Below, one piece after another: positions 1 to 64,000 of a stretch of 64,000 nucleotides of DNA. Position 1 is the stretch's first letter; each line of letters begins with the position of its first letter. The DNA is from Bacteriovoracaceae bacterium (lineage in GTDB: Bacteria; Bdellovibrionota; Bacteriovoracia; Bacteriovoracales; Bacteriovoracaceae). Location: assembly GCA_947441615.1 (NCBI GenBank), contig CANEUH010000001.1:1-64000 (forward strand). The letters are read 5' to 3'. The translations under genes were made by a program, and so were the position numbers. Under the pieces are notes generated by a model, which was not told where the DNA came from, did not search any database, and saw nothing but the letters and a program-made list of their open reading frames with translations.

Positions 1-2
1 AA

Positions 3-155
3 AAAGATTTTTCCCTACTCTCTAGTGTTGCGATCAAAGAGTTCAATTTCTCCTTCGATGAACTCCTGCAAACGATAGAAGAAAAACTCTCTCAAGGCGG
101 CGCCAAGGCCGTTACCGAGCATATCTGCAACTGGCTCTCCGTTGTAATGGTGTGA
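3..155 (+). CDS. C-terminal end of an unidentified protein (gene begins before the window)
   Basis: An open frame runs from the left edge to a TGA at 153-155 with no internal stop, giving about 50 residues. The peptide has a plausible mixed composition (a stretch like KEFNFSFDELLQTIEEKL that could be an amphipathic helix), but no motif I recognise. It is most likely the tail of a gene starting upstream of the window. I cannot tell which family it belongs to. Confidence 0.4.
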   Translation, partial: KDFSLLSSVAIKEFNFSFDELLQTIEEKLSQGGAKAVTEHICNWLSVVMV

Positions 156-327
156 TTATTTTAGACAGCCCAAATTATCAAATATTCGTTAAAACTGGCC
201 TAAACTATTGTAATTCAGTTCCTTTTTGCCGATGCCATTATCAGAATAGTCTAAGTATATGTAATTTTATGGACAATATAACAAATGCAGAATTTATTAA
301 TGTGATCCGTTCTTCTTGGAGCCTTTA

Positions 328-1457
328 TCAAAGGACACTTCTTTTAAAAAGAGTCTTTATTTTATCTTTGTTTAAAGTAATGCTGAATTGATTATTGTCT
401 CCTAAATCAATTAGAGCTTCATTATTTTCACCAACACATTTTAGTGAAGTATTACACGTGAAGATTTCTTCCCGAACACAGTCATCCCCTTTTGAGCTGA
501 TGGTAATATTAGTAGGGTATGAATCAGTATTATAAACAACTTTTTCAATATTAATCTGAAAACCTGATGAAGAAAAGTAACTTCCTTCTGTCAGGAAAGT
601 AATTTTACTGTCAACTGAGCCTTTTGCGATACTGATTTTAAGTTTTGTCATTTGAGACTTAAAATCTTTTACAAAACCTGAACTTAAAATTCCTTGAACA
701 GAACTTTCGGCCTTTCTATTTTTAAAATCTAAAGGAACATAACCATCAGGAAGTCCGATAGCGATTCTTGAGCCTGCTATAAACATCGGGCCTCCGCTGT
801 TGCCACCGTATGTTGAGCAATTATGGGTAAAAATCGCATCCTTTGATTTTTTTTCCCCCATGCCTTCTCTTCCATGATAAATATTGAAATCAGTCGAAGG
901 TTCTTGAACCCAGCAATGATCCGTTTCCTTTAGCTCCCGTTTTGCATTTTTAGCATCTGCAGGGAAGCCTAACATACCCAACATCATGCCGCTTTCAAGT
1001 GGAAAGTCTGCAAGTTGAAAATCATTACTTCTATCGCGCTCACTATCTTGGAATTCAAAAATAACCATATCGTGAGCAATATCTCCAACGACAACTTTTG
1101 AACATTTAAGATTTTTTTATTATGATAATCCGTAGTTTTTGTTTTTTTACTACACCATTTGGCAGCATCGTATTTAAAACAATGTGCCGCTGAAACAATC
1201 AGGTTTTTGTTGTCTGCATTTTTCAGAAAAAAACCGGTACATCCCCCTGGGAAAATAGAGATTCCCATGGCCCTTGTATCACTTGCTTTAACTGTCAATC
1301 TCAGTGAGTTTTCAAAAAACATATTACTGCCAATAAGTTTGGCCTCTTTGTGTGAAGTAGATTTTCCACAGGAAATCAGAAATTGTGACAAGCATAACCC
1401 CCGGTTTTTGGAATGTTGACCATTTACAACCCGGAGAATAGACTTGACGTGGCGCAC
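328..1457 (-). pseudogene. Trypsin-like serine protease, interrupted by a frameshift
   Basis: Two overlapping reading frames together encode one chymotrypsin/trypsin-fold protease. The first (984-1457, GTG start) has the catalytic histidine in SAAHCF. The second (down to 328) has the aspartate in AHDMVIFEF and the serine in GNSGGP. The frames join at a run of seven T on the + strand (1112-1118). One extra base there, or a -1 slip, fuses DYHNKK directly to NLKCSKVVV and restores the full triad. Near the N-terminus, FLISCGKS looks like a lipobox, so the protein was probably exported. The true start is unclear: an ATG in another frame upstream would need a second single-base indel in a G run. 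It is either a recent pseudogene, a slippage-expressed gene, or a homopolymer sequencing error. Confidence 0.75.
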
Positions 1458-1529
1458 CTATTGCAATAGAATAAGTTTAACTAGACAAACTTGTTGCAAG
1501 CAAATTCTAATTTGGAGTTAGATAAATAC

Positions 1530-2222
1530 ATGAAAAAACTATTCAAATTATTAATAGGATTATATTTTATCATTTTTACAAACATAGGCCAAGCTGATCA
1601 AATTTCACAGTTTGCAGGTAGGTTAAAAGACAAGATTCAGGAGATTAATGCAGTCAGGCTAAGCAACAACAAAATAATAGATAAATATAAAGCAGACGTA
1701 GATAGTGCGTGGCCTATTTTTTATGCAATGGAATTTCACGAAGCTTACCGTAATAATGGCGTATTGATTGTAAGCACAGAAGAAAGTTTAATAAGTGTTT
1801 TAAAGGAATTAGGAAAAGACCCGACGAATAAAAGCAAAGACAATGGTACACAATTAATTAATAGCAAATTAATAGAATTAAAAAAGAAACTTTCTGAAAA
1901 AAAATCACAATCAAAAAACTTAAAGGCCAAAGCTGATAAAGCTAGTGCCATATATAATGCTGCATTCGCAAAGAATGATGATTCTGAAGCCAATCGAAAC
2001 GAACGACAAATGAACAAACAAGCTTCTGCAGATTATGAAATCAACCAAATCGATATTGAAACCCTAACAAAACTGATTTCTATACTAAAAACTACTTTAG
2101 AACCTTTAAAAACATATGGAGATAATCAAAGTGAGAACGACACCTGTGTCAGCTCAATTATCCCCACACAAGCTGTAGATAATTTATATTCAATGGTATC
2201 TCCTATTCTGCAGGAAATTTGA
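1530..2222 (+). CDS. Secreted coiled-coil protein of unknown function, possibly truncated
   Basis: The start is the ATG at 1530, preceded by a GGAG ribosome-binding site at 1514-1517. It opens a typical signal peptide (MKKLFKLL, a hydrophobic core, then NIGQA). The mature part (about 210 residues) is rich in K, E, N and A and has heptad-like stretches (KLIELKKKLSEKKSQSKNLK) that suggest a coiled coil. No enzymatic motif is visible. The reading frame ends at the exact point where an IS66 transposase remnant begins, so the original C-terminus may have been lost to that insertion. It is divergent from the broken protease. Confidence 0.6.
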   Translation: MKKLFKLLIGLYFIIFTNIGQADQISQFAGRLKDKIQEINAVRLSNNKIIDKYKADVDSAWPIFYAMEFHEAYRNNGVLIVSTEESLISVLKELGKDPTNKSKDNGTQLINSKLIELKKKLSEKKSQSKNLKAKADKASAIYNAAFAKNDDSEANRNERQMNKQASADYEINQIDIETLTKLISILKTTLEPLKTYGDNQSENDTCVSSIIPTQAVDNLYSMVSPILQEI

Positions 2223-2380
2223 GATGGATTGCAAGCGCAAATCTTTACAGTCTCGTGAAAACGGCGAAGGCCAATGATCTTGATCCGTTTGATTATCTCA
2301 ACCAAGTTTTTAGAAAATTACCAATGGCCCAAACAGAAAAAGATTTCTTAGAATTATTACCAGTCAAGATAGATAATTAA
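2222..2380 (+). pseudogene. IS66-family transposase, C-terminal remnant
   Basis: The frame ending at 2380 reads WIASANLYSLVKTAKANDLD, then PFDYLNQVFRKLPMAQ. These match the conserved end of IS66 transposases (a LYSL.ETAK.NG..P..YL..V...LP.A pattern). Only about 52 codons survive; everything upstream, including the catalytic DDE region, is missing. The remnant abuts the stop of the secreted protein at 1530-2222, which points to an old insertion followed by deletion. Confidence 0.75.
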
Positions 2381-2401
2381 CGGTCATTGTGGAGCGTTTA
2401 C
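2225..2401 (+). mobile_element. Right end of a decayed IS66-like element
   Basis: The transposase tail is followed at 2391-2401 by GGAGCGTTTAC, which fits the GTAA-type terminal inverted repeat of IS66 elements read from the other strand. No matching left end is visible upstream, so the element cannot move. The exact left boundary is unknown. Confidence 0.5.
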
Positions 2402-2556
2402 GTTAAAACACCATCAATTATTTTATCCATTTCTTCTCCCTGTGGGATTCTGATTATTGATCTAACTTCCAATAAATCCTAATATAGGATAGCCGTCACA
2501 TAAGACGGTATCAAATTAAAGGATTTAATGGATCTTGATTGATAGCCTGTGAAATG

Positions 2557-2582
2557 CGGCCATCATTTTTACGTGATGGCCG
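2557..2582. terminator. Perfect 9-bp inverted repeat, terminator-like
   Basis: CGGCCATCA and TGATGGCCG pair around an 8-nt loop and are followed by the weak T-rich tract ATTATTTTG. It lies between the IS66 end and the TIGR02147 remnant, so it may have ended a lost transcript. The poor T tail limits confidence. Confidence 0.4.
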
Positions 2583-2600
2583 ATTATTTTGTCTTTGTAA

Positions 2601-2987
2601 TTCGATCAGGTAAGTGAGCAGGAACCTAGTAGTTTAGCCTGCGCCCATCTTGTTGGCCAGGTTCTCGAATTTTTATTAAGAAATAACTTAATTATTAAAA
2701 ATAAAAAAGGCTATGATATTGGACCTCAGGTCACCCATGTTGGACACGATTCACCTTTTGTAAACCGTCACCATTCAAACTGGAGAATGCAATCATTAAT
2801 CGAAATGGATAAATCAAGAAAAGATAACTTATTTTATACAGGGCCGATGGCATTATCAAAAAAAGCTGCTGAGAAAATAAGAGAAGCAGTCATCGACTTA
2901 ATTGAACAGGCCACAAAAGAGGCATCAGTTTCAGACTCTGAAACGTTAAGATGCTTAAATATAGATTGGTTCGAAGTAAATAAGTGA
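2601..2987 (+). pseudogene. TIGR02147-family protein, C-terminal remnant
   Basis: The frame is open from the stop at 2598-2600 to 2987 and has no plausible start before an ATG at 2787. The translation contains LLRNNLIIKNKKGYDIGP, then DKSRKDNLFYTGPMALSKKA and EAVIDLIEQATKEASVSD, ending in LNIDWFEVNK. This is the layout of TIGR02147 proteins: a winged-helix-like segment, a conserved R-S/T-rich strand, a helix, then an LN-aromatic C-terminus. The family is abundant in Bdellovibrio-like and Fibrobacter genomes, and its role is unknown. The N-terminal half is missing, so this is a truncated gene, unless a short C-terminal product starts at 2787. Confidence 0.6.
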
Positions 2988-3116
2988 TTCGTAACTTAAT
3001 GGTTTGTAACCGACTGATATCTCATCAAATGCCTGTCTTTCGAAACAAGAAGGCTAAAAAAGCCTCCTCCATTTTTTCATATCCCTGCACTAAACTAGGG
3101 AAGGCCAGGATGATTC

Positions 3117-3686
3117 TCACGACAATTCTTCCAGATCCCAACGAATTTTGCCCGCTTCGGAGAAACTGAATATCTTATATAAGGTGCAATTTAAAATAGA
3201 GCGCTCCTCTATCCCTAAATGATCGCTTAAGATGAGTCCAAGGGCACCATGAGAGACAATTAAAGGCGACTGGGATTCATTCATACAATAAGTAATAGCT
3301 GCGGCAGTTCGCTTTTTAAATTCAGCAACGGCCTCTCCTCCTGGCGGATCTTCCCATTTATCAGTGCTCGGCAGAACTGATTGCCAAGGAGTCATTTCCC
3401 AGCTTCCAATTTTCCATTCACGAAGGTTTTCGACAATCTCAATATCCTTATTAGATTTATGATTTATTAGATTTGCCGTTTCGATGGTTCGCTTCATGGG
3501 GCTACAGAAAATTTTATCAAAATGAGCATCCAAACTTAATATTTTATCCGCTAATCCCAAGGCTTGCTTTCGGCCATCATCGTGAAGATCAATGTCCCAG
3601 TCTCCCCCACACCAAAGTTTATTTTGGTTGGCCGCAGTTATCCCATGACGGACAAAATAAAATACTCTTTCCGATTTTCTGAACAT
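3117..3686 (-). CDS. Histidine phosphatase (phosphoglycerate mutase-like) family protein
   Basis: The 189-residue protein begins with the family signature FVRHGIT, whose RHG histidine (residue 14) is the phospho-acceptor. It has the second arginine context FCSPMKRTIETA and the late catalytic histidine in VSHGALG. This is the usual size for cobalamin-phosphatase/PhoE-like members; the substrate cannot be read from sequence. An AGGT ribosome-binding site precedes the ATG. It sits 41 bp downstream of the AbiE genes on the same strand and could be co-transcribed with them. Confidence 0.85.
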   Translation of the reverse strand: MFRKSERVFYFVRHGITAANQNKLWCGGDWDIDLHDDGRKQALGLADKILSLDAHFDKIFCSPMKRTIETANLINHKSNKDIEIVENLREWKIGSWEMTPWQSVLPSTDKWEDPPGGEAVAEFKKRTAAAITYCMNESQSPLIVSHGALGLILSDHLGIEERSILNCTLYKIFSFSEAGKIRWDLEELS

Positions 3687-3727
3687 TAATACCTCGATTA
3701 ATAAAGTATATATCTTGAGGACAAGCC

Positions 3728-4570
3728 TTACTTCAATTTTTCTTTTAAATAAGTAATTAGTTCCGTACTTATCGTTGAAAATTCAGGGATCTCAAGATTG
3801 CTGAAATTTGCTCCAGCAAGGCGCTTCATGTTTTTGACGAAAAATTCATCATGTAAAATCTCTTCCGCTCTCACTAAAGAAAAAACTTGTGACCTATTTT
3901 CAAAACATGCCGTTACTGCTTTTCGAAGCTTGGCATCGTCCATATTAAAGCGAGTAAGCGACCATAGGTCGATAAGGTCTTTGCAACGAGTATTTCCCGT
4001 TCCAAATCGGAATAGTGTTTCTAGTTTTTCTGCAAAAATAAATTCTGCCGGATAAATATTTGCGGAAAGGTTAAAGTCATCGCTGTCAGGTAAAATACTT
4101 AACTTAGAAAAATCCTTTTTTATAGATGTAACAACATCTCCTGCGCACACATCAAGTTTTAAAGTTTCTGACTGAGATTTGCCAAACATTTTCCAATTGA
4201 TTTGAAATCGATCTCCGCCATAAGGAGTCTCGCGCTCCATTGGAGTAGATATGATCTCGTTAAACTCAAATCCATCTTCCAATGAAATATCACACGCTTT
4301 GTTTAGAATATTAAGCGTCTTTTTAAAATCAATTCCCCTGAGAAGTAGATCAATATCGACAGTGTATCTTGGAGTCTCAAGAGTTGAATACTCTCTTAAG
4401 AACAAACTTCCACCTTTCCAAATGAAATGCTTGCCTTCCTCTAAGGTAAGAAGACGGGCCAAAAAACGCTCCTGTGCAAGCAACATTTGCATTTGCGGAA
4501 GTCTGAGACCAAGCTCTTTGGATTTTTTAACTAAACTTTCACGAATTAAATGAGGCTTCCAAATGGTCAC
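3728..4570 (-). CDS. abiEii: AbiEii-type nucleotidyltransferase toxin
   Basis: The 280-residue protein has the features of the AbiEii/AbiGii (DUF1814) family: KGGSLFLRE near residue 53 followed by YTVDIDLLLRG, the GS...D.D nucleotidyltransferase core. Family members transfer nucleotides, for example onto tRNA acceptor ends, and act as bacteriostatic toxins and phage-abortive factors. The start codon overlaps the end of the upstream AbiEi gene by 4 bp (ATGA), the normal arrangement of this type IV toxin-antitoxin system. Toxicity here is inferred from the family. Confidence 0.87.
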   Translation of the reverse strand: MTIWKPHLIRESLVKKSKELGLRLPQMQMLLAQERFLARLLTLEEGKHFIWKGGSLFLREYSTLETPRYTVDIDLLLRGIDFKKTLNILNKACDISLEDGFEFNEIISTPMERETPYGGDRFQINWKMFGKSQSETLKLDVCAGDVVTSIKKDFSKLSILPDSDDFNLSANIYPAEFIFAEKLETLFRFGTGNTRCKDLIDLWSLTRFNMDDAKLRKAVTACFENRSQVFSLVRAEEILHDEFFVKNMKRLAGANFSNLEIPEFSTISTELITYLKEKLK

Positions 4571-5136
4571 AGGTTCACCATGATACTTTCAAATTTTGAT
4601 TTTACTCTGAAGATAGTAGCGTAATGCTCTAGCTTAGAAAAATTAATACGTATTCCTTTTTTCTGGGCCTCTAATATAATAGTACGCCCTTCTTTTGGAG
4701 TTCCTTTTTTACGCAAAAGATCTACGATTGTTCGCTCAATTGTTGTGACAGGAATGCCACGAATTTTAGTAATCCCTTCTTCAAATAAATGATCCTTAAC
4801 TGAATGAAGTTTAATATCGTCCATTTTCTTTTTAGGCACATTTGATTCTGGAACCATTAAGTCGATATTGGCCGGAGCTTCTTCGGTTAGGTCGTAAAGT
4901 TTGAGAGCAGTTTTTAAACCTATTACTGCTTGAGGAGCTTGAATCAATTTTTCTTTGATAATACCTTCGAAGTCAAAACCTAATTTATCTGCAAGAGCAT
5001 AAACACCTTGGGCCAGTCTAACCAACACCCCATTCTTTACATAATAAGAGAGCATTCTTCTACTGATCCCTTTCGCTCTCGCGTATTCAGAGTCAAATGG
5101 TGATTTTTTTATTTTCGTTAAAAGTGAATTATCCAT
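4567..5136 (-). CDS. abiEi: AbiEi-type antitoxin / transcriptional repressor
   Basis: The 189-residue protein has an N-terminal winged-helix segment (ARAKGISRRMLSYYVKNG, then LVRLAQGVYAL) and a C-terminal domain with VTTIERTIVDLLRK. This is the two-part layout of AbiEi antitoxins, which counteract AbiEii and repress their own promoter. No clear Shine-Dalgarno sequence precedes the ATG at 5136. A 7-bp inverted repeat 23 bp upstream is a candidate operator. It is translationally coupled to the toxin gene. Confidence 0.85.
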   Translation of the reverse strand: MDNSLLTKIKKSPFDSEYARAKGISRRMLSYYVKNGVLVRLAQGVYALADKLGFDFEGIIKEKLIQAPQAVIGLKTALKLYDLTEEAPANIDLMVPESNVPKKKMDDIKLHSVKDHLFEEGITKIRGIPVTTIERTIVDLLRKKGTPKEGRTIILEAQKKGIRINFSKLEHYATIFRVKSKFESIMVNL

Positions 5137-5158
5137 ATTGTGTTACTCTTGGGTGGCT

Positions 5159-5175
5159 GTTGCTCCTTGAGCAAC
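5159..5175. promoter_or_regulatory. Candidate AbiEi operator (inverted repeat)
   Basis: GTTGCTC and GAGCAAC form a perfect 7-bp inverted repeat with a 3-nt spacer, just upstream of abiEi. AbiEi proteins are known to bind inverted repeats in their own promoters. The role here is inferred from position. Confidence 0.4.
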
Positions 5176-5199
5176 CTAAATGTTACATTCGAGCACCAA

Positions 5200-5235
5200 A
5201 AAAAGGCCATCGATTCTCCCGATGGCCTTTTTTAT
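5200..5235 (-). terminator. Rho-independent terminator after the recombinase gene
   Basis: GGCCATCG and CGATGGCC form an 8-bp stem flanked by A-rich and T-rich tracts, just beyond the recombinase stop codon on the minus strand. The flanks are symmetric, so it could work in both directions. Confidence 0.8.
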
Positions 5236-5241
5236 TATACT

Positions 5242-5991
5242 TTATCTTTCAAGTTCAAGACTCATATCTTGATTTACAAAATTGAAGTTATGTCCTTGGT
5301 AGCTGTTATTTGTTAATACTGTCTCTGAGGTCCATGAACGATTCACTTCTAGCTTTGGTGAAAGCGCTTCTTCTAAAGCTTTATTTTTTTCTTTGGCAAG
5401 GGCTTCGGCCTTCATAGCTCTCATTTCTGCGCTGACTGCTCCCGTGGAACATTTTGCAATTCTCGCGACATCACGAAAAGTCATTCCACTTGCTCGGAGC
5501 TTTCTTATTAAATCACTATCGCGCTCTTTAACTCTCCCAATATGAATTCCTTTTGCTTTCGCGTTTGCAAGTCCATTTCGGACCCTCTCAGCTATAAGGT
5601 CCCGCTCAAGCTGGGCCACTGCTCCAAGAATTGCGAAAATCGCAGACCCCAAAGGGGTATTTGTATCGATATTCTCTGTAGTGGAAACAAAACCAACGTC
5701 CATTTTTTTAAACTCTTCCAAGGCCCGAAGTAGATGGGTCACACTTCTGGCGTAACGACTGAAACTATATACAATTACTTTTTCGATCATTCCATCACGA
5801 ACATCTTTCATCATTCTATCAAGTGCAGGGCGAGATTGCTTAACACCTGATTGGTTCTCATCCTCATATAGGATATAGTCCGATATATTATTTCTGATAC
5901 AATAATCTCTTAAGGCCCTAACCTGGGCTTCAAGACCGGTCGACTGGTTTCCCGTGGAAACTCTGCAATACAAGGCAATTTTTTTTGCCAT
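5242..5991 (-). CDS. Small serine recombinase (resolvase/invertase family)
   Basis: The start is the ATG at 5991, which has an ideal AAGGAG ribosome-binding site; an in-frame ATG at 6033 is less likely. The protein opens with MAKKIALYCRVSTGNQ. The serine in YCRVS (residue 12) is the nucleophile, and VYSFSRYARS and GAVAQLERDLIAERVRNGL are hallmark resolvase motifs. A helix-turn-helix (GMTFRDVARIAKCSTGAVS) follows, then about 60 extra residues of unknown role. Such enzymes resolve or invert DNA. No transposase accompanies it. The roughly 290 bp upstream show direct repeats of GGTTAAAAA near 6130-6150, but no clear res site. Confidence 0.9.
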   Translation of the reverse strand: MAKKIALYCRVSTGNQSTGLEAQVRALRDYCIRNNISDYILYEDENQSGVKQSRPALDRMMKDVRDGMIEKVIVYSFSRYARSVTHLLRALEEFKKMDVGFVSTTENIDTNTPLGSAIFAILGAVAQLERDLIAERVRNGLANAKAKGIHIGRVKERDSDLIRKLRASGMTFRDVARIAKCSTGAVSAEMRAMKAEALAKEKNKALEEALSPKLEVNRSWTSETVLTNNSYQGHNFNFVNQDMSLELER

Positions 5992-6283
5992 AGTGCTCCT
6001 TATAAATTTTAGATTAAAAATGGAAAAAATCAACTTCTATAAGCAAGTGACAAATAGCCACTATGCAACATAATCAAAACGCTCAGGTTCTTTCCCGAGT
6101 TATTTTTGAACATATATTCAATTAAAAATCGTGGTTAAAAAATGGTTAAAAACTATCCAAAACCAACCAAAATTGATAACAATAGATCACAAACGAACGC
6201 GAGTAATTTTTAAGTTTTTGTTAATGAAATTAGATAATTAGTTGCGATTTTAAGCTCTTAGCGTGGACAGTGAATGAGTGACT

Positions 6284-6536
6284 TTACAAATCTCGTCCCG
6301 AGAACGTTTGTTCAAGGATGGTAAAAAGAGGAGTCGTTAGAGTCATGATCCAACTGATTGAGAATAGGAGAAGAACTCTTATGATAAGGGCCAGAGAGAT
6401 TCCAAGATTTCTTGTCTTCTTTTGGGATTCTTTAGGTCGTCTTCCTACGAGGATTGCAATAAAGATGATATTATCTATGCCGAGAACAGTTTCCATCGCG
6501 GAAAGAAGTTAAATTCTGTGCCGTAAGTTCAAACAT
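6284..6536 (-). pseudogene. TerC-family membrane protein, 5'-frameshifted and 3'-truncated
   Basis: The peptide METVLGIDNIIFIAILVGRR, followed by RVLLLFSISWIM and TFSGRDL, is a clear match to the N-terminal third of TerC proteins (integral membrane proteins linked to tellurite resistance or metal export). It stops right after GRDL, where TerC normally continues with several more helices. An ATG with a good AGGAG site at 6536 starts MFELTAQNL, but a one-base frameshift separates it from the conserved frame. Both ends are damaged, so this is a dead gene. Confidence 0.7.
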
Positions 6537-6589
6537 AAATCTCCTAAATGAAACACATCAATTTTCCTTAAGTTTGCTCTTTTTGACTA

Positions 6590-6598
6590 TGGTATAAT
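6590..6598 (+). promoter_or_regulatory. Extended -10 promoter for the glycine-zipper lipoprotein
   Basis: The sequence TGGTATAAT, ending at 6598, is an extended -10 element (TGn plus a perfect TATAAT). It lies about 18 bp before the start codon at 6617, so the leader would be very short. No good -35 box is present at the usual distance. Confidence 0.45.
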
Positions 6599-6616
6599 GC
6601 CAAGAGAGGAGAAATT

Positions 6617-7000
6617 ATGAAATATATCTGTTTGATTTTACTTATTGCATCTTGTGCATCTAGACCTCAGCTCTATCCAAATCAAAAATTTAAATCATCA
6701 GGCAAAGAAATTGCTAAAAAAGATATCGATAGCTGTATGGCCCAAGCTGAGGAGTACTTAAAATCCTCTAAGGGTAAGCAAGTCGCTAAAAGTGCGGGAG
6801 CTGGAGCTGCTATTGGTGCCGCAATTGGGGCCGTGGGCGGAATGTTTACGGGAAATATGGGGCGCGGTCTTGTTCGCGGAGGTGCGATGGGTGCTGCAGG
6901 TGGAACAGCCGCTGGTGCTGTTTCCCCAGATGAAATAAAAAGAAGATTCGTCAATCAGTGCTTAGCTGAGAAGGGGTACCAGGTTATCGGGTGGGATTAG
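6617..7000 (+). CDS. Glycine-zipper lipoprotein
   Basis: The 127-residue protein has a lipoprotein signal (MKYICLILLIASC, Cys 13), so it is probably anchored in the outer membrane. A central glycine zipper follows (about residues 60-100: SAGAGAAIGAAIGAVGG, then GGAMGAAGGTAAGAV), a membrane-inserting helical hairpin of the kind seen in the YMGG/OmpA-linked families. There are two further cysteines (SCMAQA and NQCLAEKG) around the zipper. A strong GAGGAG site precedes the ATG. The exact function is unknown. Confidence 0.75.
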   Translation: MKYICLILLIASCASRPQLYPNQKFKSSGKEIAKKDIDSCMAQAEEYLKSSKGKQVAKSAGAGAAIGAAIGAVGGMFTGNMGRGLVRGGAMGAAGGTAAGAVSPDEIKRRFVNQCLAEKGYQVIGWD

Positions 7001-7007
7001 TTCATGA

Positions 7008-7050
7008 AAAATAGAGAAACCAGAACTTTATATTCCGGTTTCTCTATTTA
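7008..7050. terminator. Bidirectional terminator between convergent genes
   Basis: AATAGAGAAACC and GGTTTCTCTATT form a 12-bp stem with a 14-nt loop. It lies between the convergent lipoprotein and hydroxylase genes and would serve both. Confidence 0.7.
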
Positions 7051-7060
7051 AGTGTGATCT

Positions 7061-8308
7061 TTATTCTGCTGCAACTTGTGGTTGCATAACTTTAAACATA
7101 GGTACAAATTGAAGAAGACCAGTTGTAATAATGAGAACCATAGAAATCATAAGATGTTTATTCGTTCCATGGTTTTGATTAATGAAGTACATTGTCATCA
7201 TCGTTAGAAATAATCTGATCCCTTCAAACTTAGCGTAAGATTTCTCTGACTCTAATAATTTTCCCCAGCTCATAATCATCAGCCAAAGAGAAAAAATGAG
7301 AGACAATCTTTCAACCATGGTAAAAGGAATATTTAAATTAATGGTAGAGCTCATTAAATAAAGGCCAAGTGCTACTTGAAGCACAAGAAAAGCTTTCTTC
7401 GTTGTTGGCACTTCAACATTATATTTTACAAATGTTTTTTCATTAATACGGTAACGCTGAATGTGTTTAACATCATCTGGACGCCAACCTAGAGGCATAA
7501 ACCAAAGTCTAATTTTATCCCACCATGATTTCGTATTCACCATATCAATAAAGAGTGCTTTCCAAAATTGAACGTAAATCTTATTAGGGTTACAAGATTG
7601 AATCGGAGTTAAGCAACCATAGATTGGCTCTTCCTCTTCCTCTTCCTTAGCGTAAGTTCCAAACATCTTGTCCCAAATAATGAAAATTTCACCAAAGTTT
7701 TTATCTAGGTATTTATCATTAATAGCGTGGTGAACACGATGGTAAGCAGGAGAGTTGAAAATAATCTCGTACCACCCCATCTTTTTAATCACTCGAGTGT
7801 GGTGCCAAAGAGCAATCATGAGTTGAACAGCTGAAGCTGCGTAGATAGCTTCAGGACGAAAACCCATAAGGGCAAGAGGCCACAAATAGGTGAAAGAGAA
7901 AAGTCTCTGAGTGATACTCGCTCTAACGCCTACAAAAAGATTAAATTCCTCTGAGCTATGGTGAGGCATGTGGGCCGCCCAAAGAATATTGATGGCATGT
8001 CCGTGGCGATGAAACCAGTAGAAGAAAAAATCAAACGCCACTAAGAGAAGGCAGAAATTCCAGAAAGTGGTTGGTATCGTGAAAAAACGATATTCATAAA
8101 CATAACCAAAAGACCAAACGACAAGAAACGCTACCCCTAAGTTTACACATTGGTTACCAATGGCCGTTCCCATGTTTGTGACTGCTTCAAAAAAAGAAAT
8201 GTATTCTTTCTTTTTAAACAATACATAAACTGTCTCTATGACGATCATAACAATGGCGATCGGAGTCAAAAGACTATAAATATTTACTAAATCCAGTTCA
8301 TTACTCAT
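7061..8308 (-). CDS. Fatty acid hydroxylase / sterol desaturase family membrane protein
   Basis: The start is the ATG at 8308 behind a perfect AGGAGG site, not the upstream in-frame ATG at 8335. The 415-residue product has several transmembrane segments and the histidine clusters of the di-iron hydroxylase superfamily: HRHGH (100-104), HMPHH (113-117), a later HH and HRVHH (about 195). These ligate the metal centre that oxidises lipid C-H bonds. The C-terminal half carries four more hydrophobic segments, making it longer than minimal family members and reminiscent of alkylglycerol monooxygenase-like proteins. The substrate is unknown. It is divergent from a Crp-like regulator that may control it. 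Confidence 0.85.
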   Translation of the reverse strand: MSNELDLVNIYSLLTPIAIVMIVIETVYVLFKKKEYISFFEAVTNMGTAIGNQCVNLGVAFLVVWSFGYVYEYRFFTIPTTFWNFCLLLVAFDFFFYWFHRHGHAINILWAAHMPHHSSEEFNLFVGVRASITQRLFSFTYLWPLALMGFRPEAIYAASAVQLMIALWHHTRVIKKMGWYEIIFNSPAYHRVHHAINDKYLDKNFGEIFIIWDKMFGTYAKEEEEEEPIYGCLTPIQSCNPNKIYVQFWKALFIDMVNTKSWWDKIRLWFMPLGWRPDDVKHIQRYRINEKTFVKYNVEVPTTKKAFLVLQVALGLYLMSSTINLNIPFTMVERLSLIFSLWLMIMSWGKLLESEKSYAKFEGIRLFLTMMTMYFINQNHGTNKHLMISMVLIITTGLLQFVPMFKVMQPQVAAE

Positions 8309-8377
8309 GCGAAAACCTCCTGCTTCATGTAGCATAAAGAGGCAGAGCGTTTATGAGAATTGATCAAGGTCAAGAAG

Positions 8378-8953
8378 ATGAAGTACCCCCAAATTTACGA
8401 GTATGCTAGGACTAAGTCCCCGATAAAAGAGGAGCAGTGGCTGGAATTTGAATCGGGCCTGTCTCCTGCGTCATGGAAAAAAAGTTCACTTTTGAAGCGG
8501 CCGGGGGAGAAAGCTGACGTCGTTTACATCATTTTGAAAGGGATTTTACGAAATTACTACATCTCTTCTTCGGGTCGGGAGATGACTAAGATTATCCGTG
8601 GACCAGGTGATGTGCTCGCCCCTTATCAAGAAATCCTCGCAAAAACAGACATTAAATACTTTATTCAGGCGATTACAGAGGTGGAGGTTTTAGAATTTTC
8701 TTATCAAAATTTCCAATCGATGATGGATCGCTATCATGAGTGGGAGAGACTCGGAAGAATTCTCGCTGAAGAAAACTTTTTAGAAAAAGAGAAAAGAGAG
8801 TTCATGCTCATGCACATGAGTGCCGAGGAAAGGTACCAAGAGTTTTTAAAAGATTTTAGTCACTTTAAAGATGAAATTCCTCAATACCAGATCGCGAACT
8901 ATCTTGGGATATCGCCTGAGGCCCTCAATCGCCAAATTAAAAAGAAGAGCTAA
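8378..8953 (+). CDS. Crp/Fnr-type transcriptional regulator
   Basis: The ATG at 8378 is preferred; a TTG at 8360 would add six residues. The roughly 190-residue protein has a cyclic-nucleotide-binding-like beta-roll (GEKADVVYIILKGILRNYY, then GREMTKIIRGPGDVLAPY), a long dimerisation helix (EWERLGRILAEENFLEKEKR) and a short C-terminal helix-turn-helix (QYQIANYLGISPEALNRQIK). Crp/Fnr proteins bind promoter palindromes; the ligand here is not evident. It is divergent from the hydroxylase gene across about 70 bp, so cross-regulation is plausible. An intrinsic terminator follows. Confidence 0.85.
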   Translation: MKYPQIYEYARTKSPIKEEQWLEFESGLSPASWKKSSLLKRPGEKADVVYIILKGILRNYYISSSGREMTKIIRGPGDVLAPYQEILAKTDIKYFIQAITEVEVLEFSYQNFQSMMDRYHEWERLGRILAEENFLEKEKREFMLMHMSAEERYQEFLKDFSHFKDEIPQYQIANYLGISPEALNRQIKKKS

Positions 8954-8973
8954 TCGAGAATGAAAGTTAGAAA

Positions 8974-9009
8974 CAAAAAAGCCACCGCAAGGGTGGCTTT
9001 TTTGTTTTA
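8974..9009 (+). terminator. Intrinsic terminator after the Crp-like gene
   Basis: AAAAAAGCCACC and GGTGGCTTTTTT pair around a short loop with a long T tail. It directly borders the first tRNA-Glu-derived repeat, so it marks the conserved-chromosome side of the island region. Confidence 0.85.
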
Positions 9010-9028
9010 TAAATTTGGTACTCCCAAG
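9008..9028 (-). repeat. Outer copy of a tRNA-Glu 3'-end repeat (putative attachment site)
   Basis: The core TTGGTACTCCCAAG, with the preceding TATAAA, matches the 3' end of the intact tRNA-Glu at 16,717. It has a one-base deletion in the A run. It is followed by a degenerate GGAGTTTCGAACC that resembles the T-loop region of a tRNA. A second near-exact copy lies at 14,808. The simplest reading is an att site left by integration at the tRNA 3' end. Confidence 0.6.
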
Positions 9029-9089
9029 TATTGGAGTTTCGAACCGCTTGTATAAAATATCAGCAAAATCAGGTGGTTGGTTAAACAGA

Positions 9090-9118
9090 TTGCTCCAGTG
9101 TACGTTTTGATGTACATT
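9090..9118 (+). promoter_or_regulatory. Promoter and probable operator of the Phd/ParE operon
   Basis: TTGCTC (-35) and TACATT (-10) are separated by exactly 17 bp. Between and over them lies an inverted repeat, TGTAC-N8-GTACA (9099-9116), where the antitoxin probably binds to autoregulate. The same layout with related half-sites precedes the brnT gene. Confidence 0.55.
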
Positions 9119-9141
9119 GGAAATGAAAACAGGGAGTTCAT

Positions 9142-9426
9142 ATGAAAGTACCTAAACGCAAAACGATTACTGAGCTTAGAAGCAGTTTGTTCGAAACATT
9201 TGATGAGGTATTGGCCGGAGAGTCTCAGATAATTACTCATAAAAGTGGAAATGCCGTCGCATTAATTTCTCTTTCGAAAATTGAAGAGATGGAGAGGGAA
9301 ATTGAATTGCATAAGAATTTGGCCATTGGCTACGCTCAAGCCATGCGTGGAGAAGGTGTTTCCACGAAAGATATTAAGAGTCGCATGAAAGATAAAGAAA
9401 AAAAGTTAAGAGCAAAATATGGTTAA
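9142..9426 (+). CDS. Phd/YefM-type antitoxin
   Basis: The 94-residue protein starts behind a GGGAG site. Its N-terminal half (ITELRSSLFETFDEVLAGES, then THKSGNAVALISLSKIEEME) matches the Phd/YefM antitoxin fold, which binds operator DNA as a dimer. The charged C-terminal half would wrap the toxin. It overlaps the toxin gene by 8 bp, the usual antitoxin-first order. It opens a four-gene operon that continues with the transglycosylase-like gene and its partner. Confidence 0.85.
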   Translation: MKVPKRKTITELRSSLFETFDEVLAGESQIITHKSGNAVALISLSKIEEMEREIELHKNLAIGYAQAMRGEGVSTKDIKSRMKDKEKKLRAKYG

Positions 9427-9730
9427 GTGGACACCCAAGTCAGAGGACGACTTGGATCAAATTCGTGAGCATGTTGCCCACAATTTTAATGTCGATCTTG
9501 CAATTACTATAGTTGATGAAATCATTGATGAAGTAGAGTTCATACTTTCAAAAAATCCTCTTGCTGGAACTCTTCTTGAGTCAAATCCACTTTTTTCAAA
9601 GTTGGTGGTTCAAGGTAATTCTATCTATTATTGTGAAAATCCAAAAGATCACGACTTGTACATCGTTTATGTTCAGGCAAGAAACACCGATCTTCAGAAT
9701 CAGCGTTTAACGGATGAGGAAATTACATAA
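9419..9730 (+). CDS. RelE/ParE-superfamily toxin
   Basis: The 103-residue protein has the RelE/ParE outline: an N-terminal strand (VKWTPKSEDDLDQIREHV), two helices, then strands ending in DLYIVYVQARNTD. RelE members cleave mRNA on the ribosome and ParE members poison gyrase; sequence alone does not decide between them. The stop codon overlaps the ATG of the next gene (TAATG at 9728-9732), so toxin and transglycosylase translation are coupled, which is unusual for a toxin-antitoxin pair. Confidence 0.8.
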   Translation: MVKWTPKSEDDLDQIREHVAHNFNVDLAITIVDEIIDEVEFILSKNPLAGTLLESNPLFSKLVVQGNSIYYCENPKDHDLYIVYVQARNTDLQNQRLTDEEIT

Positions 9731-10422
9731 TGAGTTTAGTTAAGCGACCACGAACACTAAAGATGGCCCCACCTGGTTTTCATGTCGTAAAACGTCATAT
9801 AAAAATATCAGAGAATGGAATTAAGTATTTTGTTAAAGCTCATCTAAGAAAGAATCGCGTAAAACAGGCAATTCTTCTTCCTGAAAATATCCTTTATCTT
9901 TATTGGCATGGTGATCAGGACTATCCTCGTTTAGGAGCGGTAGCAGGTTTCCCTGAATATTCAGAGCTAGATTCAGTGATTCAATTTTGGTTGGATTATT
10001 GGAGAGAACAAGGTCTTCCATTTCCTAAAGACCTTACCCCCTTGCATATAAAAGTCCTGATTGCAAAAGAATCTAGTTTTAGAACTAAGGCAGATCCAAA
10101 AGTAAAAGAAAGTTCTGCCTACGGTTTAACACAAATTACAAATACAACAAGACAGGATTTGAGAGGAGAAACTCGCAATAATACGATGTCATTGCGAGAT
10201 TACTACATAGACTTGGATAGAAAAGATCTAGAAGATCCTGTGATTAGTATTGCCGCTGGTGTGAGATGGATTTCTTATAAGTACTCATCTCTACCGAAAG
10301 ATGCAAAGAAGGATACTTTTAATACATTTAAAAATTATTATCACTATCGCGATGGAAAAGAATATGCTCAGAAAATTTTTGATATGTACAATGATTCTAT
10401 TGGAAGCCGCATTCTCAAGTAA
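9730..10422 (+). CDS. SLT-type lytic transglycosylase-like protein without signal peptide (island copy 1)
   Basis: The 230-residue protein has two parts. The N-terminal segment (about 1-45) contains PPGFHVVKRHIK and KYFVKAHLRKN, paired H-x-R/K motifs of the sort seen in secreted toxins and phage proteins. The rest is a lysozyme-like SLT domain with the catalytic glutamate in IAKESSFR (Glu 114), AYGLTQIT (130-137, matching the GLMQI motif) and a late NYYHYRDG in place of AYNxG. SLT enzymes cut the MurNAc-GlcNAc bond of peptidoglycan. There is no signal peptide, so reaching peptidoglycan needs lysis or a dedicated exporter. It is coupled to the toxin upstream and overlaps the next gene by 59 bp. 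A homologue lies at 15,375-16,061. Confidence 0.8.
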   Translation: MSLVKRPRTLKMAPPGFHVVKRHIKISENGIKYFVKAHLRKNRVKQAILLPENILYLYWHGDQDYPRLGAVAGFPEYSELDSVIQFWLDYWREQGLPFPKDLTPLHIKVLIAKESSFRTKADPKVKESSAYGLTQITNTTRQDLRGETRNNTMSLRDYYIDLDRKDLEDPVISIAAGVRWISYKYSSLPKDAKKDTFNTFKNYYHYRDGKEYAQKIFDMYNDSIGSRILK

Positions 10423-10996
10423 TGAGGTTGATCAAAGGTTTGATAAGGCCCAAAGCTTACGCAAACAGTATCTAAAACTTCCTGATCAAAAAGAAATAAT
10501 TATTTCATATCATTCTGATCATGGAGAGGACGGCACTTATAAAGTTCGTATTTTCATGAGAAGAAATGGGATTCTCCTATGGGATAAAACTTTCTCTGAA
10601 GATTTTAATGAAATTTGGGCAAAGGCCTCTTTCATTCCAATAATACAAGGTTACCAATTTTTTGATTTAAATAATGATGGAGATTTTGAGATCGCTGTTG
10701 CTATATCTCATGGAGGGAGTGCTGTTTGGAATACTCCTGCAGTGATTTTTACTGTTAAAGATGAAGGACTAGAGTTCTTAAAGAAACAGCAAGTGAACGA
10801 TGAGTTCTCAGAATATGTTTATGTTTCTAAAGAAGATTTCGAGCACCCAAGATATGAATGCTCTTTTTGTAAAGAACCTGAATACTATTATGCAGATGGG
10901 AAGAAGGCCCCTTTAAGTGATCCGAGGCATACGATTTCAATATCAGAAGATGATCGTATGGTACGAGGAGTTCCTCTTTATCTTTTGAGAGAATAA
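10364..10996 (+). CDS. Signal-peptide-bearing partner of the transglycosylase-like protein (copy 1)
   Basis: The chosen start (ATG 10,364) lies inside the end of the preceding gene in another frame. It gives a signal peptide (MLRKFLICTMILLEAAFS); an ATG 12 bp earlier is also possible. The roughly 210-residue protein contains LLWDKTF and a D-x-N-x-D-G motif (FFDLNNDGDFEIAVAISHGG, residues 99-118) typical of FG-GAP/VCBS calcium-binding repeats. A homologue with the same motifs follows the other transglycosylase copy (14,960-15,418), so the pair is conserved. Its likely periplasmic location next to a signal-less muramidase suggests an immunity or inhibitor role; this is inference. The extra C-terminal 60 residues hold a CSFC motif. 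Confidence 0.65.
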   Translation: MLRKFLICTMILLEAAFSSNEVDQRFDKAQSLRKQYLKLPDQKEIIISYHSDHGEDGTYKVRIFMRRNGILLWDKTFSEDFNEIWAKASFIPIIQGYQFFDLNNDGDFEIAVAISHGGSAVWNTPAVIFTVKDEGLEFLKKQQVNDEFSEYVYVSKEDFEHPRYECSFCKEPEYYYADGKKAPLSDPRHTISISEDDRMVRGVPLYLLRE

Positions 10997-11012
10997 CTTT
11001 CCAACTAAAAAA

Positions 11013-11427
11013 TCGATTCTTTCGAATATGTGCTTTTACAAAATACTTTATTCCACTCTTTGAGATGCGGGCCTGTTTTTCGACAACATGATGACCTGGT
11101 GGAGCCATTTTTAAAGTCGGTGGTCGCTTTAACAAGAAGAGAGTAGGTTTCATTAAATAGCTTTTTTCCAAGTCGTATTTGGAAGAAGTTTATTTTCTTT
11201 GCACTTTCTTAAGAAGTCGTTCACCAGAGTTTGGTAGAGGATATCCAGTTTTTGACTTAAATCTTTGAAGTACTCAATCACATCATTATCTAGTCTTATC
11301 GTTACGCTCTTTTTAAGCTTATTAATATAAGGGTTTGGTTTTAATTTCATTTTTTTTTAATCATATTCTTTACGCATAAATTTTCTCCTATAGTTCTTGG
11401 AAGTCCTGTTTTTCTTTCTTCGTGGCT
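11013..11427 (-). pseudogene. Broken third cassette head (BrnT tail, frameshifted BrnA, transglycosylase N-terminus)
   Basis: These 415 bp are nearly identical, without net gaps, to 15,921-16,335. They contain the last 13 codons of a BrnT toxin, a BrnA antitoxin (start at 11,377) stopped after six codons by an indel in its poly-A stretch, and the first 47 codons of the transglycosylase (from 11,153). The homology ends within the codons for RKNR. An open frame continues to 10,827, but that part is only the complement of the preceding gene and is not protein-like. Both edges are abrupt, so it is a recombination remnant. Confidence 0.8.
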
Positions 11428-11475
11428 AAATTGAGTGTACTAAGAATTAAGAAAAAACTAAGTGCTGTATACATT

Positions 11476-11970
11476 TTAGTCCAAAGAATCTTTTTTTACA
11501 TATTGAATAACAAGGTCTTCTAACTTGATTCCCTCATAGATTTCCCATGTGGGAGGAGAGAAGGTTACAAATTCTATTGTTTCATCTTGAGTTGAAACAA
11601 TATATTGAAATTTTTCCATTTGATCATATTCTTCTGAAGAAATCTTCAAACCAGAGCAAACCTCAATAGCAAATGGAGTATTCCAAACCTTAAAAGTCAG
11701 CCCCCTTTTTCTGCCTGAAGTTTCTTTTTTATTTTTTGTAAGTTCAAATATCCTGTTAGCACTCTCTGTTTCATCAGAAATTTTAAAAGTTTCTCTCGTC
11801 CTGATACACATGACATAGATTGGATCTGTAGGCCCGTCAACATCATTTTCGAAAAAAAAATAGTTATTCATTTCCGTGTAAAGTTGTTGGGAAAGCCATA
11901 AAAATTGATGATCAACCACAGGGGTTTCCCAGTACTCACATATGATTTGATTTTTATCTGATTTGTTCAT
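11476..11970 (-). CDS. Small acidic protein, probable immunity protein for the upstream toxin
   Basis: The 164-residue protein has no signal peptide, a slightly acidic composition, and no motif I recognise (it contains EYWETPVVDHQFLWLSQQLY and FSPPTWEIYEGIKLEDLV). Its ATG overlaps the end of the large toxin-like gene by 4 bp, exactly where immunity genes of polymorphic toxins sit. A cytoplasmic immunity protein would fit a nuclease-type toxin domain. The function rests on context only. Confidence 0.55.
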   Translation of the reverse strand: MNKSDKNQIICEYWETPVVDHQFLWLSQQLYTEMNNYFFFENDVDGPTDPIYVMCIRTRETFKISDETESANRIFELTKNKKETSGRKRGLTFKVWNTPFAIEVCSGLKISSEEYDQMEKFQYIVSTQDETIEFVTFSPPTWEIYEGIKLEDLVIQYVKKDSLD

Positions 11971-13430
11971 AGATACCTCACTTTCACCCTGATTCCATCA
12001 TCAGGATATTTTGGATTTTCCTTGGGAGGTTGGAGTTCTAAAGTTGGGCCATGATTATTTTTAGTACCTTTTACGATTGTGGTTCCATCTGGAAGTACTT
12101 TTATTTCAGTACCATCTGTCGCTTCGATAAGTTTGCCAGGCATTTTATCAAAATCTTTTTGAAGTTGATCCAAACCTCCAGGTTTCCTGTACTCTCTCGT
12201 TTCTTTTTTTTGTTTACTGTGCTTCTTATCTTTTCCAGAAATAATCCCTGCTTCTTTTAGTGGTCTTTCCAGTTCATCATGTTCTTTACGAAGAGTTTCT
12301 CTTCCTTTTTCTATTTCTTTCTTAACGTCTTTGTCGTTAATGTCTTCAAGGAATTCCTCCAGTTGAAAAAAATCATCCCAATTCATGGGATAAACCACAA
12401 GAGTAAGAGCTAGAATTAAAGCTGCAGCATGAGGATTGGCAGCAATTCTAGATGTTCCTATAACTCCAGCCATGCCGTATAGAGGAGTGAACGATAAAGG
12501 CTGAACGTTTGAATCGTTGGGGTTTGCAACTAAGGATGTGACATCAAAGGTATACTTCTTTTGAGATTCAGAATTAATTGTTCTGCCGGTTTCAGGTATT
12601 ACCCTAACTTGGATAAATCCAATGTCTCCAAAACTCCCTTCAGTTACAAAACGAGCATAGATATTTTCTGATATTTTCGACCAAGGAGTCTCATTTCTTT
12701 TTTTCTTCGAGGAAGAAGTATCAATAATACTCTTTAGTTTTTCGTAATCGTTCCCAACTTCTCGAAGTTTATCTCTGAAGCTTCTCATTTCCTCAAAATA
12801 AGGGATGTCATTTAATGTAGGAACTTTTCCATCGGATAGCTCAGATAAATGATCGAACTTTTTTTCGATTGAACTTAAAAAAGATTCTTTAATTTCATTT
12901 CGATGTTCAGGAACGATTTGATCAATGATCATCTGACTTTCATCGGTCATTTCTTCATAGGATAGACCTGACATTAAACTCCAATGGAGAATTTGAATAT
13001 CAGACATGGAAAAGTGAGCAGGGGCTTTTAGATTAAGTTTTTTTATTAGGGGCCCTAGTTTCCCTTTCATCTGATCGAGTATATAGGTATGCCCTTTAGG
13101 ACTTGAGCTTGACGACTTCATACAATAAGTCATGACAGGAATTGAATAATCACCCGTAGAAAGTAGGAAGTTTCCTGAATCTTCGATGATGAACGAGGTC
13201 TGGTTTGCATCCTTGTCATTATATGTAGTCCCTTCCATTTCCTGAACAATTGGATACGGGGATGTATTGAACTGAGATTTTAAGGATTGAATCAATCCCT
13301 CTTTTGATAAATGAGAACATGATGAGAGGCATAGAATAATGACTAAAAGAAATAGTTTGAAGATATAGGATCCTTTTAGTTTAGCTTTGAACCGTATTTT
13401 CAGCCACTTAATGTCTACAATCGACATCAT
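11967..13430 (-). CDS. Lipobox protein with polymorphic-toxin-like C-terminal domain
   Basis: The 487-residue protein has a lipoprotein signal after a long basic N-terminus (LLVIILCLSSC, Cys 38). A mostly helical, charged middle follows, then a beta-rich stretch (GFIQVRVIPETG and VQPLSFTPLYG) and a hydrophobic segment (AALILALTLVVYPMNW). The last 70 residues (RKPGGLDQLQKDFDKMPG, then IKVLPDGTTIVKG and GPTLELQPP, ending VKVRYL) follow a pattern common in toxin tips of polymorphic toxins and bacteriocins: GG..Q...DF, LPDGTTI, PTLE, KxRY. The small overlapping gene downstream would be its immunity partner. The middle vaguely recalls S-type pyocins. The assignment is moderate and activity untested. 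Confidence 0.6.
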   Translation of the reverse strand: MMSIVDIKWLKIRFKAKLKGSYIFKLFLLVIILCLSSCSHLSKEGLIQSLKSQFNTSPYPIVQEMEGTTYNDKDANQTSFIIEDSGNFLLSTGDYSIPVMTYCMKSSSSSPKGHTYILDQMKGKLGPLIKKLNLKAPAHFSMSDIQILHWSLMSGLSYEEMTDESQMIIDQIVPEHRNEIKESFLSSIEKKFDHLSELSDGKVPTLNDIPYFEEMRSFRDKLREVGNDYEKLKSIIDTSSSKKKRNETPWSKISENIYARFVTEGSFGDIGFIQVRVIPETGRTINSESQKKYTFDVTSLVANPNDSNVQPLSFTPLYGMAGVIGTSRIAANPHAAALILALTLVVYPMNWDDFFQLEEFLEDINDKDVKKEIEKGRETLRKEHDELERPLKEAGIISGKDKKHSKQKKETREYRKPGGLDQLQKDFDKMPGKLIEATDGTEIKVLPDGTTIVKGTKNNHGPTLELQPPKENPKYPDDGIRVKVRYL

Positions 13431-13465
13431 TCCAGGTGTTGTGATATAATATCATAGGGGTAAAA

Positions 13466-14026
13466 ATGTATCAACCTGAATCAATTGACCAAGCACTAAG
13501 TTTATTGAATAAGAAGCTTAAGAGAGAAGGGATAACTATTGAGCTTACAGTTCTTGGTTCAATGGCCCTTTATTACCACGGTATCGCAGGCACTCATCTT
13601 ACTGGTGATATTGATTTTTATGAAAACAAACTTCCTGAACGAGTTGAAGCGTTGTTTGTGGAAGTAGCAGAAGAATTAAATCTTGTTTCTGACTGGATCA
13701 ATAATCGCTCATCGACAATATCTCCACTGCCTGATGGATATGAACTTCGTCTTAAGAAGATAAATACTTTCTCTCATATTGGTCTTCAACTTATTTCACC
13801 TGAAGATTTAGTTAAACTCAAGGTTTATGCTTATTACACTCGAATGGCGAACAAGGACATGGAAGATCTGAAACTTTTAAATCCTTCCATCGAAATGATA
13901 GATGCAGGAATAAAGTTCATTGAGCTTCAAATCACTCATCATCACGGAGCAGATGAACTCAAAAGACATCTTAAAGAGATCAAAGAATATAGAGAGCACC
14001 TTTATGCTGAATTTAGCAGAATTTAA
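13466..14026 (+). CDS. Nucleotidyltransferase-fold protein (DUF6036/AbiEii-like)
   Basis: The 186-residue protein has the nucleotidyltransferase core: VLGSMALYYHG, then THLTGDIDFYEN, giving the GS...D.D metal-binding pattern near residues 30-52. LISPEDLVKLKVYA is the usual next segment. Such small proteins are often toxins or antitoxins that modify tRNA or partner proteins. It overlaps the next gene by 23 bp, so the two form a unit. It is divergent from the toxin gene across only about 35 bp. Confidence 0.7.
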   Translation: MYQPESIDQALSLLNKKLKREGITIELTVLGSMALYYHGIAGTHLTGDIDFYENKLPERVEALFVEVAEELNLVSDWINNRSSTISPLPDGYELRLKKINTFSHIGLQLISPEDLVKLKVYAYYTRMANKDMEDLKLLNPSIEMIDAGIKFIELQITHHHGADELKRHLKEIKEYREHLYAEFSRI

Positions 14027-14633
14027 AGATTGGGATTTGGCCTTTTCTCAATTAGGTTCAAAGGTCTCCGAATTGAATCGTGAGGATGAATGGTTCGATT
14101 TGGAGGAATTCTTTTGTTTTGGAATAATTCATTCTTTGCGTGACGCCAGAACGTTTAGTGCTTTTTCTAATTTGGTAAAATTTATTGCACCTATTTTGGC
14201 ACCATTCAAAATAAAAAAAATTCTTGCTTCAGGGATAGATTTCGATCGCTCTCTTCTTGGTTATTATCTGGACCTAGCGAGTGAATCAATTGGTAGATCC
14301 CAACTGAAAGATCTTTATCAAGACTTTACAAAAGCGACTCCTCGGAAAATTTATTTTTCTCATTTTATGCCCGATAAGCGATACTCCAAGTGGGGCAGGC
14401 TAGGGCAACCTTTTGCTGAACCCATTGAGAAGTTCATTGATAAGCGAAAACTTCTTTCTAACTATCATGTCATGAGAAGATTCTCTGGGGTGAAGGTTGT
14501 GTATTCGGATGTAAAATCGTTTCAAGAATTAAGCAAAAACCAGAATGTGAGCCTAAACGAAATTTCCCGTCGTACACATCATGATTATGCGAGCGTTCAT
14601 AGAGCCGATCAAAGTCTTAAAATTGTTTCGTGA
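14004..14633 (+). CDS. Partner of the nucleotidyltransferase, with C-terminal helix-turn-helix-like end
   Basis: The start at 14,004 is chosen over an in-frame ATG at 13,920 that would overlap the upstream gene far more. The 209-residue protein is unrecognised. Near the end, FQELSKNQNVSLNEISRRTH and the following DYASVHRADQSLK resemble a helix-turn-helix of the kind found in antitoxins. Overlap with the nucleotidyltransferase gene suggests joint function, possibly as a toxin-antitoxin pair of an undescribed type. Confidence 0.55.
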   Translation: MLNLAEFKDWDLAFSQLGSKVSELNREDEWFDLEEFFCFGIIHSLRDARTFSAFSNLVKFIAPILAPFKIKKILASGIDFDRSLLGYYLDLASESIGRSQLKDLYQDFTKATPRKIYFSHFMPDKRYSKWGRLGQPFAEPIEKFIDKRKLLSNYHVMRRFSGVKVVYSDVKSFQELSKNQNVSLNEISRRTHHDYASVHRADQSLKIVS

Positions 14634-14772
14634 AACAAATTGTATTTCTCATCGAACTCATTCAACACGTCTGAATTATTTATAAAAGTGCCACACCAGA
14701 AATAAAACGCAGAATGCTAGATTTAGTGTCATCGAACCATGAATAAAATGACTGAAGTATTGGACTTTTTTT

Positions 14773-14812
14773 AAAAAAACCGTTTGATTTTTACGTCAAA
14801 CGGCTTCTATAA
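14773..14812. terminator. Stem-loop terminator at the end of the first island
   Basis: CCGTTTGA (14,780-14,787) and TCAAACGG (14,796-14,803) pair around TTTTTACG. An A-run precedes the stem and a short CTTCTATAAAA follows. It sits directly before the middle tRNA-Glu repeat, mirroring the terminator-repeat order at the other two copies. Confidence 0.6.
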
Positions 14813-14833
14813 AATTTGGTACTCCCAAGGGGA
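14808..14833 (-). repeat. Middle copy of the tRNA-Glu 3'-end repeat (putative attachment site)
   Basis: Twenty-five of 26 positions match 16,708-16,733, including TTGGTACTCCCAAGGGGA, which is the last 17 nt of tRNA-Glu plus flanking bases. It separates two gene clusters of related content and is best read as an att site between tandem insertions. Confidence 0.75.
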
Positions 14834-14959
14834 GACAAAAATCATAATTTTATTAACCTAACAGATTCAAGATTTTGAGTGGTTTAAAGTACTTAATCTT
14901 CCTTTTTCATTTCATTTTACTTCATCATTTTTAAGATTATTCGTTTATTTACGAGCAAA

Positions 14960-15418
14960 CTAATAAACCGAACGAGAAAATTCATAGTTTATTCGTTTCT
15001 TCTCTTTGAGCGTCAGGGAGTTCTCCTTGAGAGAAAAGATATATGCTGTACAAGAGGTAACATCATTCCCACCATGCCATGTTCCAATAGCGATCTCTTC
15101 AATTCCATCATTGTCGATATCGTGAATAAACTTTCCTGAAACAACTGGCATGAAATGGGCGTCCCACAAAATAAGATTATCATCTGCAGTGCCGAAAGTT
15201 TTATCCCATAAGATATTTGCTTTCTTCCGTAGAAAGACTCTTTTCATTGTGATGTCATCAGGCTTCTTTCCAGGCTGGGAAATGATAACTTCTCTACCGT
15301 CAGGGATTTTTAAATAATATTTATGAATAAATGTTTGAACAATCGGATCAATATCGTCAGCTGCAAAAGCAATGCTATTTAAGAGAAGAATGATAAAGGT
15401 CCATGATCTTTTTTGCAT
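14960..15418 (-). CDS. Signal-peptide-bearing partner of the transglycosylase-like protein (copy 2, C-terminally shorter)
   Basis: The 152-residue protein has a textbook signal peptide (MQKRSWTFIILLLNSIAFA). The mature part shares with copy 1 a YLKIPDGREVIIS segment, ILWDKTFG, and a DIDNDGIEEIAIG motif (residues 100-112) of FG-GAP/VCBS type. It overlaps the transglycosylase gene by 44 bp. Compared with copy 1 it stops early, right after FSRSVY, where copy 1 continues for about 60 residues; it is probably truncated near the island edge. A periplasmic immunity or inhibitor role is inferred from the conserved pairing. Confidence 0.7.
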   Translation of the reverse strand: MQKRSWTFIILLLNSIAFAADDIDPIVQTFIHKYYLKIPDGREVIISQPGKKPDDITMKRVFLRKKANILWDKTFGTADDNLILWDAHFMPVVSGKFIHDIDNDGIEEIAIGTWHGGNDVTSCTAYIFSLKENSLTLKEKKRINYEFSRSVY

Positions 15419-16061
15419 ATGGTTCGCCTTCAGTCCAGCTATTGTAATTTTTGAACATGTTGAATGAGTTTTTTTGCTTATTTCGAATTGAAGTAAATTT
15501 ATAACTTAACCATCTAATTCCTGCCGCAATACTTACCACAGCATCAGCAAGATCTTCTTTGTCTAGATCTAAATAATAGTCCCTTAGAAGTACATGATCT
15601 TTTTTCCTTTTACCTTTAAGATCATCTCTTGTTGTACCAGTAACTTGCATCAGACCAAAAGCTGTACTGTGTTTCACTTTAGGATCGGCCCTAAGTTTAA
15701 ATCGAGATTCTACGGCAATCAGAACTTTTATCATGAAGGGATCAAGATCTTTTGGGAAAGGAAGACCAGCTTCTTTCCAGTAATTAAGCCAGAATTGAAT
15801 AACTGCATCTAATTCATGGTACTCGGGAAATCCGTTGACCTTTCCTAGGCGTGGATATTCTTGGTTTCCATGCCAAAATAAGTAGAGAATATTTTCTGGG
15901 AGTAAGACTATTTTCTTACCTCGATTCTTTCGAATATGTGCTTTTACAAAATACTTTACTCCACTCTTTGAGATGCGGGCCTGTTTTTCGACAACATGAT
16001 GACCTGGTGGAGCCATTTTTAAAGTCGGTGGTCGCTTTAACAAGGAGAGAGCAGGTTTCAT
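15375..16061 (-). CDS. SLT-type lytic transglycosylase-like protein without signal peptide (copy 2)
   Basis: The start at 16,061 overlaps the brnA stop (TAATG). The 228-residue protein has the same layout as the copy at 9,730: an N-terminal APPGHHVVEKQARISKSG and YFVKAHIRKN segment, then an SLT domain with glutamate 118 in IAVESRFK, AFGLMQVT (134-141, closer to the GLMQI consensus than copy 1) and NYNSWTEG as the third motif. The catalytic residues look intact. No signal peptide or membrane segment is present. Translational coupling to a BrnTA pair repeats the architecture of the other island with a different toxin-antitoxin family. Confidence 0.82.
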   Translation of the reverse strand: MKPALSLLKRPPTLKMAPPGHHVVEKQARISKSGVKYFVKAHIRKNRGKKIVLLPENILYLFWHGNQEYPRLGKVNGFPEYHELDAVIQFWLNYWKEAGLPFPKDLDPFMIKVLIAVESRFKLRADPKVKHSTAFGLMQVTGTTRDDLKGKRKKDHVLLRDYYLDLDKEDLADAVVSIAAGIRWLSYKFTSIRNKQKNSFNMFKNYNSWTEGEPYAKKIMDLYHSSLK

Positions 16062-16285
16062 TAAATAGCTTTTTTCCAAGTTGTGTTTGGAAGAAGTTTA
16101 TTTTCTTTGCACTTTCTTAAGAAGTCGTTCACTAGAGTTTGATAGGGGATATCCAGTTTTTGACTTAAATCTTTGAAGTACTCAATCACATCATTATCTA
16201 GTCTTATCGTTACGCTCTTTTTAAGCTTATTAATGTAAGGGTTTGGTTTTAATTTCATTTTTTTTAAATCATATTCTTTACGCAT
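16061..16285 (-). CDS. brnA: BrnA-type antitoxin
   Basis: The start is the ATG at 16,285 with a TAGGAG site. The 74-residue protein has KLKKSVTIRLDNDVIEYFKD, then YQTLVNDFLRKCKENK, the ribbon-helix-helix signature of BrnA antitoxins, which bind both operator DNA and BrnT. Its C-terminus ends at the TAATG overlap with the transglycosylase gene. A nearly identical but frameshifted copy lies at 11,153-11,377. Confidence 0.85.
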   Translation of the reverse strand: MRKEYDLKKMKLKPNPYINKLKKSVTIRLDNDVIEYFKDLSQKLDIPYQTLVNDFLRKCKENKLLPNTTWKKAI

Positions 16286-16295
16286 AAATATTCTC

Positions 16296-16574
16296 CTATA
16301 GTTCTTCGAAGTCCTTTTTTTCTTTCTTCGTGGCTTTTCTAGCACTTATGATTCGAATGGTTTCTGTACTCTCTTTGTAAATGTGAACGATAAAAAGAAG
16401 ATTCTCTTTGTGACTATGGCCAATGATGATGAAGCGTTCCTCATCATCAGAGTGATCTGGATCATGCGCCGTTTTTGCGAGAGGATCGTAAAAAACAGTC
16501 ACTGCTTCTTCGAATGAAACTTTATGTTTCTTCAAGTTGAGTTCAGATTTTTTGGGATCCCAGGTAAAGTCCAT
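16296..16574 (-). CDS. brnT: BrnT-type ribonuclease toxin
   Basis: The 92-residue protein matches the BrnT family: MDFTWDPKKSELNLKKHKVS at the N-terminus, AKTAHDPDHSDDEERFIIIG in the middle and IRIISARKATKKEKKDFEE at the end. BrnT is a RelE-fold RNase that inhibits translation. The toxin-first order is normal for brnTA. There is no Shine-Dalgarno sequence, and the predicted transcription start lies at or next to the ATG, so the message may be leaderless. Confidence 0.9.
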   Translation of the reverse strand: MDFTWDPKKSELNLKKHKVSFEEAVTVFYDPLAKTAHDPDHSDDEERFIIIGHSHKENLLFIVHIYKESTETIRIISARKATKKEKKDFEEL

Positions 16575-16579
16575 AATTG

Positions 16580-16608
16580 ATTGTACATATTTTGTATGTA
16601 CAGTTCAA
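16580..16608 (-). promoter_or_regulatory. brnTA promoter with embedded palindromic operator
   Basis: On the minus strand, TTGAAC (-35) and TACAAT (-10) are spaced by exactly 17 bp. Between them lies the perfect palindrome TGTACATA-N5-TATGTACA (16,582-16,602), a very likely BrnA operator. Related TGTAC half-sites occupy the same place in the Phd/ParE promoter at 9,090-9,118. Confidence 0.7.
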
Positions 16609-16681
16609 GGTCACACAATGACTTGAGCATTAGAGGTTTTTGTAATGGTTGAGAATTACGAGCAAAAACGAGCAGGAAAAT

Positions 16682-16710
16682 AAAAAAGCCCTGTAAAAAC
16701 AGGGCTTTAT
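16682..16710 (-). terminator. Terminator downstream of the tRNA genes
   Basis: AAAGCCCTG and CAGGGCTTT pair around TAAAAA with A/T runs on both sides. It lies 7 bp beyond the tRNA-Glu CCA end and would end the tRNA-Lys/tRNA-Glu transcript. Confidence 0.8.
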
Positions 16711-16733
16711 AAAACTTGGTACTCCCAAGGGGA
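16708..16733 (-). repeat. tRNA-side copy of the repeat (3' end of tRNA-Glu)
   Basis: This copy is part of the intact tRNA-Glu gene and its immediate 3' flank. It is the reference for the two displaced copies at 9,008 and 14,808. Confidence 0.75.
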
Positions 16734-16794
16734 TTCGAACCCCTGTTACCGCCGTGAAAAGGCGATGTCCTAGACCGGGCTAGACGATGGGAGC
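16717..16794 (-). tRNA. tRNA-Glu (anticodon TTC)
   Basis: A 78-nt cloverleaf can be drawn. The acceptor stem is GCTCCCA/TGGGAGT with discriminator A and an encoded CCA. The anticodon loop is CTTTTCA (TTC), and the T arm is AGGGGTTCGAATCCCCT. The gene is complete. Its 3' end is repeated at 14,808 and 9,008, so it acts as the integration target of the islands. Confidence 0.95.
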
Positions 16795-16832
16795 GTAACC
16801 GGAAATTGCTCTTTAATTCTTCGTGAAAAAAA

Positions 16833-16909
16833 TGGTGATCTCGCTGCGACTCGAACGCAGGACCCCCTCCTTAAAAGGGAGGTGCTCTAACCAACTGAGC
16901 TACGAGACC
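16833..16909 (-). tRNA. tRNA-Lys (anticodon TTT)
   Basis: A 77-nt gene with acceptor stem GGTCTCG/CGAGATC, an encoded CCA, D arm GCTCAGTTGGTTAGAGC, anticodon loop CTTTTAA (TTT) and T arm CTGCGTTCGAGTCGCAG. It lies 38 bp upstream of tRNA-Glu on the same strand and is probably in one transcript with it. Confidence 0.95.
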
Positions 16910-17057
16910 ACTTTCAAACGAAGGACTACAAATTATTGTTTCCGAAGAATTTTGTCAAATACAAAAAGTCACAAAATGAAGAAATTTTAGGCCCTAAACC
17001 AAGATTTTTTACCTACTTATTAGACAAAAAAGGCGTCATCCATTAGATTCCAGCTCC

Positions 17058-18347
17058 ATGGAAACGAACATGACGAATACGAAAAAAGTGGCCTTTCATA
17101 CTCTTGGGTGTCGATTAAATTTTTCTGAGTCTGGCTCTATCGCTCAGGGGTTTGTCGATCGTGGTTATGAGGTGGTTGAATTCGGGAATGCAGCCGATGT
17201 GGTCTTTTTAAATACATGCACAGTGACCGATGGTGCAGACTCTACTTGTAGAAATCTCATTCGTAAGGCCCAGGCTTCGTCTCCTGAGGCGAAAATTGTC
17301 GTTGCTGGCTGCTATGCTCAAATGGAGTCTGAGAAAATTAAATCCATGCAAGGTGTAGATCTGATCTTAGGAACTTCAGAAAAGTATAAAGTTTTTGATT
17401 ACCTTGATTCAGAAAGTGAAAATCAAATACATATTGATAAGTCTTCTGATTTTTGGGGGGCCGCTACAACGCTGGCCGATTCTCATACCAGAGCTTTTCT
17501 CAAAATTCAGGATGGATGTAACTACGTCTGCTCTTTTTGTATCATTCCTTTTGCTCGTGGTCGCTCGAGAACAATCTCTGTCAGTGACGCCTTAAAAGAA
17601 GCCAAAGAGCTCACCAAAAAAGGTTTTAAAGAAATTGTCTTAACTGGTGTGAATATTGGAGAGTATGAGGCAATAAGCGGGGAGCGATTAACTGATCTCG
17701 TCAAAATGATTGCTGATCTTCCTGAAGTTGAGCGTCTGCGCTTAGGTTCAGTTGAGCCCAACACTATGACTCGTGAGCTTCTCGAAGTTTTAAAGAGTAC
17801 TGGGAAATACCAGGACCACTTCCATATTCCATTACAAAGTGGAAGCGATGACATCCTCTTTTCCATGAGACGAAAATATACTTCAAGTCAGTACAAAGAA
17901 ATTCTCTCGATGGTAAAATCCTACTTCCCTGAAGCGGCATTCGGAGCCGATGTGATCGTGGGTTACCCAGGTGAAACAGAAGAGCAGTTTTTAGAGACAT
18001 TTAATCTATTAAGAACCAATCCAATTACCCACTTTCATGTTTTTCCCTATTCAAAAAGAAAAGGGACAACAGCAGCTAAACTTTCTGATCAAATTCAATC
18101 TGTCGTAAAAAAAGATCGAGTACGAACGCTCATGATGCTTGGTGAAGCAAAGCTCGATGAGTTTTCTCATGAGATGGTAGGAAAAGAAACTCAGGTGCTT
18201 TTCGAATCAGAGGTGGATGGTTTTTGGGAAGGGTACTCATCGAACTATCTTCGAGTGAGAGTAAAGAGCTCTCAACATTTAAAAAATGAAATAAGAAAAG
18301 TTCGGTTAAGTTCGTTAGTTGGTGGAAAGCTAATGGGTGAAATTTAG
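17058..18347 (+). CDS. mtaB: tRNA t6A37 methylthiotransferase MtaB
   Basis: The 429-residue protein is a radical-SAM methylthiotransferase. Three N-terminal cysteines (LGCRLN, NTCTV, AGCYAQ) hold one iron-sulfur cluster and CNYVCSFC (154-161) holds the SAM cluster; a TRAM-like domain ends the protein. HTLGCRLNFSES and the overall length favour MtaB, which makes ms2t6A at position 37 of ANN-decoding tRNAs, over MiaB or RimO. An ATG at 17,070 with a GGAA site is an alternative start. Its end overlaps a small convergent gene by 4 bp. Confidence 0.9.
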   Translation: METNMTNTKKVAFHTLGCRLNFSESGSIAQGFVDRGYEVVEFGNAADVVFLNTCTVTDGADSTCRNLIRKAQASSPEAKIVVAGCYAQMESEKIKSMQGVDLILGTSEKYKVFDYLDSESENQIHIDKSSDFWGAATTLADSHTRAFLKIQDGCNYVCSFCIIPFARGRSRTISVSDALKEAKELTKKGFKEIVLTGVNIGEYEAISGERLTDLVKMIADLPEVERLRLGSVEPNTMTRELLEVLKSTGKYQDHFHIPLQSGSDDILFSMRRKYTSSQYKEILSMVKSYFPEAAFGADVIVGYPGETEEQFLETFNLLRTNPITHFHVFPYSKRKGTTAAKLSDQIQSVVKKDRVRTLMMLGEAKLDEFSHEMVGKETQVLFESEVDGFWEGYSSNYLRVRVKSSQHLKNEIRKVRLSSLVGGKLMGEI

Positions 18348-18523
18348 CAGAAGTGGTTATTGGTAAATGACTTCTCTAAAATCCATTTCCCTGGTTTAGA
18401 ACAAAAAACTTTACCGTTACTCATGATGAGCTCTGGGTCAGTATTTTTAGGGACCGTATCAGTTAAGGCCGCTCTAAAAACAAAATAAAATAAAATTAAC
18501 GAACAAAGTCTAAAAATTTTCAT
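18344..18523 (-). CDS. Small secreted protein of unknown function
   Basis: The ATG at 18,523 follows an AGGG site. It encodes 59 residues beginning with a signal peptide (MKIFRLCSLILFYFVFRAA). The mature part, about 38 residues, has two cysteines (KVFCSKPG and the terminal NNHFC) that could form a disulfide. No family is recognised. The 4-bp convergent overlap with mtaB leaves some doubt. Confidence 0.5.
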   Translation of the reverse strand: MKIFRLCSLILFYFVFRAALTDTVPKNTDPELIMSNGKVFCSKPGKWILEKSFTNNHFC

Positions 18524-18600
18524 AATCATCCCTGATTAATCCATTATTCACGAAATAGGGGCAGCTTCGAAGAGGGTAAGTTTTTCTCCCTCAGAACGAC

Positions 18601-19869
18601 TTAGGAGTATTTCTGACGAAACACCACCTGAGCTCTGTCTGGCCCATAAGCATAGATCCCCACCGGAATACCTAAGCATTCTTGAATGAAATTCATGTAA
18701 GCTTCAAATTCTTTCGATGGCTTACCGGAGGCAAAGTCATCTGTGAAAGGTTTAAATTCTTTATAAAGAGGTTTGGCGTGATAAAGGTTTATTCCTGGAT
18801 AAGCGCAATCCACAACTTTTCCATTCACTTCGTACGCGTAACACACTTTTAGTTCTTTTATGTGACTTAAAATATCGAGCTTGGTTAGAGCAATTGAGGT
18901 TAAATGCGAGCATTTCACCGAGTACCTTAATAGTGGAATATCAAGCCAGCCGCAGCGGCGTTTTCTTCCAGTTGTGGCCCCAAATTCATTACCTTTGGTT
19001 TGGATTTCGTTTCCAATTTCATCAAAAAGTTCTGTCGGAAAAGGACCTTCGCCGACTCTCGTCGTATAGGCCTTAGCGACTCCAATCACTTCTTCAACTC
19101 TTCTTCCAGGAATTCCGGCCCCAGTGTAGATCCCTGCTCCAGCTGTTGAGGAAGATGTCACATAAGGATAAGTTCCATAATCGATATCAAGAAGAATTCC
19201 TTGGGCCCCTTCATAAAGAACTCTTTTTCCTTCAGAGAGCTTTTGATCAATAAGGCTAAATGTATCAGTCACATAATCTTTTAGGGCTTCACCATAACGA
19301 TAGAGTCTTTCGACTTCTTCATCTATCGAGGGAATATCAATGTGGTAAAGATGCTTAAAGAGAATCGCTTTTTCAGCATAACCATTTGAGAGTCTTCGAA
19401 CGAGTGTATCTTTATCCAGAAGATCTTTGACTTTGATCCCGCGACGAGAAACTTTATCCTCATAAGCTGGGCCAATTCCTTTTCCAGTTGTTCCAATTTT
19501 CTCTGGTCCCTGAGACTCACGGGCACCATCAAGGAGTTTATGAAAACTCGTGATGACTGTTGCAGTGGAAGAAATTTTTAGGTTATCAGGAGTGACGTTT
19601 GTCACTCCTTTAATTTTTGAAAGTTCGTTTAAAAAATTCTCCGGCTCAAGCACCACTCCATGGCCAATCACAGACAAACACTTTGGATGTAAAACACCAG
19701 AAGGAATAACGTGAAGAACAGTTTTCTGTCCGTTCACCCAAATCGTATGGCCCGCATTGTGGCCACCTTGGTAGCGAACAACAAGATCACATTGTTCTGC
19801 GAGTAGATCTGTAATTTTTCCTTTACCCTCGTCACCCCACTGGGCACCGATGATGGCCATCGTTTGCAT
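18601..19869 (-). CDS. purA: Adenylosuccinate synthetase
   Basis: The 422-residue enzyme joins IMP and aspartate with GTP to make adenylosuccinate, the first committed step to AMP. Signatures are GAQWGDEGKGKITDLLA at the N-terminus (P-loop), QGGHNAGHT, GTTGKGIGPAYEDK and GATTGRKRRCGWLD. The length is typical. An AGAGGA site precedes the ATG. It is a monocistronic cytoplasmic enzyme here. Confidence 0.97.
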   Translation of the reverse strand: MQTMAIIGAQWGDEGKGKITDLLAEQCDLVVRYQGGHNAGHTIWVNGQKTVLHVIPSGVLHPKCLSVIGHGVVLEPENFLNELSKIKGVTNVTPDNLKISSTATVITSFHKLLDGARESQGPEKIGTTGKGIGPAYEDKVSRRGIKVKDLLDKDTLVRRLSNGYAEKAILFKHLYHIDIPSIDEEVERLYRYGEALKDYVTDTFSLIDQKLSEGKRVLYEGAQGILLDIDYGTYPYVTSSSTAGAGIYTGAGIPGRRVEEVIGVAKAYTTRVGEGPFPTELFDEIGNEIQTKGNEFGATTGRKRRCGWLDIPLLRYSVKCSHLTSIALTKLDILSHIKELKVCYAYEVNGKVVDCAYPGINLYHAKPLYKEFKPFTDDFASGKPSKEFEAYMNFIQECLGIPVGIYAYGPDRAQVVFRQKYS

Positions 19870-19950
19870 AAAATCCTCTCAATTACGGGAAGTAGAAATA
19901 TACTCTGAGTCTTTGTGATTTAGAATCGTTTTCAGGATTTGTTAGATAAA

Positions 19951-19979
19951 TAAAAAAGGGGAGACCGAAGTCTCCCCAA
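19951..19979 (-). terminator. Terminator of the small gene upstream of purA
   Basis: GGGGAGAC and GTCTCCCC pair around CGAA, with a run of T on the minus strand. It follows the gene ending at 20,012 and insulates purA. Confidence 0.85.
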
Positions 19980-20011
19980 CATAACCCCAAACTATCCTGG
20001 GAGGATAAAAT

Positions 20012-20356
20012 TTAGGCTATGGATCGTAATTCAAGCCTACTCTGCAGAGTGTCTAGAACGTTTTGAAACTCTGAAAGGGTTGGAAGATTCCCGAAGTGAG
20101 TGTTTTCATGCATGTTCATGGAAACAAAATCGAAAATTTCCACTGGAGTCGATTTCTCAGCTGCTTTTTGAAAGGCCCTCCAGTTGGATTTTCCAGTTTT
20201 CCGGTAATTGTCAAAAAGGTTTTGAACCATTTCCTCTTTGGTCTTAACCCCAACCCCAATCACCTGTCCGCTTGAGTCCACTTCGAGATACCAAACGCGA
20301 TAATCGTTCTGATGTTTAGGGTGTTGTTTGCTTTCAACTGCAATGGCCAGAAACAT
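20012..20356 (-). CDS. Conserved-looking small protein of unknown function
   Basis: The 114-residue protein starts behind a strong GGGAGG site and ends before a clear terminator, so it is surely expressed. Sequence such as YRVWYLEVDSSGQVIGVGVK followed by KSNWRAFQKAAEKSTP suggests an alpha/beta cytoplasmic protein. No signal peptide, membrane segment or known motif is seen. Confidence 0.7.
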   Translation of the reverse strand: MFLAIAVESKQHPKHQNDYRVWYLEVDSSGQVIGVGVKTKEEMVQNLFDNYRKTGKSNWRAFQKAAEKSTPVEIFDFVSMNMHENTHFGNLPTLSEFQNVLDTLQSRLELRSIA

Positions 20357-20728
20357 AGTGGACCTCCCTCATCTCGATCAAGACTTCATCATCCATGGTG
20401 TCATCTTGATGTGTGTGTTTGGAAGGTCATCCCGTTCTATCCCATCCTAGGATTTTGGATGACCTTTCTAGCATCCTGCTTATCTTAAGTTTCTCTTATG
20501 CCCCTATCTTTGTAATGATCATTTCACTAACATCGACTCATCTGTGTGAGAGTGAAAGTAAGAGTCTAGTAGAGTCAAAAAGGGTCTTGGTCAGTTGCTG
20601 TTGCAAATCTCATCACTTGCCCCGACGCTTCATGGGGGCGTAATAGGACCAAAGCCTGATTAAAATACTTTGAAAGTTTTCTTTGCAAAGATTTTTTATC
20701 AGAGGACAATGATCAGCATAGGAGATTT
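20357..20728. other. Intergenic region before murJ
   Basis: These 372 bases carry the large stem-loop at 20,423-20,466 and an AGGAG ribosome-binding site just before murJ. A 76-codon frame at 20,413-20,643 has no ribosome-binding site and an unlikely composition, so I do not call it a gene. Confidence 0.5.
20423..20466. repeat. 10-bp inverted repeat with a nested palindrome
   Basis: AAGGTCATCC and GGATGACCTT pair perfectly across a 24-nt loop, which itself contains the palindrome ATCCTAGGAT. There is no T tract. It could be an operator or an RNA structure in the murJ leader. Confidence 0.5.
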
Positions 20729-22291
20729 ATGTCCGTTATTCGTTCCACCATAAAAATGGCGATTGCTACTTTCTTTTCAAGAATTTTGGGTCTTGTAAGA
20801 GAGCAGGTGATGGCTGCCTACTTTGGAGCTTCTGGAGTGACGGACGCTTTTCTTGTGGCCTACAGGATTCCAAATTTACTCCGAGATCTTTTCGCAGAGG
20901 GAGCTTTTTCTTCTGCTTTTGTTCCGACCTTTGTAGAGGCGAATCAAAAATCCCAGAATGAGTCTCGAGAGCTCATGTGGTCTCTGTTTTGGTTACTTTT
21001 TTTTATAACGGGAACCATCTCTTTAGGAATCGCGATTTTTGCGCCAGAACTTATCACCATTTTTGCTCCTGCCTTCACCAAGGATCCTGAAAAATTTGCA
21101 ATCACCGTGAATCTGACAAGAATCATGGCGCCTTTTCTCGCCTTTGTTTCTCTTGCCGCTCTTTTTATGGGTGCCTTGAATTCTCTTAAGGTTTTTTTCA
21201 TTCCGGCACTGGCCCCTGCTTCGTACAACGTCATGAGTATTCTGTGTATGATTGGGCTCTCTGGAATTCTCGCCGAAACTGGCCATCATCCGATTTACTC
21301 CCTTGGAATTGGGGCGATGCTGGGTGGATTCATGCAAGCAGCTGTTCAAGTGCCTCTCATTTTTAATAAGGGCTTCAAGCCCTTGTGGCCAAAGAAATTT
21401 TGGACCGAGAGATCAAAAAAAATTGTTAAACTGATTGGACCTGGGCTGATTGGATTTGCAGCGACCCAAGTCAATCTTCTTATTACAACGATTCTAGCAA
21501 CTCCCATTATTGGAGCGACTTCTTGGCTTAATTACAGTTTCCGTTTATTCCAACTTCCAGTTGGGATTCTTTCCGTTTCCATTGGAAACTCAAATCTCGT
21601 GCATTTTTCTGAGGCGTGGAAAAGTGGGGATCAAGAGAAAGCAAAAAATCAACTTAAGCAGAGTTATTATCTCTCGTTTCTAACTGTGATGCCTGCCCTT
21701 GTGATTCTCTATTGTCTCTCAGATGAAGTCGTGAATGTCATTTTTGAGCGCGGACGATTTACCAGGGAGAGTACCATCATGACGGGCGAGGCCCTGAGGA
21801 TGTATGCTTTGGGTTTACCATTTTATGGTCTTTATAAAATTTGGGTACCGACATTTTACGCTCTTGATCGTCAAAAAATACCTGTTATAGCTTCTCTTTT
21901 ATCCATTGCATTCAATATAACTTTTTGTTTAATCCTGACGCCTGTTTTTGGATTTAAAATCCTCGCCCTAGGGACAACCCTGTCTGTTTTAGTAAACTCA
22001 GTGTTTCAAAGTTTAGTCTTAAGAAAAGATTTGGCCCTCCCATGGAGCTTCTTTTTCTCAGGAAGAATTTTTAAAGTCATAGGGGCAACCTTGGGATCAG
22101 CGCTCATTGTTGAGTTTTTCTTAAAAGTGGAATTTTTCTCTCAACCATTCATCACTAAATGTCTTTATTTAGGTGCGCAAATATTTGCTGCCTGTGCTCT
22201 CTATGTGATTATCCTTCTCATTCTAGGTGAGAGGAGTGCGGTCAACGCGCTTCTTTCTAAATTTACAAAAAAGTTTAAGAGATCAAAATAA
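20729..22291 (+). CDS. murJ: Lipid II flippase MurJ
   Basis: The 520-residue polytopic membrane protein matches MurJ/MviN: FFSRILGLVREQVMAAYFGA at the N-terminus, DAFLVAYRIPNLLRDLFAEG, then AFVPTF. About 14 hydrophobic segments span the length. It moves lipid-linked peptidoglycan precursor across the inner membrane and is essential in most bacteria. An AGGAG site precedes the ATG. It is followed by a separate small gene. Confidence 0.96.
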   Translation: MSVIRSTIKMAIATFFSRILGLVREQVMAAYFGASGVTDAFLVAYRIPNLLRDLFAEGAFSSAFVPTFVEANQKSQNESRELMWSLFWLLFFITGTISLGIAIFAPELITIFAPAFTKDPEKFAITVNLTRIMAPFLAFVSLAALFMGALNSLKVFFIPALAPASYNVMSILCMIGLSGILAETGHHPIYSLGIGAMLGGFMQAAVQVPLIFNKGFKPLWPKKFWTERSKKIVKLIGPGLIGFAATQVNLLITTILATPIIGATSWLNYSFRLFQLPVGILSVSIGNSNLVHFSEAWKSGDQEKAKNQLKQSYYLSFLTVMPALVILYCLSDEVVNVIFERGRFTRESTIMTGEALRMYALGLPFYGLYKIWVPTFYALDRQKIPVIASLLSIAFNITFCLILTPVFGFKILALGTTLSVLVNSVFQSLVLRKDLALPWSFFFSGRIFKVIGATLGSALIVEFFLKVEFFSQPFITKCLYLGAQIFAACALYVIILLILGERSAVNALLSKFTKKFKRSK

Positions 22292-22366
22292 ATCAACGCT
22301 TTATCTTGTATCAGACTCGCTTTTTAGTTATCCTGTTAGAGAAATACCTATTTAAGGACGTTTTTA

Positions 22367-22810
22367 ATGAAAACAGATTTTGAAACGCTTAAAGCGCTCT
22401 CAACGTATACGATCAATCACTTAAAGCAAGCTGAAATGATCGAGTTCGCTGCTGATGCTCGCGCCGATTTAATAGAAGCTCTTGCTACAGAGTATGGTGT
22501 GAGTTTTGCGACCGACGAGAACATTAAAGAACAGGCGATTGAAGAAGTTGAAGAAAAGTTCGGTGATGATATTCCTGGCGACATAACTGAAACAGAAATG
22601 TTTAACCATGCTCGTAAGGAAATCATTAAGTCTTTTAATGGTGAGAACATTGGTGGACTTTACCTTATGGAGTCTCTTCACAATATTGCTATTCGTGTGA
22701 AGAATTTCCTTCTCTCAAATGATCTGATTGAAGATGTTTTTGCAACAGATGAAGAGATCATTGATTTTATTATTGATAAAATTCGCGGATTTGCGCCTAA
22801 GCGTAATTAG
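22367..22810 (+). CDS. Small acidic protein, possibly DUF507-like
   Basis: The 147-residue protein is helical and acidic. It appears to contain two related halves: TYTINHLKQAEMIEFAADAR near the start and IAIRVKNFLLSNDLIEDVFA near the end. The I...L...LIE pattern followed by a charged helix recalls the DUF507 family, but the match is by eye only. It lies 75 bp after murJ and could be co-transcribed. Confidence 0.65.
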   Translation: MKTDFETLKALSTYTINHLKQAEMIEFAADARADLIEALATEYGVSFATDENIKEQAIEEVEEKFGDDIPGDITETEMFNHARKEIIKSFNGENIGGLYLMESLHNIAIRVKNFLLSNDLIEDVFATDEEIIDFIIDKIRGFAPKRN

Positions 22811-22821
22811 TCTTGAAAGAG

Positions 22822-23406
22822 CTAAGATTCACGGATGAAACTTAGCTCTGAGAGACCTTCTTCAAAGTACGGTCCTTCCACTAGTCCATTTAATACCGAA
22901 CTCCAGCTCTCAAAGATAAAGTAACCCTGACCATTCAGTGCTCTCATCATATAGATGTCGTAATAGATTCTATCGACTACATTCTGAGAAGCTTTCCCTT
23001 CCACGCGGATGATTTCTTGAAAGTACTCTTGAATCTCAGAGTCTCTAAATAAAACCCGAGAATCCGTTTCAAAAGTCACATCCATATCGAATTCAATTTT
23101 TTCTAAGTTGAGTTTTTCCTCTAATAAGTCGGGCATCGATTTATTTTCGTGATCTGGAAAATAAGAAAAGATCGCATGCCAATCATAGCGAGTGTCGGTT
23201 CGCTCAAAGCGAATGTCAGTAGGGGACTCTTTGACGATGGTCCACCAGTTGGGGATCATGAGGGAGAGTTTTCCGAAGCGCACTTCATAGGACTCATCCT
23301 TAAAAGTCGACTTCTCTTCTCCAATAATTTTCATGGTGTAGATCGCTCCTCCTATAAAAAGAAGAAGAATCGCCCATTCCCAAAAGTGATTGATAAAAAT
23401 ATCCAT
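22822..23406 (-). CDS. Membrane-anchored protein of unknown function
   Basis: The 194-residue protein has one N-terminal membrane helix (FWEWAILLLFIGGAIYTM) and a soluble domain of mixed alpha/beta character with LMIPNWWTIVKESPTDIRFE. It is probably tethered to the inner membrane. No known motif is visible. It converges on the gene at 22,367. Confidence 0.7.
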   Translation of the reverse strand: MDIFINHFWEWAILLLFIGGAIYTMKIIGEEKSTFKDESYEVRFGKLSLMIPNWWTIVKESPTDIRFERTDTRYDWHAIFSYFPDHENKSMPDLLEEKLNLEKIEFDMDVTFETDSRVLFRDSEIQEYFQEIIRVEGKASQNVVDRIYYDIYMMRALNGQGYFIFESWSSVLNGLVEGPYFEEGLSELSFIRES

Positions 23407-23457
23407 AACGCCCTGAGATTACATGAAAAGGGAGGAACTTACTAGATGTCGTAAAAC

Positions 23458-23485
23458 TAAAGTTTTTGAGGGCTTTCTCCGATAA
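23458..23485 (+). promoter_or_regulatory. Sigma-28 (FliA)-like promoter
   Basis: TAAAGTTT (23,458-23,465) and TCCGATAA (23,478-23,485) match the flagellar sigma-28 consensus (TAAAGTTT, about 11 bp, GCCGATAA), with a 12-bp spacer and one mismatch. It would give a leader of about 120 nt for the glycine-rich protein gene. A fliA gene is present at 44,900. Confidence 0.5.
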
Positions 23486-23612
23486 ATAAACGATTGTGGA
23501 CTTAAAAGTTGGACATTTTTGCCTAACATAGTCCCAATCTGATCAAGTGTTATGATGATAAGTAGGAAATCTTTCTCTTCTTATGAAGAGATTTAATATT
23601 GGGTAGGACAAC

Positions 23613-25826
23613 ATGAATAAGTTATTCCCTCTTGTTTTAGGTTTAATGCTTCCAGTTTTTGGAGCATTAGCAGCAGATGATTTTACCGATCAAGCGGTAG
23701 AATTCTGTAAATCCAAAGGCGGCTCATACTCAATGGGAAGTATGGTCGAAGAGGGAGACAAATACTGTAGGCAAGTCACTTGTAAAAAGACCACTGCGTC
23801 CGATGGAAGGCTTCAAATTCCTGAAGGGGAAAAAGGACCTGAGGCCAATGTTGAGGCGACGAAACGAGTTTGTGTTGCGAAGTCAGTTGTTGATGGAAAT
23901 TTTAATAGCTCCGGAACTGGTAACTCAGCTGGGGCCAATTCAGGATCGAATTCTGGAACAAATTCAGGGTCAAACTCAGGTTCTGGTTCTGGAGCAACTG
24001 CATCTGGAGCAAATTCTGGTTCAGGCTCAGGAACAAATGTTTCTGGATCTTCCGATGGTGCGATCTACTGCGAAGAAGTAGAGGGTGAGGGAAGAATTGT
24101 ACCTGGTGGACTTTGCTATAACGAGTGTAAGTCTAAGCGAACAGGCTTTCTTGGTCTTGGTGGACGTAAAGAAGGCTTTGAGAGAAAAGAGTGTGTTGAA
24201 TGTCTCTTAAAATACCCTGGTGTTTATCGTGTGAAGCGTGAGTTTCTACCAAAAGATTCAAACGGAAAAGTCATCGGTGATACCAGTGTTGATCTTGGCC
24301 GAGGCGTAACAGTAAAAACTGGTGTCATCATTTGTAAAGATTCAACTGGAAAAGTTGTTTCCGTGAATGGTTCAGCTTGTCCTCCGGGAATGACCATTCA
24401 AGTGAGTGGTGGAGCTGTTTCTGGTTCTGGAAATGGATCTGGGACAGTCATTGTTTCTGGTGGTGCCGTTGGTGGGGTTGCTGGAGGTGTTGGTGGTAAT
24501 GTTCAGCTACCAGCTTACTGTAATTCAACAAGCAGAAAAGATATTGAAAAATGCCAAGAGTGGATGCAACAAAATCGCCGCTTCTTGTGTTCATCGAGCG
24601 GAAATCCATCTTATTGTATGGGTGGAGCTGATATTGAAATTTCGTCTCGCTACGACACAAGTAATTGTGTGAACTGTCAGGCGGGGTCTCGTGGAAAACA
24701 AAGTACACTTTCTGGAATTGCTGAAATCGTAGGAGCAATTGCTCCAGTAGCTTCTGTTGGTCTAGGAGCGTACTTTGGATATAAATCAAATCAAGCTTGG
24801 GCCGGAGCTGCGACTGCAGGATTTGAGCAGTGTCGACTTGATCACAATAATTACTATCAATATCTTTCTGCTAACGAGTTACCAGGATTAAGTCCTGCTC
24901 AACAAGCGGCCATGAACTGTAATGGTTTTGGTCTTGGTGGATACGCTGGTCTTGGGGCCGGTGGATTAGGTGGACTCTATGGAGCTGGTTATACGCCAGG
25001 TTTCGTAGGTGGAATGATGGGCCCTTACGGTGGATATAATCCATACGGAATGGGTGGTATGGTTGGAGGCTATGTTGGTGGTGCTATCGGTGGCATCGGT
25101 ATAACTGGTGGCATGGGAATGGTCGGCGGTTACCCAGGTGGTATGGTTGGCGGCGCAGTTGCTGGTGGCTATGTTGCTGGAGGATATCCAGGTGGTATGG
25201 TCGGCGGCGGTTACCCAGGTGGTATGGCCGGAGGACTAGTTAACGGAATTTCAATAGCTGGTGGATTTAATGGCGGCGGATACCCAGGTGGTATGGTCGG
25301 CGGTGCGGTTGCTGGCGGATATATTGGCGGCTATAACGGTGGATTTAATGGTGGATTCCAAGGCGGATATCCAGGTGGAATGGCCGGAGGAATGGTTAAC
25401 GGTATTTCAGTCGCTGGTGGATTTAATGGTGGATTCCAAGGCGGATTTCAAGGCGGAATGGCCGGTGGATATATGGCCGGGGGTTACACTCCTGGTGGAT
25501 ATGCAGGTGGTTACATGGCCGGTGGATTTAACGGTGGATTCCAAGGTGGTTATGTAAGCGGTGGTTATGCTGCTGGCGGATTCCAAGGCGGTTACGCTGG
25601 TGGTGGAATGGCCGGTGGTTTTGATATGGCCGCTAGCCAACAAGCAGCTAATTACGATCGTATAATGCAACAACAAGGCACTTCATTTCAAATGGGAATG
25701 GGTGGAATGGGCGGCTATGGTGGAGGCTTCGGCTCTGCTGGTTACTACCCATCAAACGTTGGAGTTTCTCTCGGCGGATCTTTTGGAATCGGCGGTGGAT
25801 TCGGTGGCGGATACGGTGGTTGGTAA
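23613..25826 (+). CDS. Large secreted glycine-rich repeat protein
   Basis: The 737-residue protein has a signal peptide (MNKLFPLVLGLMLPVFGALA). A cysteine-rich N-terminal part follows, interrupted by a Ser/Gly/Asn linker (residues about 95-145), then a hydrophobic Ala/Gly-rich segment. A long low-complexity C-terminal region (about 445-670) is built from units like GGYPGGMVGG, GGFNGG and FQGG. Such Gly/Tyr-rich tails form flexible or adhesive surface material. No enzymatic domain is seen. It is preceded by a sigma-28-like promoter and followed by a terminator, so it stands alone and may be expressed with flagellar genes. Confidence 0.8.
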   Translation: MNKLFPLVLGLMLPVFGALAADDFTDQAVEFCKSKGGSYSMGSMVEEGDKYCRQVTCKKTTASDGRLQIPEGEKGPEANVEATKRVCVAKSVVDGNFNSSGTGNSAGANSGSNSGTNSGSNSGSGSGATASGANSGSGSGTNVSGSSDGAIYCEEVEGEGRIVPGGLCYNECKSKRTGFLGLGGRKEGFERKECVECLLKYPGVYRVKREFLPKDSNGKVIGDTSVDLGRGVTVKTGVIICKDSTGKVVSVNGSACPPGMTIQVSGGAVSGSGNGSGTVIVSGGAVGGVAGGVGGNVQLPAYCNSTSRKDIEKCQEWMQQNRRFLCSSSGNPSYCMGGADIEISSRYDTSNCVNCQAGSRGKQSTLSGIAEIVGAIAPVASVGLGAYFGYKSNQAWAGAATAGFEQCRLDHNNYYQYLSANELPGLSPAQQAAMNCNGFGLGGYAGLGAGGLGGLYGAGYTPGFVGGMMGPYGGYNPYGMGGMVGGYVGGAIGGIGITGGMGMVGGYPGGMVGGAVAGGYVAGGYPGGMVGGGYPGGMAGGLVNGISIAGGFNGGGYPGGMVGGAVAGGYIGGYNGGFNGGFQGGYPGGMAGGMVNGISVAGGFNGGFQGGFQGGMAGGYMAGGYTPGGYAGGYMAGGFNGGFQGGYVSGGYAAGGFQGGYAGGGMAGGFDMAASQQAANYDRIMQQQGTSFQMGMGGMGGYGGGFGSAGYYPSNVGVSLGGSFGIGGGFGGGYGGW
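25000..25625 (+). repeat. Tandem degenerate repeats encoding Gly-rich units
   Basis: GGTGGATTTAATGGTGG-like and TACCCAGGTGGTATGG-like units recur many times within the gene. Slippage between them could change the protein length between strains. Confidence 0.7.
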
Positions 25827-25848
25827 GAATTTAAAATAGATCTTAAAA

Positions 25849-25879
25849 TAAAAAGGGAGCTTCGAGCTCCCTTTTTTTA
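25849..25879. terminator. Bidirectional terminator
   Basis: AAAGGGAGCT and AGCTCCCTTT pair around TCG with A and T runs on the two sides. It serves the glycine-rich protein gene and the convergent zinc-ribbon gene, whose stop codon lies in the T run. Confidence 0.85.
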
Positions 25880-26296
25880 TGCTTTGTTATGAACAAGAGT
25901 TTTTATTTCGTGGCGGAAGATGACTTCAATTTTGTCATCTACAACTTTCTCAACAATTCCTGGACCAAATTTTACGTGATCGATGATGTCACCTTCATGA
26001 AATTTATTATCCATGGCATACGGAGTGGATTTCTTTTTTGTGTTAGACATTTTCTCCATCCAAAGGTCTGCAACAGAGATCACTTTCGAAGGTACTCCTT
26101 CTGACTTACGAGTACGAGTTTTACTTTGCTTAGAAGAAGTTGATGGATCCTTATAGGCGTGAATGGTAAGACAAGTATTACACTTAACTTTAGCTATGTG
26201 TTTGGCGTCTTTCATGGCAACGATGGTATGACCAAGGTTTAGTTTACATTTTGTGCAATACGAGAGCACATCTTTGCCAACTGTTAACTGGGACAT
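25877..26296 (-). CDS. Zinc-ribbon protein with C-terminal SH3-like (UvrD-tail/CarD-like) domain
   Basis: The 139-residue protein has two CxxC pairs (YCTKCKLNLGH and VKCNTCLTIH) that form a probable zinc ribbon. A basic linker (SSKQSKTRTRKS) follows. The C-terminal segment KFHEGDIIDHVKFGPGIVEK, then VIFRHEIKTLVH, resembles the small SH3-like domain found at the end of UvrD/PcrA helicases and in CarD-like RNA-polymerase binders. A nucleic-acid or polymerase-associated role is likely but unproven. It is divergent from uvrC. Confidence 0.65.
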   Translation of the reverse strand: MSQLTVGKDVLSYCTKCKLNLGHTIVAMKDAKHIAKVKCNTCLTIHAYKDPSTSSKQSKTRTRKSEGVPSKVISVADLWMEKMSNTKKKSTPYAMDNKFHEGDIIDHVKFGPGIVEKVVDDKIEVIFRHEIKTLVHNKA

Positions 26297-26387
26297 AATT
26301 TTCCTTTTGATTTAGAATCAGAGAATAAGTGAAGACAATCTTATCTACTATACCGATTCTTACACTTAACGTAAAGCAAACTCGCCT

Positions 26388-28262
26388 ATGAAGAAGATGG
26401 AAGAATTACTTGATAAAGCCAACACCCTGCCACAACAGCCGGGCTGTTACCTTATGAAAGACAAGAATGGTCGGGTGATTTACGTAGGAAAGGCCAAGAA
26501 GCTAAAATCACGGGTCATCAGTTACTTTAATCATTCTGCAAAAAGTTACAAAACCAATTACATGGTCAGTCATGTAATTGATTTCGAATTTATTCTCACT
26601 CTTTCAGACGCTGAATCGTTTGTTCTAGAGAATAATCTGATTAAAGAACATTCACCAAAATATAATATCCGCTTACGAGATGATAAAAGTTATCCCTACA
26701 TTCAAGTCAATTGGAATGAACCATTTCCACGCTTAGAGTATGTCCGAAGACCCAAGAAATCTAAAGGTAAAGAACTCATTGGGCCTTACCCAACGGGATC
26801 AAATATTTCTATGGTAATGAGGATTCTTACGAAGTCTTTTGAACTAAGAGATTGCAGCTTAACTGAATTTAAAACCCGCAAAACCCCATGCCTTCTTTAT
26901 CAGATGAAACAATGTAGTGCTCCCTGTGTGGGATATATTGAAGACAAGAATTACGAAAGTGATCTCAATCTTGCCTTTGGTTTTTTTCAAGGACCGATTA
27001 AGGCCAAGCGAGCAGTCCAGAAACTTCAAGAAAAAATGATTCATTTTTCTGAGGGGGAAGAGTATGAAAGAGCGGCCATGATCCGTGATCATATTGTTTT
27101 ACTTGAAGAATTCTTGCAAAAAAGTTTTGACCAGAAAGTCGAATCAACTCAAACGGACAAAAATATTGATGTATGGTCTTTTTATGTTGGAGAAGAAGAG
27201 GTCGATCTTTCTCTCTACATGATTCGCTCAGGACTTCTTTTGGGCCAAAAGAATTTTCATTTTATTAAGGGTGAATTAATTGAAGAGCTTCAGGATGAAA
27301 TCCTGCAAAAAATCATGCAATACTATTCCGACCCAGAAGAGTTAACACCGGAATTGGTGGTGTTAGATTATTCTGAAAATGATGTTATCGACATTAAAGA
27401 GGCGCTTAAAACAGTCGGGGAGATTAGTGTTTTATCGAACGCCTCAAAGAAATTCTCTCCTCTGTTACAGATGTGCAGAAAGCACGCAGAAGAATCACAA
27501 AGAGTCAGAATTGCTAACGCTGACAGTGTTTATGTGGGACTCAATAAATTGAAAGAACTTCTGAATTTAAAGGAGAGACCAACCCATCTTGAGTGCTTTG
27601 ACGTGGCCATTTGGCAGGGAAAATCACCTACGGCTTCACAAGTCGTTTTTGAAGAGGGGAAACCCAATAAGAAAAAATACCGCTACTATCATCTCGAAGA
27701 AAGACCAGAGGGAAATAATGATTTTGCCATGATGAGAGAAGTGATTTCTAGAAGATTGGATAACGGGGACCTTCCTGATGTTTTTGTTGTCGATGGTGGA
27801 GTCGCTCAAGTGAACACTGTTTGTGCTGTTTTAAGAGAATTAAATACTGAATTACCGGTTGTGGGAATAGCTAAGAGTCGTGAGGTGTCTGGTTCATTTA
27901 AATCGAAAGAAATAGAAAAAACGGAAGAGCGACTCATTATTCCAGGAAGAAGTAATCCCTTTATATTAACGAAGTGTCCTTCGCTTTTTAAAATAATTGT
28001 TTCCATGAGGGATGAGGCCCATCGTTTTTCCAGAAAACTTCATCACAAAGCTGAGTCGAAAAGAGTTCTCTCGACTTGGTTAGATGAGGTCAAAGGATTG
28101 GGTGAAGAATCTAAAAAGAAAATTCTTACTCAACTTTCAATGAGTCAGGAAGAATTGAAGAATTATACAGTGAACGATTTAGTGAATTATTTTGGAATAA
28201 AAAATCCTCAAGCAAAAGCACTTTGGGCACATTTGCATGAGGATCATTTGAGTGATGATTAG
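26388..28262 (+). CDS. uvrC: Excinuclease ABC subunit C
   Basis: The 624-residue protein has all UvrC parts in order: an N-terminal GIY-YIG nuclease (QPGCYLMKDKNGRVIYVGKA), a cysteine patch (TPCLLYQMKQCSAPCVGYI), a UVR helix pair (EGEEYERAAMIRDHI), the RNase H-like second nuclease (FVVDGGVAQVN) and a C-terminal HhH region. It makes both incisions in nucleotide excision repair. An ATG nine bases downstream is an alternative start. Confidence 0.97.
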   Translation: MKKMEELLDKANTLPQQPGCYLMKDKNGRVIYVGKAKKLKSRVISYFNHSAKSYKTNYMVSHVIDFEFILTLSDAESFVLENNLIKEHSPKYNIRLRDDKSYPYIQVNWNEPFPRLEYVRRPKKSKGKELIGPYPTGSNISMVMRILTKSFELRDCSLTEFKTRKTPCLLYQMKQCSAPCVGYIEDKNYESDLNLAFGFFQGPIKAKRAVQKLQEKMIHFSEGEEYERAAMIRDHIVLLEEFLQKSFDQKVESTQTDKNIDVWSFYVGEEEVDLSLYMIRSGLLLGQKNFHFIKGELIEELQDEILQKIMQYYSDPEELTPELVVLDYSENDVIDIKEALKTVGEISVLSNASKKFSPLLQMCRKHAEESQRVRIANADSVYVGLNKLKELLNLKERPTHLECFDVAIWQGKSPTASQVVFEEGKPNKKKYRYYHLEERPEGNNDFAMMREVISRRLDNGDLPDVFVVDGGVAQVNTVCAVLRELNTELPVVGIAKSREVSGSFKSKEIEKTEERLIIPGRSNPFILTKCPSLFKIIVSMRDEAHRFSRKLHHKAESKRVLSTWLDEVKGLGEESKKKILTQLSMSQEELKNYTVNDLVNYFGIKNPQAKALWAHLHEDHLSDD

Positions 28263-28468
28263 TTTAAAACGTGGATAACTCTTCTGTTTCCACAACCACA
28301 ATCCATGCATCGGGCCGTTTCTTGAACCAGAAGATTCTTATAATCTGGCATGTGAGACAATAAGAGTTTTGATCCACAAACCTTGCACTCATCCATGGTC
28401 TTTTTAACCTGGAGAGCATCTCCGAAGTATTCTTCAAAACTTTCAAATTTAAAATCGAGGTCAGTCAT
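28259..28468 (-). CDS. Small zinc-ribbon protein
   Basis: The 69-residue protein has a pair of knuckles, ECKVCGSKL and RCMDCGCGNRR, likely to bind one zinc ion, behind an acidic N-terminus (FKFESFEEYFGDAL). A good AGGGAG site precedes the start. It overlaps the uvrC stop by 4 bp in convergent orientation. The role is unknown. Confidence 0.7.
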   Translation of the reverse strand: MTDLDFKFESFEEYFGDALQVKKTMDECKVCGSKLLLSHMPDYKNLLVQETARCMDCGCGNRRVIHVLN

Positions 28469-28571
28469 TGTATTTCTCCCTGCTTACATAAGTCATTTCG
28501 GCGCAAGGGGGGTTTAATTTAAGAGATTTTAGAGCTAGGAAAGAAGGTTCACTTTGTGCTAGTAATTGCTA

Positions 28572-29408
28572 ATGGAATCATACTTTAAGCAAAAATTATT
28601 GGGCCTAAGAAGCCCTGCCGCGCCACGGACCTTTTCTGAGGCACTGATGGGCGATTGTAGCTGGGCGAGAAAAATTCCAAGACCTGTAAAACCTTCTCTA
28701 CAAAAAGATGTCTACTCAGAAAAAGTTCAGGTGATTGAGTCCCTTGAACGTTTTGCTCAGGAAAAAACACAGGAGCAAAATTCATCTGTTATAAAAATTC
28801 CTGGGGGAGAAGTTCATCTCAAGAATGAAGAATCTTGGACTAGAGTGAATTCCTTTTCGTCATTTGAATCCCTAAAGAGTGAACTTAAGCTTGATGAAAA
28901 ATTCTGTGAGATTGTTCTTTCGAAAAAAGAACTAAACAAAGTGAAGGTCATATTTGTCAGTGAAAAATTTCGCTCGATTGAGGAGGTCAATTCCGAAATG
29001 AGAGGTGGATTTATTGATGAATTACTTACTGGTTTTCCTCTTAAGACGGCTGAGTTTTTTGAAAGAATGATTTCGGCCATGAAGCTTGATTCCTCTGAAG
29101 TGATTATCTTCCCAGTTGAGGGTGAGAATGACAGAGACTTTTCAGGCCACATTATGACCTTGGCGGCCTTCTATCAACCAGAAGTGGTGATCACTCTAGG
29201 GGCAAAAGCCACCAGCAAGATACTAAAGTCAAATGATCGGCTATCTCTTGTTCATGGCCAGTTTTTTACAAGAAAAATCAGCGATCAAACCTCAATTCAA
29301 ATTGTTCCACTCTTTCATCCCTCGATTATAGAAACGAATCAAAACATGAAGAAAACTGCTTGGGTCGACATGCAGAAAATCATGAAGCACTTAAAAAAAC
29401 TTCCATAG
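28572..29408 (+). CDS. Divergent uracil-DNA glycosylase-superfamily protein
   Basis: The C-terminal half follows the family 4/5 uracil-DNA glycosylase pattern: FFERMISAMKLDSSEVIIFP, PEVVITLGAKATSKIL and a late IVPLFHPSIIETNQNMKK (the HPS motif). The usual active-site GEAPG..ED motif is not recognisable; the equivalent place reads FVSEKFRSIEEVNS. No iron-sulfur cysteines are seen. Roughly 90 N-terminal residues are of unknown type. It may be an inactive or repurposed member. The ATG at 28,572 is preferred to a TTG two codons earlier. Confidence 0.6.
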   Translation: MESYFKQKLLGLRSPAAPRTFSEALMGDCSWARKIPRPVKPSLQKDVYSEKVQVIESLERFAQEKTQEQNSSVIKIPGGEVHLKNEESWTRVNSFSSFESLKSELKLDEKFCEIVLSKKELNKVKVIFVSEKFRSIEEVNSEMRGGFIDELLTGFPLKTAEFFERMISAMKLDSSEVIIFPVEGENDRDFSGHIMTLAAFYQPEVVITLGAKATSKILKSNDRLSLVHGQFFTRKISDQTSIQIVPLFHPSIIETNQNMKKTAWVDMQKIMKHLKKLP

Positions 29409-29470
29409 TTTACTAAAAAATATGGTTAAATAGTCACAGCGTAATTTAATTTCCAAGGATGAGGGAATTA

Positions 29471-30613
29471 GTGATTAAGACAGGAAGTGTTGCTCTCTTA
29501 TTTTTTTTCTCTCTGAGTCTCGAAGCAGCTGTACCTTCGGTAAAAGTCCTTATTGCAAAATCCTTAAAAAATATCATCGTTGAAGGAATTGATTTACGTA
29601 AAACGATTCATACTCAGAAAATCTCCCAGCAGTATTCTGGAAGAAAGATTCTTTCTTTTAACTGCGGAACACAAAATAAAAACGCCAGAAGTTTACCGAA
29701 GAACTCCCTTCTTGTAGCTTCACTAAGCTCTCCAACAGGTCTTGTGTCTTGGGGTAATCAAAAATATAAAGGTGAGCTTCAACTTCTTACGAATCCAAAG
29801 CAAGAAAGTTGTGATCTCGTGAACCTCGTTCCCATGGAATCCTATTTAACGACTCTTTTATCAAAAGAGATGAATGGAACTTGGCCGGTGGAGGCCCTAA
29901 AGGCCCAAGCTGTCGCCGCTAGAACTTATGCTTATGATCGGATTCGGCGTGGAATTAAAGTTGAAAATGAAGAGAAACTTTATCACCTTGAATCCTCAGA
30001 AAAAGATCAGGTTTCTGGAAGTTATTTTGATGCGACTAAAAACACTCAAGTGGCAGCAAAAGAAACGGAAGGAGAAATTTTAGTTGGACCAACTGGAAAA
30101 ATTGCGCCTGCTTTTTTTCATTCTAAATGTGGAGGAAAAACTCTTAGACCTGATCAGGTCTGGGGTGGAGTAGAAGAAGGTTACCGATCAGTGAATTGTA
30201 CCTTTTGCCAGTCAACAGGGATGAAAGATTGGAAACACCAAATGAAAGGCGAAAAATTAACTTCCATGGTGGATCAAGTTTTAAAAAAGTATTACTCAGA
30301 TCAAGTTCAGGGTGAGGGTATCAGGATCATGCCTGATTCTATTCATAACTCTGAAATTCGACTTTATGCAGGTGATCGCCTTCACATTATAAAAAAATCC
30401 TACCTTAGAAATATGGCCGGACGAGAGACTCTACCTTCAAATAATTTCGTGATGCAAACGAAGAACAATCAAATTCAGGTGGAAGGTTCAGGTTATGGCC
30501 ATGGAGTAGGACTCTGTCAGTTAGGTGCGCTTGAACTAGCGAAACGTGGATATGATTATCGTCAAATCCTTTCATTTTATTTTCCTCGCCATCGAATGAG
30601 AAAAGTCTATTAA
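29471..30613 (+). CDS. SpoIID/LytB-domain protein
   Basis: The GTG at 29,471 with a GAGGG site gives a clean signal peptide (MIKTGSVALLFFFSLSLEA); an ATG 12 bp upstream is the alternative. The protein has the SpoIID signature: LVPMESYLTTLLSKEM, PVEALKAQAVAARTYAY, AFFHSKCGGKTL and GYGHGVGLCQLGALELAKRG at the end. SpoIID-type proteins cut or bind denuded glycan strands, often with amidases. The amidase gene begins 2 bp after the stop, so the pair probably acts together in cell-wall remodelling. Confidence 0.88.
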   Translation: MIKTGSVALLFFFSLSLEAAVPSVKVLIAKSLKNIIVEGIDLRKTIHTQKISQQYSGRKILSFNCGTQNKNARSLPKNSLLVASLSSPTGLVSWGNQKYKGELQLLTNPKQESCDLVNLVPMESYLTTLLSKEMNGTWPVEALKAQAVAARTYAYDRIRRGIKVENEEKLYHLESSEKDQVSGSYFDATKNTQVAAKETEGEILVGPTGKIAPAFFHSKCGGKTLRPDQVWGGVEEGYRSVNCTFCQSTGMKDWKHQMKGEKLTSMVDQVLKKYYSDQVQGEGIRIMPDSIHNSEIRLYAGDRLHIIKKSYLRNMAGRETLPSNNFVMQTKNNQIQVEGSGYGHGVGLCQLGALELAKRGYDYRQILSFYFPRHRMRKVY

Positions 30614-30615
30614 GT

Positions 30616-31341
30616 ATGCGCTGTTTTATCTTAATTTTTTTCTTTTTAATTTCGACTCAAGGCTTTTCTAAAGTCGTACTCATTGACCCTGGTCACGGTG
30701 GAGATGAGGTTGGTGCCATTGGACACTTGGATCCCCTAAAAAAAAGAAAAGTTTTTGAGAAAGATCTCTCTCTTAGACTTGCAAAAAAATTAAAAGACCA
30801 TTTAAGTAAAAGTACAACAACCTATCTCACCCGAAGTCTTGATCGCGCGGTATCACTTCAAGAGAGAGCTGATCTAGCGGATCTTTTGAAGGCCGATTTA
30901 TTTATTTCAGTTCATTTTAATTCATCTACTAATCCCAAAAGCCACGGATTTGAGCTTTACTATCTTGATAATAACTCCAACGTTGCTGCACAAAAAGTTG
31001 AACGCGCAGAAAACTTAAATCTTAAAGGCGAAGAGCTCATCGTAAATCAAATTCTCGTTGATTTAGTGGTTCAGCAAACGGTTAAGCACTCCAAACAATT
31101 AGCAAGTGCTGTTCATAAAAGCATTCACCCTATTGTGCGCTCCCATAAGTTAACTGACAGAGGGATTAAACCAGGTCTTTTCTATGTTCTTGCCCTCTCT
31201 AAACGTCCTGGTCTATTAATTGAGGCAGGATTTGTTTCCAATATGAATGAACTAAAACTAGTGAATCAGGAAAAGTATCTTGATGATCTTGCACGAGGAA
31301 TCTCTCGAGGCATCATAACTTTTATTAAGCAGCAAAAATAA
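30616..31341 (+). CDS. N-acetylmuramoyl-L-alanine amidase (AmiC-type)
   Basis: The 241-residue protein has a signal peptide (MRCFILIFFFLISTQGFS) and an Amidase_3 domain. Zinc ligands and the catalytic acid lie in DPGHGGDEVGA, the VFEKDLSLRLAKKL glutamate, the SVHFNSS histidine and the LIEAGFVSN glutamate. It removes stem peptides from peptidoglycan in the periplasm. No SPOR or AMIN localisation domain is present. It is translationally close to the SpoIID-like gene. Confidence 0.92.
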   Translation: MRCFILIFFFLISTQGFSKVVLIDPGHGGDEVGAIGHLDPLKKRKVFEKDLSLRLAKKLKDHLSKSTTTYLTRSLDRAVSLQERADLADLLKADLFISVHFNSSTNPKSHGFELYYLDNNSNVAAQKVERAENLNLKGEELIVNQILVDLVVQQTVKHSKQLASAVHKSIHPIVRSHKLTDRGIKPGLFYVLALSKRPGLLIEAGFVSNMNELKLVNQEKYLDDLARGISRGIITFIKQQK

Positions 31342-31392
31342 AAAGGGGAACCATATGGCCCCCCGTATTTTGTTTTAATTTATGAATTGAAA

Positions 31393-31980
31393 CTATCTGC
31401 AAAAAGTAAACTTCTGTCTCATCGATGAGCCGCCGTCCATCCATCGAAACTCTGCTGTCCCGCCCCCAGGAAAGACAACTGTGGCCGCCGTCATTGGTTT
31501 GAAGAGGCAGTTAGAATAAGAACCAATCTTGACTCCCATAAGCTGGCCCTGGCCAGATGGAGAGAAAGATCGCGGGCACATGTAACCTACAAAAAGAGGT
31601 GGCTGACCAGCCGCTTGTCCAGCAAGAACGGCTACGTCTCCATAAGAAGTGACACCCACATATATATCACCCGGTGGAACAACGGTTGGAAAATTTGTTA
31701 AAGGGACTTGAATCGGCATTCTTTGACCCGCGTAAGGTTGATTGTAACCGGTCATTCCGCCGTATCCACTTTGACAGGGATTCTGCTGCATGACTTGGTT
31801 AACACTCATTCCACCGTAGCTGTAAGGAGAATTGACGTTTCCGATGGGGGAGTATCCGCTCGTGTAAGGGTTATTGTATCCCCAATTATTACCTGATCTT
31901 CCTGATTGGTTATTTTTCCCGCAAGAGAAAAGTGCCGTGAGAAGAGTGAGGTGTAAAAGACCTAGACCCAGCGATTTCAT
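31393..31980 (-). CDS. Lipoprotein of unknown function
   Basis: The 195-residue protein has a lipobox (LTLLTALFSC, Cys 20). An Asn/Gly/Tyr/Pro-rich low-complexity segment follows (to about residue 90), then a compact beta-rich C-terminal domain with three cysteines (MCPRSF, NCLFKP, FTFCR). It is probably at the outer membrane. No family is recognised. An AAGGAG site precedes the ATG. Confidence 0.7.
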   Translation of the reverse strand: MKSLGLGLLHLTLLTALFSCGKNNQSGRSGNNWGYNNPYTSGYSPIGNVNSPYSYGGMSVNQVMQQNPCQSGYGGMTGYNQPYAGQRMPIQVPLTNFPTVVPPGDIYVGVTSYGDVAVLAGQAAGQPPLFVGYMCPRSFSPSGQGQLMGVKIGSYSNCLFKPMTAATVVFPGGGTAEFRWMDGGSSMRQKFTFCR

Positions 31981-32136
31981 GATAAAACTCCTTCGTCCTA
32001 GACGATTCTTGTGTACCTATCGGTTGAAACCACCTGTCGACTTTAGTCTTTTTTAAACCTGAGTGATTCCTTTGCCTTCACCTTGGTTGAAACTGCCTAG
32101 TTTTAAGTATTTAGAAAATTTATTAGAATTTTTAAT

Positions 32137-33087
32137 ATGTTGAATAAATTTATAAAAGAATTCCCAACTGAGCTTAAGCGAGTCTTCAAAACTGAGGACA
32201 GTCGGTTCATCGTGCTAGTTGGTCTCAAGGTTTGTGGGATTTCCATGGCGGTGACTTCCATCGTGTATTGGTTTCTTTTTGAAGTGATGAAACTTAATTA
32301 TGTTTTCTTTAGGGCCCATGGTTTTCCAGATCTTCAAGACTCTAGTTCTTTTTTTGATATGATTATTCAAGAAGCGATGGAAAATGCTCCCATTTTATTT
32401 GGCATACATATTGGATTATTTTTTGTTGGTGCTTATGTCGGATGGTTAATTCTTCGTCCCTTTAAGAAAATGGGAGATTACTGTGAGGAAGTGATTCAAA
32501 ATCCGAACACTGCCTACATCGTAGATGAGTTCAGTACCTATAACTTATTCACACGATTTTCAGAATTCTTTTTTGAATATGTTAGAGAGTCCAGAAGAAA
32601 AAATGAAATTGTTTCAAACAGCATTCCTCCTCAGTATTCAAAAATACATAAACCTGTGATGGATAAAATCTTTATGCTTCACTTTGGTCTGCTGTTGATT
32701 TTAATTTCAGTTACGACAGCACTTTTTATAAATGAAAATACTTCGACTGTTTATGAGTCCATGATTGAACTTGCAACCAAGACCCTTAAAGACCAAAAGT
32801 CAGTTAGCCGCTTCTTCACTCAACAGATGTTTATTTTAGACGACATCATGGGGCTTACGATTGCACTCATCTCTTTCTTTTATATATTTCTGGGGCTTCA
32901 TCTTTATTCAAAAGTTTCTGGCGCCGCGTTCGGAATTTTTTCAACAATGCGTTCATTCATGAAGGGGAACCATTCTAGTCGGGTACACCTTGTGGGTTAC
33001 ACCCATCTTCGAGAGTACACACGTAAACTTAATAAATATCTCGATTACATCCAAAATAATTTTTCTAAAGACCGCACCAAGAATTGA
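32137..33087 (+). CDS. Membrane protein with HAMP-like linkers, unknown function
   Basis: The 316-residue protein has four hydrophobic helices in two pairs: residues 28-50 and 92-112, then 185-203 and about 240-262. Each pair is followed by a short cytoplasmic stretch; the last one (FSTMRSFMKGNHSSRVHLVG, then HLREYTRKLNKYLDYI) resembles a HAMP linker. No kinase, methyl-acceptor or cyclase domain is attached. The two halves may be an internal duplication. It overlaps the long form of the next frame by 4 bp. Confidence 0.65.
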   Translation: MLNKFIKEFPTELKRVFKTEDSRFIVLVGLKVCGISMAVTSIVYWFLFEVMKLNYVFFRAHGFPDLQDSSSFFDMIIQEAMENAPILFGIHIGLFFVGAYVGWLILRPFKKMGDYCEEVIQNPNTAYIVDEFSTYNLFTRFSEFFFEYVRESRRKNEIVSNSIPPQYSKIHKPVMDKIFMLHFGLLLILISVTTALFINENTSTVYESMIELATKTLKDQKSVSRFFTQQMFILDDIMGLTIALISFFYIFLGLHLYSKVSGAAFGIFSTMRSFMKGNHSSRVHLVGYTHLREYTRKLNKYLDYIQNNFSKDRTKN

Positions 33088-33137
33088 AACTTTATGATAG
33101 TTTATTAGTGTTTATTTCAACGTATAAAAGGAAAGAT

Positions 33138-33917
33138 ATGAAAAGAATTTCGTTTCTTGCAGCTGCTCTCTTATTAGCGACTGCCTGTACATCAAAAGAA
33201 GATCTCAAGAAAATGATTAAAGAGAATCCAGAAATCATCACTGAAGCGATTGAAGCAAATCCAGCGAAGTTCATTGATGCTTTGAATAGTGCTGTTAAAA
33301 AAGCACAAGAAGGCGAAGGGAAACGTCGCGAGGAAGAAGAGAAGAAAGCACTTGAAGAGTCTTTCACTAAGCCACTAGAGCCACAGATTCGCGCTGATGA
33401 GAGTTTTAGAGGCAATAAGGATGCGACGATTACTCTTGTTGAATATTCTGATTTTGAATGTCCTTTCTGTTCGAGAGGATTTAATACAGTGATGGAACTC
33501 ATGAGTAAGTATGAAGGGAAAATTCGCTTCGTTTATAAGCATCTTCCACTAAGTTTTCACCCTCAAGCAATGCCTGCTTCTCAATACTTCGAAGCCATTC
33601 GTCTTCAAAGCCCAGAGAAAGCTTGGCAATTTCACGATAGAGTTTACAAGGATCAACGTAAGCTTCAGAATGGTGAAGCCTTTCTTAAAGCGATTGCTAA
33701 GGATTTAAAAGTTGATATGGCAAAACTTGCCAAGGACGTAAAATCAGAAGTCGTTCAAAAGAGAATTGACGAAGATATGGCCGAGGCAGCTAAATTTGGT
33801 TTCCAAGGTACTCCAGGATTCCTACTTAATGGGATCCCTGTTAAAGGGGCTTACCCAACAAGTCACTTTGACGGACTGATTGAGGAATTAAAAAAACGCG
33901 GAAAAATTTCTCTTTAA
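33138..33917 (+). CDS. DsbA/thioredoxin-fold lipoprotein
   Basis: The start is the ATG at 33,138 with an AGGAAAG site. A lipoprotein signal (MKRISFLAAALLLATAC) leads to a charged helical region and then a DsbA-like domain: VEYSDFECPFCSRGFN carries the CPFC redox centre, followed by VYKHLPLSFHPQAMPAS and GFQGTPGFLLNG with the cis-proline. It probably handles disulfides in envelope proteins. A terminator follows and separates it from the flagellar operon. Confidence 0.88.
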   Translation: MKRISFLAAALLLATACTSKEDLKKMIKENPEIITEAIEANPAKFIDALNSAVKKAQEGEGKRREEEEKKALEESFTKPLEPQIRADESFRGNKDATITLVEYSDFECPFCSRGFNTVMELMSKYEGKIRFVYKHLPLSFHPQAMPASQYFEAIRLQSPEKAWQFHDRVYKDQRKLQNGEAFLKAIAKDLKVDMAKLAKDVKSEVVQKRIDEDMAEAAKFGFQGTPGFLLNGIPVKGAYPTSHFDGLIEELKKRGKISL

Positions 33918-33941
33918 TTTTTTCTAAATAAGTTTTTAACT

Positions 33942-33974
33942 CCAGGCCCTGATTTATTCAGGGCCTTTTTTTTA
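33942..33974 (+). terminator. Terminator after the DsbA-like gene
   Basis: AGGCCCTGA and TCAGGGCCT pair around a short loop, followed by eight or more T. Confidence 0.88.
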
Positions 33975-34099
33975 TCCTTGCTAGTACCTAACCATTTTAG
34001 TTCTCTTTATTTGTGTGGGAATTATTTTCCCTATCGTCATGGAAGTGACAGACAAGTAGCTGCAAAGAGGCAAAATCTTCCCAAGTTAGGTGACAAACC

Positions 34100-34128
34100 T
34101 TGATTGAAAATTCTTAAGAAGTTATAAT
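34100..34128 (+). promoter_or_regulatory. Sigma-70-like promoter of the flagellar operon
   Basis: TTGATT (34,100-34,105), a 17-bp spacer, then a perfect TATAAT (34,123-34,128). Transcription would begin near 34,135, immediately before a small hairpin (TCCCA/TGGGA, 34,138-34,151) followed by seven T, which would sit at the 5' end of the mRNA. Confidence 0.6.
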
Positions 34129-34173
34129 TTTGACAAGTCCCAGGATTGGGAATTTTTTTACTAAAAGGTTAAG

Positions 34174-34725
34174 ATGGCCGAAGATAATAAAGCAGCACCA
34201 GCTCCAGCAGCTTCAGGTGAAAAGAAAAATCCACTACTCATCATATTGATGGTTGCCAATATTGGGGCCATGGGGACAGTTGCCTTTTTCCAATGGAAAT
34301 TCATGGAAATGGAGGCGAAACGTCCTGACCTTACGCAATTGTTAAAAGAAAAAGATTCTCCTGCGACAGAGGCTTCTGGTGAAGCAGCTGGAGAACAGAA
34401 AACAAATGAAGTTGTAAAAAAAGAAAATCTTCTTCCACTTGATAGTTTTACAGTCAATCTTGCACAGGGAGAGGGTCCTCGACGGTATGTTCGTTTGGAC
34501 GCGGTTTTAAAAATGAGTGATGATGCTAAGGCACCTGAATTTGAGGCGAGAAAACCTCAAATCCGCGACACTATAATAAGTATCCTTAACACGAAAAGAG
34601 CTGATGACCTTCTTAAAAAAGAAGGTAAAGGTTATTTAAAAGAAGAAATAAAAGCTTCAATAAACTCCTTCTTAGTTGATGGAAGAGTTGAAGATATTTA
34701 TTATATTAGTTTCCAGATCAACTAA
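34174..34725 (+). CDS. fliL: Flagellar basal body-associated protein FliL
   Basis: The 183-residue protein has a short cytoplasmic tail, one membrane helix (NPLLIILMVANIGAMG), an acidic linker and the FliL periplasmic domain (LLPLDSFTVNLAQGEGPRRY, then IRDTIISILNTKRADDLLKK). It supports the stator ring around the motor. It is the first gene after the promoter, with AAAGG before the ATG. Confidence 0.92.
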   Translation: MAEDNKAAPAPAASGEKKNPLLIILMVANIGAMGTVAFFQWKFMEMEAKRPDLTQLLKEKDSPATEASGEAAGEQKTNEVVKKENLLPLDSFTVNLAQGEGPRRYVRLDAVLKMSDDAKAPEFEARKPQIRDTIISILNTKRADDLLKKEGKGYLKEEIKASINSFLVDGRVEDIYYISFQIN

Positions 34726-34768
34726 CGAGCAGGACGCTTATTAGTTTAATTTCCCAGGAGGGGAGTGT

Positions 34769-35761
34769 ATGGCCCAAGTACTGAGCCAAGACGAAGTAGA
34801 CGCATTATTAAATGCCGTTAACGAAGATTCGGAAGCTGCCGCAGCTGCCCCTTCTTCTAGCTTTGGGAAAGTCAACGATTCCGATGCCAATATTCAGACT
34901 TACGATCTCACGAATCAAGACAGGGTTATTCGTGGAAGAATGCCTATTCTTGAAATCATTTACGAAAGATTTATTCGTCAATTTCGAGTTTCTCTTTCAA
35001 ATTCACTCAGAAAAATTTCTACGATTTCAATGATCTCAACCGATCTCTTAAAATTTGGGGAATTCGTAAACACTCTGCCGATTCCTTCCTGTATGTGCAT
35101 CATGCGTTTCAATGAACTTCGCGGTCCTGCACTGATTGTTTTTGAATCTAAGCTTGCTTACGCGATTATCGATTCCTATTTCGGTGGAACAGACCGTCCA
35201 TTTACTAAAATTGAAGGAAAAGAATTTACATCGATTGAACTCTCATTCATGAGAAGAGTTATGGATATGGCGATCTCTGATCTTGAAGAGTCTTGGGCCC
35301 CTGTTCATAAAATAGATGCTCAGTACGTAAGAACTGAAATCAATCCTCAGTTTGTTGGTGTCGTTCCTCCTTCTGACGTTATTATTACAACAACTTTTGA
35401 AGTTGAGTTTGAGTCGGCATCTGGAACGATCATGGTGGTGATTCCTTACTCAACCATTGAACCAATTAAGCAAAAACTCTCATCAAGTTACCAAACTGAT
35501 AACGATGTTGTGGATACACTTTGGACTCGTTCAATGCAAGAGCACGTTCAACATGCTCACGCCACAGCTGTTGTGAAGTTAGGTGAAACTGAAATGTCGA
35601 TTGGAGATCTTATTGGTCTTCAAGTTGGGGACATTATACCTCTCTCTCAGGAAGTGTCAGGAGAGCTTGATTTAGAAATTGAAGATGCAAAAAAATTAAA
35701 ATGTCTGATCGGAGTCTATAAAGGAAATCGAGCAGTACAAGTCACTCGAAGAAATTCATAA
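34769..35761 (+). CDS. fliM: Flagellar motor switch protein FliM
   Basis: The 330-residue C-ring protein begins with the CheY-binding motif ([14 protein letters not shown]). The CheC-like middle domain includes [20 protein letters not shown] and AIIDSYFGG; the C-terminal domain matches FliN. Its length is normal, and an AGGAGGGG-type site precedes the ATG. Confidence 0.96.
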
Positions 35762-35774
35762 AAGGAAGATAAAT

Positions 35775-36131
35775 ATGGCGTCAGCAGAAATGTCAGAAAA
35801 CAGTAAAGATGCTATTCGTGAATTAGCTGATCAAATTAAAGCGGGTGATGATGCTCTCAATAAGCTTAAGGTTCAAAACTTAGACTTTATTTTAGACATC
35901 CCACTTAAAGTGAGTGTTGAACTTGGAAGAGCAAAAGTGATCATTAAAGATTTACTTCAACTTGGACAAGGGTCAGTTTTAGAACTTGATAAGCTTGCGG
36001 GTGAACCTTTAGAGGTTTTAGTTAATGGCAAGTTGGTTGCAAGAGGTGAAGTTGTGGTCGTTAACGAGAAATTCGGTATTCGACTTACAGATATCATAAG
36101 TCCACTTGAGAGAATTGAATCCCTTAAGTAA
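35775..36131 (+). CDS. fliN: Flagellar motor switch protein FliN
   Basis: The 118-residue protein has the SpoA/FliN domain: [39 protein letters not shown] and [20 protein letters not shown]. It forms the lower C-ring with FliM, just 13 bp upstream. Confidence 0.96.
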
Positions 36132-36170
36132 GTATTTAGTTTCACGAGTAAACCAGGAAGGATTACTGCT

Positions 36171-37358
36171 ATGATTAGGAAGATTGCAATTATTATTATG
36201 ATGGCCTTGGTGGCATTAAGTTCAAATGCCGGTGTCAAGGTGACCTCATTAGACCTTAAAACAAATGGTGCCAACGGTTACATTAGTGTTTCCATTGATG
36301 GCAGATCCAACGAGCTTCCAGACATCAAAGTTTATGGAAAAACAATTGAAATGACTCTGACTGGTGCAGAAGCCTTTGGTGCCATTTCAAAAAATATCAG
36401 AGGGGCGTATCTTTCTGCCAACGTTTTAAACGGTAAGGCGATAGTGAAAGCGACTCTTCCGTACGCTGTAAGAGCTGAGAGTGTAGATCTAGGTTGGAAG
36501 AATAAAAATATCGAAATCATTTTTCCACGCGGAACGGTTGCCAATGCAGAAGTACAGACTGATCGTACCGTCATTCAGTCAACTCCCGTAACTCCTAAGC
36601 CAGAATTCAAACCAGAGAATAAGATTCTCGCTAAAGTCGAAAATGCAACTCCCAAAGAAGCTTTAAATGAAGAGTATTTAAAAAAGCTTATGAATGAGGA
36701 TGCTTCAGGTTCTCAGGATACTGTTCGTCGCGAGACTGATGCTCCACCAGTTGAGATTAAAAACGACGAAGTTAAAATCAAGCAATCAGCGATTCAGAAA
36801 GTGGAATCAGTTCCTACAATAGAGAAACCTGAAACAAAGGTAAAAAACAATACATTCTCATTTGCTGGTTATGCCGCAAAATTCGGAATCTTTCTTGCAC
36901 TTGTTCTTGGACTTTTTTATGGCGTGGTTCAATTACTTAAGAAGGGTGTTTTCAATCGTGGAAAACTTGGTTTTTTAAATAATGCTCAAATGATTCAGGT
37001 CTTATCGACGACCTATATTGCTCCGAAAAGATCTCTTATGGTTGTTAAGGCCCACAAGCAAATTTTCTTAGTTTCAAATTCTGAAAGTGGAATCCAGTTC
37101 CTTTCAGAAATGACCGACACCTCTGGGCTCATAAAAGAGGGTGAGAAGTTTGTGACAGGTACGAACTTTGATCTTAATCTTGGTTCAGCTGAGACGACGA
37201 CTAATGATATTGCTTTTAAAATTAAAGAAGACATTAACGAGTCAACTCCAGTTCCTGAGGAAAAGGGAATTCAAGGGTTAAGTGCTAAAGATATTGTTAA
37301 GTTTTCTGATGAACTAAAGAAAAAAGCTAAAAAACTTAAGCCTATAGAGTTTAACTAA
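36171..37358 (+). CDS. fliO: FliO-like export component with a large periplasmic N-terminal domain
   Basis: FliO is usually little more than a membrane helix plus a short cytoplasmic domain. Here those lie at the C-terminus: GIFLALVLGLFYGVVQLLKK, then IQVLSTTYIAPKRSLMVVKA. In front are about 230 residues that begin with a signal peptide (MIRKIAIIIMMALVALSSNA) and an AMIN-like beta domain (VTSLDLKTNGANGYISVSID). It helps assemble FliP/Q/R, whose genes follow. The start follows an AGGAAGG site. Confidence 0.75.
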   Translation: MIRKIAIIIMMALVALSSNAGVKVTSLDLKTNGANGYISVSIDGRSNELPDIKVYGKTIEMTLTGAEAFGAISKNIRGAYLSANVLNGKAIVKATLPYAVRAESVDLGWKNKNIEIIFPRGTVANAEVQTDRTVIQSTPVTPKPEFKPENKILAKVENATPKEALNEEYLKKLMNEDASGSQDTVRRETDAPPVEIKNDEVKIKQSAIQKVESVPTIEKPETKVKNNTFSFAGYAAKFGIFLALVLGLFYGVVQLLKKGVFNRGKLGFLNNAQMIQVLSTTYIAPKRSLMVVKAHKQIFLVSNSESGIQFLSEMTDTSGLIKEGEKFVTGTNFDLNLGSAETTTNDIAFKIKEDINESTPVPEEKGIQGLSAKDIVKFSDELKKKAKKLKPIEFN

Positions 37359-37359
37359 A

Positions 37360-38103
37360 ATGAAGAAATTATCTCGGCCAGCTCTCGCTATCTTTCTTCT
37401 GTTATTTTCTGGATTTGCTTTCGGACAACAGGCCAATTTACCTGGTGTTGCGGTTAATTTTGGACAAGGAACAAACCTTGTCGATACATTAGAAGTCTTA
37501 CTACTTTTTACTATTTTAACTCTTGCTCCGGCGATTGTTATTTTGTGTACTTCATTCACACGGATTGTTGTCGTTCTCTCGTTTATGAGGCAGGCCCTTG
37601 GTACTCAAAATATGCCACCCAATCAATTGCTGATTGGATTCGCACTTTTTTTGTCTATTTTTGTCATGATGCCGACGGGAAAATCCATCTATGAAAATAC
37701 CATTAAGCCTTACCAGGCCAAACAAATTAACGGCACTGAAGCCCTTTCTGGACTAGAGAGAGATCTTCGTGGCTTTATGGAAAAGCATGTAAGGAAAGCG
37801 GATATCGGTTTGTTTTATGACGTGACTAATACTGTTGCCCCTCAAGATATTAAGGGTGTTCCTACTCATTTTCTCATTCCAGCTTTTATTATCTCTGAAC
37901 TTAAGACCGCGTTTCAAATTGGATTTTTACTTTATATACCATTTATTGTTTTAGATATGGTCGTGGCTTCGGTTCTTATGGCAATGGGGATGATGATGCT
38001 TCCTCCAATGCTTGTTTCGATGCCTTTTAAACTTTTACTTTTTGTGTTGGTTGATGGGTGGCAGCTGGTAACAGGTGCAATCCTAAGATCATTTAATACC
38101 TAA
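37360..38103 (+). CDS. fliP: Flagellar type III export membrane protein FliP
   Basis: The 247-residue protein has a signal peptide and the FliP core (CTSFTRIVVVLSFMRQALGT, then QLLIGFALFLSIFVMMPTG and FLIPAFIISELKTAF). It forms the export gate with FliQ and FliR. It starts 1 bp after fliO ends. Confidence 0.97.
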   Translation: MKKLSRPALAIFLLLFSGFAFGQQANLPGVAVNFGQGTNLVDTLEVLLLFTILTLAPAIVILCTSFTRIVVVLSFMRQALGTQNMPPNQLLIGFALFLSIFVMMPTGKSIYENTIKPYQAKQINGTEALSGLERDLRGFMEKHVRKADIGLFYDVTNTVAPQDIKGVPTHFLIPAFIISELKTAFQIGFLLYIPFIVLDMVVASVLMAMGMMMLPPMLVSMPFKLLLFVLVDGWQLVTGAILRSFNT

Positions 38104-38114
38104 GGAGTTCACTG

Positions 38115-38387
38115 ATGGAAAATGAATTTGCGATTGAGGTAGTCAATCAGGCCATCAGAGTAACATTGATGTTAGCAGCTCCGATGCTTCTAGCAGCTCT
38201 TGTTGTGGGTGTTCTGGTTTCCATCTTTCAAGCCGTCACTCAAATTAATGAGCAGACTCTTTCATTCATTCCAAAAATACTTGTGATTATCGTAGCTCTT
38301 GTGATCTTCAGTCCGTGGATGATGGAAACGATGGTGACATACACCCAGGATCTCTTCACTAGTATCCCAGAATTAATTAGGCGCTAA
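38115..38387 (+). CDS. fliQ: Flagellar export membrane protein FliQ
   Basis: The 90-residue protein has two membrane helices and the family motif GVLVSIFQAVTQINEQTLSF. Its stop overlaps the fliR start by one base. Confidence 0.96.
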   Translation: MENEFAIEVVNQAIRVTLMLAAPMLLAALVVGVLVSIFQAVTQINEQTLSFIPKILVIIVALVIFSPWMMETMVTYTQDLFTSIPELIRR

Positions 38388-39166
38388 TGAACGTAACCAT
38401 CACTGATCAAACTGTCTTCCTGGCCTTTTGGCTGGGCTTTTCTCGCTGGGTAGCGGTTCTTATTCAATTACCAATCTTTGATAATGTCGTGATCCCTAAT
38501 ATTGTAAAGGTTCTTGCTTCCTTTTTAGTGAGCTATGCTTTTTTTCCCTACTTAAAAGGCACACTAGTTGCAGAGGTCAACATGGTGGGAGTGGATAACA
38601 TCTGGATGCTCACGATGTTCCACACTTGTACCGGTCTAATTATTGGATTTTTGGTTAAAAGTATTATTAGTTTATTTATTGCAACAGGTAGCATTGTGAC
38701 CCAACAAATTGGATTCAATTCTGTGAGCTATTTTGACCCCACTCAAGGCCAGCAAGTGGGTCCATTTGAACGCCTGATTGAATGGACGATGCTGATTCTG
38801 ATTTTAACTTCTGGGGCCCTGGTGCCTATGTTTAAAGGAGTGTTTCAGTCATTTATTTCTGTCAATTTCTTAAATGCCGACAAATTGCTCAAATCACCCG
38901 AGTATTTTGTGTTATTCTTTAAGTCAGCTTTCAGTGCCTCGATCCTTTTGGCGGGGCCTCTGATATTTGCAAACTTACTCATGAACTTAGTGATGGGAAT
39001 TGTGGCAAGAACTGTTCCTCAAATGAATGTTCTTATGGTGAGTTTTGTCGTGAATATTGGACTTGGACTGCTTCTCTTCTTAGGAATAGCAGAGGAGTTT
39101 TTCACAGTAAGCTTTGATCTTTACGTTGAAAAATTAGGTGAGTGGTATCAGTTTCTCTCACCATAA
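38387..39166 (+). CDS. fliR: Flagellar export membrane protein FliR
   Basis: The 259-residue, roughly six-helix protein has VFLAFWLGFSRWVAVLIQLP at the N-terminus and ATGSIVTQQIGFNSVSYFDP in the middle, typical of FliR. It completes the FliPQR gate. Confidence 0.93.
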   Translation: MNVTITDQTVFLAFWLGFSRWVAVLIQLPIFDNVVIPNIVKVLASFLVSYAFFPYLKGTLVAEVNMVGVDNIWMLTMFHTCTGLIIGFLVKSIISLFIATGSIVTQQIGFNSVSYFDPTQGQQVGPFERLIEWTMLILILTSGALVPMFKGVFQSFISVNFLNADKLLKSPEYFVLFFKSAFSASILLAGPLIFANLLMNLVMGIVARTVPQMNVLMVSFVVNIGLGLLLFLGIAEEFFTVSFDLYVEKLGEWYQFLSP

Positions 39167-39175
39167 AGGCATAGG

Positions 39176-40252
39176 ATGGCCGACGAGAACGACGACGAAA
39201 AAACGGAAGAGCCCTCCCAGTATAGGATTGATGAGGCCCGTAAGAAAGGTGATGTAGCTTCTTCTAAGGAGCTATCATCTGTACTTCTTCTTTCTGGCTC
39301 TATCTTAACTCTCATTCTCTGCGGAGTTTTCATTTTTGAGTGTTTCTCTGAATACATCGACTGGCTTTACCGGCTGGACTTTCGATCCGTTTATACTCAA
39401 GAAAAATTTAATGATGTGATTACAAAAACGGCTTGGACACTTGTAAAGTGTGTCGGCCCTTCATTTGGCGCCTCGGTTTGTATCGGGGTTCTTTCTCAGT
39501 TTGTGCAAATTGGTTTTCTTTATTCTCCGGAAATTTTGACTGCTGATATTGATCGAATCAATCCCATTAAAGGTTTTGGAAGACTCTTCTCCAAGAAGGC
39601 TTTAGTAGAAGCACTTAAAGGTATTTTTAAGTGTACAGTTGTGATTTTGATTACCTATTCGGTTATGAAGAACAATATTGGTTCTTTTCTTGGGTTTCTT
39701 CACTCAGATGCTGCTGCCTCACTTTCATTTGGTAAGTACCTGATGGTTAAACTTGCATTCTCTATTCTCTTGGGGCTTGGGGTGATCGCGCTCGCTGACT
39801 TTGGTTGGGAGAAGTGGTCCTACCGTCAAAAAATGATGATGAGTAAACAAGAAGCGAAGGAAGAGGCAAAAGAAAAAGATGGTAATCCGGAAGTAAAAAA
39901 CAAAATTCGTCAGATTCAGCGCCAGATGGCCCAAAAAAGAATGATGGATGATGTAAAGAAAGCAGACGTAATTGTTACAAATCCAACTCATATTAGTGTA
40001 GCATTGAAGTATGATGGAGTAACGATGGTGGCCCCATCGGTGACAGCTAAAGGTGCTGATCATTTGGCGTTAAAGATTCGAGAAATTGCCAAAGAAAATG
40101 ATATACCAATAGTTGAAAACATTATGCTTGCTAGAACTTTATATAAAACGGTGAAAGTGGGACACGGAGTTCCTCGAACACTTTATAAAGCAGTAGCAGA
40201 AATTCTTGCTTTCGTTTACAAACTTAAACGTAAACAGAAAGCCTTAAAGTAA
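39176..40252 (+). CDS. flhB: Flagellar export switch protein FlhB
   Basis: The 358-residue protein has an N-terminal EKTEEPSQYRIDEARKKGDV, four membrane helices and the autocleavage motif NPTH in VIVTNPTHISVALKYD. Cleavage between Asn and Pro switches export from rod/hook to filament substrates. Confidence 0.97.
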   Translation: MADENDDEKTEEPSQYRIDEARKKGDVASSKELSSVLLLSGSILTLILCGVFIFECFSEYIDWLYRLDFRSVYTQEKFNDVITKTAWTLVKCVGPSFGASVCIGVLSQFVQIGFLYSPEILTADIDRINPIKGFGRLFSKKALVEALKGIFKCTVVILITYSVMKNNIGSFLGFLHSDAAASLSFGKYLMVKLAFSILLGLGVIALADFGWEKWSYRQKMMMSKQEAKEEAKEKDGNPEVKNKIRQIQRQMAQKRMMDDVKKADVIVTNPTHISVALKYDGVTMVAPSVTAKGADHLALKIREIAKENDIPIVENIMLARTLYKTVKVGHGVPRTLYKAVAEILAFVYKLKRKQKALK

Positions 40253-40280
40253 AGCTCAGGATGAGCACACGAGGTAAACC

Positions 40281-42356
40281 ATGGATAGGTTTTTAGAGAA
40301 GCTCAAAATCTTTTCTCAAAATTCAGAACTAGCAGTCGCACTAGGATTGATCATCATCCTTGGGGTTATGGTTGTTCCATTACCTCCGGTGATTCTGGAT
40401 TTATTTTTAGCTTTTTCAATTGCAATCTCTATTGCGATTTTATTGATGTCTGTTTATGCGAAAAAGCCTCTCGATTTCTCGACTTTTCCAACCATCCTTT
40501 TGATTACGACTCTTTTAAGACTCTCACTTAACGTGGCTTCAACAAGAAATATTCTTCTAAACGGTGCTACCGATGGAACGAAAGCTGCTGGTCACATTAT
40601 CGAAGCTTTCGGGGAATTTGTTGTTGGTGGTAACTACGCAGTGGGGATTATTATCTTCATGATTTTAGTTGTTATTAACTTTATCGTTATTACAAAGGGT
40701 GCTGGTAGGGTAGCTGAAGTCAGTGCACGATTCACTTTAGATGCAATGCCTGGTAAGCAAATGGCGATTGATGCAGATTTAAATGCTGGTCTGATTGATG
40801 ACAAAGAGGCCAAAAGACGTCGAGCTGAAGTGGCTCAGGAAGCAGATTTTTATGGATCGATGGATGGTGCTTCTAAGTTCGTACGAGGAGATGCGATTGC
40901 TGGGATTCTCATTACTGCGATTAACATTGTTGGCGGTATTATTGTAGGTGTGGCCCAACAAGATATGGCCTTCTCAGATGCAGCAAGAACTTTTACTCTC
41001 TTAACCGTTGGTGATGGTCTGATTGCTCAGATTCCTGCCCTGATTATTTCAACAGCTGCCGGTATTATTACAACCAGAAACTCAAATTCAGAGGCCCTCG
41101 GTAAGCAAGTGAACGAAGAGTTCACGGCACATCCAAAAGCTTTTTACATTACGGCCGGAGCGATTTCATTTTTTGGACTTATTCCAGGATTTCCGGCGCT
41201 TCCATTTTTTATGATTGGTGGTCTTATTGGTTACGCTGGATTTAAGATTGAGCAGAATAAGGAACTCGCAAAAGTTGCGGCTTCAACAACGGCTGTTGAA
41301 GAAACCAAAGCCAAGAGTGAGACTCTTGAGTCACTTCTTCCTGTGGAACTTGTTCAACTTGAAGTTGGATACGGGATTGTGAACATTGTGGATGCTGAAC
41401 AGAACGGTGATCTTCTTGAGAGGATCTCTCATATTCGTAAACAATTTGTTCTTGATTGGGGTCTTATTATCCCTTCGGTTAGAATTAAGGACAATCTTGA
41501 ACTTAAACCTGGTGGGTACTCGATCAAGCTAAAGGGAGTCGAGATCGCCAAGGGTGAATTGATGTCTGATCACTTGATGGCGATGGATCCAGGGACAGTG
41601 ATTGAGCAAATGGAAGGAATCGAAACGAAAGAGCCTGTCTTTGGTCTTCCTGCTATTTGGATTAATGATGATAAAAAAGACGAAGCTCAATACAATGGCT
41701 ATACCGTTGTAGATCTTTCTACGATTGTGGCGACTCACTTAACTGAAGTTCTTAAGGCGAATCTTTCTGAACTCTTTGGACGTCAAGAATTAGTTAAAGT
41801 TCTCGATACATTTAAAGAAGAAAATCCAAAAGTTGTGACAGACCTTGTTCCGGATATTATGCCACTTGGAACAGTGCTCAAGGTTCTTCAGGGACTCTTA
41901 CGAGAAGGTGTTTCCGTTAGAGATCTTAGAACAATTCTTGAAACACTTGCTGAATTTGGAACTTCAACAAAAGATGCGGATGCTCTTTGTGAATACGTTC
42001 GCCAGGCACTTTATAGAACGATTACTGAAAAAATTAAAGGCTCTCAAGGCGATGTTCCGTTATTTACTCTCGATAGAGTGCTTGAGGAAACTGTCGCTCG
42101 CTCAATCATCCAAACGGACCAGGGCTCACAATTAAATCTTGACCCGAAAGTCACCCAGACAATTCTGGCATCACTGAATGAAAAAATTGAAGAAGCGACT
42201 TCCCAGGGTGAAAAGATGGTTGTTCTGTGTTCTCCCGTGATTCGTCGTCATTTCAAGCGCTTGACTGAGAAATTCATTCCCAACCTGATGGTCGTTAGTC
42301 ATAATGAATTAAGTCCGGAAGTTAATATTAGATCTCTTGGTACAGTGAGGCTGTAA
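40281..42356 (+). CDS. flhA: Flagellar export apparatus protein FlhA
   Basis: The 691-residue protein has eight N-terminal membrane helices and the strongly conserved loop RVAEVSARFTLDAMPGKQMA, then ADLNAGLIDDKEAKRRR, before a large cytoplasmic ring domain that receives export cargo. The length is normal. It lies 28 bp after flhB. Confidence 0.97.
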   Translation: MDRFLEKLKIFSQNSELAVALGLIIILGVMVVPLPPVILDLFLAFSIAISIAILLMSVYAKKPLDFSTFPTILLITTLLRLSLNVASTRNILLNGATDGTKAAGHIIEAFGEFVVGGNYAVGIIIFMILVVINFIVITKGAGRVAEVSARFTLDAMPGKQMAIDADLNAGLIDDKEAKRRRAEVAQEADFYGSMDGASKFVRGDAIAGILITAINIVGGIIVGVAQQDMAFSDAARTFTLLTVGDGLIAQIPALIISTAAGIITTRNSNSEALGKQVNEEFTAHPKAFYITAGAISFFGLIPGFPALPFFMIGGLIGYAGFKIEQNKELAKVAASTTAVEETKAKSETLESLLPVELVQLEVGYGIVNIVDAEQNGDLLERISHIRKQFVLDWGLIIPSVRIKDNLELKPGGYSIKLKGVEIAKGELMSDHLMAMDPGTVIEQMEGIETKEPVFGLPAIWINDDKKDEAQYNGYTVVDLSTIVATHLTEVLKANLSELFGRQELVKVLDTFKEENPKVVTDLVPDIMPLGTVLKVLQGLLREGVSVRDLRTILETLAEFGTSTKDADALCEYVRQALYRTITEKIKGSQGDVPLFTLDRVLEETVARSIIQTDQGSQLNLDPKVTQTILASLNEKIEEATSQGEKMVVLCSPVIRRHFKRLTEKFIPNLMVVSHNELSPEVNIRSLGTVRL

Positions 42357-42360
42357 TTAA

Positions 42361-43911
42361 ATGTTTGTTAAGAAATTCGAAGCAGACACATTAGAAGAAG
42401 CGCTTAAAGCGGTCAAAGTTGAACTTGGGCCTGATGCGATTATTTTAAAAACAGTAACTAATAATGGGATTAAAGGTGCTTTTAAGAAAAAGCGCATCGA
42501 GATCACGGCCGCAATCTCAGAGAAGAGTTTTGAGAAGAAGGCAAAGGTGGATAAAGTCTTGAACACAGATCAAAAAGAAGCTTTTTACCAAAAACCTGCA
42601 AACGTCATCAAAGAGACAATTACAAAATATAATGGTCCTGAAACGACTTCAGGCTCAGGCTCAGGCTATGGATCAATGGGATTAAACAAAGTTGTTAATA
42701 CTATTGCGAAGGGATCGGCAGGGCTCTCTGATATCACGAACAAAACCTCAGCGATGATAAAAAATAGTCTTGATGATTTTTTAACCGATGGAGATGAGTC
42801 TGCTTTTGATATCGATTCAGCAGATGAAACACCAATAAAAAAATCTTCGAGTCGTGGTAAATATTCTGAACCACCAGCTCAAGAAATGCCAGCTCCTGCC
42901 CAGAGAGTAAAGCAAGTCGCTCGAGCGGTTGTAGAGGATAGTGTTGAAATCTCGCAGGGATCTCAACGAGACCAGCGTCCTCAAACCCAAGCACCCCAGA
43001 CAGGGGTCGTGAGCCGTGAAGCTTATAGTGAATTAAAGCAAGAACTCCGTACCACCCAACATAAAATGGAACTTCTTGAGCAAAAGATTTTAGAACTAAG
43101 CCAGAACTATCAATTCAATCAGAAGCATTTAAATGAAGCGAAGGGCATTTTTCAACTTCGAACGACTCTCAGGACACTTGACGTCGATGAGGCCCATATT
43201 ATGGAGCTTATCAAAAAAGCGAACTATGAGTTATCAAAAGAGGATCTCGAAAATCCAGATGTGATTTTTGAATTCGCTCTACAAGAGATGGCAAGCACCA
43301 TCAATACGGCCATTCCACTTTTTGCAAAAATTGAAAATGGAGACCCTGTCGTAACAGTGCTGCTTTCTGAAGCAGCATCAGGACAGTCAACCATGGGAAC
43401 AAAAATTGCTGTTCTTAAAAAAGATGTTGTACTTGTTCAATTCTCTCAGGATGCGCAGAACAATGCTTCGACCGATTTTGCAGCTCAGGTTTTTGGGATA
43501 AAGATCGAAAAAGTACAAAATTTTTCTGAAGTGGTCGGACTTTGCCGAAAAGCCATTGAAGGCGGCAAATCTGTCCTCGTGGATGTGCGGCTAAACAATA
43601 AGTCTACGGATGAAACAAAAAAATTCATTGAGACTCTTAAACGTGGTTTTCAGCACGTAGAAGTCCTATGCACACTTTCTGCAATTCATTCAGAACTTTA
43701 TAATCGAAAAATAATTGCCCGTTACAAAGATATTGCTGACGGTGTTATCATTTCTCATGTGGATCTCTGTATGAATTTTGGAGCTCTTTTCAACGTTCAT
43801 AAGTCCCAGAATAAGCTCCCTTTGAAATTCTTTGGAACTGGACCAGTGGTCCCCGATGATATCGAAGGAGCAACAGCTGAAAGATTGATGGCCGGTCTCT
43901 TTCAGTTTTAA
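42361..43911 (+). CDS. flhF: FlhF homologue with degenerate GTPase motifs
   Basis: The N-terminus (MFVKKFEADTLEEALKAVKV, then ELGPDAIILKT) and the end (PLKFFGTGPVVPDDIEGATA, then ERLMAGLF) are clearly FlhF, an SRP-type GTPase that places polar flagella. A long low-complexity linker and an SRP N-domain-like helical part lie between. The expected G motifs are gone: P-loop GxTGxGKTT reads SEAASGQSTMG (about residue 337), DTAGR reads DVRLNN, and TKxD reads SHVDL. It probably cannot bind GTP in the usual way. The gene sits 4 bp after flhA and before flhG, so its position is standard. Confidence 0.82.
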   Translation: MFVKKFEADTLEEALKAVKVELGPDAIILKTVTNNGIKGAFKKKRIEITAAISEKSFEKKAKVDKVLNTDQKEAFYQKPANVIKETITKYNGPETTSGSGSGYGSMGLNKVVNTIAKGSAGLSDITNKTSAMIKNSLDDFLTDGDESAFDIDSADETPIKKSSSRGKYSEPPAQEMPAPAQRVKQVARAVVEDSVEISQGSQRDQRPQTQAPQTGVVSREAYSELKQELRTTQHKMELLEQKILELSQNYQFNQKHLNEAKGIFQLRTTLRTLDVDEAHIMELIKKANYELSKEDLENPDVIFEFALQEMASTINTAIPLFAKIENGDPVVTVLLSEAASGQSTMGTKIAVLKKDVVLVQFSQDAQNNASTDFAAQVFGIKIEKVQNFSEVVGLCRKAIEGGKSVLVDVRLNNKSTDETKKFIETLKRGFQHVEVLCTLSAIHSELYNRKIIARYKDIADGVIISHVDLCMNFGALFNVHKSQNKLPLKFFGTGPVVPDDIEGATAERLMAGLFQF

Positions 43912-43945
43912 AAAAAATCTTCTGTTTTTTTAGTGATCAGACAGG

Positions 43946-44872
43946 ATGTCAGATCAAAATCAGAAGAAACTTGGTGCAAGAAACAGGAGGTTTATGCACA
44001 AGACAAGCGAATGGTTGCAGTCGTTCAGCTCAATCCGTAATGAATCAAAAATTCCTGAATTAATTCGTGAGAACGCATTCTCATGTACTAAGATTTCAAT
44101 AACAGGTGGAAAGGGTGGAGTCGGAAAAACTTCGATTGCTCTGAAAACAGCTCAAGAATTTGCTTCAGCCGGATTTAAGACATTACTGATTGATTGTGAT
44201 TCTAATCTTTCAAATACAGCAATTAAATTAGGTCTTCCATTAGAGAATAAGTTTGAAAAAATCTTATCAGGCGAGATGAATTTCGATGAGTGTCTCATCC
44301 GTCGTGGAAACTTTCATCTACTTCCTGCATGCAATGGCTCTGTGGAATTATTTGAATCTAAATTAAATTTTGATGAAGTGATTATTGATATCATCACTTC
44401 ACATGAGCACGAATACGATTACATTCTTCTTGATTGTCCTGCGGGAGTCGCTAGAGAAGCCCTTACTTTAAATGCTTATTGTGATCACAGATGGATTGTG
44501 GTGACTCCAGATAAATCTTCAATCACTGATTCTTATTCGCTCGTAAAACTTTTATCTCAGCGTTTTGGAATCAAAGAAAATCACCTCCTCGTGAATATGT
44601 ATCAGAATGAAAAACAATTTCAAAAAGTCGTCTCAACCTTGAGCGAAACCATCGAGAATTTCCTTGGAGCGAGAACTATGATCCTCGGAGGTATTCAAAA
44701 GTACGATGTATCAGCTGAAGGGTTTGATACTTTTTTCCTCTCTGAAGGCAAAAATGAATTTCACCGGAACTTCGTTAAACTTTTATTAGGGTTCACCGAA
44801 AAAGTAGGTGGACCACTGATCGCTCAAAAAAAGAGCGTAAGTCAGATGGCCTACGAACACGACGTTCACTAA
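43946..44872 (+). CDS. flhG: Flagellar number regulator FlhG (FleN/MinD-like ATPase)
   Basis: The 308-residue protein has the deviant Walker A ISITGGKGGVGKTS near residue 55, LLIDCDSNLSNTAIKLGLP and YDYILLDCPAG, as in the MinD/FlhG family. FlhG limits flagellar number and activates FlhF through an N-terminal DQ-type helix; here MSDQNQKKL may be that element. A strong AGGAGG before an internal ATG (43,994) offers a shorter start lacking it. Confidence 0.9.
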   Translation: MSDQNQKKLGARNRRFMHKTSEWLQSFSSIRNESKIPELIRENAFSCTKISITGGKGGVGKTSIALKTAQEFASAGFKTLLIDCDSNLSNTAIKLGLPLENKFEKILSGEMNFDECLIRRGNFHLLPACNGSVELFESKLNFDEVIIDIITSHEHEYDYILLDCPAGVAREALTLNAYCDHRWIVVTPDKSSITDSYSLVKLLSQRFGIKENHLLVNMYQNEKQFQKVVSTLSETIENFLGARTMILGGIQKYDVSAEGFDTFFLSEGKNEFHRNFVKLLLGFTEKVGGPLIAQKKSVSQMAYEHDVH

Positions 44873-44899
44873 ACGGTAAAAAGCAGGGAGAGCTCAAAA

Positions 44900-45685
44900 A
44901 TGTCATCACTTACGGCCAAACTTAAAAATTTAAAAGACTACCGCTCAACAGTTGATCCAAAAGTTAAAGACGAGATCATCCTTGAGTACGCTCCCCTTGT
45001 TCGTTACATTGCTCAAAAAATTGCTTCAAGACTTCCACCGAATATTGAACTAGATGACATGATTTCATGCGGTGTGATCGGTCTTATGGATGCGATTGAA
45101 AAATTTGATCCATCTCGTGATAACAAATTCAAAACTTATGCAGAATTCCGTATCAGAGGAGCGATTCTTGATGAACTTCGCTCGCAAGACTGGGTTCCTC
45201 GTTCAGTTCGTGAAAAAGCAAAAGTTGTTGAAAAAGCTTATGCCCAACTAGAAAAAGATTTTGGTCGTCCAGCAACAGATGAAGAGATGTGCGAGCATCT
45301 TCAGTGCTCAATGGATGAATTCCATGAGCTTATTAATAAATCAAAATCAGTGTCGCTCATGAATATTGACGATGCAGCGACTATGAGTAAGGGCGATAAA
45401 AAACTCATGGTGTCTCTTATGGAGACATCAAGAGGTGCCAACCCACAAACTGCTGTCGGTTATAAACGCGCCCAAGAAATCATTAAAGACGGAATCAAAA
45501 CTCTTCCAGAAAAACAGCGTTTAGTTCTCTCACTTTATTATTTTGAAGATCTAAACCTAAAAGAAATTGGCCAGGTACTAGACGTTACTGAGTCTCGGGT
45601 TTCACAGCTTCACACTCAAGCGATTCTAAAACTTAAGGCAAAACTTCGTAATCAATTTGAATCCTATGAGGATTTGGCGAGCTAA
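44900..45685 (+). CDS. fliA: Flagellar sigma factor FliA (sigma-28)
   Basis: The 261-residue protein has sigma regions 2 (YAPLVRYIAQKIASRLPPNI, ELDDMISCGVIGLMDAIEKF, RIRGAILDELRSQDWVPRSV), 3, and 4 (LPEKQRLVLSLYYFEDLNLK, then EIGQVLDVTESRVSQLHTQA). It directs RNA polymerase to late flagellar and motility promoters. A possible target promoter lies at 23,458. It is the last gene of the operon. Confidence 0.96.
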   Translation: MSSLTAKLKNLKDYRSTVDPKVKDEIILEYAPLVRYIAQKIASRLPPNIELDDMISCGVIGLMDAIEKFDPSRDNKFKTYAEFRIRGAILDELRSQDWVPRSVREKAKVVEKAYAQLEKDFGRPATDEEMCEHLQCSMDEFHELINKSKSVSLMNIDDAATMSKGDKKLMVSLMETSRGANPQTAVGYKRAQEIIKDGIKTLPEKQRLVLSLYYFEDLNLKEIGQVLDVTESRVSQLHTQAILKLKAKLRNQFESYEDLAS

Positions 45686-45710
45686 GATAAACTTTCCAAT
45701 CCAAAAATAA

Positions 45711-45747
45711 AAAAAGCCCGAGTTTTTAGCTCGGGCTTTTTTTATTT
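45711..45747 (+). terminator. Terminator of the flagellar operon
   Basis: AAGCCCGAG and CTCGGGCTT pair around TTTTTAG, followed by a T run. Confidence 0.9.
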
Positions 45748-45823
45748 TAATGCAGGACTATCCAATCCATTCATTTATGTCGGACAATTAACTATTGGAA
45801 AAGACTTTCAAAGGGTGACTTCA

Positions 45824-48118
45824 ATGGATTGGAAAAAAACCTTTAATCGCGGACAGTGGGTCATACACAGCATTTTTATCATTGCTGTGGTGATTGGGAT
45901 TAGTTCGACAATTTTTGCACTACGCTTAAATCATCTACAAAGCACAGAGGAGGAGCGAGGATTAAAAATTAATTCTCTTATCCACCACCTGAAAAAAGAT
46001 ATGAGCTTTGAAAAGATTGGTAAGCTCCTCTCTTGGGCAGAGTCTGATAAGGCGAATGATAAAATCCGAGAACTTTCTCAGAAAATTGCAGAAACAGAAG
46101 AGTTACTAGAGATTAAGGCCTCCGAGAGCTTATCTCTCGGAATGCGTACTTTTAATCGATTGATTAACAACACTTCTGGCATGTCAGACCCTTCTGATGC
46201 ACTGAAAGTTCTTAATTCCAAGGTCAATGGTCTACACGAAGTTGCAGAAACAAAAAAATATATAAATGTAGAGCTCATTTCAGAAAGAATGAAAGAAAGA
46301 CTTGATCAGTTGAATTCGAAAAATGTTGGTCATTCAATCCAGGTTAGCTATCTACGTTCTGATATAAAAAGATTAGAGCAACTTGTCTCCACATCAACAC
46401 TTAAAGATGCTGAAAAAGACGCTTTAAAAGATCGATTAATTTCAATGAGTAATGAAATTGAATTACTTTCTAATCTAAACTCTCAATCTCGAGATCTTAA
46501 ATCTCATGTCACTCAGGCGTCTCTTGCTCTGTCTCAGTGGATGATTGATGTCGATAAGAAGGCGAATGATCTTCAGGGCATGCGATTTGAAAAGCAAAAT
46601 CAACTTGTTCTCATGTTGGCCGGAATGGTGGCATTTATGGTCCTTTCCTGGATAGGACTTGCTTATCTTTTTAGATGGCAAAAATCTCGAATGAGTGAAC
46701 AAGTCGAAATGGAAGTCAAAAGTGTTATTGAAAAAGGAATCATGGGAGATCAGCGATTCATGATGGATCAATACTCTGATTTAACCCGCACAGATATTAT
46801 TCGCCTACTGGATGAACTTAAATTGAAATTAAACTTAGGTTCAATGCTGCATACGGGATTACCATTTGCGGGTTGCTTGATAGACACCAATTTCAAACTA
46901 ACTTGGCACAATCATCTTTTCTTAGAACAGTTTTATCTTTCAGAAGAAGAGGTCACTTCAGATGCTTTTAATTGGGATTACTTGCGAGATTATTTAAATC
47001 TTGATGAGGATCCAGTTTATCAAGCCCTCGTGAATAAGATCGCTGGGATTTACCCCGTGAAAATTAAACAAGATGAATTTGCTCCCTCTCAGCCTTATGA
47101 AATGTATATCACGCCCATTAACGTCAATAGAGAAGATCGGGTGATGGTTTTCTTCTATCCTCTTGTTTCAGTTAAAGAAGCGATTGAGGAACAGGTTAAT
47201 CTTTCAAGAAATACTCTTGGACGTTTTGTTCAAAACTGGAATTCTGAAACATTAAACGAAGATATGATCCGCTTATTAGAGAAAGATTTTAAAAATAATA
47301 ATCTCGATGATCTTTATGAAGAACTCACAAAGTTGTTTGGACGAGTCAATGGTGAGAAGTCTGAATGCTTACAGTCAATTAATTTTCTTGAAAAAGAGAA
47401 TCACCTTCTTAAGTCTACGGTTTCAGAGATGAGATCAGTGCAAGAAGAGAAGAAAGAAATCATCAGACAAGAATTTCAACTGGCCAATGAACTTAGAGAC
47501 ACTTTCATCGGTTCTGTTGAAAGAGTCGAAACATTACTTTATATCAATAGAACAGTTCTGCAGCAGAATGATGATTTAAGAACTGAAGCGCAAAAGATGC
47601 AAAGCATCTCCAATGAAGTCACAAAGAAAGTGAAAGAAACTCAGGAGATCATGTCTCAGCTTGATAGTGTTAAAACTGACTATAAAAAATTAAAACTAGA
47701 GCTTCTTGAAGTTAAGGCGAAATTAATCTCGATAAATAATTCTCTATTCGCTCAGCTTCCTCCTTTTGATGAAACTCAGCAAAAACTGGCCAATCGCTAT
47801 AAGGATGAACTCGCGAGACTTGATTTTAATGTCACAACTTTTGATAAGAAGTTATCTCAGCTTGATGTTCTTCTTGTGAAGCTCCATATGATGCATGAAA
47901 AATCTCCTGTAGAGCAGACGAATTTTAATTTTTTAACATCTCAGAAAGATCATGAAATGAAGGAAGTCATCCTCAATATTCAAAAAGGTCAGGCCTTAGA
48001 AGAAACCAAGATTGTTGAAAATTTTAAATGTCTTCACATCCTCATGAAAAAAGATTTAAATAAAATTCATGAGGCGCAAGAGATCTCACGTGAATCTCTC
48101 GAGAATTTTCTCTCTTAA
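45824..48118 (+). CDS. Two-helix membrane protein with PAS-like domain and long coiled coils
   Basis: The ATG at 45,824 behind AAGGG is chosen; a GTG three codons earlier is in frame. The roughly 764-residue protein has a membrane helix near residue 20, a helical periplasmic domain of about 230 residues, and a second helix (LVLMLAGMVAFMVLSWIGLA). Next come a HAMP/linker helix, a PAS-like domain (FAGCLIDTNFKLTWHNHLFL, then VMVFFYPLVSVKEAIEEQVN) and about 250 residues of coiled coil. No kinase, cyclase or methyl-accepting hairpin is apparent, so it may signal through partner proteins. It is adjacent to, but separated by a terminator from, the flagellar operon. Confidence 0.75.
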   Translation: MDWKKTFNRGQWVIHSIFIIAVVIGISSTIFALRLNHLQSTEEERGLKINSLIHHLKKDMSFEKIGKLLSWAESDKANDKIRELSQKIAETEELLEIKASESLSLGMRTFNRLINNTSGMSDPSDALKVLNSKVNGLHEVAETKKYINVELISERMKERLDQLNSKNVGHSIQVSYLRSDIKRLEQLVSTSTLKDAEKDALKDRLISMSNEIELLSNLNSQSRDLKSHVTQASLALSQWMIDVDKKANDLQGMRFEKQNQLVLMLAGMVAFMVLSWIGLAYLFRWQKSRMSEQVEMEVKSVIEKGIMGDQRFMMDQYSDLTRTDIIRLLDELKLKLNLGSMLHTGLPFAGCLIDTNFKLTWHNHLFLEQFYLSEEEVTSDAFNWDYLRDYLNLDEDPVYQALVNKIAGIYPVKIKQDEFAPSQPYEMYITPINVNREDRVMVFFYPLVSVKEAIEEQVNLSRNTLGRFVQNWNSETLNEDMIRLLEKDFKNNNLDDLYEELTKLFGRVNGEKSECLQSINFLEKENHLLKSTVSEMRSVQEEKKEIIRQEFQLANELRDTFIGSVERVETLLYINRTVLQQNDDLRTEAQKMQSISNEVTKKVKETQEIMSQLDSVKTDYKKLKLELLEVKAKLISINNSLFAQLPPFDETQQKLANRYKDELARLDFNVTTFDKKLSQLDVLLVKLHMMHEKSPVEQTNFNFLTSQKDHEMKEVILNIQKGQALEETKIVENFKCLHILMKKDLNKIHEAQEISRESLENFLS

Positions 48119-48960
48119 TGAAAATCTACAAATCGCTAGTTAAGAAATTCTTCTCCCAGGAGACATCCCTGGGAGAATTTCTTATGAAATTGACTCCATT
48201 AACTCCTAAAGAATTAGGAGATGTCGCTCACAAAGGTGGTGTCTGGATTCAGAGGAAAGGAAAGGGGAAAATTCTTAGAGCGAGAGTTTTAAACGGCCCT
48301 GTTCATCCTGAAGATATCATCCAGGTTTTTTATGATCCAAAGGTTTTAAAGCTTTCAGAGCTCAAAAACTTAGAACCCATTTATGAATCTAAGCATTATG
48401 GTGTCTGGGTAAAGCCAGCAGGTGTTGTCCCTCAGGGGTCTCAAACAAGTGATCACGCTTCTCTTCTAAGGTATGTTGAAAAATTCAAGAAACAAGAGGT
48501 CTATCTTGTTCATCGCCTAGATAGAGAAACGACTGGTTTAATGATTATTGCTTATCATTCAAAAGCGGCAGCACTTCTAAGTGATCTTTTTCAAAAAAAT
48601 CAAATTCATAAAGAATATGAGACAATCGTTCGCGGAGAGCTTACCACTGGTTTAAAAGAGACGATTAAGGCTTCACTTGACGATAAAGAGGCAATCACAC
48701 ATTTTGAGGTGATCGAGTCGAGCAAGAATGAATCTCTTCTTCACGTGACGATTGAGACGGGACGCCTCCATCAAATTAGGCGCCACCTGGATTTTATCGG
48801 TTACCCCATCCTGGGGGATCCAAAATACGGAAAAGGGAACAAGAACAGGGATGGCCTAAAGCTCATCGCTTCAAAGCTTCGTTTTGAAGATCCTTGGCTA
48901 GATAAATTGGTTGTCTTCAGTCTTCCTGCGGAGTGGGCCCTTAAAATTAAAGCCAAGTAG
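48118..48960 (+). CDS. RluA-family pseudouridine synthase
   Basis: The 280-residue protein has an S4-like N-terminal part, the catalytic aspartate motif VHRLDRETTGLMI and GRLHQIRRHLDFIGYPILGD. It converts uridine to pseudouridine in rRNA or tRNA; which site cannot be read off. Its ATG overlaps the preceding stop (TAATG). Confidence 0.9.
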   Translation: MKIYKSLVKKFFSQETSLGEFLMKLTPLTPKELGDVAHKGGVWIQRKGKGKILRARVLNGPVHPEDIIQVFYDPKVLKLSELKNLEPIYESKHYGVWVKPAGVVPQGSQTSDHASLLRYVEKFKKQEVYLVHRLDRETTGLMIIAYHSKAAALLSDLFQKNQIHKEYETIVRGELTTGLKETIKASLDDKEAITHFEVIESSKNESLLHVTIETGRLHQIRRHLDFIGYPILGDPKYGKGNKNRDGLKLIASKLRFEDPWLDKLVVFSLPAEWALKIKAK

Positions 48961-49078
48961 CTGAAAAGACATATTCTGTCACACATCTTTTCTGTAAATT
49001 TTACCTAGTCTCTTAATATTCAATGAACTAAATTCCAAACCTGAATACCATGTCGCTACGCATTATTAGGAGATTTGT

Positions 49079-50599
49079 ATGCTTAAGCCCCAGTGGTTAT
49101 TAATGGTTTCCCTTTTCTCATACTCAGCTTTTGCTGACGTAAGTTTTGAGGAAAAGAAAAATCGAGTTGAGTATCTCGAAGAGCTAAGTGGTCAAGCTAT
49201 CTCGATGAATATTGAGGCCTACAGACGCGAGCTCAACTATGAAAGAAGCAATATACCACTTGATAAGCGTGCTGAAATGGAGGCGAGTCTTTTGGCCGAG
49301 AAAATTACAGTTCAGGTTCAAAAGGCAATTGAAGCAGCAATGGTTGATAAAGGCTTTGAAGAAGCAGCCGAAGAAGTTAAAGCGGCCATTGAAAAAGATT
49401 TAGAACTCGTCGCCCCTGAACTTAGAGAAGAATTAAGAGCGATTTCATTAGAAACAATTGATCACTATAACAGAGGGGTTAATCGCCCAGTAACTGACCT
49501 CGTAGGTTTAGAAGATGCCATGCTTAAAGGTGTCCAAGACAGATCAAATTATTTGAATGTTGAAGGTGAACATAAGGAACTCGTATCAAAACTCGAGTCT
49601 TTAACGAGTCCTGTGGTTAATCTACAACCAACAGAATATGGATCGAAGGAAGAACTAATCGAGTCTTTAGTTTCTGAGCTTGAAAATTCTCGCTGGGTTT
49701 CAACATCAAATTTAACAATTAGAACAGATGAAATAACAAAGGTTGATTCAAGAGTCAGTCTTCAGTTGAAGGTTGAGTTCTTGGGAGTCGCAGTTGAAGC
49801 AGGTCCAACAATCGCCTTTACAAGAGTATTCAAAACGAATGCTACAATCATGGCCGAAGGACTATCGCCAGCACTCCTTTCTGATGGAAACTTTGATTTT
49901 GTTAAAAGAGATAAGCTAGGCCGAGCGATCAAAGATAACGGAAAATTTAAAAAGCGCTTCTTTTCATTTGCCTGTGACGCCTCTCTAGACTTTAACTCAG
50001 ACTATGCTGGTTCTGGTGGATTTTCTGTCGCTGGAATGGGAGGCGGGGCTTCTGTTACGAAGACCATTTCTCAAACGGTTAATTTAAGTTCAAGAAGAGT
50101 TGAAGTTCCTGAGTACATCGATGGAAAATCAGCGACAATAAAGTTTTTGAGCCAAATTTGTCATAATGATTTTTTAAGAGCAAAAGCAACAAGTGCATTG
50201 ACGATTGCGGACTCGCTAAATGTGATGATGAAAAACGTTGTTTCAGGACTAAGGTTTTCACACCCGAAAACAAAATGTGCAGTCGATACTCATTGTTATA
50301 ACTGGTTTAATAATGAAGTTATATCGCTCGCCCGAATTAAAAACTTCCCAAGATGTGTTGAAGAGAGAAGAGAGAAGTATCGATCTTGTACACTTCGTGG
50401 CCTACAAGGGCAGAACTGTGCAGTGTTTGATTCTAAAGGTAAACAAGTTTCGGATGGTTTCTTTGAGTTTACTTGCGACGCTGGTCTAAAGTGTGTAAAG
50501 GTTCAGCAAGAGGGTTGGTTTAGAAACTGGGAACTCTACCAGTATGCGAAGGGAAGATGTATGCCAATTAATCCAAAAACGTATAAAAGCCCAATCTAA
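49079..50599 (+). CDS. Secreted protein of unknown function
   Basis: The 506-residue protein has a signal peptide (MLKPQWLLMVSLFSYSAFA). A helical N-terminal third follows (rich in E, K, A), then a beta-rich middle with glycine segments (SDYAGSGGFSVAGMGGGASV). The cysteine-rich end (KCAVDTHCYNWF, CVEERREKYRSC, NCAVFD, TCDAGLKCVKV) is probably disulfide-bonded. No known domain is recognised. An AGGAG site precedes the start. Confidence 0.75.
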   Translation: MLKPQWLLMVSLFSYSAFADVSFEEKKNRVEYLEELSGQAISMNIEAYRRELNYERSNIPLDKRAEMEASLLAEKITVQVQKAIEAAMVDKGFEEAAEEVKAAIEKDLELVAPELREELRAISLETIDHYNRGVNRPVTDLVGLEDAMLKGVQDRSNYLNVEGEHKELVSKLESLTSPVVNLQPTEYGSKEELIESLVSELENSRWVSTSNLTIRTDEITKVDSRVSLQLKVEFLGVAVEAGPTIAFTRVFKTNATIMAEGLSPALLSDGNFDFVKRDKLGRAIKDNGKFKKRFFSFACDASLDFNSDYAGSGGFSVAGMGGGASVTKTISQTVNLSSRRVEVPEYIDGKSATIKFLSQICHNDFLRAKATSALTIADSLNVMMKNVVSGLRFSHPKTKCAVDTHCYNWFNNEVISLARIKNFPRCVEERREKYRSCTLRGLQGQNCAVFDSKGKQVSDGFFEFTCDAGLKCVKVQQEGWFRNWELYQYAKGRCMPINPKTYKSPI

Positions 50600-50603
50600 A
50601 AGA

Positions 50604-51245
50604 TTAATTCATAAGCTCCAGTAGAAGTTGATCTACTTCTACTGCGAGTTCTTTTTTTGATCCCTGGTTCTTAATGATAAAATTGGCCTTAGATCGCTTC
50701 ACTTCAATATCCATCTGCTCATCAAGGATTTTTTTTGCCAACTCCATTGAGCATTGATCCCTTTCGATCACTCTTTGGATTTGAGTCTCTCTAGGCGCAT
50801 AAACAACAACAACAAGATCCACTTTGGAGTCAATTCCTCTCTCAAATAGAAGTGGAACATCATAGATATAGAAATCCTGCTGAGGCAGAGAGAGAGCTTC
50901 TTTTAAGAAAGCTTCCTTAAGGTTTGGGTAGATAAAGTCCTCGATCTTCTTTTTAATTTCAGGGGATTTGAAAAATAATTCTCTTAATGTTTTAAAATTA
51001 ATCCCTTCATCAGAGTAAGCCTCTGGGATGTTTCTTTTGACGAAATCTACGGCCTCCAGGGTCTGGTAAATCCCTTTCACAAGCTTGTCGGCGTCAATGA
51101 TTTTAAATCCTTTAGAACGAAGGATTTCTGTGACACTACTTTTCCCCGTCGCAATTCCTCCTGTGATGGCAATGACTGGTTTATCTAATTGATAAAGTCT
51201 TTTTTCTGGCGTTAATTTTACAAACATTGATTTAAGCTTATTCAT
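50604..51245 (-). CDS. coaE: Dephospho-CoA kinase
   Basis: The 213-residue protein has the CoaE P-loop (ITGGIATGKSSVTEIL), DADKLVKG and VYDVPLLFERG-type motifs (here YIYDVPLLFERGIDS). It phosphorylates dephospho-CoA in the last step of CoA synthesis. It overlaps mazG by 4 bp and is co-transcribed with it. Confidence 0.94.
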   Translation of the reverse strand: MNKLKSMFVKLTPEKRLYQLDKPVIAITGGIATGKSSVTEILRSKGFKIIDADKLVKGIYQTLEAVDFVKRNIPEAYSDEGINFKTLRELFFKSPEIKKKIEDFIYPNLKEAFLKEALSLPQQDFYIYDVPLLFERGIDSKVDLVVVVYAPRETQIQRVIERDQCSMELAKKILDEQMDIEVKRSKANFIIKNQGSKKELAVEVDQLLLELMN

Positions 51246-52027
51246 TTCTTTTTCACCTTAACCCAAAGTTCCTCTAATTCCTCTTGAGGCATTTCTTCAA
51301 GTGTTTTTCCACTTGCTTTCACGAGATCTTCGACTCCATTAAAGCGATGAATGAATTTTTTATTGGCATTTCGAAGACACTCTTCAGGGTTTAAGTTTAG
51401 GTGCCTTGCTAGTTGGGCCACACTGAAAAGAAGATCGCCAATTTCTTCTTGAACTCGCTCTTTATTAAATTGTCCCCCAGGAGGAAGTTCTTCCTTCACT
51501 TCTTGCCACTCCTCCTCAACTTTCATAACGACCTGTTGGTAATCGGCCCAATCAAAATTTACACTGGTTGATTTCTTTCCAATCTTGAAAGAAGACTCTA
51601 GTGCTGGTGCGTGAAGATACTTTTCATTTATGGAGTATTTTTTTTCACCTTTTTCTTCGATCTTGATCTTCTGCCAATTCTCTAACACTTGTTCTGAGGT
51701 GAGTGTTAAATCCTGGTTTTTAAAAACGTGAGGGTGTCTTCGGACGAGTTTATCTGCAAGAACTTTTGCCGATGACTCTAGTGAAAATAGTTTCTTTTCA
51801 TCACCCATAGAAGTGTGAAGAAGAACTTGAAAAAGAACGTCTCCAATTTCTTCTTCCATAAGTTTTGGATCATCTTTTTCAACAGCTTCGACAAACTCAT
51901 AGGCTTCCTCAATGAGGTACTTTAATAAACTTTCATGGGTCTGTTCTAAATCCCAGGGACAGCCGGTCTTTGGGTGCCTAAGTGCTTTAACGACTTCGAT
52001 ACATCTTTCTAGTTCCGGATAAGACAT
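51242..52027 (-). CDS. mazG: Nucleoside triphosphate pyrophosphohydrolase MazG
   Basis: The 261-residue protein has two MazG repeats: LRHPKTGCPWDLEQTHESLL, then EEAYEFVEAVEKDD and EEIGDVLFQVLLH, and a second EEWQEVKEEL...EEIGDLLFSVAQLARH. It hydrolyses NTPs to NMPs, cleaning nucleotide pools. Promoters of coaE-mazG and ybeY are divergent across 43 bp. Confidence 0.95.
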   Translation of the reverse strand: MSYPELERCIEVVKALRHPKTGCPWDLEQTHESLLKYLIEEAYEFVEAVEKDDPKLMEEEIGDVLFQVLLHTSMGDEKKLFSLESSAKVLADKLVRRHPHVFKNQDLTLTSEQVLENWQKIKIEEKGEKKYSINEKYLHAPALESSFKIGKKSTSVNFDWADYQQVVMKVEEEWQEVKEELPPGGQFNKERVQEEIGDLLFSVAQLARHLNLNPEECLRNANKKFIHRFNGVEDLVKASGKTLEEMPQEELEELWVKVKKK

Positions 52028-52070
52028 AGGTAACCTCTTGTTCTTGCGCTAGATTCCTATAAAGGATAAC

Positions 52071-52595
52071 ATGACCTTTATGAAGAAACACCCCTTCCTC
52101 ATGGTGGAGTACCATTCCTCCGTTAAATTACTGCCTTCTGAACAGCGTCAGTTGAAGAAATGGCTCGATTACGCCTCTCCCGTCGTCCTTGAGCTTTTGA
52201 AGCAAAAAATAATTCCTGCTAAGGATATCGAATCGATTCAAGTTTCCTTATTGATATGTGGAGAGCAAAAAATCAGAAAACTCAATAGAGATTTTCGCCA
52301 TAAAGATAAGGTGACTGATGTCTTATCTTTTCCAAGTCATGAGGATCTAAGAAAGACGAAAGTTACAGAGAATAATCTATTCCTTGGAGATCTCGCTATC
52401 TGCCATCAAAAAGTGAGGCAGCAAGCAAAACAATTTAATATTTCCTATATGGACGAATTTATCCATCTCTTCTTTCACGGTCTCATTCATTTAATGGGAT
52501 ACGATCATGAAATTTCGGAAGAGGAAGAAAGAGTGATGCAATTATGGGAAAAATTGGCCCTAGATAACTTCAGTAAGAAAAAAAAAGGGGCCTGA
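52071..52595 (+). CDS. ybeY: Endoribonuclease YbeY
   Basis: The 174-residue metalloprotein has the zinc motif HLFFHGLIHLMGYDHE and upstream FRHKDKVTDVLSFPS with FLGDLAIC, all typical of YbeY, which matures 16S rRNA and monitors ribosome quality. An AAAGGA site supports the first ATG. Confidence 0.95.
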   Translation: MTFMKKHPFLMVEYHSSVKLLPSEQRQLKKWLDYASPVVLELLKQKIIPAKDIESIQVSLLICGEQKIRKLNRDFRHKDKVTDVLSFPSHEDLRKTKVTENNLFLGDLAICHQKVRQQAKQFNISYMDEFIHLFFHGLIHLMGYDHEISEEEERVMQLWEKLALDNFSKKKKGA

Positions 52596-52606
52596 TAAAG
52601 GCCCCA
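52581..52606 (-). terminator. Terminator of the subtilisin-like protease gene
   Basis: GGGGCC and GGCCCC pair around TGATAAA. On the minus strand the stem is followed by a long T run. The structure overlaps the last codons and stop of ybeY. Confidence 0.7.
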
Positions 52607-52612
52607 AATCTT

Positions 52613-53974
52613 TTAGTTTCTTGTAGATCTTTTTTTCGTAGCAGCTTTAGAAAGTGCCGCTTTAAGATTCAAGCGTCCACCAGTCACGATCTTGCCTTTA
52701 AATTCTGGAATAATTGTTACAGAATCCATAAGAACTTTCTTAATCGTCATGTTTTTAAGATTTGGATAATAACCCATAACCATTGCCACGACTCCTGAAG
52801 CATTCGGTGCTGCCATAGAGGTACCAGACGCCATCGAATAACGGTTTCCATTAATCGTTGAGTAGATGTTTGAGCCAGGAGAACCAACATCAACTGTCGA
52901 TGGGCCAATATTAGAAAAAGAGGAAAGACCACCATTAGAAGCTGTAGAAGCAATCACTAATAGGTTCTCACTATCAAAAGAAGCAGGGAATTTTCGATCT
53001 ACATCGTTATTATGCCAGCTAAAAGGACCAGATGAATCGTTACCTGCAGAAGCAACAACAATAACACCCTTTTTAGAAATTTGGTTTATTGTATCACGAA
53101 CCACCATTCCACCTTCATTCACTTTTTTTCCAAATGAACAGTTGATAACTTTAGCTCCATTGTTAGCAGCATAAAGAAAAGCCTCAACAATATCAGAATC
53201 TAATTCATCGGCATTATCAGGGACAGTTCTAATCGCCATAATCTTTACGTTGTTAGCAACTCCTGCAATTCCAACACCGTTATTTTGAGTCGCTGCGATT
53301 GTTCCGGCCACGTGGGTCCCGTGCCAGTGTGAGGCCATTGTATTCATTGTCGCGCGGCCTTGAGCATCTCTCACAAGGGTATTTAGACCGTGAATATCAT
53401 CGATATATCCGTTATTATCGTCATCAATCCCATTACCAAGAATTTCTTTCTCGTTTGACCACATGATATCTTTAAGATCTTCATGGTTATGGTCTACACC
53501 TGTATCAACAACAGCGACGATAATTTCTTTTACTTCAGTTGAAGGGAGAGAATCATAGGCACCAGAGACATCTAGCCCGGCCTTTGAATTAAATGCCCAA
53601 AGTTTTCCAGCTTCCGGATCATTGAAAGAGGAAGAAAAATCGAAGTTTTGAAGTCTTTTTACTAAAAGTCCTGCCTCATCCAGAATTTCGTGCTTAGGCA
53701 TCATCGCCTTTCCAGCAAAATAATCTTTTTGAACATATTCAACACTGCCTGATTCATTAAGATCACCGGCGAGCTGATCTGCACTTGTTGTTTTAACTAG
53801 ATAGAGATTTCCGAATAGCTTTTTAGAGCTCTTAATAAGAGGAGATTGTATTAATGACTCACCTTGCTTCATTTTTACGAAAAGATGATTGGGGTGATAG
53901 CGAAGGCCAGAAGCCTCTACCGTGCCAAAAAGACCCATAAAACCAATTAAAATTCCAGTACTTAGCTTTTTCAT
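52613..53974 (-). CDS. Secreted subtilisin-like serine protease (S8)
   Basis: The 453-residue protein has a signal peptide, an N-terminal pro-region (HLFVKMKQGESLIQS) and a subtilase domain. The catalytic aspartate is in VVDTGVDHNHEDL, the histidine in HWHGTHVAGTIAA, the oxyanion asparagine in VVASAGNDSS and the serine in SGTSMAAPNASG. All catalytic residues are present. There is no C-terminal sorting domain. It is divergent from the outer-membrane protein gene. Confidence 0.93.
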   Translation of the reverse strand: MKKLSTGILIGFMGLFGTVEASGLRYHPNHLFVKMKQGESLIQSPLIKSSKKLFGNLYLVKTTSADQLAGDLNESGSVEYVQKDYFAGKAMMPKHEILDEAGLLVKRLQNFDFSSSFNDPEAGKLWAFNSKAGLDVSGAYDSLPSTEVKEIIVAVVDTGVDHNHEDLKDIMWSNEKEILGNGIDDDNNGYIDDIHGLNTLVRDAQGRATMNTMASHWHGTHVAGTIAATQNNGVGIAGVANNVKIMAIRTVPDNADELDSDIVEAFLYAANNGAKVINCSFGKKVNEGGMVVRDTINQISKKGVIVVASAGNDSSGPFSWHNNDVDRKFPASFDSENLLVIASTASNGGLSSFSNIGPSTVDVGSPGSNIYSTINGNRYSMASGTSMAAPNASGVVAMVMGYYPNLKNMTIKKVLMDSVTIIPEFKGKIVTGGRLNLKAALSKAATKKRSTRN

Positions 53975-54215
53975 CGAGGTTTATCCTTTAATGGAGTAAA
54001 ACGTTCGGCCGAATCCTATACCCTCAAAAAGCTAAGATCAAACAAAAATATCGGTCATTTGAAGAGTTTACATTTGAGCTGAATGAAGACACGGACCCTG
54101 TAAGTTTTGCACAAGGCATTAAGTGGATGGACTTGCCCTGATACAATGCGGCAATGATCCCTTAGGTATTTTTGCGATAATGGATGTAAATAGATTGTTT
54201 CACGAAGGATATCTA

Positions 54216-55544
54216 GTGCTTAGGAATGTTAAAAAACTCACAATTCTTGGACTCACCCTAGTAGGGGCTAATTCATTTTGTGCTTCCGAAATTATTGATG
54301 GGCATCTGGGCGCCCTTAGTAATCAAGCATCCCAACAAGTTGGTAACGTTCCAGGGAATCGCTATAACGCAGATTTCGAATTTAAATACCACAGAAGCAC
54401 TAACTCCAGTTACAGACGAGAGCTCGAGAGAAAGTTCCACGTTGCCGCTCTTATGAATGATCAAAATCTGACTATGTTTTCTGTGCAAGAGGCCTATGTT
54501 GGTGGAAATTTAAGTTCTAAAGACCACCTAAGATTTGGAAGACAAATTCTCTCCTGGTCTGATGTTGATAAGATGTGGGGATTTGGAAAATTAAATAATC
54601 GTAGAAATTTTGATTATTTCACACCAGGTCAAGAAGGGCTTCATGGTCTTCTTTACGAAAGAAAATCCTCCAATGGAATGAGGTACAAAAGCTTTCTTTC
54701 TGGTCTCTATATACCAGAGATGAATCCGGGTCTTGATATCGATAAGAAGAATCAAACCATCACTTCAAGGCACCCTTGGTCAGATGCTCCTGCTCAAACA
54801 GCTCAAGTTGAAGGTACTTTGATGGATGTGAAATACGACGTCCAATACCCAAGTATTTCAGATGTTATTTTTCGTTATTCTGTAGGTGCAAATATTGGTT
54901 GGGAAAATAAAAACTGGGTTTTTGATAACTTTTATATGAGAAAGCCCGAGAACTCGATCACTCCCAACGTTGAAGTGAATGTTGATTTCGTTCAAAGAAC
55001 AGTGAATGCTCAGATTGATCCAAGATTTTATTACCACGACGTTTATGGCTCATCACTTAAATATCGTAATCATGATGTTGAAATGTATGTCTCTGGAATG
55101 GCCATTCGTCCCAATGAATACCCAGATGTTGATGAAAGAGTAAGATATACCGAAATTAAAAATAAAAAGCGTCGCGAAGATTATGTTGGGGGAGGGATCT
55201 CCCGTTCGAATGATCTTTATACGATTGCTTTTAACTATGTTGCTAGACTTTCTCCATTTGACAGAAATAAAGATGAATTGACCCAAGATCCTCGCTGGAA
55301 TCAGGCGTTAAACTTACTTGGACAAAGAAACTTTGGCCGTCACTACAGCCTTTCTGCAGATCTAAAGTATGACATGTTAACGACAGATAGACTTTTGATG
55401 TTTCGTGGAAACTATAAAGTCTCAAAAGAATTGCTGATGAATGTTGGTATGAATATGATAGGGACCCCAACAAATGGGAAATCCTATTGGTCTCCCTATA
55501 CTAATAACGATGCGATATACGGCGGGTTAAGATATGTATTCTAA
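54216..55544 (+). CDS. Outer-membrane beta-barrel protein (DUF1302-like)
   Basis: The GTG at 54,216 with an AAGGA site gives a proper signal peptide (VLRNVKKLTILGLTLVGANS); an upstream ATG would put non-signal sequence in front. The roughly 443-residue mature protein alternates short aromatic strands and turns, has EAYVGGNLSSKDHLRFGRQI as in DUF1302-type porins, and ends with a terminal strand in aromatic Phe (YGGLRYVF), the barrel-assembly signal. The end overlaps the next gene by 11 bp. Confidence 0.72.
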   Translation: MLRNVKKLTILGLTLVGANSFCASEIIDGHLGALSNQASQQVGNVPGNRYNADFEFKYHRSTNSSYRRELERKFHVAALMNDQNLTMFSVQEAYVGGNLSSKDHLRFGRQILSWSDVDKMWGFGKLNNRRNFDYFTPGQEGLHGLLYERKSSNGMRYKSFLSGLYIPEMNPGLDIDKKNQTITSRHPWSDAPAQTAQVEGTLMDVKYDVQYPSISDVIFRYSVGANIGWENKNWVFDNFYMRKPENSITPNVEVNVDFVQRTVNAQIDPRFYYHDVYGSSLKYRNHDVEMYVSGMAIRPNEYPDVDERVRYTEIKNKKRREDYVGGGISRSNDLYTIAFNYVARLSPFDRNKDELTQDPRWNQALNLLGQRNFGRHYSLSADLKYDMLTTDRLLMFRGNYKVSKELLMNVGMNMIGTPTNGKSYWSPYTNNDAIYGGLRYVF

Positions 55545-58152
55545 GCTAAAAAATCTTTTTTTATTCCTCGTTTTTGGTCTCACTCTAGCAGGGTGCGGAG
55601 ATCTCATGGGGAGCAAGGTTGTTAAAAGAGGACTAGATGGAGCACAATTCTCTGTGGACTGCGCTCTTGATGTAGGGAAGTTTTCACTGATTTTAGAGGA
55701 GAATATAAGCTCTCAAATCAGATGTTTAGGTGAAAACTTAAATCTTTTTGTAAAAGTCGTGAAATCAGAAAAGCCTGGTTACTTATCCCGTATTCAGCTT
55801 GAAAAATACCTCGCAGAATTCCGTCCCGATGTAAAACCTGAAATGATTAGAGGATTAAAATCCGTTTTTGATATCGGACATTTGATCACTGGAGAGGATC
55901 CGGATTTTATCTCAAAGCAAACAATTGATAAAGTGATTAACTTCGCTTTAATTTTCAATCAGGAAGCGGCCCTGAATTTTGGTCCTATTTTCCAAAATGA
56001 ATCACCCGTTACCTATGCGCTTCATCAAAACCATAGAGATAGAGTTTCGGGAGCGAACAAGGCGATCATTCAAGCCTTGAGAATGATCTTTAATCCCGAT
56101 CGACGTGGAGAAGTGCATAAATTAAATATCATTCGTCTATTAGAAAGTTTTTCAACTGAAGAAACTAGAGAGGGTATAGAGTCGGCGAAAAAAGTTCTCT
56201 TCCTGAAGAAAGTTCTATTCGGAGGAGAAAGCGAAGTGATCACTCATTCTGAGTTAGAGAAATTAATTCTTAACTTTGATCATATGCTTCTAATTAGTCT
56301 CGATATTGTTAGATATAAATACATTATTTTAAAGCAAGAATCGATTCTTCAACTTCTTAAAAGAGATATTAACGATCTCTACGATATGATCACTCAAGGA
56401 CCTCTCAATAATAGAGATACGGAACTATTATTCACAGTTCAAGAGGCGATAGATGCTGCCAAGGTCTTTATTGAAAAAGATAAGTTTGATATTGATAAGT
56501 ATAAAAATTTAATCTCAGAAGTTAAAAAAATTGTCATGAGAGGGAATACCTCTGATGTCAGAGGTATTGAACTTAAAAATTTATTTGTTCATGCGAAGTC
56601 GCTTTTGCAAACAGGAACAGTTTTTCACCGGATCTATGATAAATTTAAGGCACAGCTTGATAGCACTAGACCAGTCGAGGAAACAATTGACTTCGATGAA
56701 TACCGTCATACCTATCCTGAACATCAGGCCGAACTAGATCAATTTGAACGAATTACTAAAAAGTATCGATTCATGAGAGGAGAATTTTTATCTCCTTACT
56801 ATGTCGTTGGTTCAAAGAGAAATGCCGATGCGATCGTTGAAATTGCGATGCTCGAATACGTCATAAAACTAGTGTTTCAAACTTATGGATCTCCAAGCCC
56901 AAACAATGACGCTGTCGGCGGGTTTTCGATTGATAAAGAGCAAATGAGAAAAGTGCTTAAGAAGTTTGAAAACGAACTGATTGATCTAGATCTCGTGATA
57001 CCAGGGAGACTCATTACGACTGCCGATAACATCTCATTACTTGGGACTTTGTTTCAATACCAGTCTGATAAAAATAAAGTGATGGATGTTAATGAGGCAA
57101 CTGAGTTTGGAGTGAGCCTTATTGGATCGATCAGCATTTCTGATGATCTTTTTGACTACTTTAAAAGCCAAAAGTGTACACAGGATAAGTTTGATCGCTT
57201 TGACCCAGCTTGTGTGAGAGCAAATTTCTGGAAAGGTTTCTGTACATACTATAAGAGCTATTACCCATTAATGTTCCAGTCTATGAATGCTCCAAAAAAA
57301 TGTGAAGATTTTCAGCCTAGCGCTGAAAATATGCTCTTCTTAGATAAATCCATTTCTGCTGCCCGAACTTGTAACTTCTATACGGATGGCAATAAAGAAG
57401 AGATCCATTACTCAACTGGCGATATGATGTCTATTGTTTTAGCGCTCATGCACGCAGAAACAACTGTATTACGATGGGATGTGAATAATAATAACATCAT
57501 GGACCCAGATGAAGTGGATAAGGCCTATGAAATTTATTCTCCGGCCTTAGATGGTTTCTTAGAGGGTAAGAGCGGAATTATTAAAAAATTGAAAAAGCAA
57601 ATATTTCAATACCTCATTAAATATGAGCAAATTCCTGATGAAAAAGATTTTGGTAGCCTTTGGAAATTTGTAAAATTCCTCCTTAGTTTTAAGAAAGAAT
57701 CTCCTGCGACGAGAAAGACTATTGTCTCAGTTCTTAATGTGATTGGAGAGCAGAATAAGAAAATGCCTGATGCTGATGAGTTTGACTGTAACCTTTTAAG
57801 GGATCCAGAGAGTATTCCTCGAGAAATGATGGAAGATGTTTCAGCTAATCCACTTGCCATCTCGAAGGTAGGATCAAAAGTTATGATACTTGAAGCGGAC
57901 TCTGGAAATGAATTTAATGCCATCATGGCAAAGGCTGCAGTTGTTAAATCTTATTCTAAAGAGGATAAGGAACTTTTGAGAAGTGAACTTAGTCTTCTCA
58001 CTGAAGATGTTGAATCGAAAAGAGTGGCAACAATTCAACAAATTAAGCAGACGAACCTGAAAAATCTTTTTATTTATATCTCAGGTAATAATTCTCTATC
58101 ACTAGGCCTTGATGAGATCGCTTTGGCCATCTCAGTTGCACTAAATGAGTAA
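55534..58152 (+). CDS. Very large lipoprotein of unknown function
   Basis: The 872-residue protein has a clear lipobox (FLVFGLTLAGCGDL). It is otherwise mostly helical, with an EF-hand-like loop (WDVNNNNIMDPDEVDKAYEI, about residue 650) and two or three cysteine pairs. No catalytic motif is apparent. The 11-bp overlap with the barrel gene suggests that the two proteins act together at the outer membrane. Confidence 0.75.
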   Translation: MYSKLKNLFLFLVFGLTLAGCGDLMGSKVVKRGLDGAQFSVDCALDVGKFSLILEENISSQIRCLGENLNLFVKVVKSEKPGYLSRIQLEKYLAEFRPDVKPEMIRGLKSVFDIGHLITGEDPDFISKQTIDKVINFALIFNQEAALNFGPIFQNESPVTYALHQNHRDRVSGANKAIIQALRMIFNPDRRGEVHKLNIIRLLESFSTEETREGIESAKKVLFLKKVLFGGESEVITHSELEKLILNFDHMLLISLDIVRYKYIILKQESILQLLKRDINDLYDMITQGPLNNRDTELLFTVQEAIDAAKVFIEKDKFDIDKYKNLISEVKKIVMRGNTSDVRGIELKNLFVHAKSLLQTGTVFHRIYDKFKAQLDSTRPVEETIDFDEYRHTYPEHQAELDQFERITKKYRFMRGEFLSPYYVVGSKRNADAIVEIAMLEYVIKLVFQTYGSPSPNNDAVGGFSIDKEQMRKVLKKFENELIDLDLVIPGRLITTADNISLLGTLFQYQSDKNKVMDVNEATEFGVSLIGSISISDDLFDYFKSQKCTQDKFDRFDPACVRANFWKGFCTYYKSYYPLMFQSMNAPKKCEDFQPSAENMLFLDKSISAARTCNFYTDGNKEEIHYSTGDMMSIVLALMHAETTVLRWDVNNNNIMDPDEVDKAYEIYSPALDGFLEGKSGIIKKLKKQIFQYLIKYEQIPDEKDFGSLWKFVKFLLSFKKESPATRKTIVSVLNVIGEQNKKMPDADEFDCNLLRDPESIPREMMEDVSANPLAISKVGSKVMILEADSGNEFNAIMAKAAVVKSYSKEDKELLRSELSLLTEDVESKRVATIQQIKQTNLKNLFIYISGNNSLSLGLDEIALAISVALNE

Positions 58153-58241
58153 TAATTTGTCGTAGGGAGTCCTAAAACTCCCTACTATTTCTTTTCAAAG
58201 TTTACTTCCATTTGTTAAAGTGACGTCTCCAAAGGTAAATT

Positions 58242-59394
58242 ATGGATGACTCACTGTTTCTAAAATTGTCAGATTTCAAATCCCTTTTCGCCGAAGTTAA
58301 GTCCTCTCTTGAAACAATACGGAGGTCGCTTTGACGTCGATCGAAAGCAGAATCGACTCAAAGAAATTTCTGAACTAGAGGCCCTGGACGGTTTTTGGAA
58401 TGACTCAGCTAATGCCACTAAAATTCAAAAAGAACGCTCCCTCATAGAAGAAGTTCTTAAGCTCTATGGTAGTGTCAAAACACTTTCCGATGATTTTGAA
58501 GTCCTTTGTGAAATGAGTGATGCTGGTGACGAAGCCTCTGCTCGTGAGGCATTAGAGCTTTTTCCAAAGCTTCAAGCAGCTTTAATCGAAGCAGAAAAGA
58601 AAGCGCTTCTTTCCGGTGAGACGGATCCCAATAATGCGATAGTGACTATTAATGCAGGAGCTGGTGGAACTGAGTCCTGTGACTGGGCCGGAATGCTTCT
58701 TCGTATGATTCAGCGTTGGTGTGAGTCAAAGGGTTTTAAGGCAAGTGTTATGGATTTCCAATACGGGGACTCGGCAGGAATAAAATCCGCCACTCTTTTA
58801 GTCCAAGGAAACTATGCCTACGGTCTATTAAAATCTGAATCAGGTGTTCATCGTCTTGTCCGAATATCACCCTTTGATTCAAATGCGAGAAGACATACTT
58901 CATTTGCCTCCATTTTTGTGAGTGCTGAAGTCGATGATACGATTGAGATAGAAGTCCTTGATAAAGATCTTCGTGTCGATGTCTACCGCTCTGGTGGGGC
59001 AGGAGGTCAGTCCGTAAACACAGCTGACTCAGCAGTCAGATTAACCCACTTACCAACAGGATTAGTTGTCGCTTGTCAGAATGAACGGTCTCAAATTCAA
59101 AACCGTGCCATGGCGATGAAAATACTTAAGTCTAGACTTTATGATTTAGAGTTAAAAAAACGGCAAGAAGCTCTGGATAAAATTGAAGCAGGGAAAAAAG
59201 AGATTGCTTGGGGATCACAAATTAGATCCTATGTTCTGCACCCTTACAAATTGGTGAAGGACCATAGAACAGGTTCCACTTCCTCTCAAGCCGAGACTGT
59301 TCTTGACGGAGACTTAGATGATTTTATGAAAGCTTTCCTCCAATGGAAATCCCTTGGTGGAGAGGTACAAGATACAGGAATGGATGAACTATGA
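58242..59394 (+). CDS. prfB: Peptide chain release factor 2, with programmed +1 frameshift
   Basis: Translation begins at the ATG at 58,242 (MDDSLFLKLSDFKSLF...), reaches an in-frame TGA at 58,332 after CTT, and continues in the +1 frame as DVDRKQNRLKEISEL. The product has the RF2 signature GGQ (SGGAGGQSVNTADSAVRLTH). It releases peptides at UGA and UAA. The frameshift lets RF2 regulate its own level. Total length is about 383 residues. It overlaps lysS by 4 bp. Confidence 0.95.
58321..58335 (+). promoter_or_regulatory. prfB programmed frameshift signal
   Basis: GGAGG lies three bases before CTTTGAC, which matches the classical spacing of the internal Shine-Dalgarno sequence and the slippery CUU-UGA-C of prfB genes. 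Confidence 0.93.
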
Positions 59395-60956
59395 ATGATA
59401 ATAACTTAACGAGCTCGGGGAAAATTATGAAAGACAAGCACATTAGACGGTGGACAGAACAGTTTTCTGAACAAATGGAAGTTCGTCTAGATAAACGAAA
59501 AAAACTTGAAGAGATGGGATCAAATCCCTACAAAAATGGGCTCAAACCAAATACTTCGTTTGAGTATCTTGTAAAAAAATATAGTCCTTTAACAAAGGAA
59601 GAAATTGGAGAAACTCCTCGCTACCATATAGCAGCAAGAGTCTTAATGGTTCGAGATTTTGGGAAAGCTGCTTTTCTTCAATGTGATGATGGCTCTGAAA
59701 GATTTCAGTTGTATGTAAATAAGCAAGTGACTTCTGAAAAAGGCTTCGCTGAATATAAACTCATTGATTATGGTGACATCATTTATGCAGAAGGCGATGT
59801 GTTCAAAACCATGAAAGGTGAACTTGCTCTTAATGCAAGAGAACTCACAATCGTTACTAAGTCTATTCGTCCTCTACCAGAAAAGTTTCATGGATTAACT
59901 GATCAGGAACTTAAGTATCGTATGCGATATGTAGATATGATCATGAATCCAGAGACTCGAGAAAAACTTCGTAAGCGTTCGGAAATTATTCGCTACATGA
60001 GAGAGCATTTCTATAAAGCTGACTTTTTAGAAGTTGAAACTCCTATGATGCATTCAATTGCTGGTGGAGCAGCAGCTCGTCCATTTAAGACTCACCACAA
60101 TGCTCTTAATATGGAACTCTTCATGCGAATCGCACCAGAATTACATTTAAAGCGTTTGATCGTTGGTGGGTATAATAAAGTTTTTGAAATGAACCGCTGT
60201 TTTCGTAACGAGGGTCTTTCTCTAAAACACAACCCAGAGTTTACTTCAGTTGAGTTTTACTGGGCGTATGCCACTTATCATGACCTTATGGATTTTACCG
60301 AATCACTTTTGACGGGGATCGCCCGAGATGTTTTAAAAACTGAAATCGTAAGATTCGGTGAGCATGATATTAATCTTAAAGGTCCTTATGCTCGACATAC
60401 GATGAGAGAAGCTGTGGCGAAGTTTACCAATTCAACAATGGATCAAGTGAACGATCGAACTCATCTTCTAAGTCTTTTAAACCAAACGGACTTGGATAAG
60501 AAAAAACTTCAAAACACAAGTTGGGGAAAACTTCTTGTTCATTGTTTTGAGGAATTAGTAGAATCAAAACTTATTCAACCAACATTTATTACTGAATATC
60601 CTACAGAAGTTTCTCCGCTTTCTCGTCGTAATGATGAGAATCCAGAATTCGTAGATCGCTTCGAGTTTTTTATGAATGGGTGGGAAGTGGCGAATGCGTT
60701 CTCTGAGCTTAATAATCCGACGGATCAATTGGATCGATTCGCTGATCAGGCAATGGCCAAAGAAGCTGGTGATGATGAGGCCACTGATGTTGATTACGAT
60801 TTCGTTCGTGCTCTTGAATATGGAATGCCACCGACAGCTGGGCAAGGGATTGGGATCGACCGACTAGTCATGATTCTAACTGATAGCCACACCATTCGTG
60901 ACGTGATTCTTTTTCCGCTTCTTAAAAAGGAGCATTATTTCTCTGAAGAGGAGTAA
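59391..60956 (+). CDS. lysS: Lysyl-tRNA synthetase (class II)
   Basis: The 521-residue enzyme has an OB-fold anticodon-binding domain followed by the class II core: LKYRMRYVDMIMNPE, FLEVETPMMHSIAGGAAARP, FEMNRCFRNEGLSLKHNPEF (motif 2) and GMPPTAGQGIGIDRLVM (motif 3). It charges tRNA-Lys. It is translationally coupled to prfB. Confidence 0.97.
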   Translation: MNDNNLTSSGKIMKDKHIRRWTEQFSEQMEVRLDKRKKLEEMGSNPYKNGLKPNTSFEYLVKKYSPLTKEEIGETPRYHIAARVLMVRDFGKAAFLQCDDGSERFQLYVNKQVTSEKGFAEYKLIDYGDIIYAEGDVFKTMKGELALNARELTIVTKSIRPLPEKFHGLTDQELKYRMRYVDMIMNPETREKLRKRSEIIRYMREHFYKADFLEVETPMMHSIAGGAAARPFKTHHNALNMELFMRIAPELHLKRLIVGGYNKVFEMNRCFRNEGLSLKHNPEFTSVEFYWAYATYHDLMDFTESLLTGIARDVLKTEIVRFGEHDINLKGPYARHTMREAVAKFTNSTMDQVNDRTHLLSLLNQTDLDKKKLQNTSWGKLLVHCFEELVESKLIQPTFITEYPTEVSPLSRRNDENPEFVDRFEFFMNGWEVANAFSELNNPTDQLDRFADQAMAKEAGDDEATDVDYDFVRALEYGMPPTAGQGIGIDRLVMILTDSHTIRDVILFPLLKKEHYFSEEE

Positions 60957-62149
60957 TGCGCTCTTATCTTTCCATTTTAAAGATAGCCCTTCACGGTCGT
61001 TCAGCAGGAAAAATTCTGCTAGCGACCGTTTTTAGTTTTACTTTTTCTATTGCAGTTATTCTTTGCACCTTTGGACTCATGGATGGTTTTGATCATTTAT
61101 TAAAATCAGGCTTGAGGCATTCCTCCGGTGATATCTTAATAACTAATAGAAAAGGCTTCTTTTCACTTTCCCCTGAGTTTTCTGAAATATTAAATAAAAT
61201 CAAACCTCTCTCTGTCTCGCCAGTCATCCAAACTGAAGCTTTTGCTCTCTTCGGTGACATGAGCCGAGGTGTTTTAGTTCGTGGAATTAATGCTGAAGAC
61301 TTTTCTCGCTCAATTGGTTTGAAGCTTTCTGTTTCGCCTGGTGGCGTTGTTATAGGGGAGGAACTTGCCAAGCAATTTAATATTAAGCTTGGAGATTCCC
61401 TGTCTTTAACTTTTGGTAAAGGCAACGAAACGGCCTCTTCACTACCAACGATTCAAACATTTCAGGTGACTAGCTTCATTAAGCATGGAATTTATCAAAA
61501 AGATTTAAGATTCATTTATCTTGATCGCTCGGAACTAGGAAACATCTTAGGTATAAAAAAGAAAATCAATCTCATTGTTATTTCAGCGGAAAAACCAGGT
61601 GTTCTCAAAAGTTTATTGCCAATTACTCATAAGAGTAATGAATTAAAAAAAACTTTAAGTTCTGAGTTTCTAGTTAAGCCTTTTTGGGATGAATATGATT
61701 TTTTGATTGAAGCCGTAAAGGTTGAAAAGTTTTCTATTTCACTCATCTTGCAATTAATTGTTCTTGTTGCGATTTTTAATATTGTGGCGTTTGTTATCTA
61801 TATTATGGAAAAAAAGGCCCAAGATTTCTTTTTCTTAAGGGCGGTGGGTTTATCTCTCAAAGATATTTCCCGTTTTTGGTTTTTTTCTGTTCTCCTCATT
61901 TGGGGTGTTTCTTGTTTTGGGGCCCATCTTCTTTCTAATCTTTTTAATTGGTGCCTACAAAATCTTTCCATTTTAAAGATACCTGGAGAGATTTATGTTT
62001 TATCTTCTCTAAGTATCGATTTAGATTTTTTGGCCTATTCAACTGTTTATGGGATATCTTTTGTGTGGATATTAGTGGCTGCCTTAATTGGATATTTCCG
62101 ACTTAAGCGAAGACCAATTATGCAAGGCCTTCGTCAGGAGTTTAATTAA
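60956..62149 (+). CDS. lolC: Lipoprotein-releasing ABC transporter permease (LolC/LolE type)
   Basis: The 397-residue membrane protein has one N-terminal helix, a large periplasmic domain (RGVLVRGINAEDFSRS, then GGVVIGEELAKQFNIKLGDS) and three C-terminal helices in the FtsX/MacB pattern. With the ATPase encoded immediately downstream it would extract lipoproteins from the inner membrane for delivery to the outer membrane. Only one permease gene is visible, so it may act as a homodimer or pair with one outside the window. TAATG overlap with lysS. Confidence 0.87.
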   Translation: MRSYLSILKIALHGRSAGKILLATVFSFTFSIAVILCTFGLMDGFDHLLKSGLRHSSGDILITNRKGFFSLSPEFSEILNKIKPLSVSPVIQTEAFALFGDMSRGVLVRGINAEDFSRSIGLKLSVSPGGVVIGEELAKQFNIKLGDSLSLTFGKGNETASSLPTIQTFQVTSFIKHGIYQKDLRFIYLDRSELGNILGIKKKINLIVISAEKPGVLKSLLPITHKSNELKKTLSSEFLVKPFWDEYDFLIEAVKVEKFSISLILQLIVLVAIFNIVAFVIYIMEKKAQDFFFLRAVGLSLKDISRFWFFSVLLIWGVSCFGAHLLSNLFNWCLQNLSILKIPGEIYVLSSLSIDLDFLAYSTVYGISFVWILVAALIGYFRLKRRPIMQGLRQEFN

Positions 62150-62808
62150 TGAGTTTTATTGTTTTATCAAATGTTGAGAAATCTTTCGGTAAAACTAAAG
62201 TTCTCCGTGGATTAAACTTATCCATCGAATCAAGAGAGCTCGTTGCCATCCGTGGTGCTTCTGGTTCTGGTAAATCGACCCTTTTATATTTATTGGGTGG
62301 TCTAGATCATCCATCATCGGGAAAGGTTGTAGTCGAGGGTAAGAACTTAACCTCTATGGACGATGAGGAGCTCGCTCAATTTAGAAATCAATACGTTGGT
62401 TTTGTATTCCAGTTTCACTTTCTACTTCCTTCGATGACATGTAGGGACAATATTCTACTTCCGGCCCGGATCGGTGGACGAGATACGACTCCAGTTGAAA
62501 AGGACATAGAAGAGCTTGCCAATTATTTAGGGGTTACTCATTGCTTATCGAAATTCCCATTTGAAATATCTGGCGGTGAGCAGCAACGTATTAACATTAT
62601 TCGGGCGCTTTCTTTAAGACCTAAAATTCTTCTTTGTGATGAACCAACTGGAAATCTTGATTCAAAAAATTCTGAAAAAGTGGCCTCCCTTTTAAAGTCA
62701 TTGGCGGCTGAATTTGGAGCAACCTTACTCGTGGTGACGCATGACGACAAAGTGGCTTCTTTTTTTCCTCGCAAAATAGTCATTGAAGATGGTCAGATAA
62801 TTGGCTAG
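62149..62808 (+). CDS. lolD: Lipoprotein-releasing ABC transporter ATPase LolD
   Basis: The 219-residue ABC ATPase has Walker A GASGSGKSTLLYLLGGLDHP, signature ISGGEQQRINIIRAL and Walker B ILLCDEPTGNLDSKN, typical of LolD/MacB-type enzymes. Its start overlaps the permease stop. Confidence 0.92.
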   Translation: MSFIVLSNVEKSFGKTKVLRGLNLSIESRELVAIRGASGSGKSTLLYLLGGLDHPSSGKVVVEGKNLTSMDDEELAQFRNQYVGFVFQFHFLLPSMTCRDNILLPARIGGRDTTPVEKDIEELANYLGVTHCLSKFPFEISGGEQQRINIIRALSLRPKILLCDEPTGNLDSKNSEKVASLLKSLAAEFGATLLVVTHDDKVASFFPRKIVIEDGQIIG

Positions 62809-62865
62809 AATTTTCGACTGCAAATAAAATTAATTAGATAGCTAACTGCGTTAAGGATTTCAGGG

Positions 62866-64000
62866 TTGAAACTTATTCAGCTGTTCATCATATTTTTTCT
62901 GACTTTTTTAATTCAGGTTCATTCTGTTTTTGCACAGGAAATTATTGGTCCTATTAAAGAAATGTTTCGTGTCGACTCAATTGAATTCACCGGTAATCGT
63001 AAAGTTGAATCTGAGGCAATTCTAGAGAAGTTAGGCACCAGGCAAGAAATGATGCTGGATAATTATCTTCTTCGAAAAGATTTATCTCGGATTTACGAGA
63101 TGAAATATTTTGAAGAGGTTGAGGCCTATCATAAGATCTCTGGTGACAAGAATATTCTCCTTTTTAAACTCAAAGAAAAGCCAATCATTAGTAAAATTTC
63201 TTTCTCTGGTAATGATGAAATTAATGATGATGATCTTAAAGAGCAGATTAAGACTAAAGAATTTAACATCCTTGATATCTCAACTCTTAAAAACGATATT
63301 TTACTTTTACAGAAGCACTATGAAGAAAAGGGATATTTTCTAGCACTGGCCTCGTACAAGCTCAGTGATAATAAAAATGGCTCAGTCGACGTAAAGTTTA
63401 AAATTAAAGAATGGGACAAAGTTCGAGTCAAAAAGATCATTTTCCTCGGTAATAAAAATATCAAGGATGAAGAGCTTAAGAATTTTATGCAGACTCGTGA
63501 AGAGTCTTATTTCTCGTTTTTGTCTGGGTCAGGGAACTTTAAAGAAATTAATTTCCAAACAGATGTAGAACGATTGAAGTACTTCTATAAAACTCGTGGT
63601 TATCTGCAAGTTAACATTCAAAATCCTGAAGTCACTGCATCTGAAGATAAAAAATGGATCTTTATTACGGTGAGGCTACAGGAAGGTCCTCAATTTACTG
63701 TGAATGACATCTCTTTTAATGGAGAGCTTCTTTTTACAGAAAATGAAATGATGGAGAAGCTCAAGCTTAAGTCCGGTGATATCTACAACGAAGAAAACTT
63801 AAGACTTGATATTCAAACCTTAACTGAAATGTATCAGGATAAGGGTTACGCTTTTGCCAACGTGCTTCGAACTCTTGAAGTTGTTCCAGGGGAAAACAAA
63901 GTTGATGTCGTTTTCTCATTCGAGAAGGGTGTGATCGCTTATTTTGGTAAGATCACAATGAAGGGCAATACCAAAACAAGAGATAAGGTTATTCGTCGTG
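62866..64000 (+). CDS. bamA: Outer-membrane assembly factor BamA, N-terminal part (runs off the window)
   Basis: A TTG start behind AGGATTTCAGGG opens a signal peptide (LKLIQLFIIFFLTFLIQVHS, ending VFA). POTRA domains then follow one another: VDSIEFTGNRKVESEAILEK, ISKISFSGNDEINDDDLKEQ, VRVKKIIFLGNKNIKDEELK, FTVNDISFNGELLFTENEMM, and the beginning of the fifth at FGKITMKGNTKTRDKVIRR. The barrel lies outside the window. It lies downstream of lolCD, grouping lipoprotein and barrel export genes. Confidence 0.9.
   Translation, partial: MKLIQLFIIFFLTFLIQVHSVFAQEIIGPIKEMFRVDSIEFTGNRKVESEAILEKLGTRQEMMLDNYLLRKDLSRIYEMKYFEEVEAYHKISGDKNILLFKLKEKPIISKISFSGNDEINDDDLKEQIKTKEFNILDISTLKNDILLLQKHYEEKGYFLALASYKLSDNKNGSVDVKFKIKEWDKVRVKKIIFLGNKNIKDEELKNFMQTREESYFSFLSGSGNFKEINFQTDVERLKYFYKTRGYLQVNIQNPEVTASEDKKWIFITVRLQEGPQFTVNDISFNGELLFTENEMMEKLKLKSGDIYNEENLRLDIQTLTEMYQDKGYAFANVLRTLEVVPGENKVDVVFSFEKGVIAYFGKITMKGNTKTRDKVIRR

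Follow-up and report, generated by a model that had tools for sequence, protein, structure and literature searches.

Loss of the P-loop lysine and other GTPase motifs from the flagellar protein FlhF throughout the order Bacteriovoracales

Introduction

FlhF is an SRP-type GTPase described in review as a GTP-dependent dimer, with GTP binding of importance for both the number and the place of flagella. The closest described proteins are the FlhF of Shewanella putrefaciens (structures 8r9r and 9en1) and of Bacillus subtilis (2px0 and 2px3), which share with the proteins studied here an N-terminal FliG-interaction (FID/B) domain, a linker, an NG fold and the gene order flhA-flhF-flhG-fliA, and which bind GTP/GDP through the motifs GxxxxGK[ST], DTxR, DTAGR and TKxD. 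Excerpts of work on S. putrefaciens report that the first 60 residues of FlhF bind FliG and that binding of the NG domain to HubP is unaffected by GDP or GTP (PMC11236974). In Vibrio alginolyticus, according to the part of the article consulted, P-loop and G4 mutations of FlhF reduced or abolished polar FlhF and flagella, the K305A (Lys to Ala) variant had a partial effect with some flagella still formed, and a hydrolysis mutant was normal (PMC6092412). For Pseudomonas aeruginosa, extracts of the published text state that FlhF is recruited polewards through its G domain and that GDP disturbs FlhF-FliG binding (PMC12713375). The partner protein FlhG/FleN (4rz3 and 5j1j) has a MinD-type fold with an intact Walker A motif and a DQAxxLR enhancer helix.

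Here we analyzed a stretch of 64,000 nucleotides from a Bacteriovoracaceae bacterium (hereafter, the window), in which a sequence-only reading had noticed an FlhF with replaced GTPase motifs, and compared its flagellar locus with homologues from the order and from other families of the phylum. The named records in the group of the window's genome are Bacteriovorax, Halobacteriovorax and Bacteriovoracaceae, and all examined genomes of the order fall in one family.

Results

FlhF is encoded in an otherwise intact flagellar operon

Based on its operon position, its N-terminal FliG-binding domain and its predicted SRP-type NG fold, the ORF that follows flhA was identified as flhF (Table 1). The flhA-flhF-flhG-fliA order was detected in the window and in all 50 loci of the order with full flanks, in agreement with the earlier statement that the operon around flhF is otherwise intact.

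Table 1. Features of the flhF locus, with positions in the window.
Feature	Position	Strand	Basis or conservation
flhA	40281..42356	+	PF00771 match
flhF, 516 aa, pseudo-GTPase FlhF	42361..43911	+	intact ORF; order homologues; predicted SRP-type NG fold
FlhF N-terminal FliG-interaction (FID/B) domain, residues 1-60, kept	42361..42540	+	GP[DE]A conserved; 9en1 profile match
FlhF degenerate G1/P-loop SEAASGQST, residues 336-344, Lys to Gln at 342	43366..43392	+	Gln in 93/93 readable order sequences
FlhF degenerate G3 VLVDVRLNN, residues 405-413, for DTAGR; Asp 408 kept	43573..43599	+	Asp in 93/94
FlhF order-specific YNRK motif, residues 447-450, helix after strand 433-440	43699..43710	+	residue counts
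FlhF G4 ISHVD, residues 464-468, for TKxD; Asp 468 kept	43750..43764	+	Asp in 94/94
FlhF G5 region FGTGPVVPDD, residues 491-500, kept	43831..43860	+	G494 93/94, P498 91/94, D500 93/94
Shine-Dalgarno-like AGGAGG of flhG	43985..43990	+	sequence; conserved placement
flhG, MinD-type ATPase	43994..44872	+	likely start 43994, not 43946; fold matches to FleN 5j1j and FlhG 4rz3
FlhG WL motif (W7 L8), where DQAxxLR is expected	44012..44017	+	predicted helix 2-9
FlhG Walker A GKGGVGKT, intact	44108..44131	+	
FlhG DCDSN, residues 67-71, Gly to Asn in DxDxG	44192..44206	+	Asn in 88/89 of the order
fliA (sigma-28)	44900..45685	+	named from sequence and position; same place in 50/50 order loci with full flanks
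767-aa protein behind fliA	45815..48118	+	same place in 50/50 order loci
506-aa protein, likely signal peptide	49079..50599	+	same place in 10/50 order loci

By profile search, residues 1-60 of FlhF matched the solved FID (9en1, E 0.0031), with the sequence GPDAII conserved in this domain, and the C-terminal part matched B. subtilis FlhF (2px0, E 1.3e-7). The N-terminus and the VPDD end are conserved, as had been noticed from the window alone; in the G5 region with this end, Gly 494, Pro 498 and Asp 500 are kept in 91 to 93 of 94 order sequences. The window protein scored 50.7 bits against the curated FlhF model TIGR03499, below the cut-off of 174.15, and when searched alone matched no Pfam GTPase family; PF00448 (SRP54 GTPase) matched 30 of the 63 aligned FlhF members of the order. 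An AlphaFold2 model from these 63 rows reached a pLDDT of about 90 over the G domain, with a disordered linker. Its best solved matches were the FlhF structures 8r9r (Z 19.3), 2px3 (Z 19.2) and 2px0 (Z 19.1), with which FtsY (6fqd, Z 19.0) was tied, such that the fold alone cannot separate FlhF from FtsY; solved (p)ppGpp complexes of Ffh and FtsY were also among the fold matches. Single-sequence searches returned chance matches only, and influenza hemagglutinin in the profile search represented coiled-coil chance matches to the linker.

The 767-aa protein encoded behind fliA has two likely membrane helices near its N-terminus and a coiled-coil C-terminus, with no Pfam family above cut-off, and was found in 9 of 10 genomes of the order vs. 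0 of 20 from other families. It was considered as a pole anchor and rejected: it is conserved in the order yet also present in two order genomes that are devoid of FlhA, and is therefore not strictly flagellar. The 506-aa protein likewise had no Pfam match. Among known pole landmarks, the FimV core model TIGR03505 (HubP/FimV) matched in no genome, controls included, which renders this search uninformative, and DUF2802 (FipA) was detected in 3/3 Bdellovibrio-like genomes, 0/6 genomes of the order and 0/3 others.

A glutamine replaces the Walker A lysine throughout the order

The Walker A lysine position was occupied by Gln in 93 of 94 FlhF sequences of the order (from 93 genomes), the remaining one being unreadable on a truncated contig. 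The P-loop thus reads SxxxxGQ[ST] instead of GxxxxGK[ST], with Lys in none of the 93 readable sequences. By contrast, Lys was kept in 71/71 FlhF sequences from other families of the phylum, a set that covers 71 of 192 other-family genomes and was mostly chosen by match to the FlhF model and is hence biased towards intact P-loops. Repeats (L057, L061-L070 and L178) and a locus with a 100-base filler (L186) were dropped before counting. Within the named set, Gln 342 was invariant over 63 rows; a simple SxxxxGQ pattern was found in 78 of 80 named loci, and the two that escape it are within the 63 rows. Alignment of related FlhF sequences, which the sequence-only reading had proposed as a check, hence extends the replacement from one protein to the order.

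The other motifs were eroded to different extents. A G2-like pattern was detected in 2/88 FlhF of the order vs. 61/71 of other families, most of the P-loop glycines are gone, and the G4 Lys position holds Lys in 2/94. The initial claim that the P-loop, DTAGR and TKxD motifs are replaced was therefore correct for the P-loop Lys, DTAGR and the G4 Lys, to which G2 is now added, but it did not hold for the Asp residues of G3 (93/94) and G4 (94/94), which are kept. An alpha-1 Lys (Lys 348) is invariant as well (94/94). From these replacements, we consider it highly probable that the GTPase switch of FlhF has been lost.

Two irregularities were encountered in individual loci. The flhF copy at L117 and L239 (Halobacteriovorax sp. 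SP4097) has an in-frame stop, either a sequencing error or a broken gene. One assembly (G081, with 9% estimated contamination) carries two different pseudo-GTPase FlhF copies, L083 and L084, probably from two organisms.

The glutamine is fixed rather than random, and the G4 Asp, G5 Gly and alpha-1 Lys are invariant, which could mean that a ligand is still bound and would speak against a nucleotide-free adaptor. The ligand of FlhF would then be a guanine compound, be it GDP, GMP or an alarmone, bound in an atypical way, with Gln 342 taking the place of Lys and the base and phosphate edge retained by Asp 468, the GTG loop and Lys 348. The conservation of Asp 468 and Lys 348 (each 94/94), Gly 494 (93/94) and Gln 342 (93/93), the (p)ppGpp complexes among the fold matches and the flagella still formed by V. 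alginolyticus K305A, as given in the excerpt of PMC6092412, are in line with this. However, the FlhF of the order is without G2, DTAGR and the majority of the P-loop glycines. Ordinary FlhF shows the same invariance at the kept residues, whose role may be structural. We regard such binding as unlikely, though deserving of serious attention.

A distinct FlhF clade with order-specific residues

Seven residues were fixed in the order only (R396, R428, E445, Y447, N448, K450 and F490). Within the YNRK motif, Y was found in 90/94, N in 92/94 and K in 82/94 sequences; the positions are D/E, L/A and E/D in other families. In a quick tree with flagged long branches that included 36 of the 94 order rows, the FlhF proteins of the order grouped into a single clade (SH-aLRT 100), the stem of which was long at 2.34 changes per column. 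This long stem and the conserved surface of R396, R428, Y447, N448 and K450 would suit an FlhF with a changed role, serving the start of the basal body, number control or sheath formation and not flagellar placement. Against this reading, which we find improbable, the FliG-binding domain and operon position are kept and the published flagella are single and polar: excerpts of the respective articles report a single polar flagellum for Bacteriovorax sp. As-1 (PMC12642874) and H. marinus BE01 (PMC5760749), both strains being outside the genome set analyzed here.

A second, canonical flhF had been named as a finding that would count against the sequence-only reading, and the search for it revealed none. 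SRP54 matches above cut-off in the window's genome were FtsY and Ffh only (NCBI models), and the FlhF model cut-off was exceeded in 0/100 genomes of the order vs. 116/192 others. The one-contig genome G015 contained FtsY, Ffh and the pseudo-GTPase FlhF only. Extra PF00448 matches, which might have indicated a third GTPase, were in 6/6 genomes checked the FlhF of the order, mostly matched past the P-loop. The idea that the function is supplied by a canonical FlhF encoded at another locus is thus rejected from these searches for the order genomes covered and, even with the window's genome at 92% completeness, strikes us as very improbable.

An FlhF homologue was present in 119 of 129 order genomes searched. 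Of the ten genomes devoid of it, nine lacked FlhA as well and the remaining one breaks off at a truncated FlhA, which indicates that FlhF goes with the flagellum. The median dN/dS of the G domain was 0.038 (66 finite pairs of 78, with dS saturated in many FlhF pairs), consistent with strong purifying selection, and that of the N-terminal domain (residues 1-60) was 0.018. Although catalytic motifs are lost, a decaying flhF without function is refuted by this selection, by 56 invariant columns over 63 rows and by the presence of flhF in every flagellate genome examined, and we give it practically no credence.

FlhG is altered alongside FlhF

ORF callers would start FlhG at 43946 and so include 43946-43993; the conserved start is the Met at 43994, which is preceded by a Shine-Dalgarno-like site in 59 of 60 loci of the order and from which the protein begins MHKTSEWLQSF. 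It had been proposed that FlhG keeps a DQ-containing N-terminus that stimulates FlhF. This proposal is contradicted: the DQ (43952-43957) is upstream of the likely start and not conserved, and DQAxxLR was found in 0/88 readable FlhG of the order. Elsewhere DQAxxLR occurred in 10/49 FlhG, or 20/70 if any downstream frame is read. A DQ-like match on the order side (L059) was in another frame than flhG and was rejected.

In its place, a Trp-Leu pair was detected in 86 of 88 readable order FlhG vs. 0/49 elsewhere, and the strict pattern W[LR]x[ST] in 81 of the 88. FlhG was unreadable in six order loci (L024 among them) for the WL and DQ counts; L042 has no WL and L116 is masked. The FlhG alignment comprised 54 of 74 named FlhG, with L254 (WR) among those left out. 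A helix over residues 2-9 is predicted by the model with low confidence (pLDDT 53 for the block); the core of the model matched FleN 5j1j (Z 29.6) and FlhG 4rz3 (Z 28.1), as expected of a MinD-type fold. Walker A (GKGGVGK[ST]) was found in 88/89 FlhG of the order, and its retention in the window agrees with what was first noted there. The Gly of DxDxG was Asn in 88/89 order FlhG (1 unread) vs. Gly in 45/49 others. Thus, compared to FlhG/FleN, the FlhG of the order shares fold and Walker A but has the WL motif instead of the enhancer helix and DxDxN for DxDxG. At L024 (G002), the FlhG encoded beside a normal-looking pseudo-GTPase FlhF diverges in its Walker A (GSPGSGKT) and has neither GKGG nor WL.

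Motif erosion in relatives

DQAxxLR is frequent in the FlhG of relatives whose GTPase motifs are complete. Bdellovibrio and related families of the same phylum have, like the order, eroded G3 and G4 motifs, with DTAGR and often the G4 Lys lost, and FlhG mostly devoid of DQAxxLR; unlike the order, they keep the P-loop and its Lys. Judged from these sequences, part of the FlhF erosion is older than the loss of the P-loop, and this loss alone appears special to the order, as erosion of DTAGR and the G4 Lys also occurs in Bdellovibrio-like relatives with a P-loop Lys. DQAxxLR was found in 20/40 loci with the G4 Lys vs. 0/30 without it (Fisher p 1.3e-6); a tree-aware test left 3 independent pairs and no support, so the loss of DQAxxLR and the G4 Lys represents one or few events, with no evidence of coupling.

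Discussion

These results reveal that the pseudo-GTPase FlhF is real and order-wide, a variant of FlhF and not a new system, with P-loop Lys changed to Gln and G2 and G3 gone relative to S. putrefaciens and B. subtilis. Beyond what was first read from the window, the Gln change is fixed across the order, several GTPase residues are invariant, and FlhG is altered too. Pseudo-GTPases in general retain the GTPase fold without catalytic motifs; to our knowledge, no SRP-type GTPase has been described in which this condition is fixed across an entire order. Our literature search, to which many subscription papers were out of reach, found no paper on an FlhF devoid of its P-loop.

The kept tethering parts, together with the published NG-HubP, FID-FliG and polar-flagellum data, favour an FlhF that acts as an adaptor, its switch lost and timing left to the FlhG ATPase. 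We lean towards an adaptor at the pole, where its polar seat and lack of nucleotide binding are what we infer. The scaffold role suggested by the sequence-only reading fits the excerpted reports of NG-HubP binding with or without nucleotide and of N-terminal FliG binding (PMC11236974); the function itself stays conjectural. By analogy with the Vibrio GTP-binding mutants and the GDP effect in P. aeruginosa, an FlhF without a switch would not be expected to work. On balance we favour, with similar reserve, the view that FlhF became a pseudo-GTPase in the ancestor shared by the order, after which it would have served as a constant adaptor with number control on FlhG.

If FlhF is such an adaptor, it would no longer cycle through a GTP-dependent homodimer. 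Its N-terminal domain would hold FliG and its NG-like domain would be held at the pole by a landmark, so that the first basal body is built where FlhF ties FliG and pole together. Number control would fall to FlhG and its ATP cycle, and FlhG may hold on to FlhF by a new WL helix rather than act as a GTPase activator; direct contact between this helix and FlhF is a tentative suggestion. Equally tentative is the full scenario, in which a single conversion at the base of the order turned an SRP-type GTPase into an adaptor that is free of nucleotide yet continues to set one polar flagellum. FlhG would have been rebuilt alongside, with a WL helix replacing DQAxxLR and Asn replacing Gly in its switch, and the timing signal would have moved from GTP on FlhF to ATP on FlhG.

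An order that seemingly keeps one polar flagellum without the GTP motif is a natural experiment, in which tethering by FlhF may prove separable from its GTP switch. Its stepwise relatives, from full motifs through loss of G3/G4 and DQ to loss of the P-loop, would present the sequence in which a molecular switch is dismantled, and WL provides a testable new motif of FlhG.
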